From positions 1 through 39,611 of the IMG/VR virus record IMGVR_UViG_3300049046_000072: 39,611 nt of DNA. One strand, written 5' to 3'. The position numbers were made by a program, and so were the translations under genes. Below are positions 1-39,611 of the stretch, one piece after another; positions within the stretch are counted from its first letter, which is position 1; each line of letters begins with the position of its first letter. The notes beneath the pieces are model-generated. The model worked only from the letters and a program-made list of their open reading frames with translations. It made no database searches and was not told the origin of the DNA. Source of the DNA: a virus.

Positions 1-342
1 GGGTCATATATACCTGAACTTGAACTTGAATCTGAACTTGAACCTAATAGCGGGGCAACCCCGCGGGATATCGTGGACGTAATTGATGCCTTTGAGAAGG
101 TAAATCCCAGCTATCAAAAGTTCTTTGCCAATAAAACTCAACGTGCCTCCGCCCTAAATCTTCTTAAAGCCCACGAAAAGGAAAAGGTGTTAGCAGTTAT
201 TGCCCTACTACCTCAAACCAATGGCCGCGAGTTTTTCCCGACGATCACAACACCGCTACAGCTTGAAGACAAATGGGCGCAGTTAGAAGCAGCTTACAAG
301 CGTAAAAAGGTCGAATTACAAAAACAAAAATTCATCGTATGA
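1..342 (+). CDS. Replication initiation protein, C-terminal part (gene split by window end)
   Basis: The frame is open from base 1; the first internal ATG is at 73 but is probably not the real start. It begins with a Glu/Leu/Pro-rich low-complexity linker (repeated GAACTT units), then a helical domain with a NKTQRA segment typical of the C-terminal domain of phage replisome-organiser/DnaD-like initiators. The N-terminal winged-helix half lies at 39244-39611. The two halves are in frame if the window ends overlap by 2 bases, or if one base (or one plus a multiple of three) is missing at the join. The stop overlaps the next gene (ATGA). Role by family: binds the phage origin and recruits host helicase. 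The join is an inference. Confidence 0.75.
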   Translation, partial: GSYIPELELESELEPNSGATPRDIVDVIDAFEKVNPSYQKFFANKTQRASALNLLKAHEKEKVLAVIALLPQTNGREFFPTITTPLQLEDKWAQLEAAYKRKKVELQKQKFIV

Positions 343-728
343 GACACTTCATTATTAAAACAGGCTACAGCCCAGAGGACTTTATCTCGATTAATGAAAC
401 AGAACTCGAAAAAGCTATCTATGCACACCTTACCGGAATGACTGTCGCATTAGAAAACGGCACTATCTCAGGAAAAAATATTATCTCAATCAAGGAAGAC
501 TGGCACAAAGCAATGGGTTGGAATCGAGGTCATAGATTAACCGCAGAAGACTTTGAGGAGATTGAAAATACATGCAAAAGCTACAAAGGATTACTTTCCG
601 CAGCGAAAAGCAATGTCGTTTCGTGTATGAATACTGGCCGGGTAGACCTAATTGGAACTAAACCGCTTGAAGTTAAAACACTCAGCACAGGAATGAAGAG
701 CTTATCAGAACTTATAAAAAAAATATGA
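339..728 (+). CDS. Hypothetical protein downstream of the initiator
   Basis: 129 residues, starting inside the stop of the initiator gene (ATGA overlap), so probably translationally coupled to it. I recognise no catalytic motif. It looks soluble and mostly helical, with a Trp/His-containing segment (DWHKAMGWNRGH) in the middle and a Lys-rich C-terminus. Position suggests a replication accessory role such as a helicase-loader partner, but the P-loop of a DnaC-type loader is absent. Function unknown. Confidence 0.75.
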   Translation: MRHFIIKTGYSPEDFISINETELEKAIYAHLTGMTVALENGTISGKNIISIKEDWHKAMGWNRGHRLTAEDFEEIENTCKSYKGLLSAAKSNVVSCMNTGRVDLIGTKPLEVKTLSTGMKSLSELIKKI

Positions 729-997
729 GAGGAATATGCAGGGTTTGCAAACTAAAAATATTACCAAGCTGGCAGATATGCCAAGCATGCGATAACAAAC
801 AAAAAAGTATCTTATACAACTACAATACACATGACACCTCACGAAGCAGCGGACAAGAAAGTGGAAATGGCGAGCCTATACTCTACCTTGTCAGAACAGT
901 TAGAAAGAATCCTCGAAACGAAGCCAAAAGAGTGGATTTCACTACGTTCAAACGCAAAATCAGCGAAAGAAGCCGATCGACTCTGGGAAGGAAGTGA
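725..997 (+). CDS. Small zinc-ribbon protein overlapping the next gene
   Basis: The ORF starts with an ATGA overlap on the previous gene. Its first 30 residues hold two CXXC knuckles (CRVC and CQAC) about ten residues apart, a classic zinc ribbon. From 831 onward it is read through in a different frame by the next, better supported gene, a 167-base overlap. That C-terminal half is Ser/Arg-rich and looks like a shadow translation. Either this is a true long overlap, or the real product ended near residue 35 and lost its stop. The N-terminus is more reliable than the C-terminus. Confidence 0.5.
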   Translation: MRGICRVCKLKILPSWQICQACDNKQKSILYNYNTHDTSRSSGQESGNGEPILYLVRTVRKNPRNEAKRVDFTTFKRKISERSRSTLGRK

Positions 998-1112
998 AAT
1001 GGGCATTAGCGAAATGAAATTGAAGATGAAAATGGACAGGGTGGAGAAGGAGATATCGGCACTTAATAGTTTTATAAGGGTAGCAGAAATGGACGCAAGA
1101 AATGTATGGTAA
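831..1112 (+). CDS. Small coiled-coil protein, unknown function
   Basis: 93 residues, almost entirely helical with heptad-like spacing and many Lys/Glu. The N-terminus (MTPHEA) resembles a family of small phage proteins that I recognise by pattern but cannot name. No Shine-Dalgarno-like run precedes the ATG. The stop overlaps the next start (ATGGTAA). No enzymatic motif. It lies in the early replication/recombination run, so a DNA-metabolism accessory role is possible. Confidence 0.7.
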   Translation: MTPHEAADKKVEMASLYSTLSEQLERILETKPKEWISLRSNAKSAKEADRLWEGSEMGISEMKLKMKMDRVEKEISALNSFIRVAEMDARNVW

Positions 1113-1648
1113 TAGGTATAAAAGGCTTTCAGAAAGGTCATAAAATAAATGTTGGAAGAAAGTTTAGGCCAGAATCCATTGAAAAAATGAAAGTGGCTAG
1201 GATTGGTAAAAAACTTAGTGATTCCCATAGATTAAACATTTCTAAATGCCAAATAGGGCGGGTGCTTAGTCCAGGACACAGGAAAAAGATAAGCGAAGCA
1301 TTAATAGGCAATTTATCTCATAGGAAACCTAAGGTTTGGACAGAAGAATCAAAGAAAAAGGCAAGGTTCAGCCATAAAGGCGAAAAATCTTATCTCTGGA
1401 AAGGTGAAGATGCGGATTATATAAGTAAACATAGTTGGATTAGAAGGTGGAAAGGTAGACCAGAATTTTGCGAAAAGTGTGGAGTAATTGGGAAATTGCA
1501 TAAAGGTAAATGGTCAATTCATTGGGCAAACATAGATCATAAATACAGGCGAGTGCTGGAGGATTATATCGGAATGTGTGTTCGCTGCCACGCTCAATGG
1601 GATAGACCTATGAAAGCGAGGAAAGTATTAAAAGAGTTTGAAAATTAA
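1106..1648 (+). CDS. HNH homing endonuclease with NUMOD3 repeats
   Basis: 180 residues. The N-terminal 85 residues carry several short basic NUMOD3-type units (G-K-x-S-x-E-x-x-x-K style), which bind DNA in homing endonucleases. The C-terminal part holds a zinc-supported HNH-type site: a CEKCG knuckle, an IDH motif and a CVRCH knuckle. It is free-standing, not inside a visible intron, and sits between two short phage genes. The gene is more A/G-rich than its neighbours, consistent with recent arrival. Expected role: nick or cut DNA of related phages to spread itself. A second member of the class is at 37059-37586. Confidence 0.85.
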   Translation: MVIGIKGFQKGHKINVGRKFRPESIEKMKVARIGKKLSDSHRLNISKCQIGRVLSPGHRKKISEALIGNLSHRKPKVWTEESKKKARFSHKGEKSYLWKGEDADYISKHSWIRRWKGRPEFCEKCGVIGKLHKGKWSIHWANIDHKYRRVLEDYIGMCVRCHAQWDRPMKARKVLKEFEN

Positions 1649-1649
1649 C

Positions 1650-1808
1650 ATGACAACTAAGCACGAACACGTCATTACGGTATATGACGACAAAGGTAAT
1701 CTCAATTCAATAATTAAGACCGATGAGGCACAGAGAAAAAACACCATATACAACACGGTCGAAGCGGATTTAGAACAGATAGAAGCACTGTTTAATGGCA
1801 AAAACTAA
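1650..1808 (+). CDS. Small hypothetical protein (52 aa)
   Basis: Begins 2 bases after the HNH stop and ends 14 bases inside ninG, fitting the operon's overlap style. The product opens with a beta-strand-like stretch (HVITVYDDKGN) and ends with an acidic helix. No known domain seen. Real status is supported by spacing and by filling the only gap between two good genes. Confidence 0.55.
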   Translation: MTTKHEHVITVYDDKGNLNSIIKTDEAQRKNTIYNTVEADLEQIEALFNGKN

Positions 1809-2181
1809 AGCAAAGACTACGGCTCAATTAAAAAAGGAACTCGACAAGATTTTCAGCCAGTACATTCGTCAGAGATACGCAGACAGTAATGGAATGCTTA
1901 ATTGCTACACATGCGGCAAAAGACTTCACTGGAAAGAATCCCAAAACTCGCATTTCGTTTCCCGTCAGCACTTAGCCACTAGATTCGATGAACGGAATTG
2001 CCGCCCTGCTTGTGTCGGTTGCAACGTATTCGGAGGAGGTCAGATCGCCGCTTACGCCGAAAAATTAGAGCAGGAATACGGGGTGGGTATTATATCCGAA
2101 CTCTACAGGGAAGCACGAAAGATAGTAAAGGATTATCCCTACGCAGAGAAAATAGAACATTATAAACGACTAATAAAATGA
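1795..2181 (+). CDS. ninG: NinG/Rap-like recombination protein
   Basis: 128 residues. An N-terminal helix is followed by a zinc-binding NinG signature: C37, C40, H53, C69, C73 and C76, with the SHFVSR and NCRPACVGCN blocks typical of lambda NinG (Rap). Rap is a structure-specific endonuclease that acts on recombination intermediates in lambda Red pathways. It overlaps the upstream small gene and the next gene (ATGA), so it is part of the same transcript. The window also has an SSB-like protein and a RecB/Cas4-like nuclease, which fits a phage recombination set. Confidence 0.88.
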   Translation: MAKTKAKTTAQLKKELDKIFSQYIRQRYADSNGMLNCYTCGKRLHWKESQNSHFVSRQHLATRFDERNCRPACVGCNVFGGGQIAAYAEKLEQEYGVGIISELYREARKIVKDYPYAEKIEHYKRLIK

Positions 2182-2552
2182 CCTATACCACCAAATCAAC
2201 TAAAAAACACCGCTATTCATCAGGGTATCAAAGGGACACGCCGGAAAATAAGCCCCGTTACGACCTTATACCCCACGAAATGCTTAAAAGGTTGGCGGAA
2301 CTGTATGCCAGGGGTGCGGAAAAGTACGGAGACAACAACTGGAAACTGGCCAATTCAGAGGAGGAGTATACGAGGTTTAGGGCTTCAGCTTTCAGACACT
2401 TTATACAGTGGATTTCAGGGGAAGAAGACGAGGATCACGCCTCAGCAATATTATGGAATGTCATAGCCTACGAGTGGCATACGAAACATAAAGGAAATAA
2501 AGTTTTATTCTCTACAACTGATGAAAAATTCAGGGAAAGACTCGAAGAATAA
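2178..2552 (+). CDS. dATP/dGTP diphosphohydrolase-like (MazG-like) protein
   Basis: 124 residues, overlapping ninG by ATGA. Residues 25-32 (KPRYDLIP), 44-55 (ARGAEKYGDNNW) and 83-99 (EDEDHASAILWNVIAYE) match the all-helical family annotated as the dATP/dGTP diphosphohydrolase domain (formerly DUF5664), related to MazG-type enzymes. These hydrolyse purine dNTPs to monophosphates. In some phages relatives serve 2-aminoadenine (Z) DNA, but no PurZ or Z-specific polymerase is present here, so a general nucleotide-pool role is more likely. Confidence 0.8.
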   Translation: MTYTTKSTKKHRYSSGYQRDTPENKPRYDLIPHEMLKRLAELYARGAEKYGDNNWKLANSEEEYTRFRASAFRHFIQWISGEEDEDHASAILWNVIAYEWHTKHKGNKVLFSTTDEKFRERLEE

Positions 2553-2564
2553 TTTATAAAAACC

Positions 2565-2888
2565 ATGACTAACAACAAAGGAAGGTGTCCATACTACAAC
2601 GAAGATTGTCCTAAATGCTGTAAGGCCGAGAAGCAAGGTGAGGGGGAATGGGAGAAGGATTTTGATGCTAAAGAATGGAACCACTGGCACAGCAAATCAT
2701 CTTCATTCGAGAGACTTCCTGATAGCACGAAAGAAGAAATTAAAAAGTATATCCGCTCTCTCCTATCCAACACAGAAAGGAGGGTGAGGGAGGAGACTTT
2801 GAAAGAGGCTAGGGCATACTTTTATGGTTGTGAGGAAATATTTTGGAATATGTGGGAAGAGTATATAAAGCGATTTACTAACCAATAA
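2565..2888 (+). CDS. Cys-rich small hypothetical protein
   Basis: 107 residues. The N-terminus has a compact cysteine cluster (CPYYNEDCPKCC) likely to bind zinc. The rest is charged and helical with aromatic residues near the end. I do not recognise the family. It starts 12 bases after the previous stop. The gene ends in ACCAATAAA, a short phrase that recurs at the 3' ends of the genes ending at 3404 and 3570. Confidence 0.65.
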   Translation: MTNNKGRCPYYNEDCPKCCKAEKQGEGEWEKDFDAKEWNHWHSKSSSFERLPDSTKEEIKKYIRSLLSNTERRVREETLKEARAYFYGCEEIFWNMWEEYIKRFTNQ

Positions 2889-2898
2889 ATAAAGGCAA

Positions 2899-3054
2899 AT
2901 GAAATACATCGTAATCACATATCAGGCGACAGGAAACTGTTGGATGAATAATTATAAGGAATTCGATAACAAAGAGGATGCTATCAAATTTGCCGATGAG
3001 AACGTTGGTTTCGTGATTGAAACAGAATTCTTTTATAAATCTAGCAATTTCTAA
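2899..3054 (+). CDS. Small hypothetical protein (51 aa)
   Basis: Fills the gap between two genes, starting 10 bases after one stop and ending 2 bases before the next start. The product begins with a beta strand (MKYIVITYQ) followed by a helix with acidic and basic residues, a small alpha/beta pattern. A purine stretch (AAAGG) lies 5-9 bases before the ATG. No family recognised. Confidence 0.6.
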   Translation: MKYIVITYQATGNCWMNNYKEFDNKEDAIKFADENVGFVIETEFFYKSSNF

Positions 3055-3056
3055 CC

Positions 3057-3404
3057 ATGAACGAACAACAGGAAAAGAGGTTTGAGGAAAGAGAGCGTCG
3101 GAAAGAAAACATGAAAACTGGTTGTGCTGTATGTGGAAGCCCAGAAGACCATGACGAGGTGATAAACGGCCGCACATTTACACATATATACGACAATGGA
3201 ATAGAAATTAGGGCTGTAGATGATAAATCCTTTGTCTCAAGTCTCATCTCCGAAGCCCTTGCAGAGAAGGAGAGGGAGATTGTAAGTTTATTACAGAGTA
3301 GACTTGTAACAGGGATTAAATTCAACAAAAACTCTATAAAGGTAAAAAACCTGGTTAATTCAGCCCTCTTGGACGCAATTGCCCTCATTACCAATAAACA
3401 ATAA
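3057..3404 (+). CDS. Hypothetical protein with CXXC motif
   Basis: 115 residues with a strongly charged N-terminal helix, a single CAVC knuckle near residue 23 and a later Glu-rich helix (SEALAEKEREIVSLLQSR). No second cysteine pair is visible, so a single-knuckle metal site or dimeric site is only a guess. It ends with the ITNKQ tail that is nearly repeated (VVTNKQ) in the next gene, perhaps because the 3' ends share a duplicated ACCAATAAACA sequence. Confidence 0.65.
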   Translation: MNEQQEKRFEERERRKENMKTGCAVCGSPEDHDEVINGRTFTHIYDNGIEIRAVDDKSFVSSLISEALAEKEREIVSLLQSRLVTGIKFNKNSIKVKNLVNSALLDAIALITNKQ

Positions 3405-3408
3405 AGAT

Positions 3409-3570
3409 ATGCGAACAACAAAGAAATTTCCAGTAAAAATAACCATATCATATCCAGACGGGCAACTTCTAGAATCTCGTATACCACTATGGAAAGCTTA
3501 CGCAATAATGGCAGAACTAGAGAGGGAAAACGCTATGAAAGTTGTTACCAATAAACAGGAAAGGAAGTGA
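3409..3570 (+). CDS. Small hypothetical protein (53 aa)
   Basis: I use the ATG at 3409 rather than the upstream ATG at 3379, because 3379 lies deep inside the previous gene while 3409 follows its stop by 4 bases and has AAAG just upstream. The N-terminal half is beta-like (FPVKITISYPDG), then a helix with two Met and Glu/Arg residues. The stop overlaps the next start (GTGA). Function unknown. Confidence 0.6.
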   Translation: MRTTKKFPVKITISYPDGQLLESRIPLWKAYAIMAELERENAMKVVTNKQERK

Positions 3571-3764
3571 AAAATTTGTTTATTAAGATATTTTCTCACA
3601 TACGGCCATTTGCCCTAGAATACGAACGAATGGACGGCACTATGTTTATTATCGGGATCAGATACAACAAGTTTGAGAAAATGGGTGTAGTGGGCTTTGT
3701 TAATAGTTTTGGATTTTTTTACGGGTATAAATACAAAAGTCTCCAGTGGTTATCGGCAAAGTGA
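3567..3764 (+). CDS. Small hydrophobic/aromatic hypothetical protein (65 aa)
   Basis: GTG start overlapping the previous stop (GTGA), with AGGAAAG just upstream as a ribosome-binding site. Rich in Phe, Tyr and Gly with alternating hydrophobics, suggesting a small beta-sheet protein rather than a clean membrane helix. Last gene before the terminator at 3837, so it closes the left operon. No family recognised. Confidence 0.55.
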   Translation: MKNLFIKIFSHIRPFALEYERMDGTMFIIGIRYNKFEKMGVVGFVNSFGFFYGYKYKSLQWLSAK

Positions 3765-3836
3765 AAGGAACTCGGATCGGTAGCGTACTATCAATGTGTC
3801 ACTTCTAGCAGTCTTCGCTACAGTTATTATGAAATT

Positions 3837-3859
3837 AGCCCTAGAAATAGGGCTTTTTT
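3837..3859 (+). terminator. Rho-independent terminator closing the left operon
   Basis: A 7-bp stem AGCCCTA/TAGGGCT closed by a GAAA tetraloop (GNRA) and followed by six T. It lies 72 bases after the last gene of the replication/recombination run. The 3765-3836 stretch before it holds no gene that I can support. Confidence 0.85.
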
Positions 3860-3868
3860 CACGCCTAG

Positions 3869-3916
3869 ACTTATCCACAGTTGCTACTTGCAAACCAAAC
3901 CGCTTAGGTATATAGT
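3869..3916 (+). promoter_or_regulatory. Promoter with DnaA-box-like site (copy 1 of a repeated block)
   Basis: A perfect DnaA-box consensus TTATCCACA lies at 3871-3879, then a -35 TTGCAA (3888-3893), a 17-bp spacer and a -10 TATAGT (3911-3916). The upstream block from ACTTATCC through the -35 is closely repeated at 35325-35349, where the same 17-bp spacing leads to TATACT. It probably drives the gene at 3947 onward. The DnaA-like site could couple transcription to the host DnaA state or mark an origin; that part is speculative. Confidence 0.65.
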
Positions 3917-3946
3917 ATAGGTATTAGAGGATAAGTAATAAATCAA

Positions 3947-4198
3947 ATGACAATATTTCAAAATGAGAACGTAAAAGTAGTTAGGAATGAAAAAGACATC
4001 TGTTTCTACGATCTTAAAGACGTATACAACGGAACAAGTGGTTACACAAAGAAGGTTAGGGGACTCAATAAGGCTACAGAGGCAATAACTAATCTTTCAG
4101 CAGATACTAAGTTAGCACCAGCAGTAACATTTTGGGGCATAGTGCATATACTCGACTCATATAACCTTAATGCACATACCTATTGCTCAATAGACTAA
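3947..4198 (+). CDS. Hypothetical protein, weakly BRO-N-like
   Basis: 83 residues, first gene behind the promoter at 3869-3916, with GGATAAG upstream. The opening (ENVKVVRNEKDICFYDLKDV) is reminiscent of BRO/P22-antirepressor N-terminal domains, which begin with a strand-strand-DV pattern, but the protein is short and the match is by eye only. The stop overlaps the next start. A regulatory role would fit its first position in a transcript. Confidence 0.6.
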   Translation: MTIFQNENVKVVRNEKDICFYDLKDVYNGTSGYTKKVRGLNKATEAITNLSADTKLAPAVTFWGIVHILDSYNLNAHTYCSID

Positions 4199-4377
4199 TG
4201 CCGAGTTATCAACCAAAAATTAAAACAACTAACAAACCCTATCCCTGCAGGGTTTGTAAGCGTGTTCACGATCCTAAAGACATGATCATAGATAAAATAG
4301 ATGGAAATAATTACGCTATAATGATGTCTAATATTAAAAATCCAATTTGTAGAATTTGTTATGAAAAAAAATCCTAG
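4198..4377 (+). CDS. Small zinc-finger protein (59 aa)
   Basis: Starts in a TAATG overlap with the previous gene, rather than at the in-frame ATG at 4183. Two CXXC knuckles (CRVC and CRIC) about 30 residues apart frame a short basic/acidic loop, a treble-clef-like or zinc-ribbon arrangement. The tail is basic. Likely nucleic-acid or protein binding. Confidence 0.65.
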   Translation: MPSYQPKIKTTNKPYPCRVCKRVHDPKDMIIDKIDGNNYAIMMSNIKNPICRICYEKKS

Positions 4378-4501
4378 TGCGGTTGCCCTCGGTAGGTTAG
4401 GAGGCAAGGCAAAGTCAGACGCAAAAGCCAAAGCCTCAAAAGAGAATGGAAAGAAAGGCGGAAGACCAAAACTTAATGAAAAAACAAATGAAATCTCTTG
4501 A
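4361..4501 (+). CDS. Small Ala/Lys/Gly-rich basic protein (46 aa)
   Basis: Overlaps the zinc-finger gene by 17 bases. The product has the pattern NPxAVALGRLGGKA, an Ala/Lys stretch and GKKGGRPKLNEK, a recognisable small basic protein found in phages and bacteria whose function is not known to me. High positive charge suggests nucleic-acid binding. Confidence 0.65.
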   Translation: MKKNPSAVALGRLGGKAKSDAKAKASKENGKKGGRPKLNEKTNEIS

Positions 4502-4694
4502 AGAACAGGTCGCTATATTTTTAGACCAATGTAGACACTCTGCAGAGAATCACCCTGATATATTCTACAAATCTGAGAAATTAGATAAACATGGAGACGT
4601 GGTAATTGAATCAGCGGAAACTGAGCAGGATCAAAACAAGTTCGGAATATGCAAAATATGCGGGTATAAAACTGATATTCCCCTTGCAAAATAA
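4476..4694 (+). CDS. Hypothetical protein with C-terminal zinc knuckle
   Basis: Three in-frame ATGs exist (4446, 4476, 4488). I take 4476 as a compromise because 4446 lies deep in the previous gene; 4488 is equally possible. The N-terminal half is a helix with Gln/Glu, followed by an acidic middle and a single CKIC knuckle near the C-terminus. A lone Cys near residue 22-23 could pair with it. Function unknown. Confidence 0.55.
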   Translation: MKKQMKSLEEQVAIFLDQCRHSAENHPDIFYKSEKLDKHGDVVIESAETEQDQNKFGICKICGYKTDIPLAK

Positions 4695-4711
4695 TTAGAT
4701 TCTGATACTAT
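4684..4711 (+). promoter_or_regulatory. Promoter just upstream of hairpin-terminator (unit 1 of 3)
   Basis: -35 TTGCAA (4684-4689), 16-bp spacer, -10 TACTAT (4706-4711) preceded by TGA, an extended -10. It overlaps the end of the preceding gene. The predicted start site would be near 4718, only about 14 bases before the terminator hairpin at 4732. The same arrangement recurs near 7840 and 32764. Confidence 0.55.
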
Positions 4712-4731
4712 AAAGAAAATAATATACCAAT

Positions 4732-4756
4732 GGACGCCGCTTTTGGCGTCCTTTTT
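4732..4756 (+). terminator. Terminator hairpin, unit 1 of 3 near-identical copies
   Basis: Stem GGACGCC/GGCGTCC, loop GCTTTT, then five T. Preceded by CCAAT so that an ATG (4730) overlaps the stem base. Translating from that ATG gives a 10-codon peptide (MDAAFGVLFL, stop). Copies at 7870 and 32794 share the CAATGGACGC start and the GCGTCCTTTTT end. It may end upstream transcription, or attenuate the adjacent promoter before the gene at 4772. Confidence 0.85.
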
Positions 4757-4771
4757 CTATGACTAAATCTG

Positions 4772-4954
4772 ATGACTAAAGTAATCACAGCCATAGTTTC
4801 AGGACTCATTATCATATACGCCGTATGGGTAGTCTCTTATCTTCTCAAAACCCCGCCAGTGGAAGCCCCCGAAGTACGCACGCGAGTTGAGAAGGTGGAC
4901 TACATAGACCAAGACTACTGCCAAGCTAACCCTCAATACTGCCTAAAAGGATAA
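4772..4954 (+). CDS. Small single-pass membrane protein (60 aa)
   Basis: Residues 4-25 form a hydrophobic helix (VITAIVSGLIIIYAVWVVSYLL) followed by a Pro/Glu-rich, acidic outside domain with two Cys near the end (DYCQANPQYC), which could form a disulfide. First gene after terminator unit 1 and ahead of the packaging genes. Other proteins following terminator units (7910, 32826) also start with a membrane segment. Function unknown. Confidence 0.65.
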   Translation: MTKVITAIVSGLIIIYAVWVVSYLLKTPPVEAPEVRTRVEKVDYIDQDYCQANPQYCLKG

Positions 4955-4956
4955 CC

Positions 4957-5421
4957 ATGCTAGATATAGTCAACGAATACCCGCCTAATATCGAAAAAAT
5001 AAAGAAAGTATTTCCCGAATGTGAGGAAATGGGCGCGATATTCTGCTATGGAAACAAGATATACAACCCTAAGGGAATCGACATACCGGAAGACATCATA
5101 TTTCACGAATACACCCACTCGATCCAGCAAGGGAAAAACCCGGAGGCATGGTGGAAAATGTATCTACACAGCAAGGATTTCAGGTTAAACCAAGAAATCC
5201 AAGCATACGCGGCACAGTATAACTTTATAAGGAAACATATAAAGGATAGGGAAGTTGTATACCGCTCACTCCTTGAATCAGCCAAGCAACTAGCTTCACC
5301 CCTTTACGGAAATCTCCTTAAACCTACGGAAGCCAAGAACGCAATAAAAGCTTACGCCGATCAGCTTATAAAGTCAGAAGCCATAAAGAAAATAATCAAC
5401 GAACCATATGCCAGCAGGTAG
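4957..5421 (+). CDS. Putative zinc metallopeptidase-like protein (HEXXH)
   Basis: 154 residues with a clear HEYTH zinc-binding motif at about residues 50-54 in the context IIFHEYTHSIQQG, and a candidate third ligand Glu about residue 80 (NQEIQAYAAQY), the spacing of small gluzincin-like folds. No signal peptide, so it should act in the cytoplasm or virion. It overlaps the small terminase gene by 14 bases. Substrate unknown; virion maturation or host protein cleavage are possibilities. Confidence 0.72.
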   Translation: MLDIVNEYPPNIEKIKKVFPECEEMGAIFCYGNKIYNPKGIDIPEDIIFHEYTHSIQQGKNPEAWWKMYLHSKDFRLNQEIQAYAAQYNFIRKHIKDREVVYRSLLESAKQLASPLYGNLLKPTEAKNAIKAYADQLIKSEAIKKIINEPYASR

Positions 5422-5776
5422 ACCAATAGAGTATTCAGAGGAAATCATACGCAAAGCTCAGAACTATTTAGACTTTCTCCCAGTGGATGAAGTTATTCAT
5501 AGTATCGAAGGACTTTCTACGGCTCTAAATATAGCTCGTTCGACAATTTACGAGTGGATTAAGCATGAAGATAAGACGGTATTTTCGGACATCGTATCTC
5601 AGATATTGGCAAAGCAGGGAAAGACTCTAGTAAACAAAGGATTAAAGGGCGAGTTCAACTCAAAGATAACAGGCATGATGATGAGTAAGCACGGGTATGC
5701 GGAAGCTACAGACATAACCTCAGGTGGCAAGGAATTAAAAGCAATTACTGGGATGGTCATAGCTAAAGATGAATAA
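5408..5776 (+). CDS. terS: Terminase small subunit
   Basis: 122 residues. The opening MPAGRPIEYSEE, a helix-turn-helix around residues 26-48 (SIEGLSTALNIARSTIYEWIK) and the closing KHGY segment match phage DNA-packaging small subunits that recognise the pac/cos region. It sits two genes upstream of the large terminase. Stop and next start overlap (TAATG). Confidence 0.82.
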   Translation: MPAGRPIEYSEEIIRKAQNYLDFLPVDEVIHSIEGLSTALNIARSTIYEWIKHEDKTVFSDIVSQILAKQGKTLVNKGLKGEFNSKITGMMMSKHGYAEATDITSGGKELKAITGMVIAKDE

Positions 5777-6384
5777 TGAAAGGAATAATCGGTGTCCTAT
5801 CAAGTGAAAGGAATAACTTCAGTTGGCAGTTCATACAGTCTCTTATCAATCTCCAGAACCGTCTAAGGGATAGGGCTGATATCGTATACGCCCACTCTGG
5901 AACAATACCCGACGGCAGGAACTTTGTAATTGAGATAGCCAAAAGCAAAGGTGCGGACTATGTGGTTATGATCGACTCCGACATGACGTTTCCGGCTTTC
6001 GGAGTTGATGCGATCCTTGAGGAAATGGAAAAGTTTGACGCTTCTATAGGGGCGGGAATCTATTTCGGCACATATTACCCTTACCCCTCGTCGCCTATGG
6101 CCTATATGGAAAAAGACGGAAAGCATACGGAGCTTGATACGTGGGAAAAGACTAGATACATAACTTCATGTGGTATGGGTTTTACCGTAATCAAGAAGGA
6201 TTTGTTTGATATCAAGTTTGAGTTTAGGCCGGGCAAGGGCGAGGACTATCTGTTTTGTCAGGAAGCGAGAAAGTTAGGAAAGAACATTATCCTTGTGCCG
6301 TCGGTTAAATGCGGGCATCTAAGGACAATAGAAGTGAACGAGGAGTTTATAAAAAGAAATCGTGCAAATCCAATTCAAAACTAA
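5776..6384 (+). CDS. Glycosyltransferase-like protein (GT-A fold)
   Basis: 202 residues. The order of a beta strand, a DGR-containing loop, then VVMIDSDMTFP with a DXD-type metal/nucleotide-sugar motif near residues 66-70 and a later GEDYLFCQEARKLGKN block matches small GT-A/GT2-like transferases. There is no membrane segment. It is wedged between the small and large terminase genes and overlaps the latter by 23 bases. It may modify a virion protein or the host surface. A second GT domain is at 27754-28785. Confidence 0.78.
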   Translation: MKGIIGVLSSERNNFSWQFIQSLINLQNRLRDRADIVYAHSGTIPDGRNFVIEIAKSKGADYVVMIDSDMTFPAFGVDAILEEMEKFDASIGAGIYFGTYYPYPSSPMAYMEKDGKHTELDTWEKTRYITSCGMGFTVIKKDLFDIKFEFRPGKGEDYLFCQEARKLGKNIILVPSVKCGHLRTIEVNEEFIKRNRANPIQN

Positions 6385-7810
6385 AATACCGAAACAACTA
6401 GAAGCGGCCGCCTACTGGATAGACGACACGACAGAAGAAATCCTATACGGCGGGGCTAAGGGTGGCGGCAAGTCATTTCTAGGCGCGTCTTTGATATTCG
6501 GCGATGCCCTTATTTACCCTGAAACGCAATACTTTATAGCCCGTAAGGAACTTAACGACTTGCGTAAGTTTACGGTTTCAACGGTGCATGAGGTGTTTAA
6601 GAACTTCGGATTAAGCTTTGATACCTATGCTTCGTTTAACGGGCAAGACAACTGCTTCAATCTCTATAACGGCTCAAAGGTGTTTTTAATAGCCTGTAAA
6701 GACGAGCCGAGCGATCCTCTCTTTGAGCGTTTCGGTTCTATGCAAATGACTAGGGGGTGGCTTGAGGAAGCGGGCGAAATACCCGAATCGGCCAAGGCTA
6801 ACTTGTGGCTTTCAATTGGCAGGTGGAAAAATACCGAGTACAACCTTAAAAAGAAAATGCTTATCACCGCCAATCCTAAAAAGGGATGGATGAAGCGCGA
6901 CTTTGTGGATATGTATAAGCAAGGTCTGTTACCGCCGTCACGCAAGTACATTCAGGCGTTTGCTACAGATAACCTCTACTTGCCGCCTGATTACGTAAAC
7001 TCGCTTAGAAATGAAAAGGATGCTGTTAGAAGGCAGCGACTCTTTGAAGGTAACTGGGACTATAACGAAGACGCTGATTCGCTTATCACATTCGATGCCC
7101 TTGTTGATACGTTTTCCAATACTATAACCAAGGACAATCAAAAGTATTTGACCGTAGACGTGGCACGGCAAGGCGAGGACTCGACGGTGTTTTCATTTTG
7201 GAACGGGCTAGAACTCTATAAAATAGAAAAGTTTGCAAAGCAATCAACGGCTGAAACCGAACAAAAGATAAAGGATATGTGTGCTTTAGAGCGTGTGCCG
7301 TATTCTAACGTAATGATAGACGAAGACGGGATCGGGGGCGGGGTAGTTGACCACCTATTCGGCGTAAGGGGATTTGTGGCTAACTCTAGCCCTATTCCCA
7401 CGGCAACAGAGGTAAGGGAAAGGTTTTCCAAGGCTTCCCACTCGCTTGTGCCTAAGGTAAATTTTAGAAACCTAAAGTCTCAATGCGCGTGGAAACTAGC
7501 CGAGCTTATTAACGAGCATAGAATAGCGTTTAAGACTCCCGAATACAGAGACACTATCATCGAGGAACTTACCGCCCTGCTTAGAAACAAAGCACCGGAT
7601 AGCGACGGCAAGCTCATGCTTAAAGCTAAAGAGGACGTGAAGGCTGAGTTGGGTAAGTCTCCCGACGTAGGCGATACTTTGATATTCCGAACGTGGTTTG
7701 AACTAAAAAAGGAAGCAATGCCGGATTCCATAGACCAAGGCGTTGCTAGACGACAGCAAATGCATATGGACAACAACAGGCAACGTGTTCAAATGAATTC
7801 TACTAAGTAA
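6362..7810 (+). CDS. terL: Terminase large subunit
   Basis: 482 residues, GTG start overlapping the preceding gene. ATPase: Walker A GGAKGGGKS at 30-38, acidic pair at 135-136 (GWLEEAGE) as Walker B/catalytic Glu, and a coupling-type motif LITANP. Nuclease (RNase H fold): acidic clusters TVDVARQGED near 263-272, MIDEDGIGGG near 317-326 and SPDVGD near 433-438. The length is typical. Pumps phage DNA into proheads through the portal and cuts it. Followed by a promoter/terminator unit. Confidence 0.95.
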   Translation: MQIQFKTKIPKQLEAAAYWIDDTTEEILYGGAKGGGKSFLGASLIFGDALIYPETQYFIARKELNDLRKFTVSTVHEVFKNFGLSFDTYASFNGQDNCFNLYNGSKVFLIACKDEPSDPLFERFGSMQMTRGWLEEAGEIPESAKANLWLSIGRWKNTEYNLKKKMLITANPKKGWMKRDFVDMYKQGLLPPSRKYIQAFATDNLYLPPDYVNSLRNEKDAVRRQRLFEGNWDYNEDADSLITFDALVDTFSNTITKDNQKYLTVDVARQGEDSTVFSFWNGLELYKIEKFAKQSTAETEQKIKDMCALERVPYSNVMIDEDGIGGGVVDHLFGVRGFVANSSPIPTATEVRERFSKASHSLVPKVNFRNLKSQCAWKLAELINEHRIAFKTPEYRDTIIEELTALLRNKAPDSDGKLMLKAKEDVKAELGKSPDVGDTLIFRTWFELKKEAMPDSIDQGVARRQQMHMDNNRQRVQMNSTK

Positions 7811-7836
7811 AATCGCTAGCTTTTTGTAATTGAATA

Positions 7837-7845
7837 TGCTACACT
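7837..7845 (+). promoter_or_regulatory. Extended -10 promoter (unit 2 of 3)
   Basis: TGC-TACACT (TG at 7837-7838, -10 at 7840-7845) with no good -35, so an extended -10 type. It sits in the 57-base gap after terL and about 25 bases before terminator unit 2. Flanking GCTAG/CTAGC repeats surround it. It would transcribe the head genes. Confidence 0.5.
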
Positions 7846-7869
7846 AGCTCAAATAATAAATAACCCAAT

Positions 7870-7894
7870 GGACGCAACTTTTTGCGTCCTTTTT
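7870..7894 (+). terminator. Terminator hairpin, unit 2 of 3
   Basis: Stem GGACGCA/TGCGTCC, hexaloop ACTTTT and five T. The change of the third stem pair relative to units 1 and 3 is compensated on both strands (C:G to A:T), which supports selection on the hairpin rather than on the primary sequence. The ATG at 7868 opens a frame (MDATFCVLF...) that runs directly into the next gene, an unusual terminator-in-frame arrangement. Confidence 0.85.
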
Positions 7895-7909
7895 ATTTTA
7901 TCTATCTTA

Positions 7910-8329
7910 ATGAAAATATCAGAAACAATTGTATCAGCACTTATTATCATTTTAATCGCAGTCACAGGTTATTCGGTAGTTGCAAATAAGCCAGTCACGT
8001 TCGGTAGCGTAGGACAGTCAGGTGAATACACTTCGACAACCACTGGATCGCTTTCGCGGGCATCGCTTGCGGCTAAGAGCATGTCGGTTCTTGTTTCAGA
8101 CCAAGCGGCAACCCTCGGTTCAATCGTCATTGCATCTACCACCAACGCATACTTTACTATCTGGAACGCAACGTCTACGACCGACGTTTCCTCTACCACC
8201 CTTGTTACCATAGGAACTTCCACGGCAGCGGGCACATATACTTTTGACGCAGTTGCACAGCGAGGACTCATCATGGAAAGACCGGTCAACTTCGCAGGTG
8301 AATACGTTGTTACGTTTAGACAGAGATAA
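7910..8329 (+). CDS. Secreted/membrane-anchored beta-rich protein, structural region
   Basis: I take the ATG at 7910 (MKISETIVSALIIILIAVTGYSVV), giving a membrane or signal-anchor helix at residues 5-24. The in-frame ATG at 7868 would place the terminator hairpin inside the coding region. After the anchor comes about 110 residues of Ser/Thr/Val-rich beta sequence ending in EYVVTFRQR. The overall plan resembles the protein at 12577-13119. It lies between terL and portal, where a decoration or virion-associated protein might be expected, but the hydrophobic N-terminus is odd for that. Confidence 0.75.
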   Translation: MKISETIVSALIIILIAVTGYSVVANKPVTFGSVGQSGEYTSTTTGSLSRASLAAKSMSVLVSDQAATLGSIVIASTTNAYFTIWNATSTTDVSSTTLVTIGTSTAAGTYTFDAVAQRGLIMERPVNFAGEYVVTFRQR

Positions 8330-8364
8330 TTACCAGCTATAAACAGAATCGGTGAATTTAATGA

Positions 8365-10224
8365 ATGGAAGATAAAAGCGTTTGCGAAATCGTTCGGGAA
8401 GCGGAATCAAACTACACGACAGGAACTACAAAAACGGGTAAATACGTTGAACTTAGCGTCTATGAAAACAACGAAAAGATTGACGCTTACATAAACAGCC
8501 AGTTTACAGGCGGCAAATTCGACTCACTAGGAAGGGAGAAGCCCTTCTTTAACATTGTCATTGCCGCAAGGAATATTTGGTATAGGGCAACGGATATCGA
8601 CCGAAAGCAGATAAAGCTCAAGGCGACAAAGATGAAGAAGTATATCGAGACGCTTCTTGCCAATGTCGTCTTACAGGACTGGATGCGAAGGATTAACTTC
8701 GGCTCGTTTCTAAACGAATGGGGTAGGGTGCTTGCAACGTACGGATCGGCCATGACTAAGTTCGTGGAGAAAGACGGCATGCTTTATGCTTCCGTCATTC
8801 CTTGGAATCGCTTAATCGTTGATTCGGTTGACGTGGACAACGACGTAAAGATTGAGGTGCTTGAGCTTACCCCGGCCCAGCTTAGGAAGAATAAGTCATA
8901 CAACCAGGAGATAGTTAAAAATCTCATAGAATCGGTCAGCTCACGGGAAAACCTCGACGGCACAAAAAAGGACACTAAAAACCATTTCATAAAAGTATAC
9001 GAAGTACACGGCGAACTTTCCTTGTCGGTACTTAAAAGGTCACAGGGCATTGAGCCGCAGGAAGGTGACGAAGAAAAGTTTACCCAGCAAATGCATGCGG
9101 TATCTTTCGTCGCTAAAAAGGGCGAAGCGGGCAAGTTTGAGGACTTTACCCTTTACTCAGGCAAAGAGGAAAAAGACCCGTACATGATTACCCACCTTAT
9201 CAAGGAGGACGGGCGGGCTACGGGTATCGGTGCGGTAGAGCATCTTTTTGAAGCACAGTGGATGGTTAACCATACGGCAAAGCAAATCAAAGACCAGCTC
9301 GATCTCGCTTCCAAGCTTATATTCCAGACGGCAGACACTTCATTCCAAGGCAGAAATGTTCTAACTGATATTGAGACGGGTGACATCTTCATTCACACGG
9401 TAGGCAATCCGCTTACGGCTATAAACAACAAGGCCGACATTACCGCACTTCAGGGCTATCAAAGCCAGTGGCAAGCGTTAAGCAACGAGATTACGGGAAT
9501 CTCTGAAGCTATGCGTGGCGAAGTTAAATCAGGCACGGCATGGAGACAGACCGAGGCATTGCTACAAGAATCCCACTCGCTCTTTGAGCTTATGACTCAA
9601 AACAAAGGGCTTCACATAGAAGACATGATGCGCGAATACGTATTGCCTTTCGTTAAGAAGAAGCTCGACACGTCAGAGGAAGTCTCGGCGATTCTAGATG
9701 AAATCGGCGTGACTCAAATTGACTCAATCTATATCCCTAACAAGGCCACGAAGATAGTAAACAAGAAAATCATTGACTCGGTTTTAAACGACAAAGAGCC
9801 TATCTCTCCTATGGAACAGATGGCCATGACGCAAGAGGAGATCGGGGGCATCAAGGAAAACCTTTCCAAGTTCGGCAACCAGCGATTCTTCAAGCCTTCC
9901 GAGATATCGGACAAGACATGGAAGGAAGTGTTTAAGGAGTTGGAGTGGGATGTTGAAGTTGACGTGGTAAACGAATCAATGGACACCAACACCATAGTCA
10001 CTACGCTTACGACCGTGCTTCAGACGCTTGCGAATCCGGCAACACAGGCGGTGCTTCAGACACCAGAGGGCAAGCTCACGTTCAACAAAATCATGGAAAC
10101 GGTGGGAGTGATCTCTCCGATACAAATGAGCCAGTTGTCGGCGGGCAAGGCTTTGACGCCCCAGCCGGTAGCGCAGCCAGCAGGTCAGTCAGCAGTTAAC
10201 AGTAACTTAAATACGAATGAATAA
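8365..10224 (+). CDS. Portal protein
   Basis: 619 residues, size and position (after terL, before scaffold and capsid) of a podovirus portal. It has the RNIWYRATDIDRKQ entry region, a mixed alpha/beta wing, a central EAMRGEVKSGTAWRQTEAL helix region resembling portal crown/stem transitions, a charged C-terminal helical part and a Gln/Pro/Ala-rich tail. Forms the dodecameric DNA channel and terminase docking site. The start overlaps another ATG at 8361 in a different frame. An AATCGGTG motif lies 10 bases upstream of the start. Confidence 0.85.
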   Translation: MEDKSVCEIVREAESNYTTGTTKTGKYVELSVYENNEKIDAYINSQFTGGKFDSLGREKPFFNIVIAARNIWYRATDIDRKQIKLKATKMKKYIETLLANVVLQDWMRRINFGSFLNEWGRVLATYGSAMTKFVEKDGMLYASVIPWNRLIVDSVDVDNDVKIEVLELTPAQLRKNKSYNQEIVKNLIESVSSRENLDGTKKDTKNHFIKVYEVHGELSLSVLKRSQGIEPQEGDEEKFTQQMHAVSFVAKKGEAGKFEDFTLYSGKEEKDPYMITHLIKEDGRATGIGAVEHLFEAQWMVNHTAKQIKDQLDLASKLIFQTADTSFQGRNVLTDIETGDIFIHTVGNPLTAINNKADITALQGYQSQWQALSNEITGISEAMRGEVKSGTAWRQTEALLQESHSLFELMTQNKGLHIEDMMREYVLPFVKKKLDTSEEVSAILDEIGVTQIDSIYIPNKATKIVNKKIIDSVLNDKEPISPMEQMAMTQEEIGGIKENLSKFGNQRFFKPSEISDKTWKEVFKELEWDVEVDVVNESMDTNTIVTTLTTVLQTLANPATQAVLQTPEGKLTFNKIMETVGVISPIQMSQLSAGKALTPQPVAQPAGQSAVNSNLNTNE

Positions 10225-10780
10225 GAACGGTGGACAAATGAGGTTTAGCGAGGGTGAATTGGCTTTAATCAAAGCTACGTTTGCGGACAACGATACGCTT
10301 TTAAAAAAGATACGAAAGGCTTTCTTTCAGTTTCACCTTACGGACGAAGATGCAAAGATTTTGGGCGTTCTAAACTCTGCGGAACTTCACGCGATACTGC
10401 GAAAGGTATTCTTGCCCGAAATAGACGCCGACGCGCCTTTGGGCCAAAACATTGATTTGTTTATGACTATCAACGTTCAGGGAAAAGACCCTATAGACGT
10501 TTCATACGAGCTAGAGGGCAGGACAAAGGTAATCAAAATGATCGAAGAAGGGCTTACAAGGCTTCAAACATTGCACAAAGTAGGCACGGGAGTTATCGCA
10601 ACGCATACTCCTATGCTTATCAGGGCATGCGCCGATCAGGACATGGTGAACGTGACGGCAAGAAACACGCTTATTATGCACATTGAGCAGCAATTAATTC
10701 AGTTGAAAGTGTTGGCGGGGCAGAAAGAAGAGACTGTCGAAGAGACTAAGACACGTCTTATGAAAGACAGTACAAGATAG
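10217..10780 (+). CDS. Hypothetical head-assembly protein
   Basis: 187 residues overlapping the portal gene by 8 bases. Helical N-terminus (ELALIKATFADNDTLLKKIRKAFFQF), a middle predicted beta part and a long C-terminal amphipathic helix (HIEQQLIQLKVLAGQ). No recognised domain. Its position between portal and scaffold suggests an assembly partner, such as a head-completion protein. Confidence 0.72.
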   Translation: MNKNGGQMRFSEGELALIKATFADNDTLLKKIRKAFFQFHLTDEDAKILGVLNSAELHAILRKVFLPEIDADAPLGQNIDLFMTINVQGKDPIDVSYELEGRTKVIKMIEEGLTRLQTLHKVGTGVIATHTPMLIRACADQDMVNVTARNTLIMHIEQQLIQLKVLAGQKEETVEETKTRLMKDSTR

Positions 10781-10793
10781 TGATGGTTTTTGG

Positions 10794-10822
10794 TGGACTT
10801 TGGTTCACCAATATGCTAGATT
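10794..10822 (+). promoter_or_regulatory. Promoter for scaffold/capsid genes
   Basis: -35-like TGGACT (10794-10799), 17-bp spacer, extended -10 TGC-TAGATT (10814-10822). The -35 is embedded in an inverted repeat TTGGTG/CACCAA (10790-10795 and 10806-10811) that could be an operator. The gap 10781-10871 holds this and the pseudoknot below. Confidence 0.5.
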
Positions 10823-10834
10823 AAAAATAACTTT

Positions 10835-10865
10835 GGAGCAGAATCATCTCCTAAAAATTGATTCT
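10835..10865 (+). promoter_or_regulatory. Putative H-type pseudoknot in scaffold-gene leader
   Basis: GGAG (10835-10838) can pair with CTCC (10848-10851), and AGAATC (10840-10845) inside that loop pairs with GATTCT (10860-10865). Together they form an H-type pseudoknot with an A/T-rich third loop, ending 6 bases before the scaffold ATG. No Shine-Dalgarno is otherwise visible, so folding could set scaffold translation. Folded by eye. Confidence 0.45.
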
Positions 10866-10871
10866 AACTAG

Positions 10872-11411
10872 ATGGATGAAAACACGGTAGCTTCACCTAA
10901 CGAAGCAGAGGTCACTGTACCTGAAACAGTTGAGGTAAACGCAGAGAATGAGGTTGATTGGAAGTCTAAAGCTGAAAAAGCGGCAGAACTTGCAAACAAC
11001 TACAAAATCCGAGCGGAAAAGGCTGAAAAAGCGGCTAGAGGAACGCCAAAAAACGAAGGTTCCGAGGCAAAAGAGTCACGAAATCCTGACTTGTCATACA
11101 AAGATATCCTCGCGCTTACAAACGCAAAGGTAGCCGAAGATGACTTCGAGGAAGTAATGGACTACGCGAAGTTTAAGGGCATTAGCATCGCTGACGCTCT
11201 CAAAACTGACACGATCAAGGCCACGCTTACCACGAAATCCGAAATGCGAAAGACGGCCAATGCTACGGCAACCGGAAGCGCACGAAGAAGCTCAGGCAAA
11301 GTATCTGACGAATCTCTTATCGAAAGCGCGGAAAAGGGAAATCTCCCTACAAGCGATGAAGGTATTGAGGCTCTTGTTAACGCAAGACACAATCTAAAGA
11401 AAAAGGCATAG
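10872..11411 (+). CDS. Scaffolding protein
   Basis: 179 residues: an acidic, Val/Glu-rich N-terminus, a Lys/Ala/Glu coiled coil (KAEKAAELANNYKIRAEKAEKAA), a compact helical middle and a basic C-terminus (ARHNLKKKA) expected to touch the capsid inner face. Size, composition and position just before the capsid gene are typical of prohead scaffolds. Scaffold is removed or expelled on maturation; no protease domain is fused. Confidence 0.82.
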   Translation: MDENTVASPNEAEVTVPETVEVNAENEVDWKSKAEKAAELANNYKIRAEKAEKAARGTPKNEGSEAKESRNPDLSYKDILALTNAKVAEDDFEEVMDYAKFKGISIADALKTDTIKATLTTKSEMRKTANATATGSARRSSGKVSDESLIESAEKGNLPTSDEGIEALVNARHNLKKKA

Positions 11412-11419
11412 GTGGATGC

Positions 11420-11445
11420 AATCGGTGGGATTATAACTTAATCCC
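11420..11445 (+). promoter_or_regulatory. Capsid-gene leader hairpin with AATCGGTGGG motif
   Basis: Motif AATCGGTGGG (11420-11429) overlaps a perfect 6-bp hairpin GGGATT/AATCCC (11427-11432 and 11440-11445) 9 bases before the capsid ATG. The motif is the exact reverse complement of CCCACCGATT at 12357-12366 in the spacer after the capsid gene, and recurs at 8347 and 13151. Confidence 0.5.
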
Positions 11446-11454
11446 TTATTAGTA

Positions 11455-12318
11455 ATGAACACAGTCAATACAAGCACGACAGGCACAAGCTGGCGCGCAA
11501 AGTATTTCTCAAAGAATCTTCAGAAGGTTCTCCGAAACGCTCTCGTAGCAGAAAAAATCTGCTCAGTAGACCGATCGGACTCGAAGTACATTCACAACCC
11601 TTACTCAAACCAGCCAACGGCAACCGTACAGGCAACCGCAGGTACATACGCAGTTTCAGCTTGGACAATCAGCGAGGATTCTCTCACCGTAACGGATGAG
11701 GTAATCTACGGCGAACACATCTTCGATTTCGAAGGCGTAATGAACAACTACAATCTCATGCCAGCTCGAATGGATGAAATTGGCTATGCAGTCGCAAACC
11801 GAATCGACCGATTCGTTCTCAACAATCTCACTGAAGATGCAACTGGTACGTATACAACCCCAGCAGGAGGTTTCACCACGTCATCAAACATCAACGTAAT
11901 CATGTCTAACCTTATTTCTAAGGTTGCAGGATTCTCAGAAATGTATCAGGGCCTCTTCCTTGTTATCGAAAACACGGACGTTCCAGGATTCATTCAGGCA
12001 CAGGCTACTAACGGTTTCTCATTCGCAGACGCAGCTCTCCGAAACGGCTTCATGGATTCATACATGGGTGTTGACATCTACGTCGTCCGATCAGGCACGT
12101 TCGCATCGGAGACTCTTGGTACTACTACCTACACAAACTCTGGTCACCGAGTATTCGGCGTAAAGGGTGTCTCAACATACGCATCTCCACGAGGAATCCA
12201 GTATGACGAAAAGTCAGTATCAGGTAAGACAGGTAAGGAAATCGTAGCTTACGGACTTGTCGGATTTAAGCTCTGGGCACAGAAAACTGATCTCATTGTC
12301 GACATTACGCTTGCCTAG
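11455..12318 (+). CDS. Major capsid protein (HK97-like fold expected)
   Basis: 287 residues, right after the scaffold gene, with an N-arm (SWRAKYFSKNLQKVLRNALVAEKIC), an E-loop-like Thr/Ala-rich strand region, a spine-helix region (DEIGYAVANRIDRFVLNNL), and a P-domain/A-domain pattern ending in a beta strand (LWAQKTDLIVDITLA). Codon use is biased (GCA, CGA and TCA common), which fits high expression. No decoration domain is visible. Likely the most abundant virion protein. Confidence 0.88.
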   Translation: MNTVNTSTTGTSWRAKYFSKNLQKVLRNALVAEKICSVDRSDSKYIHNPYSNQPTATVQATAGTYAVSAWTISEDSLTVTDEVIYGEHIFDFEGVMNNYNLMPARMDEIGYAVANRIDRFVLNNLTEDATGTYTTPAGGFTTSSNINVIMSNLISKVAGFSEMYQGLFLVIENTDVPGFIQAQATNGFSFADAALRNGFMDSYMGVDIYVVRSGTFASETLGTTTYTNSGHRVFGVKGVSTYASPRGIQYDEKSVSGKTGKEIVAYGLVGFKLWAQKTDLIVDITLA

Positions 12319-12323
12319 TTATT

Positions 12324-12384
12324 AGCCCTTTCTTGGGGGCGTAGGGCTGAGTGCTTCCCACCGATTCACTCATCCCCATGCCCC
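12324..12384 (+). ncRNA. Structured spacer after the capsid gene
   Basis: Hairpin A AGCCCT/AGGGCT (12324-12329, 12343-12348) has GGGGGC in its loop (12335-12340), which can pair with GCCCC (12380-12384), a pseudoknot-like closure. Hairpin B TGAGTG/CACTCA (12348-12353, 12367-12372) carries CCCACCGATT in its loop. There is no T-run, so it is not a simple terminator. It may protect capsid mRNA or exchange pairing with the AATCGGTGG sites. Confidence 0.5.
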
Positions 12385-12407
12385 TCGGAAAGTAACTAAA
12401 CATAAAT

Positions 12408-12551
12408 ATGGCAAAAGAAGTAAAAAAGACAGAGGAAGTATCAGAAGCAAAGCAGAAGTTTGCAGCTCTTATCGAAGCATACAAGAAGCAGAATCCTAAG
12501 AAGTACGAAGCTAAGAAAGCGGTGCTGGAAAAGCATCTTGCAAGCCTCTAA
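12408..12551 (+). CDS. Small Lys/Ala/Glu-rich helical protein (47 aa)
   Basis: Starts 89 bases after the capsid stop, with GGAAAG about 20 bases upstream. The product is one or two charged amphipathic helices (KKTEEVSEAKQKFAALIEAYKKQ and a second). No family recognised. Located between capsid and a membrane-anchored protein; a small virion or cementing factor is possible but unsupported. Confidence 0.6.
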   Translation: MAKEVKKTEEVSEAKQKFAALIEAYKKQNPKKYEAKKAVLEKHLASL

Positions 12552-12576
12552 TTATTAACTAATCAGTTACATACAA

Positions 12577-13119
12577 ATGAATCTAATCAAGACTTTCGTA
12601 ACTGTTGCAGTTGTTGCGGGGCTTACCATAGGCGGATATATTGCCGGATCGTCAAAGGACGTAATTGTCCCTGAAGTGAAGGTCAATGTTCCATCTACGC
12701 TCGGTGCGCTTACATCAAATGTTATTCCCGCTTTCGATCTCACGGTCGGCGACCTTAGAACATGGTCATACAACCGAGATTTCACGGCGGCTACGACAAC
12801 CGTTTGCGCTATCCAAGCACCGGCAGCTACTTCAACCCTTGTATACGGCGCAGTTAAGCTCGACGTCTCATCGACTACGGCTTCAACGGTAACCGTTGCT
12901 AAGGCTACAACAGCTTACGCTACGACAACCCTCATTCGAGAGGCATCAGTTTCGGCTAACGCAAAGGCAACCGTTCTCATGGCATCAACCACCGAGAGCG
13001 CGCTTGCACAGACGAACCGAATCTTTGGTCCTAACGAATACGTTGTTATCGGCATGGCTGGCGGCATCGGAACTTTCTCCCCAGAAGGTTCATGCGTCGC
13101 TAAGTTTGCAGAGTTCTAA
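12577..13119 (+). CDS. Membrane-anchored beta-rich protein, structural region
   Basis: 180 residues. A signal-anchor segment at 3-25 (LIKTFVTVAVVAGLTIGGYIAG) is followed by about 150 residues of Thr/Val/Ala-rich beta sequence with two Cys (one near residue 69, one near the end). Same plan as the protein at 7910-8329. The gene sits between capsid and connector and is strongly biased in codon use like the capsid gene, suggesting high expression. Virion-associated secreted proteins are unusual; alternatives are a host-surface protein or membrane-inserted head protein. Confidence 0.72.
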   Translation: MNLIKTFVTVAVVAGLTIGGYIAGSSKDVIVPEVKVNVPSTLGALTSNVIPAFDLTVGDLRTWSYNRDFTAATTTVCAIQAPAATSTLVYGAVKLDVSSTTASTVTVAKATTAYATTTLIREASVSANAKATVLMASTTESALAQTNRIFGPNEYVVIGMAGGIGTFSPEGSCVAKFAEF

Positions 13120-13126
13120 CTCGACC

Positions 13127-13165
13127 GCCCCTTGTGGGCTGGTCTAGGCAAATCGGTGGCCTAGA
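13127..13165 (+). promoter_or_regulatory. Double hairpin with AATCGGTGG in the loop, before connector gene
   Basis: First hairpin GCCC/GGGC (13127-13130, 13136-13139). Second hairpin TCTAGG/CCTAGA (13143-13148, 13160-13165), 6 bp perfect, with loop CAAATCGGTGG. The loop is complementary over 9 bases to CCCACCGATT at 12357-12366. No T-run, so not an obvious terminator. It ends 13 bases before the next start. Confidence 0.5.
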
Positions 13166-13178
13166 TTAGCTCACAAAA

Positions 13179-13901
13179 ATGCAATTCAAAGACACATCTA
13201 CAAAACTAGGACTTATAGAAGACTGCGAGGTTAAGGTGTTCGGCGACAATTCTTATGGCCGAATATCAGGCGATACAGACCTTTTGTATCAATTCACGGC
13301 ACGAATAAACAGGGCACAGGATAGCTTCGTGTATCTTGCCATGACTTCAGACGGCAGGTGGCAGTATGACGACACGAATTATACGGATTATGGCATTGCT
13401 ACTACCAACCTCGTCTCAGGACAGAGGGATTATACGTTTGCCGTTGAACATTTAGAGATTGAAAAGGTGTTGATACAGGATTCGTCGGGCAACTGGATTC
13501 AGCTTGATACATATGATGAAAATGACAGAGACTATAAGGTGTACTTTGAGCAATCACAAAGCGGAACGCCTACCAAATACAACAAGCGATCCAACTCGAT
13601 ATTCTTTAATTACACGCCAAACTACAGCGCTACGGGCGGATTGAAAATCTACTTTAAGCGAGGCCCTTCATATTTCGTCTACAGCGATACCACGAAAGTG
13701 CCTGGCATCCCTTCGATATTCCACGGCTATCTGTCACTTCACGCCTCGGCTTACTACGCAATAGACAGAACACTTACTAACGCTAAAAGCCTTTACGGTT
13801 TGCTTGAAAAGGAAGAAGCCCGAATCAAGGATTTTTATTCAGGTCGAAACAAAGACGAACGCCCACGCTTTAAGGTAAATCAATCTAACTCAACACGATA
13901 A
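13179..13901 (+). CDS. Head-to-tail connector/adaptor protein
   Basis: 240 residues with an N-terminal helix, a beta-rich centre (SGNWIQLDTYDENDRDYKVYF, FFNYTPNY) and C-terminal helices (LHASAYYAIDRTLTNAKSLYGLLEKEEARIKDFY), the layout of podovirus head-completion/neck proteins that bind the portal ring. Position after the capsid and before fibre/nozzle genes agrees. Stop overlaps the next start. Confidence 0.72.
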   Translation: MQFKDTSTKLGLIEDCEVKVFGDNSYGRISGDTDLLYQFTARINRAQDSFVYLAMTSDGRWQYDDTNYTDYGIATTNLVSGQRDYTFAVEHLEIEKVLIQDSSGNWIQLDTYDENDRDYKVYFEQSQSGTPTKYNKRSNSIFFNYTPNYSATGGLKIYFKRGPSYFVYSDTTKVPGIPSIFHGYLSLHASAYYAIDRTLTNAKSLYGLLEKEEARIKDFYSGRNKDERPRFKVNQSNSTR

Positions 13902-14125
13902 TGGCTTGGACTACAGAAAATAAAAGCTCGGCGTCAACATGTACAAATGAAAATAAATCCTCAACTTCGTGGGGAACGCTTAACCAAGTTAAGGCTGGCT
14001 TAGGCTGGCTATATAACCATCTAAACCTTACCTACAACGAGGAAAACGATCCGGTTTCAGGTGATGCGGTGCTTTATAACGGGATAGGTTACGCAGTGGT
14101 ATGGACTAATCAAAACAAAAGCTAA
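13901..14125 (+). CDS. Small repeat protein with NKS/W motifs (74 aa)
   Basis: Three short repeats of the form N-(E/Q)-NKSS occur at residues 5-10, 17-22 and 70-74, each near Trp or Thr. The middle is a separate helix-like segment with Trp/Leu (KAGLGWLYNHLN). Similar short W-T-N-Q-N-K-S repeats occur in other phage tail regions by my recollection, but I cannot name the family. Overlaps both neighbours by one base, so it is firmly in the tail operon. Confidence 0.65.
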   Translation: MAWTTENKSSASTCTNENKSSTSWGTLNQVKAGLGWLYNHLNLTYNEENDPVSGDAVLYNGIGYAVVWTNQNKS

Positions 14126-15126
14126 TGTCTACAACTTTTCCTAACACTATAGATCAGCTTACAAATCCATCGGCAACGGATTCGGTCGCTGTCGTAGACC
14201 ATGCCGCACAGCATGCTAACGCTAATGATGCGATTGAGGCCCTTGAAGCTAAGGTGGGAGTTGACGGATCGGCTGTAACTACGTCACACGACTACAAGTT
14301 AAGCGAAGTCACCGGAACAGACAAGGCTGTAAGCAAAACGGCAACCCAGACGCTTACAAACAAAACCCTCACGTCGCCTACCCTTACCACTCCGACAATC
14401 GCTTCTTTCGCAAACGCAACCCATACCCACGAGGACGCGGCAGGTGGCGGAACGCTAGATGAAGACGCACTCGCGCTTACTGACGTCACGACCAATAATG
14501 CTTCAGCAACCAAGCATGGCTTTCTTAAAAAACTGGAAAATACCGGAATAAAGTTTTTGCGAGATGACGGTACGTGGCAAACGCCTTCAGCCGGTACTTC
14601 AATGCTTACGACTATTCCTCATCCGAACGCGGCGATCGTTCAAAACAACGGTGCAAACGGTGGCGGCTCATTCAACCTTGCGATATCTACTAGCACGACA
14701 ATGCGGGTAGGTCAGATAATCGTACCTTTCGCAATCACGGCCAATAAAATTTCTTTCAGGTGTAACGGTGTATCGGTTGCGGGAACGGTTAAGGTATCCC
14801 TGTTCTCAGAGGACGGCCAAACGAGGTTATTTAGCGTGACTACCGCATCAATTTCAGCTTCAGGTGTGATTACAACTTCGCTTTCTGCGGTCGTCATTGC
14901 GGCTGGCGTCTACTACATAACAATTCTGCCCGTAAGCACGGCAAGTTTGGAAGTACTTACTTGGAATACCGATCTTGTGGATGCGGGCGATTTACGAAAT
15001 ATATCATCTGAACCCGTAATTGAAGGAACGGTAACAGTCACGGCGGACACCGTGCCCTCGACGATTACACCGGGAAGCATTACTTCGGCCGCCGCTAGAA
15101 CTCTTATAGTACGACTCGACAACTAA
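14125..15126 (+). CDS. Tail fibre/hinge protein
   Basis: 333 residues. N-terminal segment FPNTIDQLTNPSATDSVAVVDHAAQHANANDAIEALEAKVG is a recognisable phage fibre/hinge opening that anchors to the tail and is followed by a helical trimerisation region. The middle is Thr-rich repeats (TLTNKTLTSPTLTTPT), then a short HTH-EDAAGGG linker and a C-terminal beta-rich domain, likely the exposed tip. Expected role: adhesion or positioning of fibres. Confidence 0.8.
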   Translation: MSTTFPNTIDQLTNPSATDSVAVVDHAAQHANANDAIEALEAKVGVDGSAVTTSHDYKLSEVTGTDKAVSKTATQTLTNKTLTSPTLTTPTIASFANATHTHEDAAGGGTLDEDALALTDVTTNNASATKHGFLKKLENTGIKFLRDDGTWQTPSAGTSMLTTIPHPNAAIVQNNGANGGGSFNLAISTSTTMRVGQIIVPFAITANKISFRCNGVSVAGTVKVSLFSEDGQTRLFSVTTASISASGVITTSLSAVVIAAGVYYITILPVSTASLEVLTWNTDLVDAGDLRNISSEPVIEGTVTVTADTVPSTITPGSITSAAARTLIVRLDN

Positions 15127-15419
15127 TGGAACAGGAACTTACACAACTTAGACAAGAGGTAAAGGAACTTAAGGCTGAGATAAACAAGCTTCAAACCTCA
15201 TCCCTCATTCCCATTGCAGTTGAAAGGGCTTTTAAAGACAGGCTTAAGGGTATTTATGCGGCGGAATCTAGCACCGGTGCATATACCCAAGCAAATATCC
15301 GCAGGACCATAACCGTGAGTGCTACACCGCAAGACATTTCTGTATTAGAAGACCCGGCTGGATATATAAAGGTTCAATTTGGGACAGGCACGTATAAGTT
15401 GGCATATTTCAACGACTAA
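15126..15419 (+). CDS. Small coiled-coil tail protein (97 aa)
   Basis: Overlaps both neighbours (TAATG). The N-terminal 25 residues are a heptad coiled coil (LTQLRQEVKELKAEINKLQ). A beta-type C-terminus (RRTITVSATPQDISVLEDPAGYIKVQFG) follows. Likely a trimeric accessory of the fibre or a chaperone; family not identified. Confidence 0.68.
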   Translation: MEQELTQLRQEVKELKAEINKLQTSSLIPIAVERAFKDRLKGIYAAESSTGAYTQANIRRTITVSATPQDISVLEDPAGYIKVQFGTGTYKLAYFND

Positions 15420-17212
15420 TGAGAATACCTCGAAACAATCTATGGTTAAGAACGAGTAAAAGCGACATCATAGGCGATTTTGTCGGTACTAATTCAATTG
15501 ATTTTTATTCAAATAGGGGAGCAGTAAAAGTATCGCCTAGAACCATCGTAACCACCGACGATATTACCGATCTTGGCGTACCCGTAGGATTTTTAACGTT
15601 CGCTGACCAAAGCGGCGGCAACACGTATACGTGGTGCGTTGCAGGTTCCTATGTATTTAGGATGGTTTTTTCAAGCGGACATCAAACAGCCTTTGCTAAA
15701 GATGCAACAGCAAATACTCCTACAATTCTTTCTTCCGATGTTTCGGATATTGTTGCGTTCGGTAGGGATTACATGATTATCAGCAGTGCGACCGATATCC
15801 ATAAATTCACGGCTTCTTCAGGTGCATGGTCGGAAACAACTGGAACTCCTTACACAAGTAGTTCTGCTCATATACTTTGTGTGTACGGTTCACGAGTATA
15901 TGTATCTGATGTAGTTCCGTCGGGCGGCTCTGCGGGTATTTATGTAAAATCGTTTGTACCTTCAGACATAAATACGATAACCACATCAGGTTCAAATTCT
16001 CTAAACCTTGCTAACAGGGGCTATCCCGTTACTTTGATATCTACAATGAAGGCAACGTCTAGCCGTATTTGGATAGGTACGATCAATCAAGTGGAAAATG
16101 GCTGTAGGGTATTTGCATGGGACGGAGCAACCGCTAACGATCCTAACGAGGCGTATATCATTCCAGACGCAGCGGGAATCAATGCAATGATTATTAAAGA
16201 CGACTCACCTTGGGTAATAGATAACACAGGACGGCTTATGTACTTCAACGGCGGGTCATTTGTTGAAGCACCGAATGGCAGACTACCTGTAAAGCTGGGA
16301 AAAATGCTTAAAAATGCACTTTCTTCAGTAAACGACAGGTGGATTCACCCTAATGGCATTGGAATCGTCGACGGTAAAATTCGCATACTTATAAACAATG
16401 AATATGAGGACAACGAGGCTTCAATCGAAGAGTTCATGCCCTCTGGTTTGTATGAATATGATCCTGAAATAGGTTGGTATCATCTTGAACCATTATCTCT
16501 TTATACAAGCACTATTACTGACTACGGACAGAACAGGATTTCACGTGCGGGCGCTCTCTATGCTCACACAAGCCAGTCTTCACACGCATCAGCAAACGGC
16601 TCAATGCTTATGGGCGCACAGATATACTCTGATGCAACTACAACTAAAGAAGTAATCGCAATAGACGACCGAAACGACACCATACAAAAGTATGGCTATT
16701 TGGTTACTACAAAAATATTTAGCTCTCAGGTTCAGGATTTTTGGCAGAAACTTCACGTTCGATTTAAGAAGTTCTTGGATTCATCCGACAAGATAATTGT
16801 TAAGTACCGCACCGATGACCCCGCACCTGTCGAATACACGGGCACATGGACTTCAACTACCACGTTTACGGTTTCAGCCGACCTAAGCTCAAAAGTAGGT
16901 TACGAGGTGGAAGTTCTACAGGGCAAAGGAGGAGGCAAGTGTTCGCATATCTCTACCGCTTCATATTCAAACCCCACAACCACCATTACCGTTGATGAAA
17001 CATATACAGGATGCACGAGCGGCACGTTTAAATTCCGCATACAGAACTGGAAGAAAATCGGCGCATTGGCTAAACAAACTGTAAAAATCGATCAATTTAC
17101 CATAGGACAAAACGACCCTTGGATTCAATTCAAGGTTTGCATGCAGTTTACGGGCAAGGGAGAGGTTTATGACTTGCTTCTAGCAAAAACAACAAATCAA
17201 CCAATTAATTAA
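15419..17212 (+). CDS. Tail nozzle/beta-propeller-like tail protein
   Basis: 597 residues, beta-rich throughout, with repeated blade-like segments (YTWCVAGSYVFRMV, FGRDYMIISSATDIHKF, ILCVYGSRVYVSD, RIWIGTI, SPWVIDNTGRLMYFNG). Size and position after the connector suggest a tail tubular/nozzle protein as in podoviruses. The DDPAPVEYTGTW region starts a C-terminal beta domain. No enzymatic motif. Would form the end of the short tail that touches the cell. Confidence 0.72.
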   Translation: MRIPRNNLWLRTSKSDIIGDFVGTNSIDFYSNRGAVKVSPRTIVTTDDITDLGVPVGFLTFADQSGGNTYTWCVAGSYVFRMVFSSGHQTAFAKDATANTPTILSSDVSDIVAFGRDYMIISSATDIHKFTASSGAWSETTGTPYTSSSAHILCVYGSRVYVSDVVPSGGSAGIYVKSFVPSDINTITTSGSNSLNLANRGYPVTLISTMKATSSRIWIGTINQVENGCRVFAWDGATANDPNEAYIIPDAAGINAMIIKDDSPWVIDNTGRLMYFNGGSFVEAPNGRLPVKLGKMLKNALSSVNDRWIHPNGIGIVDGKIRILINNEYEDNEASIEEFMPSGLYEYDPEIGWYHLEPLSLYTSTITDYGQNRISRAGALYAHTSQSSHASANGSMLMGAQIYSDATTTKEVIAIDDRNDTIQKYGYLVTTKIFSSQVQDFWQKLHVRFKKFLDSSDKIIVKYRTDDPAPVEYTGTWTSTTTFTVSADLSSKVGYEVEVLQGKGGGKCSHISTASYSNPTTTITVDETYTGCTSGTFKFRIQNWKKIGALAKQTVKIDQFTIGQNDPWIQFKVCMQFTGKGEVYDLLLAKTTNQPIN

Positions 17213-18817
17213 ATGAATAACGATAACAAAATAGGTGGAGCAGTAAGAGAGGAAGTGGTAAACGGGAAAATACAAACAACCCCGCTTGCACCGCCTGTAC
17301 AAAATTCACAAATTGGTGGGGCATTTACAAATACGGGCATAATCTCACGCAACGGCACTGATCCAATCACGCCGCAGGATTTGCAGTCTACGCCATCCCT
17401 TAAACTGCCGGAAGTCACGCAATCTACCACAGCAGAAGGCATAACCGGAATGACCGAGGGCATGGCTAAGGCCAACAACAACGAGCTAAGTAAGCTTGAA
17501 TCCCAGAAAAATGAATCGCAAAACGACCTTAAAGGGCTTTATGACGAGCTATATGACACGCAGAATAAGCAGTTAAAGATGGAAGAGGAGGCTAAAATCG
17601 CCCAGAAAACCCAGTCACTTACCGACGTCACGAATAAACTAGAAGCCTCTCAAAGGGCGCAGAATAATGAATTGAGGGCTTTAGACGGCCTTGGTTTGAC
17701 AGACGTTCAGAAAGCTCAACAGTCTAAAGAAATAAACCGCCGATATGCGTTCGAACAGGCAGATCTCGCCCTTATTCAAAGCGCGGCAAATAGAGACTTG
17801 GATACTGCTCAAGGTATTATTGACCGAAAAATAGCACTTAAAACACAAGGTATTAAAGATCGCCTAGAATATGCAAAGTTTGTCTATCAGGAAAATAAAG
17901 ATCTCTTTACCAAGGAGGAAGATCGACAGTTCCAGGCTAAGACAAAAGAACTCGATAGAAAACTTGCAAAGGAAACAGCATTTGAGGAACAAAAAGGAAA
18001 ACTCCAACTGGAAGCATTAAAGGACGGAAATATAGGTTTGTTCAATGCAATTGGAAAGGCAACCGATTCAAAGGGTCTTACAAATATTGTTTATACCAAT
18101 ACTATTCCAGCTGATGGTAAGACAAGAGCACAAACAATCGCTGAATCAATATTTCAAGGAAACAGTGGCCTAGAAATTTCAGAACTTCCGATTGCACAGA
18201 GGGCAGAGGTGGCAGCCGAGCTTAATAAGCTTAAACAAGCGGCATTGAACTCAGGTGACATTACTGGTGTGATCAAGGCTAGCGCAGGAGGTAAAGCCGT
18301 AAGTGATTCATTCACTCAATCGTTTGAGAAAGCTCTTAATGTGATAGGTCAGATCGATGAACTTAAAACAGCACTCACTGGGGAAAAAACCGGGCCAATC
18401 TGGGGCACTATCCGTTCAGCCAATCCTTACGATGTAAAGGCACAGCAAATTAAGGCTCAACTTCAAGCTCTCGTTCCTAACTTGGCACGAGGTATTTATG
18501 GTGAAGTCGGTGTACTTACTGATAATGATGTTCAACTCTATGCAAGAACTCTTGCCAACTTGAAAAGCACTGAAGAAGTAAACGATGCAATTATGGGAAT
18601 CACTATAAAATCTGTTCAACGATCACTCGAAAATAAGATAAAAACCCAGGCTGGTTTTGGTCGAGATGTAAGCGGCATTCTCTCGACTTACGAAGATGTT
18701 AAATCTCTAGCTGATACATTACTTGCACCTGCCAATAAGCAGACCTATAGCGGAATAGTATTACCCCCTGGATCAAATACACCTTCAACTTATCAAGGTA
18801 TATCTTTGCCAAACTAA
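17213..18817 (+). CDS. Large coiled-coil internal/ejection-type protein
   Basis: 534 residues. A disordered Pro/Thr-rich N-terminus (about 1-80) is followed by a long Gln/Lys/Glu-rich coiled coil (about 90-270), an alpha-helical body, and a C-terminal Pro/Gly-rich tail (YSGIVLPPGSNTPSTYQGISLP) with a near-repeat YxGIxLP. The layout suits podovirus internal or ejection proteins stored in the head and released at infection. No lysozyme motif visible. Function inferred from composition and position. Confidence 0.65.
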   Translation: MNNDNKIGGAVREEVVNGKIQTTPLAPPVQNSQIGGAFTNTGIISRNGTDPITPQDLQSTPSLKLPEVTQSTTAEGITGMTEGMAKANNNELSKLESQKNESQNDLKGLYDELYDTQNKQLKMEEEAKIAQKTQSLTDVTNKLEASQRAQNNELRALDGLGLTDVQKAQQSKEINRRYAFEQADLALIQSAANRDLDTAQGIIDRKIALKTQGIKDRLEYAKFVYQENKDLFTKEEDRQFQAKTKELDRKLAKETAFEEQKGKLQLEALKDGNIGLFNAIGKATDSKGLTNIVYTNTIPADGKTRAQTIAESIFQGNSGLEISELPIAQRAEVAAELNKLKQAALNSGDITGVIKASAGGKAVSDSFTQSFEKALNVIGQIDELKTALTGEKTGPIWGTIRSANPYDVKAQQIKAQLQALVPNLARGIYGEVGVLTDNDVQLYARTLANLKSTEEVNDAIMGITIKSVQRSLENKIKTQAGFGRDVSGILSTYEDVKSLADTLLAPANKQTYSGIVLPPGSNTPSTYQGISLPN

Positions 18818-20238
18818 TGGATAAACTTACGCCAAAACTTACAGAAGAGCAATTGAAACAGAATATTGATGCTTTGTTTAAGGCCGGAAAACAAGCAAAG
18901 GATATTCAAACGTATGTAAATAATTATAGACGAGATACCTCGGGTGCATTTGTAATTGGTTCCTCTGAACCTCAAGAACCAGCTTCGAAAACTCCGGATT
19001 TTGTAGCAACTGTATCACCATTAGCCACTGGTGGTAACTCAGGTCAGAAAGCACTAGATGCAGCTTCAGGACTTCTACAAAAATTGCCTGGGAATCAATT
19101 AGGTAGAGCAGTGGGAACTTCTGTAGATTCACTTGTTGGTTTAGCAACAGGTGACATGCAAAGATTTGAGTCCAGCGCACAACAGAATAAAGAAGAAATG
19201 GGTAAAACCGTTGGTGATGTTGGAAAAATAGTATCAACTTTAGGTTCTTTAGTAGTCAATCCAGCTCAAAGTATATTAGGGAAAAGTGCACAATTTGGAG
19301 CAACGGGCGTACTCGGTGGGGCTTCACAGGCAGCTTCTGAAGGTGGAGATTTAAAGCAAGTTGTTGAATCAGGGGCAAAAGGGGCAGTTACAGGAGCTAT
19401 AACTGGTGCAGCTTTTGGGCTAGCAGAGAAAGGTATTAAAACTTTTGCTGACCTTGTTGGTAAAACCGGGGATAAAATTCAAACCTCAGTAATTAAGCCT
19501 ACACAAGCTGATATCAAAGATGGTTTCTCGATTGATACAGTAAAAAAATATAACCTTGGTGGCTCTCTAAAACAATCATTTGAAAAAACTGACCTCAAAC
19601 TTGATGAGCTATCAAAAAAATTAAATGAAAAGCTAACAAATACAAATTCAACAATTGACTTGAATTTAATCTACGAAAAAACAGCAAAAAGACTACTTGG
19701 TAATAAATTAGAAAACTTTGGATCAAATACACAAATGGAGGGTGCCATAGAAAAACTCAGAAACGAAATTTCTTCGGTATCTGGTCAAAATGGGCTTGTG
19801 TCTATTCCTGAGGCTCAATTAGTCAAGCGAGCCTCAGGGCATTTTGGGGCATGGACATATGGTGTACCCACTCCCGAGGCAACAGCGAGCCAAAAGGTCT
19901 ATAACACTTTTTATAATGAGTTAAAAACTGCAATTGAAGAAGGAAGCCCGGATGGAGTAAAGGCTATAAATAAGGAAATATCAAATCTTATCCCAGTAAT
20001 GAATGCGCTTATTAGAAGGATTCCTGTCGCAGAAAGAAATTCAGCAATTTCACTCACTGACATTATAACTCTGTCGGCAGCTTCATTAGAACCTCGTGCA
20101 TTAGCCTTAAGTCTTGCGAATTTCGCTTCAAAGTCAGGAAGAGTCGGCGCATTACTTGGAAAAGCACCAAAAGCAGGGGACACAGTTAAAAAAGGAATAG
20201 AAAGTTTAGAACCGATAGTTAGGAGTCAAATCAAATAA
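18817..20238 (+). CDS. Probable membrane-interacting ejection protein
   Basis: 473 residues. A charged N-terminal domain is followed by Gly/Ala-rich hydrophobic stretches around residues 135-205 (SLVVNPAQSILGKSAQFGATGVLGG and GAKGAVTGAITGAAFGLAEKG) that can cross or perturb a membrane. Helical/charged parts follow, then a final Ala/Leu-rich segment. The gene is more A/T-rich than the upstream structural genes. Last gene of the long head-tail operon. Role inferred: channel through the cell envelope during DNA entry. Confidence 0.6.
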   Translation: MDKLTPKLTEEQLKQNIDALFKAGKQAKDIQTYVNNYRRDTSGAFVIGSSEPQEPASKTPDFVATVSPLATGGNSGQKALDAASGLLQKLPGNQLGRAVGTSVDSLVGLATGDMQRFESSAQQNKEEMGKTVGDVGKIVSTLGSLVVNPAQSILGKSAQFGATGVLGGASQAASEGGDLKQVVESGAKGAVTGAITGAAFGLAEKGIKTFADLVGKTGDKIQTSVIKPTQADIKDGFSIDTVKKYNLGGSLKQSFEKTDLKLDELSKKLNEKLTNTNSTIDLNLIYEKTAKRLLGNKLENFGSNTQMEGAIEKLRNEISSVSGQNGLVSIPEAQLVKRASGHFGAWTYGVPTPEATASQKVYNTFYNELKTAIEEGSPDGVKAINKEISNLIPVMNALIRRIPVAERNSAISLTDIITLSAASLEPRALALSLANFASKSGRVGALLGKAPKAGDTVKKGIESLEPIVRSQIK

Positions 20239-20319
20239 TTATAAATCAGCCTCAGATTTGCCAGCAAAAAACCAGTAAATAGTGAGGACAATAATTATAA
20301 AGATGGCAGTGTAAACCAT
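20239..20319 (-). CDS. Possible 26-aa membrane peptide, minus strand
   Basis: Minus-strand ORF downstream of the inverted gene at 20357-20947 and on the same strand. The product is essentially one hydrophobic helix (VYTAIFIIIVLTIYWFFAG) with a short charged end. No clear ribosome-binding site. It ends exactly at the + strand stop region of the ejection gene. Could be real, or chance hydrophobic reading of an A/T-rich gap. Confidence 0.3.
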   Translation of the reverse strand: MVYTAIFIIIVLTIYWFFAGKSEADL

Positions 20320-20356
20320 AAGTCCGTAATGACGTTAAACTAAGTTCATTAAAAAT

Positions 20357-20947
20357 TTATTGGCATTGAATCCTTAAGACAGCCCTCGTGGAACTCGCAG
20401 TTTCAATTGCAGCCGCGAGATCAACATTGTACTTGTCCTTAATGCTTTGAATCTTGGACTTCATTTCATCAGTCAATTCAAACTGAGAATAGTAGTCCAT
20501 ATCCTCTGCATACTTCTGCTTCACCGCAGCAAGGGTAGAAGTCGCCTTGTCGTAAGCAGGGAAGTAAGCCAAACAGCCCTTTGTGTCCTTTCTTTGAGGC
20601 TCACCTGATACTACGACCTTTGTCTCTACTTTGGCTTCAACCTTAGTTTCGACCGGACACCTTAGAGATTTGGCCTCGGCAAGTTGTTTCTTTAGTGAAG
20701 CAATCTCAGCAAGTAGATCAGGATTATCCCTATATTCCGTTTTGGTTACTACTTTCTCAACTTCTTTCACCACTTCTACGGGAACTTCCTTGATTACCTC
20801 GATAACGGACGAAGAAGCGTTTACGGTGGCTGACTGGGAAACAGTGGCGGAATTAGACCATGAAAACGGATTCCACCAAGCCGCATCTGCCAATAAAGGG
20901 CTTAACAAAGCCATTAAAACGAATAACGCAAATAAGGATTTATTCAT
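20357..20947 (-). CDS. Secreted coiled-coil protein, inverted cargo gene (moron)
   Basis: The main well-supported gene on the minus strand. I use the ATG at 20947 because an in-frame TTG at 20983 lies in the promoter. 196 residues: Sec signal peptide at 1-22 (SLFALFVLMALLSPLLADA), then AWWNPFSWSN, a Val/Glu-rich spacer, a coiled coil (SLKKQLAEAKS), a second acidic-basic segment and a helical C-terminus with Cys. The WWNPF(S/T)W opening is one I associate with Parcubacteria envelope proteins, so it is a host clue and likely a lysogeny- or surface-related cargo gene. Confidence 0.8.
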   Translation of the reverse strand: MNKSLFALFVLMALLSPLLADAAWWNPFSWSNSATVSQSATVNASSSVIEVIKEVPVEVVKEVEKVVTKTEYRDNPDLLAEIASLKKQLAEAKSLRCPVETKVEAKVETKVVVSGEPQRKDTKGCLAYFPAYDKATSTLAAVKQKYAEDMDYYSQFELTDEMKSKIQSIKDKYNVDLAAAIETASSTRAVLRIQCQ

Positions 20948-20957
20948 ATACCTTAAC

Positions 20958-20983
20958 ACTATACCCAATAAATAATTAGTCAA
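20958..20983 (-). promoter_or_regulatory. Candidate promoter for the inverted gene
   Basis: On the minus strand: TTGACT (20983-20978) and TATAGT (20963-20958), with a short 14-bp spacer, or TAGTGT (20961-20956) with 16 bp. AAGG lies just before the ATG at 20947. A near DnaA box (CTATCCACA, 20990-20998) adjoins it. Spacing is imperfect, so confidence is moderate to low. Confidence 0.4.
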
Positions 20984-20997
20984 CGAACCCTATCCAC

Positions 20998-21807
20998 ATG
21001 GACAAAAGCACACAATTACAAAAGTTAATAGAAGCAGCCAACCAACCTTACGCAAAATTAGACGAGGTTGTTCCGCTTATCCGCCACCTCATAAAAGAAA
21101 TACAGAAATCTAAGGGCGTCGCCGAATGTGCGGCTCACGACATTGTGGACAGGGAGATAAAAGAAGCCAAGAAATTCATAAAAGAAGTTGCCGCCCAAAT
21201 CAAACTTAAAAAAGGGGAAAAAGGAGACAAGGGTGATCGTGGCAGTGACGGTAATGACGGTAAGGACGGCAAAGACGGGGAGAAGGGCGATAAAGGCGAC
21301 AAGGGCTTAGACGGAAAGGACGGCTCACCTGACACCGGAGAAAACATAATTGACAAGATAAACGACCTGCCAACCGACGACGAAAGCAAAAAAATCGACA
21401 TCGCCCACATAAAGGGAATCAAACAGGACAAAAAAGGTGTTTCGTTTGTGTCAGGACCAAGGGGAATTGATATCTACGTTGACGGTACGCTTAAAGGCCA
21501 CTCCCAGTACATAAACTTTATTGCAGGTACAAATATATCAATTACCCACAACGCAGTCGGAGAGAGAAACGACATAACCATTTCAAGTTCAGGTGGAGTG
21601 GGCGGATCGTTTACGGTCCTTACCGCCACGGGCACGGTAGACGATTCAAACGCAACCTTCACCTTCACTGACGAGCCTCAGCTAGTAGTCATTAACGGTG
21701 CGGCTTATGCCCCGACAGGTGGAGCAATTACGTGGTCATACAACGCAGGAACGGTAACGCTTTCAAGTGCGGTGGGAACTGGGGGAAATATTTACGCAAT
21801 GAAATAA
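20998..21807 (+). CDS. Collagen-like tail fibre protein
   Basis: 269 residues. N-terminal helical domain (1-70), then about 13 Gly-X-X triplets at residues 75-113 rich in Lys/Asp (GEKGDKGDRGSDG...), a collagen-like trimer, followed by a helix/linker and a C-terminal beta domain (FVSGPRGIDIYVDGT, TFTFTDEPQLVVINGAAY), a likely receptor-binding or capping domain. Probably trimeric. It opens the second fibre module, immediately followed by the giant repeat protein. Confidence 0.82.
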   Translation: MDKSTQLQKLIEAANQPYAKLDEVVPLIRHLIKEIQKSKGVAECAAHDIVDREIKEAKKFIKEVAAQIKLKKGEKGDKGDRGSDGNDGKDGKDGEKGDKGDKGLDGKDGSPDTGENIIDKINDLPTDDESKKIDIAHIKGIKQDKKGVSFVSGPRGIDIYVDGTLKGHSQYINFIAGTNISITHNAVGERNDITISSSGGVGGSFTVLTATGTVDDSNATFTFTDEPQLVVINGAAYAPTGGAITWSYNAGTVTLSSAVGTGGNIYAMK

Positions 21808-21809
21808 AC

Positions 21810-24800
21810 ATGAAAAAACTCTTAATCACACTTATAGCTTTCTTAATACCGCTTGGCGCATCAGCCCAGCTTACGGTAACGCAGGGCGGAACGGGACTTA
21901 ACACTTCAAGCCCGTATACCTTTATCATGGGCAACAATCCGTTAAGGCTCATTGCGTCATCTTCTCCCACGGCTGGCTGGTTTACCGCCACTGATACGAC
22001 GGCCACTTCAACTTTCCCAAATTTACATATACTTACTAATCTTTTTAAATTAGGAAATTCAGGGTGTGCGGAATGGTCAGGCGGCTATCTTACCGCAACG
22101 GGTATTTCATGCGGCACGGGTTCAGGTTTCTCAACGACTTCATCTAACTACTGGGCTTCGCAGGGGCTTGGATTCTCTACCACTTCGGCTACTTACTTTG
22201 TCCATTCATCGACAACGATTCCGAAACTCTACTCGTCAAATACCTTCACGAATAACAACACCTTTAACGCACAGGTAAACATCGCTAATGATACCGCCTT
22301 GGAGTTTGCAGGTGGCGGCGGGGGCAATGCTTCACAGGTTAAAACAGGTTCAGACGGATCGTGGCTTTGGGATACTGGAGGCAATGAAAACTTTAGGGTA
22401 GACCTTGGTGACGCGTCAGGCTCGAACTTCTTTGACTTCACTAACTCAAGTTTTGCCAACTCGGTAATCAAGTTCTATTCAGACGGACAAGTACTTGTAA
22501 CAGGATCAACTTCGCTTAGAAACTTTACGGGTATAAACGCAACGACCACAAACGCCACTTCAACTAATTTGTATGTAACCAATACGGTTAGAGGTGCAGG
22601 TCTTACTTCATGCTCAGGCTCGTCAGACAAGCTCATATGGAACTCGTCAACGGGTCAATTTGGCTGCGGGGCGGACGCAGGTGCGGGGGGCGGAATCACG
22701 GCATTATACGCTCAGTATTCAAACGCTCAGACAGGCTCGTCTCAGGTATTCGCGACCTCGACAGACACCAACGTGACGCTTACGATCGGTTCATCGGGAG
22801 ACACACACACCTTTACGCCTGGCTGGACTGGCACGTTGGCGGCTTCACGGGGTGGTACTTCGATTTCAAATCCTTCGGCGGCTAGCGTACTGGTAGGTTC
22901 ATATGCAGGGGGAGGCTGGCAGCAAATTGCCACTTCATCGCTTGGGCTAAAGACGACAAACGTGGCCGAGGGAACAAACCTCTATTACACGGATGCACGG
23001 GTTCTAACCTACCTCGATACGCTTCCTAAAGGCTATTACTATTCGACAACCTCACAGGATTACTACAACTCGCAGTACAGAGACTGGCAGGTAAACTCAT
23101 TCGGGGCTTTGGTTCCAACTTCTACGCGGGGTGTATACATGACGGCTTCTTCAACCATTCAAAACCTCAACACCATAAACGGAACGACCACTAATGCCAC
23201 AACCACGAATCTAACCATATCCTCTTTAACTTCTGAACTTCTCAAAGTAGACGGAAACGGAAAAGTTCTTGAAGCCGTTGCCGATACTGATTACCAAGTT
23301 CCGCTTACATTCGGAGACGGACTCACTCGAACAGCTAACGATATAGATTTTGACGGCGGTGCAACCCCTTCGGGCGATCTTGGCGGCACATGGGCTTCAC
23401 CTTCGGTAACTGATGATTCCCACGCTCACACAGGGGCTACGCTTTCAGGTATAGACGTTTCGGCAGATACCAACCTTACTGCAGGAACAGGAATCACTCT
23501 AACTAACGACGACCTAAGCATTGATACCTCTCAAAACATAGCAACTCTCTCAAATCTCACCTCAAACGGCTTCGTAAAAACCTCTGGGGGCAACGGAACG
23601 CTCTCGGTTGATACCAATACCTACCTTACCGGCAATCAGACCATAACCCTTTCCGGTGTAGTTTCAGGCTCAGGGGCAACGTCAATCACCACTTCGTATT
23701 CGGGGGTTGATCCGAGGGCATGGAACGTAGTAGGCGGTGCTTTGACTCCAACTACCACGACGTATGGAATACTCGTAAACAACGCGTCTTCGACTATTAC
23801 GAACCTCGACTCAATCAACTCGACTTCAACTAACGCTACGTCTACCACTCTTTACGTTTCAGGCCAAACACGCCTTGCTTCTCTTACGGGGCTACTCAAG
23901 GCTTCAACGGGTGTCGTCACCACGGCGGTTTCAGGCACGGACTACTCAAACTTTGGTTCTTCGGTAGGCCCTACGGAACTTCAATCAACCGACTTCGGAG
24001 ACTTTACGTGTAACGGCACGACATGCTCGCTTGATACAACGTACGCGTTGGCTTCAAGGAACATAAACACTACTTATCCATTGCAAGGCGGCGGAAACCT
24101 CACATCGGACAGGACGTTTAGCTTGGCTTTTGGCACAACCACCGATAACACATGGTCAGGTGCTAACATGTTTACCAACGCAACGAATACGATAGTAAAT
24201 CTTACGACTTCGCTTGGAACGACAACCCATTCAACCTCTACATCGCTTTTTGCAACCACGGCTTCTACTTCGGTACTTTACGGTGCAGGGCTTGCAGACT
24301 GCGACACGGGTGCTTCTTCTAAGCTCTTATGGGACGCAACGACGGGTAAATTCTCATGCGGAACGGATCAGACGGGTGGCGGTGCTTCCTTCGGCCAATC
24401 TTGGGAGATAGCCAACGGTGCATTAAGTCCAACCACTACTTTAGGAATAGGAGTATATGCATCATCTACTATAGGTGCGGGGACAAGAGCTACAGGACTC
24501 ACAATATCAGGCGGTGCTACTACCACAGGGCCAGCGGTATTCCAAGAGGGTATCTATGACAATTATGGATATATTCTATCGTCAGATGCACTGCCAACTA
24601 TTGAACTTTTTGAAACTGATTCAGGTGAATCAGGAACTTTGGTTATGTCTGGTGGTAATTTGCAAATAAACGCAGGTACACAATCAGACGACTATATTCG
24701 CTTCATGGACGACATCGAGCTTAATGGTGTTTCAATTGTAGGATCGCTACTCCCACTTACAGGAGATTCATTTAATCTCGGTTCTGAATTAACCCCTTGG

Positions 24801-27353
24801 GCCGGAATTTATCTTGGTCCAGATGAATGTATAAACATGGGCTTTCCAGGAGACTCAAGGTGCTTGCTAGGCGAATCAGTACCAGCTTCACCAGCTTCAG
24901 CAGATACCTTAGTGTTCTATGATCCAAATGAATACAGCTCAGGGCGACTTGGCATTTCTACATCAACGCCAAAGTGGTCACTTAACATCGCTTCTTCTAC
25001 ACGCTCTCAGCTCACGCTTTCAGACGGCTCAACAGGACATATTTCATTCAGAAATATAAATAATAACTTCTACCTCGCTACTTCGTCTCCGACAACATTC
25101 GCAACCTCAACCAAAAATATATTCTCTATCAGCTCGAACGGAACGCCAGCGTTTCCATACCTTGCGTCTTGTAACACGATAGATACGGATTCAAGCGGAA
25201 ACCTTACGTGCGGAACTGATGAAGGCGGCACAGGCGCAACTTTCGGCCAAGCATGGGAGATAGTCTCAGGCACATACCTTGCCGCAACTTCGTCATGGCC
25301 TATCCTTATCAACAACGCTACATCTACGGTAACAAATCTGCAGGTTGTTAACGGAACTACGACCAACGCCACGACAACCAACCTCACCATTTCGTCTCTC
25401 ACCTCGGAACTTCTTAAAGTTGACGGAAGCGGAAAGGTGCTTGAAGCAGTATCGGGAACAGATTACTCGAACTTCGGTGCATCAGTTGGGCCAACAGAGC
25501 TTGCCTCGGCAGACTTCGGAGATTTCACATGTAATGGCACGATCTGTACCCTCGATGCAACCTACCTTACGACCGTGGACATCTCAGCAAACACAAACCT
25601 CACTGCGGGCGATAATCTTACTCTTACGAATGACGACATAGACCTTGATGCTACTTTGACGAACATGACGGCGGCAACGTTCTCAGGACTCGTAACGGCA
25701 GGAAACTTCTTGGCGATAGGTTCTTCGACTTTACAGAACTTCACGGGAATAAACTCCACGACCTCGAACGCAACCTCAACTAACCTCTATGTATCAGGAC
25801 AAACCCGACTTGCTTCGCTTAACGGGATATTAAAGGGAAGCACGGGAGTGGTGGGAACTGCGGCCAATGGCACGGACTATACGCTTATTACAGCCACAAC
25901 ATGTAGCGGCTCAGACAAAGTATCGGCCATTTCAGCAGATGGAACGGTAACATGTTCTGCGGATCAGACTGGCGTCGGTGGTGCTTCATTCGGTCAGGCT
26001 TGGGAAATGGCAGGTTCAAATACCTATCTTGCGCCGACAACCTCTGTACCGATTCTCGTAAATAATTCAACTTCAACCATTACTAACCTCACGACTGTAA
26101 ATTCAACCTCTACTTCTGCAACGACTACAAACCTCGCTATCACTTCGCTTACTTCAGAACTTCTCAAAGTAAACGCAAGCGGACTGGTTCAAGAGGCGGT
26201 GGCGGATACTGATTATCAAGTACCACTTACTTTTGGAGATGGGCTTACTCGCACGGCAAATGATATAGACGTTGATACTGTTCAGAATATCGCTAAACTT
26301 TCCAACCTTACCTCAAACGGATTTGTTAAGACTTCGGGTGGAGACGGCACGCTTTCAGTAGACACCAATACATACTTAACAGGAAACCAGACAATCACTC
26401 TCTCCGGTGTCATATCAGGTTCGGGTGCGACAAGCATAACCACGGCATACTCCGGCGTCGATCCACGGGGCTGGAATGTGGTAAACGGTGCGCTCACTCC
26501 TACAACAACGACTTACGGCATACTGGTCAACAACGCATCGTCTACGATACGAGCTTTGGACATGGTTAACTCCACAAGCACTAATGCCACATCTACTAAC
26601 CTAAGTATCAGTGGCCAGCTTGACGTGGACACGCTCACATCAGCCCTTACGCTCACGGGTGCATCGGGAATTTTCGCAGAGTATGCAGGGACTTCATGTA
26701 CTAACCAATTTGTCCGTTCACTATCTGCATTAGGCGTAGCAACATGTGCGACTGTAGGAACGGCAGACGTTGCAGGTCTTGACGTATCAGATGACCTTAA
26801 CCTCACGGCGGGAACGAATATCACCTTAACGGGAGACGACCTTTCTGTAGATGACGTATTCATTCTAAACACGGGCGATACAGGAACGGGGATATACGAC
26901 TTCGGTGGGGCTACGTCATTTGAAATCCCTAACGGCGGGCCGACTGTAGACACAACTGGTGAAATTGGAGTAGATACCACATCGGATCAATTCCTGTATT
27001 TCGGAGCTTCAACTAAGAGGGTTATACAGCCATTCGATAACCTTGGATTTGCTTATGCAACTACTTCATGGGCGGGAACTACCACACTACGAATTGGTCC
27101 TGCACCTGCGGCTATAACGGTCCAACATGCCTACTGTGAGACAAATACGGGAACTGTTGGGGTTTCTCTCTATGACGGCACGAACAGGGCGTTGTACATG
27201 CCGACGGCTTCAACGACGATTAACAAGTTCAACTATACAGCAAGCAATAACAGCTTTACTGCAGGGGAAACAATGCGAGTGGATATAGGAACTCCGGCAT
27301 CCTCGCCAACACAGCTATCATGCCGATTCATGTACACCTATGACGCAGATTAA
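21810..27353 (+). CDS. Giant repeat adhesin/tail-fibre-like protein with Sec signal peptide
   Basis: 1847 residues from the ATG at 21810, two bases after the collagen gene; upstream in-frame ATGs lie inside that gene. Residues 1-20 are a textbook Sec signal (MKK, hydrophobic LLITLIAFLIPLG, ASA then Q). The rest is Thr/Ser/Asn-rich beta repeats. A block containing TTTNATTTNLTISSLTSELLKV, VLEAVADTDYQVPLTFGDGL and LSGVVSGSGATSIT recurs near residues 460, 1185 and 1435 at decreasing length, separated by GQAWE-type and FTCNGTxC-type motifs. The C-terminal ~130 residues form a distinct beta domain with two Cys. A signal peptide on a phage fibre is odd, so it may be displayed on the host or acquired. 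Confidence 0.78.
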   Translation: MKKLLITLIAFLIPLGASAQLTVTQGGTGLNTSSPYTFIMGNNPLRLIASSSPTAGWFTATDTTATSTFPNLHILTNLFKLGNSGCAEWSGGYLTATGISCGTGSGFSTTSSNYWASQGLGFSTTSATYFVHSSTTIPKLYSSNTFTNNNTFNAQVNIANDTALEFAGGGGGNASQVKTGSDGSWLWDTGGNENFRVDLGDASGSNFFDFTNSSFANSVIKFYSDGQVLVTGSTSLRNFTGINATTTNATSTNLYVTNTVRGAGLTSCSGSSDKLIWNSSTGQFGCGADAGAGGGITALYAQYSNAQTGSSQVFATSTDTNVTLTIGSSGDTHTFTPGWTGTLAASRGGTSISNPSAASVLVGSYAGGGWQQIATSSLGLKTTNVAEGTNLYYTDARVLTYLDTLPKGYYYSTTSQDYYNSQYRDWQVNSFGALVPTSTRGVYMTASSTIQNLNTINGTTTNATTTNLTISSLTSELLKVDGNGKVLEAVADTDYQVPLTFGDGLTRTANDIDFDGGATPSGDLGGTWASPSVTDDSHAHTGATLSGIDVSADTNLTAGTGITLTNDDLSIDTSQNIATLSNLTSNGFVKTSGGNGTLSVDTNTYLTGNQTITLSGVVSGSGATSITTSYSGVDPRAWNVVGGALTPTTTTYGILVNNASSTITNLDSINSTSTNATSTTLYVSGQTRLASLTGLLKASTGVVTTAVSGTDYSNFGSSVGPTELQSTDFGDFTCNGTTCSLDTTYALASRNINTTYPLQGGGNLTSDRTFSLAFGTTTDNTWSGANMFTNATNTIVNLTTSLGTTTHSTSTSLFATTASTSVLYGAGLADCDTGASSKLLWDATTGKFSCGTDQTGGGASFGQSWEIANGALSPTTTLGIGVYASSTIGAGTRATGLTISGGATTTGPAVFQEGIYDNYGYILSSDALPTIELFETDSGESGTLVMSGGNLQINAGTQSDDYIRFMDDIELNGVSIVGSLLPLTGDSFNLGSELTPWAGIYLGPDECINMGFPGDSRCLLGESVPASPASADTLVFYDPNEYSSGRLGISTSTPKWSLNIASSTRSQLTLSDGSTGHISFRNINNNFYLATSSPTTFATSTKNIFSISSNGTPAFPYLASCNTIDTDSSGNLTCGTDEGGTGATFGQAWEIVSGTYLAATSSWPILINNATSTVTNLQVVNGTTTNATTTNLTISSLTSELLKVDGSGKVLEAVSGTDYSNFGASVGPTELASADFGDFTCNGTICTLDATYLTTVDISANTNLTAGDNLTLTNDDIDLDATLTNMTAATFSGLVTAGNFLAIGSSTLQNFTGINSTTSNATSTNLYVSGQTRLASLNGILKGSTGVVGTAANGTDYTLITATTCSGSDKVSAISADGTVTCSADQTGVGGASFGQAWEMAGSNTYLAPTTSVPILVNNSTSTITNLTTVNSTSTSATTTNLAITSLTSELLKVNASGLVQEAVADTDYQVPLTFGDGLTRTANDIDVDTVQNIAKLSNLTSNGFVKTSGGDGTLSVDTNTYLTGNQTITLSGVISGSGATSITTAYSGVDPRGWNVVNGALTPTTTTYGILVNNASSTIRALDMVNSTSTNATSTNLSISGQLDVDTLTSALTLTGASGIFAEYAGTSCTNQFVRSLSALGVATCATVGTADVAGLDVSDDLNLTAGTNITLTGDDLSVDDVFILNTGDTGTGIYDFGGATSFEIPNGGPTVDTTGEIGVDTTSDQFLYFGASTKRVIQPFDNLGFAYATTSWAGTTTLRIGPAPAAITVQHAYCETNTGTVGVSLYDGTNRALYMPTASTTINKFNYTASNNSFTAGETMRVDIGTPASSPTQLSCRFMYTYDAD

Positions 27354-27364
27354 TAACAAAATAT

Positions 27365-27745
27365 ATGACTTATAGATACGACAACGTAAAAATTGACGAC
27401 TTGGCGATAGTAGCCACGAGGATCAGCAGGTTAATCGGAATCATGCCTACTGGTCTTAATGATTCTGGAGATTCAACAGAAATAATGTTCTCAATTGAGC
27501 TTACAACCGAGCAAAAAACAGCGCTCGATGCTTTCATGGCAGGAACAAACTTAGACCTACTTCCACCAACTACTAATACGGCCTATGCCATAAACGATAT
27601 AGAGGCTGTGAAAAGCATTACCGGATTAGACTTCGATATCTACCCTACGAAAACAGGATTAGTGATTCAATTTACTAAAGTTCTAACAACTCAGGAAAAA
27701 AACGCTTTCCGTAATGCGGTGGGAAGCCAACTGGTTCAATTGTAA
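27365..27745 (+). CDS. Hypothetical protein between fibre and methyltransferase genes
   Basis: 126 residues. Two halves share the pattern L-T-T-(E/Q)-(Q/E)-K-x-A: LTTEQKTALDAF and LTTQEKNAFRNAV, hinting at an internal duplication. No motif I can name. Starts 11 bases after the giant gene. May be a fibre chaperone or trimer cap, but this is a guess from position only. Confidence 0.65.
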   Translation: MTYRYDNVKIDDLAIVATRISRLIGIMPTGLNDSGDSTEIMFSIELTTEQKTALDAFMAGTNLDLLPPTTNTAYAINDIEAVKSITGLDFDIYPTKTGLVIQFTKVLTTQEKNAFRNAVGSQLVQL

Positions 27746-27753
27746 CAAAGCTC

Positions 27754-28785
27754 ATGGAGAAATTCGATCAGAAATACTTTGAGGATATATGGGGAACGGT
27801 GCATAGGCACGATTATTGCGAATCGTTGGCGGACTCTCTAATTGAAAAATACGGCAAGGTCAGGTTTTTGGATATCGGAACGGGCTGCGGCGAACTGGTG
27901 CGTGTCCTTAGGGAAAAAGGCTGCATTGCTTATGGCATGGATATATCAGAATACGCCGTAGCAAACTCTCATGGAAATGTGGTGCTAGGTTCGGTTACAG
28001 ACATTCCTTTCAAGGACAATTCATTCGATGTGGTTCACTCTCAGGGGCTTTGGGAATATGTGAAAGAAGAGGATATAGAGAAAGCCTGGATGGAATGCAA
28101 CCGAGTGGGAAAGATTCAGGTACACAACATAGACACGACAGGAAGCGTTGTGGGCGAAGAGGGCTTTGTGACCAACAGGACAAAGGAGTGGTGGGATGAA
28201 AAACTGAAACTGCCGAAAGTGCTCGTAACGTGTCCTACCTATGACGGCAAGGCATACTGCTTTGATGAATGGGTGAAAATGGCAAAGAGCTTAACGTACC
28301 CAAACTACGATATTTTTGTTGTCGATAACTCGAAGACCGAGGATTTCTATAACAAATACAAAGACCAGATTCCGATGGCTCGCAAGACTTTTAGGCCTGA
28401 TGAAAAAGACGATGGTATGTATCGGGTTTGTCAGTCTATGGCCGAAGTTCAGAAGTATTTTGTGAAGGGAAACTATACCCACTGGATGAATATTGAAGCC
28501 GACAACATCCCACCAGCAAATATTATTGAAACTCTTATGAAGTACTCAGGCGGTGATGCCGACTGGGTATCTCATGGCTATCCTGCACTGCCTGGAAGCC
28601 AAACCATCGTACAGGGGATCGGCTGTTCTCTTTTGTCTCGCCGATTGATGACTGACTTTGATTGGTCGAACACTTCAATTGCCGATGATTCGCCAGATGC
28701 GGAACTTTGGAACTGGGTAAAAGGTCGTGGCGGGTACAAAACCTGTGAGCTTTGGTACATCACAGACGTAAAACACCTCAAATAA
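27754..28785 (+). CDS. SAM methyltransferase - glycosyltransferase fusion
   Basis: 343 residues. Residues 1-150 are a class I methyltransferase: FLDIGTGCGE at 38-47 (motif I), GMDISEYAV, and a SFDVVHSQG motif. Residues about 155-343 form a GT-A/GT2-type fold: VLVTCPTYDG start, YPNYDIFVVDNS, and IEADNIPP near 246 as a DXD variant. Two catalytic domains in one chain, lying among fibre genes, suggest combined sugar/methyl modification of a surface structure or fibre. Whether both are active is unknown. Confidence 0.78.
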   Translation: MEKFDQKYFEDIWGTVHRHDYCESLADSLIEKYGKVRFLDIGTGCGELVRVLREKGCIAYGMDISEYAVANSHGNVVLGSVTDIPFKDNSFDVVHSQGLWEYVKEEDIEKAWMECNRVGKIQVHNIDTTGSVVGEEGFVTNRTKEWWDEKLKLPKVLVTCPTYDGKAYCFDEWVKMAKSLTYPNYDIFVVDNSKTEDFYNKYKDQIPMARKTFRPDEKDDGMYRVCQSMAEVQKYFVKGNYTHWMNIEADNIPPANIIETLMKYSGGDADWVSHGYPALPGSQTIVQGIGCSLLSRRLMTDFDWSNTSIADDSPDAELWNWVKGRGGYKTCELWYITDVKHLK

Positions 28786-28786
28786 T

Positions 28787-30445
28787 ATGGCTCAGATACG
28801 ACAAGAAATAAACTTTGCTGATGGAACTCGCTTATCTTCATCTGGTGCTGTATGGAATGGTATTGCGACTATAGACACCACAAAATACAACGGTACGGTA
28901 ACCTATTATTTTGAGGTAGTTGCGAAGGTTGATTCAGGAACAGGTACAGTAAAACTGAGGAACATAACCGATGGTACTGATGCGGTTACTATAACTGGCA
29001 TTACTGCTACGGGATACACACTTTATCGTTCTGCGTCTTTTACCCCTACAACTGGTTCAAAACAGTACCAAGTCGGAGTGGGTGGAGGAGGAATAGATGT
29101 CACTTACGTTAAGGCATCCAGAGTGGTTATTATTCAAAACGCTACAACCATTACCAATACCCAGACTCAGATTGAAATAGGTAATGAGGCAACAACTACT
29201 TCTACTACGAACGTACCGACAACCAACCCAAAATATTGGAAATATACTTCCGCCAATTGGGATGGAACAATAACGGCTTACTTTGAAGCCACACTTGCAT
29301 GCAGCTCCTCAAAATCCGCAACTACGGCAGTTCTTCAAACCAGTACTTCTATTACTGCTCCTTCATGGTCTGATGTCGCTTCTTCCACAATAACAACCAC
29401 AACCGCTTATAACTCCTCGTCTTTGGTTCGAAGCGGTGCAATCACTCTTACGGCAGGCAATTGGTATCGTGTTGCATACAAATCAGGTACATCAAAAAGT
29501 GCTGCTTATATTTGGAATGCGAAAATTGTTATTGACCAATATGGAGACTCGGGTGTACCCGCAGTAATGGATAGTTGTACAGGTACTTCTACCTCTAATG
29601 AAAACCAAGATTCTGCCACATATACTCGACGTGGGCAGTCTTTTACAAGCATGGATGGTGTGTTGGATTCTTGTAGTTTTAATCTTGCTAAAGTTGGTTC
29701 TCCGGGTGGAAATGTCACAGCAAGCTTATACGCCCATTCAGGAACTTACGGAACTTCAAGTCTTCCGACTGGTTCACCTCTCGCAACTTCAGATAATGTA
29801 GACGTTTCGACTTTAAGTACATCACAAACCAATCAAACCTTTAACTTTAGTGGTGCTAATAGATACACGTTAGTATCAGGCACTCAATATGTGATAGTTG
29901 TAGATTTTGCTGGGGGAGATTCTAGTAATTATGTTCGTGTTGGTGAAGTTACTGGCGGCCATGGTGGTAATGGCTCTAGGTATTTCTCTCCGACATGGAC
30001 TGTAGAAGCGGGAAGTAGAGATGTTTTGTTTGCTGTTTACACATTACCCTTTACCAAACTCGAACCCCAGTATCTCCTCGCCAATACTCTCTTTACCGCA
30101 GGAACTTCTCTGCAATTATTTCAGACTACCTGGGATTCAACGGAATGGTCTGGTGTAACAAACACGTACTATTTCCAAGCAGAAGCGGCAAATGATTCTA
30201 CTTCCGATGTAACGCTTGAACAGGCAGACGGCGGCGGAACAGTCACAAACTCAACGCTTACAAACATCGACAACGCACAAATCAGTGCGGCTATGACGAT
30301 GCCTGCTAGTGAAAATCTTGACGTTAAGGCAACGACAAACGCAGGTGATATAGCAGCAGCAAGGATCTTGGTTGCAACTGTAGTGGGTGTGGAAGAACCG
30401 GTCGCAACTACCCACGGAGAAGATTACTTTATTATCACAAGCTAA
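28787..30445 (+). CDS. Beta-sandwich tail fibre with inserted anchor-type domain
   Basis: 552 residues, one base after the fusion gene. N- and C-terminal parts contain similar beta-sandwich units (YYFEVVAKVDSGTGTVKLRN, YWKYTSANWDGTITAYFEATL, TYYFQAEAANDSTSDVTLEQ), likely jelly-roll modules. Between them, residues about 275-425 hold a different domain (LDSCSFNLAKVGSPGGNVTAS, YTLVSGTQYVIVVDF) resembling the choice-of-anchor R domain. Expected to be a cell-surface-binding fibre. Confidence 0.7.
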   Translation: MAQIRQEINFADGTRLSSSGAVWNGIATIDTTKYNGTVTYYFEVVAKVDSGTGTVKLRNITDGTDAVTITGITATGYTLYRSASFTPTTGSKQYQVGVGGGGIDVTYVKASRVVIIQNATTITNTQTQIEIGNEATTTSTTNVPTTNPKYWKYTSANWDGTITAYFEATLACSSSKSATTAVLQTSTSITAPSWSDVASSTITTTTAYNSSSLVRSGAITLTAGNWYRVAYKSGTSKSAAYIWNAKIVIDQYGDSGVPAVMDSCTGTSTSNENQDSATYTRRGQSFTSMDGVLDSCSFNLAKVGSPGGNVTASLYAHSGTYGTSSLPTGSPLATSDNVDVSTLSTSQTNQTFNFSGANRYTLVSGTQYVIVVDFAGGDSSNYVRVGEVTGGHGGNGSRYFSPTWTVEAGSRDVLFAVYTLPFTKLEPQYLLANTLFTAGTSLQLFQTTWDSTEWSGVTNTYYFQAEAANDSTSDVTLEQADGGGTVTNSTLTNIDNAQISAAMTMPASENLDVKATTNAGDIAAARILVATVVGVEEPVATTHGEDYFIITS

Positions 30446-30720
30446 TGAAACATTTTCTCAAAATCTTTACAAAAGAGCGAGTCATATTCGGGATACTCAT
30501 GTCTCTTATTGGACTTGCGGGAACTATTTACACTGCTCGAAGCCAAGCGGCCACTAAAACCCAGGAAGATTTAGACGCCTTCAAATCGGCGACTATTGCA
30601 GATATAGGGGAGATCAAGGGAACGGTAAACGAGATGCGAAACCGCCTCGAAGATATCAAGGGAATCAATCAAAACATGGAAAGCAGACTAAACAAATTTA
30701 TAGATGAATACAGAAACTAA
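30445..30720 (+). CDS. Small membrane protein with coiled coil, lysis region
   Basis: 91 residues, start overlapping the previous stop. One transmembrane helix (about residues 13-31: VIFGILMSLIGLAGTIYTA) followed by a Glu/Asp/Asn-rich coiled coil (GEIKGTVNEMRNRLEDIKGINQNMESRLNKF). This plan fits an inner-membrane spanin-like or holin-regulating protein. It immediately precedes the peptidase-like genes. Assignment as spanin is tentative. Confidence 0.62.
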   Translation: MKHFLKIFTKERVIFGILMSLIGLAGTIYTARSQAATKTQEDLDAFKSATIADIGEIKGTVNEMRNRLEDIKGINQNMESRLNKFIDEYRN

Positions 30721-31534
30721 CTATGAGGTAAAGCTCATAAAGGGAAACTTCATATATCCCAATATAACGGAAAACGACTACAGGTTCGGCGTCGTAGCCA
30801 CTCCGGTAATCCGCGAGGACGGCGACTGGCGAGACTATCTCCCGCCCGAAGAATTGCAAAGGCGAAACGGCATAGAATCCTCGGCTTGCTTCGTTGAAGC
30901 CCAGCAGCACATTATCGCCATTATTTTAGAGGAAGAATACGGAATCAAAGACCGCAACTTTTCGGCTAGGTTTAACCTCATGTTTTCTAACCCCTCGCCG
31001 TTCGGGGGATCGCCCATTGCCGCCGCCCAATCGTTTAGGCATGACGGCCTTATACCCGATTCAATGCTTCCGTTTTCGGAAAACATAACATCGTGGGAAG
31101 AATTCAATTCATGGGAAGGGGGAAATGAAAACACCTGCTTGGCGGCAGGGAAGCAATTTTTAAAAAGGTGGGCGCTTAATTGGTATGTCGTATTTGAACG
31201 CCACGAAAATCAGGAAGTGAAGCTCGAGAAACTGAAGAAAGCCCTCAAGTACTCTCCCGTAGCCATAAGCGTACCGGCGTGGTTTTCAAAAGGCGACGTG
31301 TACTTTAGACCTCGCGAAGAAAGGGACAATCACCTCGTAACCTGCGTTCACATGGACGACAACTATCTTTACGTATTCGACACCTATGAGCCTTTCATAA
31401 AGAAGCTCGACAGAAACATCAACCCAGAATTTGCAATAAGGTGGTCAGTGGCCAAGCTCAAGACCGAACAGGCAAGCGAATCCCTCATAACTTTAATTAT
31501 AAATGTATTAAGAAATCTGAAACTAATAGAATGA
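30704..31534 (+). CDS. Papain-like cysteine peptidase-like protein
   Basis: 276 residues overlapping the membrane protein by 17 bases. Cys62 in the context IESSACFVEAQQ, His210 in NHLVTCVH and an Asp near 225 in YVFDTYEPF give the Cys-His-Asp order of papain/C39-like peptidases. No signal peptide. In lysis regions such proteins may cut peptidoglycan peptides or assist entry. Family membership by motif only. Confidence 0.62.
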   Translation: MNTETNYEVKLIKGNFIYPNITENDYRFGVVATPVIREDGDWRDYLPPEELQRRNGIESSACFVEAQQHIIAIILEEEYGIKDRNFSARFNLMFSNPSPFGGSPIAAAQSFRHDGLIPDSMLPFSENITSWEEFNSWEGGNENTCLAAGKQFLKRWALNWYVVFERHENQEVKLEKLKKALKYSPVAISVPAWFSKGDVYFRPREERDNHLVTCVHMDDNYLYVFDTYEPFIKKLDRNINPEFAIRWSVAKLKTEQASESLITLIINVLRNLKLIE

Positions 31535-31989
31535 CAGAATTTTTGAAATTGCTTGAGTGGCTTGGCATAGGGAAAAGGGAACAGCTCTACGTCTACGCAA
31601 AGACGCAACTGGGATTTGAAAAGAAGGGAATACCCGACACAGCCCCGAAAGAAGTTAATTGCGTGGAAGCTCTAAATCAGATCGGCATAGAAGTGTTTGG
31701 TAAGCCTTTCTGCAAGGGTGCTTCTACCATAACCCTTTCCCAGACCTTAAAGTACTCAACCCGATTCGCTAAGGTTACCTATAAAGACGCTTTGCGTGGC
31801 GACATTATCGTATCTCCCACTCAGGGGGCTAACAAAGGACATACGGGAATCATCGGAGATAACGGACAGATTTACTCCAACTCATCTTTAACGGGCAAGT
31901 GGCAAGACCACTGGGACATCGGGGGCTGGTATAAGTACTACGTCTTAGAAAAAGGGCTGTCGATTGAGTTTTATAGAGTTATATTCTAA
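31531..31989 (+). CDS. NlpC/CHAP-like endolysin candidate
   Basis: I take ATG 31531 (ATGA overlap with the previous stop) over 31441, giving 152 residues. Cys44 in EVNCVEALNQIG, a GDIIVSP strand, then His104 in NKGHTGIIGDNGQIYS match a CHAP/NlpC-P60 cysteine hydrolase that cuts peptidoglycan peptide bridges. No signal peptide, so it would need the holin to reach the wall. Best endolysin candidate here. Confidence 0.75.
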   Translation: MTEFLKLLEWLGIGKREQLYVYAKTQLGFEKKGIPDTAPKEVNCVEALNQIGIEVFGKPFCKGASTITLSQTLKYSTRFAKVTYKDALRGDIIVSPTQGANKGHTGIIGDNGQIYSNSSLTGKWQDHWDIGGWYKYYVLEKGLSIEFYRVIF

Positions 31990-32741
31990 TGAGCGACATA
32001 ACACTGTTTGACATAGAAACCGCGCCGTCACTTTACGCCGCGTACGGTGCGCCGTATGACGCCAAGGTTGTGTGGATTGAGCGCGATCCGTACATGACGT
32101 GCTTTGCCTATAAGAAAGTTGGTGAGAAAGGAATTATGTGCAAATCGCTTCGAGACTATCCCTTGTATAAAACCGAGCCTCATAACGATAGGGAACTGGC
32201 CAGGGACTTGCACAAGGTAATGAACGAGGCCAAGATTTTGTGCGCCTACAACGGAAACAGCTTTGACATAAAAATCGCCAACGGCATATTTGCCAAGCAC
32301 GGCTTTCCGGCCATACGCGAGGAAATAACCATTGATCCGTACCGCGAGGGAAAGAAAGTGTTTAACTTCATATCCCATAAATTAGAATACCTTGCGAAAA
32401 TGGCTGGGGTGAAAGGAAAGCAAGAACACGGCGGCGTCATGCAACGGGTGGTTCAAGTAGGAGACAAGGCTTCATGGGAAAAGCACGAGAAATACTGCAT
32501 GCAGGACATCAGAGTTCTTGAAGGGGTGTATTTGTGGATGAGGCCGTGGATGAAAGCTCACCCTAACCTAAACATAACCGCAGGAACGCTAACCAAGTGT
32601 CCGAGGTGTCTTTCAAATGAGTTAATCAAAGACGGGTTTAAATATAAAGTGGGGGGAAGATATCAAAAATACATCTGTAAAGGTTGCGGAAACATTTGCA
32701 ATGCAAGCATTAACTTAATCGAGAAGCCACTTGTAAAATAG
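31989..32741 (+). CDS. DEDD-family 3'-5' exonuclease with C-terminal zinc ribbon
   Basis: 250 residues. DIE at 8-10 (motif I), NGNSFDIKIAN near 88-98 (motif II) and YCMQDIRVLE near 168-177 (YXXXD motif III) identify a DnaQ/RNase D-like fold. C204/C207 and C229/C232 form a zinc ribbon (KCPRCL, CKGCGN). Acts on DNA or RNA 3' ends. An exonuclease inside the lysis operon is an odd location; host-DNA degradation is one explanation. Confidence 0.82.
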   Translation: MSDITLFDIETAPSLYAAYGAPYDAKVVWIERDPYMTCFAYKKVGEKGIMCKSLRDYPLYKTEPHNDRELARDLHKVMNEAKILCAYNGNSFDIKIANGIFAKHGFPAIREEITIDPYREGKKVFNFISHKLEYLAKMAGVKGKQEHGGVMQRVVQVGDKASWEKHEKYCMQDIRVLEGVYLWMRPWMKAHPNLNITAGTLTKCPRCLSNELIKDGFKYKVGGRYQKYICKGCGNICNASINLIEKPLVK

Positions 32742-32742
32742 C

Positions 32743-32769
32743 TTGCATTTTTTATAGAAGGTGTATACT
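32743..32769 (+). promoter_or_regulatory. Promoter (unit 3 of 3)
   Basis: -35 TTGCAT (32743-32748), 15-bp spacer (16 if CTTGCA is used) and -10 TATACT (32764-32769). The terminator hairpin follows 24 bases later. It would drive the holin-like gene and the downstream lysis gene independently of the long operon. Confidence 0.55.
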
Positions 32770-32793
32770 TAATGTAACAAATTAATCACCAAT

Positions 32794-32819
32794 GGACGCC
32801 ATTTTCGGCGTCCTTTTTT
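32794..32819 (+). terminator. Terminator hairpin, unit 3 of 3
   Basis: GGACGCC/GGCGTCC, loop ATTTTC, then six T. Preceded by CACCAATG as in unit 1. The ATG at 32792 opens a frame (MDAIFGVLFYLY...) of about 37 codons that runs past the hairpin and overlaps the holin-like gene in another frame. Same architecture as units 1 and 2. Confidence 0.85.
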
Positions 32820-32825
32820 ATTTAT

Positions 32826-33002
32826 ATGTCACAAGAATACATCGCATCACTCGTAGTCATTATCTCAAGCATTCTCGCTCTCCTCAAAATCCCGATCGGG
32901 ACTGAGGAGATAACCGCAGTCGTTACGGGTGCGGCGGCTCTCTACGTGATTTACCGCAAGGTTACTAAGGGGGAAATTACGGTGTTGGGCCAGCGGAAAT
33001 AG
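32826..33002 (+). CDS. Holin-like small membrane protein (58 aa)
   Basis: Two hydrophobic stretches (about 5-22 IASLVVIISSILALLKIP and 30-43 TAVVTGAAALYVIYR) and a KGEITVLGQRK basic tail, a pattern common to small phage holins. It lies between the endolysin-containing operon and a lysozyme-like gene, and starts 7 bases after terminator unit 3. Expected to form lesions that release lysins. Confidence 0.7.
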   Translation: MSQEYIASLVVIISSILALLKIPIGTEEITAVVTGAAALYVIYRKVTKGEITVLGQRK

Positions 33003-33006
33003 CAGT

Positions 33007-33042
33007 CCTGCAACCCTTTTAGTCGAAGGGAAAACGGGCAGG
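33007..33042 (+). promoter_or_regulatory. Two-tier hairpin between holin-like and transglycosylase-like genes
   Basis: Outer stem CCTGC/GCAGG and inner stem CCCTT/AAGGG enclose a TTAGTCG loop. No T-run follows, so an RNA processing or translational site is more likely than a terminator. TTAGTCGAAG recurs at 33792-33801. Confidence 0.4.
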
Positions 33043-33097
33043 TGAGAAGTGGCGGATCGACTTAATTTAGAAGCATATCGAAATATTACTTTGTGCG

Positions 33098-33427
33098 GTG
33101 ATAGCTAAGGAAGCCATGTTCCATAAGATTTCTGAGGTTTCAAAGGACTTCGGGGTATCGGAAGCACAGCTTACTTACATCATAAACAACGAGGCGGCAA
33201 AGACTTCAAACGGAGACTTTCTGCCTTGTGGTGACGGTGACTTGCATATGGGTTATTCCAACAGAAGCAGGGGAGTGGCTCAAATCAATCGCAAGTTTCA
33301 CCCAGACATAAGTGACAGTTTGGCCTATGACGTGGACTTCGCCCTTGAGTGGACGGCTTCACGGCTTAGAGAAGGCAAGTGTTCCATGTGGACTACCTGT
33401 CGTCAGTATCAGAAAAAGTACGTGTAA
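33098..33427 (+). CDS. Lytic transglycosylase/lysozyme-like protein
   Basis: 109 residues from a GTG start; the frame is open upstream to about 33071 but has no better start. Glu32 in NNEAAK is placed like the catalytic Glu of SLT/lysozyme folds. HMGYSNRSRGVAQINRKFHP matches the S-R-G-x-x-Q-I-N motif, and FALEWTASRLREGKCSMW fits the final helix. Cleaves glycan strands of peptidoglycan. Complements the NlpC-like and papain-like proteins. Confidence 0.72.
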   Translation: MIAKEAMFHKISEVSKDFGVSEAQLTYIINNEAAKTSNGDFLPCGDGDLHMGYSNRSRGVAQINRKFHPDISDSLAYDVDFALEWTASRLREGKCSMWTTCRQYQKKYV

Positions 33428-33483
33428 TTGCTCGTTTAAAACTAAATAGGCTTCAGAGTGGTAGGGAAGTTCTTTGTCTCATC

Positions 33484-33500
33484 TTTAACGAGACGTTAAA
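33484..33500. repeat. Perfect inverted repeat, operator-like
   Basis: TTTAACG-AGA-CGTTAAA: two 7-base arms around a 3-base centre, in a 400-base gap (33428-33834). The gap also contains a CCGATT/AATCGG hairpin (33601-33623), a tRNA, and the promoter of the next gene. An ORF reading through at 33379-33597 is not convincing. Could be a repressor site. Confidence 0.45.
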
Positions 33501-33600
33501 CAATCTCAAAAACCAAAACGCAAGAAATCAGGGAAAACAAAAACTGCACTATTATTTCAAGTTAATAATCAAGGCGCTCATCACCGCCTCTCGCTAGTAA

Positions 33601-33623
33601 CCGATTCATTCTCTACTAATCGG
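33601..33623 (+). other. Hairpin upstream of the tRNA
   Basis: CCGATT (33601-33606) pairs with AATCGG (33618-33623), loop of 11. It precedes the tRNA by 23 bases and could be a processing signal, or the AATCGG core seen elsewhere. No T-run. Confidence 0.35.
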
Positions 33624-33646
33624 CCTAGCACTCTGAAGCTTATTAC

Positions 33647-33714
33647 AGCGGGGCATGTGGTCATGAATTGAGCCTCATAAGCTCGACAAGGAAGTTCGAT
33701 TCTTCTTCCCGCAA
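33647..33714 (+). tRNA. tRNA-Met (CAT anticodon) with very short D arm
   Basis: Acceptor A1 plus GCGGGG pairs with TCCCGC and A72 (6 pairs, A1:A72 mismatch), discriminator A73, CCA not encoded. Anticodon arm TGAGC/GCTCG with loop CTCATAA (CAT at 33676-33678), variable loop ACAA, T arm GGAAG/CTTCT with canonical loop TTCGATT. The D arm is reduced to a CATG/CATG mini-hairpin with a TGGT loop and there is no normal 8-9 spacer. It is about 5 bases shorter than usual. CAT could be elongator Met, initiator Met or Ile2 (lysidine-modified). Confidence 0.65.
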
Positions 33715-33744
33715 CAAGTAAGTTCTTTAACATTCAAATGTCCA

Positions 33745-33774
33745 TTCCAACCCCTTTATATAAGGGGCTATAAT
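33745..33774 (+). promoter_or_regulatory. Promoter with inverted repeat in the spacer
   Basis: Perfect -10 TATAAT (33769-33774) with a weak -35 TTCCAA (33745-33750) at 18 bp. Between them is CCCCTT-TATAT-AAGGGG (33751-33767), an inverted repeat that a regulator could bind. An ACATT-CA-AATGT palindrome is at 33730-33741. Drives the gene at 33835. Confidence 0.5.
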
Positions 33775-33778
33775 CAAA

Positions 33779-33821
33779 CGACTATTCTTTATTAGTCGAA
33801 GCCCGCACCTGTAGCGGGGCT
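33779..33821 (+). promoter_or_regulatory. Leader with two hairpins
   Basis: Hairpin CGACTA/TAGTCG (33779-33784, 33793-33798), then AGCCCGC paired with GCGGGGCT (33800-33806, 33814-33821) with one bulged base. Ends 13 bases before the ATG, near a weak GAGTGGA ribosome-binding site, so it could modulate translation. Confidence 0.4.
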
Positions 33822-33834
33822 AGAGTGGATATTT

Positions 33835-34092
33835 ATGCGACACCCAGAATTGCTATTTTTGGCTATGGATCGGTGTCATGTAAGACTTCACAAGTTAATA
33901 TATGACGCCTTTGATAGGAAACGGCTCTTCATTTCCGCCCGAACGCTCTGCGCTTTGCATGACAAGTTCATGCGGTGCGGCGACGTTCCCGAATTTGTAG
34001 AGGATTATGCGCTTGACTTACTAGCCAAGCACGAAAAGGAAACAAAGTTACCAAACTCTTATCAAGAATGGTTAACCGTTAGGCTTCGATGA
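33835..34092 (+). CDS. Hypothetical protein behind a regulated promoter
   Basis: 85 residues, helical, with His/Arg/Cys residues (MDRCHVRLHKLIYDAFDRKRLF; LCALHDKFMRCGD). Metal binding is possible but no classical knuckle is present. Starts a short operon with the zinc-finger gene at 34096. Function unknown. Confidence 0.6.
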   Translation: MRHPELLFLAMDRCHVRLHKLIYDAFDRKRLFISARTLCALHDKFMRCGDVPEFVEDYALDLLAKHEKETKLPNSYQEWLTVRLR

Positions 34093-34095
34093 ATC

Positions 34096-34335
34096 ATGCA
34101 CAACAAAGATGGGCATTTGCGCCGCTGTCTGTACTGCGGCCAACAGTTCCTGCCATTCAATGGAAACGCAAGTTTCTGCTCGTATGGCCACTACCAAATG
34201 TACAACCGCGGGGACGTTCATCAAGACGACCAGGTTGTGCCGTTTGTTCCAAACCAATCGTTTATGTCTCGGCCTTCATTCGGGGGCCGAACGGAAACCT
34301 CAAACTCAAATAACCCGCCGCCCCGTGCGGCTTGA
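34096..34335 (+). CDS. Small zinc-finger protein (79 aa)
   Basis: Of three overlapping frames here I choose this one, because it starts 3 bases after the previous stop and encodes CLYCGQQFLPFNGNASFCSYGHYQMY, a Cys2-CysHis zinc finger-like arrangement. The second half is Ser/Asn/Pro-rich and probably disordered. The ORFs at 34089 and 34109 are shadows. Followed by the terminator at 34387. Confidence 0.6.
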   Translation: MHNKDGHLRRCLYCGQQFLPFNGNASFCSYGHYQMYNRGDVHQDDQVVPFVPNQSFMSRPSFGGRTETSNSNNPPPRAA

Positions 34336-34386
34336 AAGGAGAGTGATCCAATCTCGGTCGTGGGAGTTGCCGTTACCCACATTCAA

Positions 34387-34410
34387 GGAGAGCTTTTGCC
34401 CTCCTTTTTT
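34387..34410 (+). terminator. Rho-independent terminator
   Basis: Stem GGAGAGC/GCCCTCC with one A:C mismatch, loop TTTT, then six T. Ends the two-gene unit at 33835-34335. The bases 34336-34386 hold no gene. Confidence 0.8.
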
Positions 34411-34442
34411 AGTCACCTTTTTGCAATATCTCTCGTATTAGG

Positions 34443-34481
34443 TATGGTCGACCCTGTAATTTATCAAATTATTACACCATA
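34443..34481. promoter_or_regulatory. Operator-like inverted repeat upstream of a promoter
   Basis: Nested arms TATGG/CCATA (34443-34447, 34477-34481) and TGTAAT/ATTACA (34455-34460, 34471-34476). It ends 9 bases before the -35 at 34490, a natural place for activator or repressor binding. Confidence 0.4.
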
Positions 34482-34489
34482 ATAGTTCC

Positions 34490-34518
34490 TTGACAGGAAG
34501 TACTTGAAAGGGTAATAA
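34490..34518 (+). promoter_or_regulatory. Strong sigma70-type promoter
   Basis: Consensus -35 TTGACA (34490-34495), 17-bp spacer and -10 TAATAA (34513-34518). Predicted start near 34525 leaves an untranslated leader of about 160 bases to the ATG at 34687. An upstream GTG at 34561 in the same frame is less likely because the leader is full of hairpins. Confidence 0.7.
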
Positions 34519-34599
34519 AAACACAGGGGTTCAATTTTATATCTAATTATTTCCCTCATCGTGGCTACGGCCTTATTCGACCGGTGGGTGGGGATAGTA

Positions 34600-34682
34600 G
34601 CGCCGATTTTTGGCGTATACTATATAAGGTCTTTAGTGGTAAAGACTAACCAACCCCTTCCGAGTCGAATCGGCGGGGGTTT
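34600..34682 (+). ncRNA. Structured 5' leader with three hairpins
   Basis: Hairpin 1 CGCC/GGCG (34601-34604, 34612-34615). Hairpin 2 GTCTTT/AAAGAC (34629-34634, 34641-34646). Hairpin 3 AACCCC and CCGA paired with TCGG and GGGGTT (34652-34682), with a 2x2 internal loop, ending 5 bases before the ATG and able to hide the GGGGG run that would otherwise act near the ribosome site. Riboswitch-like architecture, folded by eye; ligand unknown. Confidence 0.5.
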
Positions 34683-34686
34683 GTTT

Positions 34687-35289
34687 ATGAAAATTACAGA
34701 CAAATTCAAGGTTCAATTCTGGAGAAGGACGCACACGAATCAATTTCTAAACCAAATAGACGAGTATGTCGCATGGAAAAGATTATTTGCCAACTCTACG
34801 GATCAATACGAAAACGTACTAATAGATTTCCTCATTCAGACGGGCAGGGAATCCATTTCCCACGTATCGAGAGAGGACGTGAATAACTACCGTCACAGGC
34901 TCTCCGTGGAAACCACTCCCTACCAAACGCTTAAATATCTCCATGACATACGGGGTTTATTCCGGTACTACGGGGCAAGAAAAGTAATGTGTCTTTCCGC
35001 CAACGTGATAACAGAGGAAGGTATCTCGCCAGTTTTGTCGGTTAATGATATCATGCGCAATATGGCAAGAACGCTAAGCTCAGAAGAAAAGAAAAAGAGA
35101 AACGAGGACTTGGTTCGAAAGCGAATCCAAGACCCTTTGAAGTGGACGTATCGGGAATTGGCCAAGGAGTTCGATTTGGCCCGATCAACCTCTCAGCAAA
35201 TGTTTATGAGGCACGTTATGAAATATGCCTCTCAAGAGGAGTTTAGAAACTATCAGAAAATCATCAACGAAACCTACGTTTCGGGGTAA
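34687..35289 (+). CDS. SAM-like recombinase-type DNA-binding domain fused to HTH, no catalytic domain
   Basis: 200 residues from ATG 34687. Residues 20-107 (NQIDEYVAWKRLFANSTDQYENVLIDFLIQTG, DVNNYRHRLS, YLHDIRGLFRYYGARK) match the N-terminal SAM-like core-binding domain of tyrosine recombinases. Instead of the R-H-R-Y catalytic domain there is a basic linker and an HTH (WTYRELAKEFDLARSTSQQMFMRHV, 153-177) resembling sigma region 4 or a transcription regulator. Behind a consensus promoter with a structured leader, it looks like a DNA-binding regulator recycled from an integrase. Confidence 0.72.
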   Translation: MKITDKFKVQFWRRTHTNQFLNQIDEYVAWKRLFANSTDQYENVLIDFLIQTGRESISHVSREDVNNYRHRLSVETTPYQTLKYLHDIRGLFRYYGARKVMCLSANVITEEGISPVLSVNDIMRNMARTLSSEEKKKRNEDLVRKRIQDPLKWTYRELAKEFDLARSTSQQMFMRHVMKYASQEEFRNYQKIINETYVSG

Positions 35290-35324
35290 GATTTGGCTAG
35301 ATTTAGGGTAAAAAGGGTATTTTG

Positions 35325-35372
35325 ACTTATCCCCAGTTGCCATTTGTAACACTGTACGCAGGGGTATATACT
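35325..35372 (+). promoter_or_regulatory. Promoter, copy 2 of the repeated block
   Basis: ACTTATCCCCAGTTGC followed by -35 TTGTAA (35344-35349), 17-bp spacer, -10 TATACT (35367-35372). Shares the upstream block and spacing with 3869-3916 (DnaA-like site TTATCCCCA, one mismatch). The first thing downstream is a small RNA, not a gene. Confidence 0.6.
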
Positions 35373-35378
35373 GACAGG

Positions 35379-35525
35379 GTAGGTTACTTGAAATATGCTT
35401 CGCAAATATCGGTAGATTGGTTTTTTATATAAAGTAAGGTAGTGTCGCACAATATATCGCTTACGGTGATATGTAGGCATTACTTACAGTATACGAAACA
35501 CCAGTCTAACCGACTGGTGTTTTTG
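35379..35525 (+). ncRNA. Small RNA: promoter, long hairpin, terminator, no ORF
   Basis: From the predicted start near 35379 to the terminator is about 147 bases without a supportable ORF. A long hairpin spans 35434-35487: GTAA/TTAC, bulged G, GTAGTG/CATTAC, and an inner ATATATC/GATATGT arm with a 9-base loop. A strong terminator follows. This is the signature of an independently transcribed regulatory RNA. Its target is unknown. Confidence 0.6.
35496..35525 (+). terminator. Strong terminator of the small RNA
   Basis: Stem AAACACCAGTC/GACTGGTGTTT (11 bp), loop TAACC, T-run ending TTTTTG. One of the strongest terminators in the window. Confidence 0.9.
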
Positions 35526-35803
35526 TTCTCTGGCCGGTAGATGAGGGTGTCCATTGGGCGCAGGAATGCGTACTCAATCCTCTACCTACCAGAGAATGAA
35601 AACCCTATTTGCGGATACCCGCAGGAAAAGAAACTAAGGAAACAAGCGACACGAGGGCTACGGCTCGGAACTGCACGCAATGGCCTAAATGTTCTTTTCC
35701 CACGGGTGTCTAGTCGGCATCCCGTTAGGAATTAGCCTAGCGGTCATCTTTGAAGAGCTTTGTGTCCGTCGATAGCCCCTTACTCACAAAGCGAGGGGCG
35801 ATC
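35526..35803 (+). ncRNA. Candidate ornate structured RNA (~280 nt), unknown class
   Basis: Helices by eye: P1 TTCTCTGG/CCAGAGAA (35526-35533, 35589-35596), stacked on GGTA/TACC, GAGG/CCTC, ATTG/CAAT and CGCA/TGCG capped by a GGAA (GNRA) tetraloop. P2 TGCGG/CCGCA (35610-35623). P3 GGAAAAGAA/TTCTTTTCC (35624-35632, 35692-35700), a 9-bp long-range helix. Alternative P4 ACGGG/CCCGT and P5 CCGTTAGG/CCTAGCGG that exclude each other. H-type pseudoknot GCTTTGTG/CACAAAGC with GCCCCT/AGGGGC (35757-35799), just before the ribosome site of the next gene. It does not match tmRNA, RNase P or group I/II hallmarks that I know. Confidence 0.55.
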
Positions 35804-35824
35804 AATGGGAAGGCTCAAAGATTT

Positions 35825-35965
35825 ATGTACACAGGAAATTATGCGAAGGAAAGGGCGGAGATACTTCGAAACAGGCGAATAGGATATTTCGGAGTAATCG
35901 TGGTTGTGACAGCAATCTCCCTCATTTTCACGGGAATTATTAGCGATCTTGCTAACAACTTCTAA
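35825..35965 (+). CDS. Small membrane protein (46 aa) behind the structured RNA
   Basis: ATG 35825, with GGGAAGG upstream, follows the pseudoknot; the upstream in-frame ATG 35750 would lie in the RNA and is less likely. A charged N-terminus (NYAKERAEILRNRR) and one transmembrane helix (IGYFGVIVVVTAISLIFTGII). Possibly expressed only when the leader RNA changes fold. Function unknown. Confidence 0.55.
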   Translation: MYTGNYAKERAEILRNRRIGYFGVIVVVTAISLIFTGIISDLANNF

Positions 35966-35966
35966 C

Positions 35967-36164
35967 ATGAACTTCAAAATCAAAACAACAGCGGCGAACT
36001 TGTATGAAGCCTTCGAAAACTTGAAGGACGAATTGAAAGAACCACGCCTTAAAACAGAAAGGGTAGTGAACTGGGTAATTTCTGGGAATGCTAGTGGTTC
36101 ATTTAACAACTGCCCGCCAGGTTACGACAACGAGGGCAATTCTACCCCTAACCACAACTTCTAA
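35967..36164 (+). CDS. Small hypothetical protein (65 aa)
   Basis: ATG 35967, one base after the previous stop. Charged amphipathic helices (AANLYEAFENLKDELKEPRLKTERVVNW) and a Gly/Asn/Pro-rich tail. Stop overlaps the next start. No family seen. Confidence 0.55.
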   Translation: MNFKIKTTAANLYEAFENLKDELKEPRLKTERVVNWVISGNASGSFNNCPPGYDNEGNSTPNHNF

Positions 36165-36265
36165 TGCCCTACTCAACAATTACTTTAGACGGAATCAAGT
36201 ATGCCGTGTACATGGTGCAGAACGGGGCAGACGACTTCGACTTAATTTACGAACCACTATGTTAA
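36164..36265 (+). CDS. Very small hypothetical protein (33 aa)
   Basis: Starts in a TAATG overlap and overlaps the next start at 36259. Short two-strand pattern (YSTITLDGIKYAVYMVQ). Supported only by tight gene spacing. Confidence 0.45.
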   Translation: MPYSTITLDGIKYAVYMVQNGADDFDLIYEPLC

Positions 36266-37065
36266 CTCAAGACAGAACAGTAACCATAGGGGCGTATACG
36301 TTCGATGAAAAGGAACACTTGCACATGCTAGACGGCAAGCCTTTGACGGGAGTTACAACAATCCTCGGAGTGATAGCAAAGCCCATGCTCATACAGTGGG
36401 CGGCGAATATGGCTTGCGATTACATCAAAGAGAAGGCAACACCTTTCACACATGAGGGTAAAGAAATCTATTCTGTATACGAAGAAATTCTTAAAGAAGC
36501 CCGTGTCGCCCACCGCAAGAAGAAGGAATCCGCAGGTGAGTTCGGTACAAACGTTCACAACGCTATTGAAACATTTATTAAGGGTTTAATAACTAATTCC
36601 TCTGAAGAACCTCTAAGAGCTGTATTGAACACTTTAACCCCTTTAGAACTTAAAGCAGTTGAACATTTCACTAAATGGGCACAAGACAACAAGGTTAAGT
36701 TCCTTGAATCAGAAAAGCACGTTTACTCTCGATCGCTCTGGGTAGGTGGTATCTGCGACATCGTTTGTGAAATAGACGGCAAGAGATATGTAGCGGATAT
36801 CAAGACTTCAAGCGGTATATATCCTGAAGCATTTATCCAGTGTTCAGCCTACGCAAAAATGCTTGAGGAAATGGGTATGCAGGTTGCCGAACATGAAAAC
36901 GAAGTACGACCAGACTTATATAGCAAATTTGACGGCGTACTCATTCTCAACTGCAACAAGAAAGGGGGCTTTGAACACGCTTTCAACTACGACATAGAGG
37001 GTAACTTCGAGTGCTTCAAGGCGGCGGTGAAAATTTATCGACAAATGAACGCAATTAAATGTTAA
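36259..37065 (+). CDS. RecB/Cas4-like PD-(D/E)XK nuclease
   Basis: 268 residues from ATG 36259; upstream in-frame ATGs lie inside other genes. The PD-(D/E)XK core appears as GGICDIVCEIDGKRYVADIKTSSG near residues 164-187 (D, then D-x-K), followed by a helix with Q-x-x-x-Y (FIQCSAYAKMLEEMG), typical of RecB/Cas4-type exonucleases. The N-terminal 100 residues carry basic/helical segments. With SSB and NinG it forms a recombination set. Overlaps the HNH gene. Confidence 0.82.
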   Translation: MLTQDRTVTIGAYTFDEKEHLHMLDGKPLTGVTTILGVIAKPMLIQWAANMACDYIKEKATPFTHEGKEIYSVYEEILKEARVAHRKKKESAGEFGTNVHNAIETFIKGLITNSSEEPLRAVLNTLTPLELKAVEHFTKWAQDNKVKFLESEKHVYSRSLWVGGICDIVCEIDGKRYVADIKTSSGIYPEAFIQCSAYAKMLEEMGMQVAEHENEVRPDLYSKFDGVLILNCNKKGGFEHAFNYDIEGNFECFKAAVKIYRQMNAIKC

Positions 37066-37586
37066 CAGAAAAACATAAAAAGAATATAAGCATTGGTTGT
37101 AAAAGGGCTGGTGCTGGAAAGTGGATGTTAGGAAGGAGTCTTTCAATTCAACATAAACAAAATATTGGACGATCACTAAAAGGAATAATGAAAGGGAAAA
37201 AATTATCGCCTGAACATATAGAAAAACTTCGTAAATCTCATCTAGGTAAAAAACCAGCACCATTAACTCCGGAAGGACTAAGAAAATTAAGAGAAATAAG
37301 AAAGGGTAGCAAAAGCAATCTTTGGAAAGGAGGACTAACAGATCAAAATAAAATACTTAGAAGTTCATCCTATTGGAAAGAGTGGAGAAAGGCAGTTTAC
37401 GAAAGAGACAATTATACCTGTCAGGAATGCAAAATTAGAGGGGGTAAATTACACCCACATCACATAAAACCATTCGCAAAGTTTCCAGAATTGCGTTTTG
37501 AAATAAGTAACGGAATTACCTTGTGTGAAATGTGTCATAGAAAAACAGACAGTTATGGACGGCCAAATAAAAAAATAAAACAATGA
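37059..37586 (+). CDS. HNH homing endonuclease with NUMOD3 repeats (second copy)
   Basis: 175 residues. N-terminal basic NUMOD3-like repeats (MLTEKHKKNISIG, SLSIQHKQNIGRSLKG, KLSPEHIEKLRKSHLGKK). C-terminal HNH site: CQEC knuckle, HPHHIKPF, NGITLCEMCHRK. More A/T-rich than its neighbours. Inserted between nuclease and SSB-like genes with overlaps on both sides and no intron. Different from the copy at 1106-1648 in sequence, so two independent arrivals or old divergence. Confidence 0.85.
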   Translation: MLTEKHKKNISIGCKRAGAGKWMLGRSLSIQHKQNIGRSLKGIMKGKKLSPEHIEKLRKSHLGKKPAPLTPEGLRKLREIRKGSKSNLWKGGLTDQNKILRSSSYWKEWRKAVYERDNYTCQECKIRGGKLHPHHIKPFAKFPELRFEISNGITLCEMCHRKTDSYGRPNKKIKQ

Positions 37587-38008
37587 AAATAAACATCACT
37601 TACATAAATAGAACTCAGCGAACTTCACGAGAAGGGAAACCATTTACATCAATTAGTTTGAAGTGTTCCCAGTATGGAGAAAAATATCTATCTGGTTTTG
37701 GGAATAAAGCTAATGAAAATTGGGCGATAGGACAAGAGGTTGAAATAGCGGAAGTAAAGGAAGTGCAAAAGGACGGTAAGACTTACCTTAACTTTGAAAT
37801 GGCTAAGGCTACCCCACAAGCCTCGTCTGAGGTACTTCAAGGGGTTAAACACTTGGTGCTTATGGTCGAGACAATCAAGCGGGATCAGCAAAAGATTATC
37901 GACCACCTTTCGGGAAAGAACCGCCTCGACTTAACAAGTGCTGGCACGAAAGTCCCAGACTTCTCGGAAGTAAACGACATTAGCCCTGAGGATATCCCAT
38001 TCAACTAA
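37583..38008 (+). CDS. ssb: Single-strand DNA-binding-like protein
   Basis: 141 residues. A beta-rich N-terminal OB-fold-like region (INITYINRTQRTSREGKPFTSISLKC, GQEVEIAEVKEV, KTYLNFEMAKA), a middle helix and an acidic tail ending DISPEDIPFN that matches the SSB C-terminal tip which recruits partner proteins. ATGA overlap with the HNH gene. Protects ssDNA in replication. Confidence 0.75.
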   Translation: MKINITYINRTQRTSREGKPFTSISLKCSQYGEKYLSGFGNKANENWAIGQEVEIAEVKEVQKDGKTYLNFEMAKATPQASSEVLQGVKHLVLMVETIKRDQQKIIDHLSGKNRLDLTSAGTKVPDFSEVNDISPEDIPFN

Positions 38009-38235
38009 TGACACAGCACGAAAAAATCATACAAAGATGCTCAGACGGTCAATGGCACTGCGGTAATGAATTTCGTGCCATGTATATCTTCTCACCTCAC
38101 AAACGGCGAGGGGAGATAGAAGAAAAATGGAATTACAAGTTTGAGCCTAGACCATGCGAACACGGCCATAGAGGTGTACGAGATTACAAAATGATGCCTA
38201 AAGAAATTAAAACCCTAACCCTAAACTTTCAGTGA
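38008..38235 (+). CDS. Small DNA-binding-like (winged-helix type) protein
   Basis: 75 residues. The opening MTQHEKIIQRCSDGQWHCGNEFRAMYIFSPHKRRGEIEEK resembles a helical DNA-binding start used by phage and restriction-associated HTH proteins, followed by a beta-type CEHGHRGVRDYKMM. Stop overlaps the next start. Family not certain. Confidence 0.6.
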   Translation: MTQHEKIIQRCSDGQWHCGNEFRAMYIFSPHKRRGEIEEKWNYKFEPRPCEHGHRGVRDYKMMPKEIKTLTLNFQ

Positions 38236-38405
38236 AATTACTAGAACTATTTAAAGCCATATCCGACCTCGAAGTGTCAGAAAACGAGGCGGAGAAGCTG
38301 GAAGTGATGATACAGGGGGACAAATTCGGCGGCGGGATTATCAGCTTAGTGGAAAGACACTCGCCCAGAACTTACAAGGTCATTAAGAGGGTGTTTGTGG
38401 AGTAA
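38232..38405 (+). CDS. Small hypothetical protein (57 aa)
   Basis: GTG start overlapping the previous stop (GTGA). Charged helical protein (MKLLELFKAISDLEVSENEAEKLE). No family seen. Followed by a 25-base gap with no signal. Confidence 0.5.
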   Translation: MKLLELFKAISDLEVSENEAEKLEVMIQGDKFGGGIISLVERHSPRTYKVIKRVFVE

Positions 38406-38430
38406 AGAAATTAATAAATAAACAAAACAA

Positions 38431-38796
38431 ATGGTCAAAGTAATAAGCATAGACGGCGTTAATTACATAAAGGAAAGCGATGTGAAGAAGGTAGCAGAAA
38501 CCGTAGACGGCATGAAATACGTCATGGTTCGCACTCAAAATGCAGGTGTATTTGCAGGATACCTTAAAGAAAAGAATGGTGAGACAGTCATACTCAAAAA
38601 TGCTCGAAGAATGTGGTATTGGTCAGGTGCTTGTTCACTTTCTCAACTTGCTATGGAGGGTACTACCAAGGCAGGAGAATGCAAGTTCCCTTGTGAGGTT
38701 GATTCAATAGAACTCACTCAGGTTATTGAAATCATTGACTGTACTGAAGAAGCACGACTTTCAATTAAAAGCGTGAAGGTTTGGGAAACAAAATAA
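38431..38796 (+). CDS. DUF6948-like protein
   Basis: 121 residues. VRTQNAGVFAGYLKEK, NARRMWYWSGACSLSQLAMEG and CKFPCEVD-(S)-IELTQVIEII match a small phage protein family that I recall as DUF6948. Function unknown. It is paired with the Gly-Tyr repeat gene directly downstream. Confidence 0.65.
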   Translation: MVKVISIDGVNYIKESDVKKVAETVDGMKYVMVRTQNAGVFAGYLKEKNGETVILKNARRMWYWSGACSLSQLAMEGTTKAGECKFPCEVDSIELTQVIEIIDCTEEARLSIKSVKVWETK

Positions 38797-38797
38797 T

Positions 38798-38983
38798 ATG
38801 CCGGAAAAAATATTAACAACAACGGATATGCGCGGTTACGGTTCCGGTTACGGTGACGGTGACGGTTACGGTGACGGTTCCGGTTCCGGTTACGGTTCCG
38901 GTTACGGTTACGGTGACGGTGACGGTTACGGTTACGGTTACGGTTCCGGTTCCGGTTACGGTGACGGTTACGGTTCAGCGTAG
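38798..38983 (+). CDS. Gly-Tyr-Gly-(Ser/Asp) repeat protein (61 aa)
   Basis: One base after the DUF6948-like gene. After a short opening (PEKILTTTDMR) the chain is GYGSGYGDG-type dipeptides: Gly alternating with Tyr, Ser and Asp. The DNA is a hexamer tandem (GGTTAC, GGTTCC, GGTGAC). Low-complexity, likely disordered and able to phase-separate or act as a flexible linker. Real because it follows an overlap-style spacing and keeps frame; length may vary between isolates. Confidence 0.65.
   Translation: MPEKILTTTDMRGYGSGYGDGDGYGDGSGSGYGSGYGYGDGDGYGYGYGSGSGYGDGYGSA
38833..38975. repeat. Hexanucleotide tandem repeat coding Gly-Tyr/Ser/Asp
   Basis: Units of GGT plus TAC, TCC or GAC, nearly uninterrupted. 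Replication slippage could change copy number without changing frame, which would vary the protein length. Confidence 0.75.
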
Positions 38984-38995
38984 CTCATTAAAAAT

Positions 38996-39076
38996 CTAGG
39001 GTGCGGGGGTGATGTCAAACAACGCAAGCTATACCCCGTTAAATGACTTGAATGACAAATAGATAGTCAGCCCTAG
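38996..39076 (+). ncRNA. Structured RNA closed by CTAGGG/CCCTAG
   Basis: Outer stem CTAGGG (38996-39001) with CCCTAG (39071-39076). Inner options: GGGGT/ACCCC (39006-39010, 39033-39037), TGTCA/TGACA (39013-39017, 39053-39057) and TGAC/GTCA (39053-39056, 39066-39069), partly exclusive. Contains a 16-codon frame (MSNNASYTPLNDLNDK) after GGGGGTG. It abuts the tRNA-like element at 39080. Class unknown. Confidence 0.4.
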
Positions 39077-39079
39077 TTT

Positions 39080-39175
39080 GGAAACGTAGCCTTAAAAGGA
39101 ATAAAGGCTATCTGTATATGAACAGTGATTGTGTCCTTATACAGGTATATGGGAGTTCGATTCTCCCCGTTTCCG
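39080..39175 (+). ncRNA. tRNA-like element with 10-bp arm in place of the anticodon arm
   Basis: Perfect 7-bp acceptor GGAAACG/CGTTTCC, then discriminator G. D arm GCC(TT)/(AA)GGC with GG in the loop, T arm GGGAG/CTCCC with canonical TTCGATT loop. Between D and T arms is TATCTGTATA/TATACAGGTA (10 bp) with a 19-base loop, not a 7-base anticodon loop. 96 bases, near the size of Ser/SeC tRNAs, but no anticodon could be placed. Not a tmRNA (no G3:U70, no pseudoknots). Possibly a tRNA mimic; it lies 68 bases before the initiator gene. Confidence 0.55.
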
Positions 39176-39243
39176 CCCGTTAATTCGGCAAGCATTGATC
39201 TGCTTGAGATTGGTCTTTATTAAGCCGGTAGTGTGCACTACAC

Positions 39244-39611
39244 ATGGCAAAACAACGCATTATAAATACACGGTTTTGGTCTGACAATTTTGTATCTGAT
39301 TTAAACCCTCTCGACAGATATCTTTTCCTATATTTCCTCACCAATGAGCACACGACCATTGCGGGAATATATGAATTGCCACTTAAAACTATGGCAAATG
39401 AGACTGGCCTTGAAGTGGACATGCTTAAAAAGATGATCAGGCGTCTAATGGGCAAAATTTACTACATAGACGGGTGGGTATATATCAAGAATTTTCAAAA
39501 ACACCAGTCTGTAACCAGCTCATCGGTTCAACAAGGCATAGAAAAGGCTCTTGCCATAGTACCTTCAGAAATACGGCTTAAAATAAAGGCTATTTCAGAA
39601 GGGGGGGAGGG
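39244..39611 (+). CDS. Replication initiation protein, N-terminal part (cut by window end)
   Basis: Starts MAKQRIINTRFWSDNFVSDL. Residues 1-85 form a winged-helix domain (NPLDRYLFLYFLTN, GIYELPLKTMANETGLE, YYIDGWVYIKNFQKHQ) typical of phage replisome organisers/initiators. A helix follows and the frame stays open to the last base, ending in a G-rich run that codes the Gly/Glu linker. Continues at 1-342. No Shine-Dalgarno is visible upstream. Binds the origin, probably nearby. Confidence 0.82.
   Translation, partial: MAKQRIINTRFWSDNFVSDLNPLDRYLFLYFLTNEHTTIAGIYELPLKTMANETGLEVDMLKKMIRRLMGKIYYIDGWVYIKNFQKHQSVTSSSVQQGIEKALAIVPSEIRLKIKAISEGGE

Follow-up and report, generated by a model that had tools for sequence, protein, structure and literature searches.

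Does the non-coding stretch that precedes a small membrane-protein gene in this phage act as an RNA element and, if so, which part of it? The window, the whole DNA analyzed here, is a 39,611-base IMG/VR virus record, and the stretch (hereafter the leader) occupies positions 35526-35803. The initial annotation described it as one ornate RNA of ~280 nt. Its predicted folding energy was -98.8 kcal/mol, compared to -84 ± 4.8 kcal/mol for dinucleotide shuffles (z = -3.07), and none of 200 shuffles folded as low, which bears out the description as a structured RNA. By part, z was -2.94 for the 71-nt hairpin, -2.93 for the middle 142 nt and -3.93 for the last 75 nt. The stems, the GNRA (GGAA) loop and the mutually exclusive helices that had been listed are all present in the sequence:

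35526-35533/35589-35596, plus strand: closing helix of 8 bp, found in the sequence
35526-35596, plus strand: 71-nt hairpin with closing helix UUCUCUGG/CCAGAGAA and the GGAA tetraloop within 35558-35571
35613-35621/35703-35711, plus strand: long-range helix, 9 bp
35624-35632/35692-35700, plus strand: long-range helix, 9 bp
35704-35710/35716-35722, plus strand: alternative local hairpin GGGUGUC-UAGUC-GGCAUCC, which excludes the long-range helix
35722-35743, plus strand: hairpin CCGUUAGG-AAUUAG-CCUAGCGG, directly 5' of the S1/S2 switch
35757-35792, plus strand: helix S1, GCUUUGUG (35757-35764) with CACAAAGC (35785-35792)
35775-35799, plus strand: helix S2, GCCCCUU (35775-35781) with GAGGGGC (35793-35799)

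The long-range helices of 35613-35711 enclose a core, GCGAC...ACGCAAUGG. S2 is the core of a stable rod at about 35755-35816, and the end of this rod lies 8 nt 5' of the membrane-gene AUG. The reading frames around the 3' end of the leader are as follows:

35805-35882, plus strand: overlapping small ORF (25 aa) with its AUG at 35805 inside the rod, seen in the window only and possibly untranslated
35825-35965, plus strand: small membrane-protein gene (46 aa); by eye, its product has a charged N-terminus and a single hydrophobic stretch at the C-terminus
36259-37065, plus strand: downstream exonuclease (phrog_298), the query that led to the relatives

An ORF at 35541-35735 was considered as a gene and rejected, as no counterpart was seen in the relatives. 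Further downstream, an SSB-like ORF (37583-38008; identity by eye) has an acidic EDIPF tip, no PHROG match and a 47% homologue in contig G001, and an ORF of Gly-Tyr-Gly-Ser/Asp repeats lies at 38798-38983.

Relatives were found in two other phage lineages among 2.9 million viral contigs. The exonuclease led to G001 (69% identity), in which a corresponding leader and its small membrane gene lie near one contig end (locus L005), with a second, truncated leader copy at the contig start. A search of the viral contigs with the G001 integrase gave L012, a strain in which copy A follows attP, and L013, whose integrase is 70% identical. The comparison base is therefore three lineages: the window, G001 (including L012) and L013. 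A leader followed by a small membrane ORF occurs in the same order in all relatives, and both G001 copies (A and B) as well as L013 encode a similarly built small protein (42-50 aa) at this position. The exonuclease route also gave distant loci, among them L007, which does not carry the element. No relatives came from exonuclease and integrase searches of bacterial genomes or from the upstream HTH-type protein as query. When phage records were searched for DNA similarity, the window RNA gave one short weak match only and the G001 RNA gave none. The matches listed for the L013 RNA were to tRNA-Lys and were rejected as leader homologues. A helix-sequence pattern scan of all viral contigs returned 12 stretches, and those beyond the known ones were all due to chance. 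As side observations, the window protein at 34687-35289 resembles, by eye, the core-binding domain of an integrase joined to an HTH, with no catalytic domain, and its place in the relatives is taken by an integrase and an HTH protein of 60-65 aa. The minus strand of L005 1-825 holds a GroEL-like reading frame (by eye) in a phage contig.

Two signals recognized by consensus match lie upstream of the leader:

35344-35372, plus strand: promoter-like TTGTAA-N17-TATACT, with 9 of 12 consensus matches
35495-35523, plus strand: terminator-like hairpin of 12 pairs with a U run, directly 5' of the RNA

The promoter motif and the adjoining 35363-35382 (GGTATATACTGACAGGGTAG) form a block common to all three lineages; the promoter-like site is the same in L013 and, by eye, has a TTGCAT variant in G001. 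Scanning all viral contigs for the pattern of this block gave 33 stretches, of which the real ones were only those already known. A terminator-like hairpin is also found in G001 (L005 4220-4240); the one in L013, AGCGCCGAAACGGCGCTTTCTT, was recognized by eye only, the scan having missed it. Between the promoter motif and the leader, G001 and L013 have a tRNA-Lys fragment, a putative attP, so integration would separate motif and leader in these relatives. Beside the window copy, the Rfam scan gave no tRNA match, and no integrase gene was seen adjoining it. The two G001 RNA copies (L005 4283-4580 and L002 1-275) are near-identical and precede two diverged membrane genes; they represent a duplication or a strain-swap point, and L012 joins attP to copy A. 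Elsewhere in the window, a tRNA-like gene at 39080-39175 scores 32.2 bits with the Rfam tRNA model (cutoff 29) and has 27 extra nt in the anticodon/variable region; it was missed by ARAGORN and by the whole-window Rfam scan. A degenerate tRNA-like sequence at 33647-33714, whose anticodon loop is of the CAU type and whose D arm is defective, scores 19.3 bits, under the cutoff.

The relatives do not keep the leader as one ~280-nt unit, as had been proposed; they keep only the 3' ~70 nt and the hairpin before it. The 71-nt hairpin has no equivalent in G001 or L013, where only the 5' letters UCUGGCC recur. The long-range helices have a loose analogue in G001 (GCGUCUGG/CCAGAUGC) and no clear counterpart in L013, and the similarity of core motifs in this region was seen by eye in the alignment. 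For the 5' part, z was -1.52 in G001; in L013 it was -0.22, no better than shuffles. The large 5' part, including the 71-nt hairpin, the GNRA loop and the long-range helix, is mostly window-specific. Read from the sequences, the alternative hairpin has a G001 counterpart, GAUGCU-UAGUC-AGCAUC, with the same UAGUC loop, and L013 has CCGAUGG-AAUUUGG-CCAUCGG before S1 where the window has the hairpin at 35722-35743. The UCUGGCC box, the hairpin before S1a and the short core motifs recur, which we do not claim as conservation from three sequences.

In all three lineages, the order S1a-S2a-S1b-S2b is found directly 5' of the small ORF (42-50 codons), with these letters:

Window: GCUUUGUG ... GCCCCUU ... 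CACAAAGC-GAGGGGC
G001: ACCAACA ... (G)YUAUUCCCC ... UGUUGGU ... GGGGAAUAG(C)
L013: ACCAAUG ... UUCCCC ... CAUUGGU ... GGGGAA

We chose the register by hand, guided by the structure, since MAFFT misregisters the window and its alignment of the switch is unusable there. In this register, all 7 shared pairs of S1 show two-sided compensating changes between lineages; two of the seven separate G001 from L013, a pair of lineages with well-aligned flanking letters. In S2, CCCC/GGGG is unchanged; two-sided changes set the window apart from both relatives at one position and from G001 at one more. The z of the 3' domain (the last 60-75 nt) was -3.93 in the window, -5.61 in L012 (G001 type) and -2.95 in L013. 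An interleaved pair this strong before the AUG appeared in 3 of 1000 shuffles of the window (last 100 nt) and in 0 of 1000 for L012 (G001 copy B); the 33 of 1000 for L013 is a modest result. The leader pairs of G001 are the two best such pairs on the plus strand of its genome. Each phage genome has several pairs that score about as well, and one at 19794 in the window scores higher. Because such pairs occur elsewhere, the argument rests on where the leader pairs lie and on their conservation, and not on strength alone. Mutually exclusive helices, compensating changes and a place next to the start, the marks of a bistable leader, were found together in the three lineages in the hand-set register. 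The stems asked of homologues by the initial annotation are thus kept for the 3' element and lost for much of the rest. Its picture of a structured, unassigned RNA upstream of a small membrane gene holds, with the element placed in a different part: the conspicuous stems are not the conserved ones.

The Rfam scan that had been called for gave no match at the gathering score anywhere in the window (Rfam 15), and likewise none at the cutoff over the element in L012 and L013. This agrees with the earlier statement that no class could be assigned. Three permissive matches within 35280-35980, to OrzO-P, MIR156 and PreQ1, are all far under their cutoffs. The antitoxin RNA OrzO-P (RF02083) is weakly similar to the upstream hairpin stretch at 35448-35524 (26.4 bits against a cutoff of 60). 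The large phage RNAs GOLLD and ROOL had been offered for comparison. Like them, the element is a phage RNA with extensive structure, and in relatives tRNA or attP sequence lies close by (PMC12286853). However, many GOLLD members exceed 800 nt and both classes are standalone RNAs (PMC12286853), whereas the element is 278 nt or shorter, has no covariance-model match to either class in the window and is positioned as a leader, so the comparison does not fit.

S1 and S2 had been read as an H-type pseudoknot. Loop lengths (L1/L2/L3) are 10/3/0 nt for the window (L3 0-2), 2/9/4 nt for G001 and 5/11/6 nt for L013. Because the loops are short, a full pseudoknot is sterically doubtful in the window, where L3 would have to cross the 8-bp S1, and in G001, unless end pairs open. 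The arrangement is better read as two mutually exclusive helices, with a partial pseudoknot possible. Nested folding, which cannot model pseudoknots, prefers the S2 state by about 9-19 kcal/mol. When the growing transcript was folded (also nested), S1 reached a probability of 0.84-0.99 just after S1b was made, and S2 reached 0.97-1.00 some 10-16 nt after S1b, in every lineage. In these folds S1 is transient, yet compensating changes preserve it, suggesting that it matters. The rod ends 8 nt before the AUG in the window, 7 nt in G001 and about 10 nt in L013 (~7-11 overall). In the window, S2b ends 25 nt 5' of the membrane AUG, and occlusion there depends on the extension of the rod.

A ribosome site had also been placed ahead of the membrane gene. 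Shine-Dalgarno motifs stand at 9%, 7% and 16% of ORF starts against backgrounds of 12%, 9% and 10%, with no enrichment in the window phage or its relatives, and the start contexts of the window and G001 are A-rich. In Flavobacterium, which is Shine-Dalgarno-free, structure near the start tunes initiation (PMC6847099). Since the phages lack this enrichment, a rod near the start codon should limit initiation. We put at roughly 0.5 the probability that the element is a co-transcriptional two-state cis-regulatory operon leader controlling translation of the first gene, that of the small membrane protein. Conservation, the alternative folds and the location were computed; from these we infer the direction of regulation, its timing and the role of attP. 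If Shine-Dalgarno signals are absent, initiation would require the RNA leading up to the AUG to be unstructured. The S1 state on the nascent RNA would leave the stretch before the AUG open (ON), and the S2 rod on the mature RNA would close it (OFF). Synthesis of the membrane protein would then be confined to a brief phase of transcription, or to times when a trans factor or a partial pseudoknot holds S1.

In one alternative, S1 and S2 coexist in an H-type pseudoknot, and a phage protein bound to it would repress translation; the SSB-like protein is a candidate ligand. In favor of this, the two helices are conserved jointly. In T4, gp32 has its nucleation site at a pseudoknot 5' of its own start (PMC535899), and the operon here carries the SSB-like ORF at 37583-38008. 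As in the T4/RB69 gene 32 operator, a pseudoknot-type mRNA element lies 5' of a start and diverges in sequence between relatives (PMC535899). That operator consists of a ~28-nt pseudoknot and, after it, a less structured UUAAA tract with ordinary initiation signals (PMC535899), whereas this leader precedes the membrane gene rather than ssb, lacks a Shine-Dalgarno signal and has helices that overlap too tightly (L3 of 0-2 nt over 8 bp in the window; L1 of 2 nt and L3 of 4 nt in G001) unless pairs open. An L2 of 3-11 nt is unusual as well, and the SSB was identified by eye. We regard this reading as unlikely. A type I toxin-antitoxin system, in which the membrane protein is a toxin with a metastable mRNA and the upstream promoter-to-terminator stretch is the antitoxin RNA, would suit a small hydrophobic protein. 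It has a precedent in the metastable mRNA folds of type I toxins (PMC6733600), and the sub-threshold OrzO-P match falls in that stretch. In aapA3 leaders, too, translation of a small protein is controlled by alternative hairpins that arise while the RNA is being transcribed (PMC6733600). However, the longest exact match between the upstream RNA and the mRNA is 7-8 nt, equaled in 12, 172 and 23 of 200 shuffles, so the same-strand RNA has no special complementarity and an antisense role is unsupported. A minus-strand antitoxin RNA was checked by promoter scan only, which found no promoter in the region. The membrane gene belongs to an operon whose next genes follow at short intervals, and the transient fold proposed here would open the start instead of closing it, unlike aapA3. 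A toxin-antitoxin system is therefore quite improbable.

The position at the head of the early operon, 3' of a promoter motif and a terminator-like hairpin, would also fit a put-like antitermination or attenuation RNA acting on RNA polymerase instead of ribosomes. The RNA cannot affect the hairpin with the U run, because that hairpin lies upstream of it; no U run follows S2 in any lineage, and the conserved part hugs the start codon. We consider this very unlikely. Equally slim is the case for structures that arose by chance, or for repeats of the attachment region at the DNA level, without RNA function: several similar interleaved pairs exist per genome and attP adjoins the element in two relatives, but place and order are the same in three lineages with compensating changes, G001 has the RNA twice in near-identical form, each time before a membrane gene, and these two genes are diverged, and no tRNA match lies beside the window copy. 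A metabolite riboswitch with a variable aptamer would account for the bistable 3' end, which resembles an expression platform. The size of the element varies between about 170 and 280 nt, the three lineages have no strongly conserved aptamer-like sequence and the PreQ1 match is at chance level (E = 5), leaving this explanation highly improbable.

Taken as a two-state leader, the 3' end of 35526-35803 is probably an undescribed RNA switch for the membrane gene. A fuller version, which we hold tentatively and at well under even odds, is a new RNA family: a ligand-free co-transcriptional timer in Shine-Dalgarno-free phages that lets a phage membrane gene be translated on nascent RNA only. Where attP lies between promoter and leader, integration would cut one from the other, and such members would be active on circular phage DNA only. 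If correct, the two-state leader would be an undescribed RNA control element in uncultivated phages, would show that translation can be switched without Shine-Dalgarno pairing and would offer a compact model of kinetic RNA folding.
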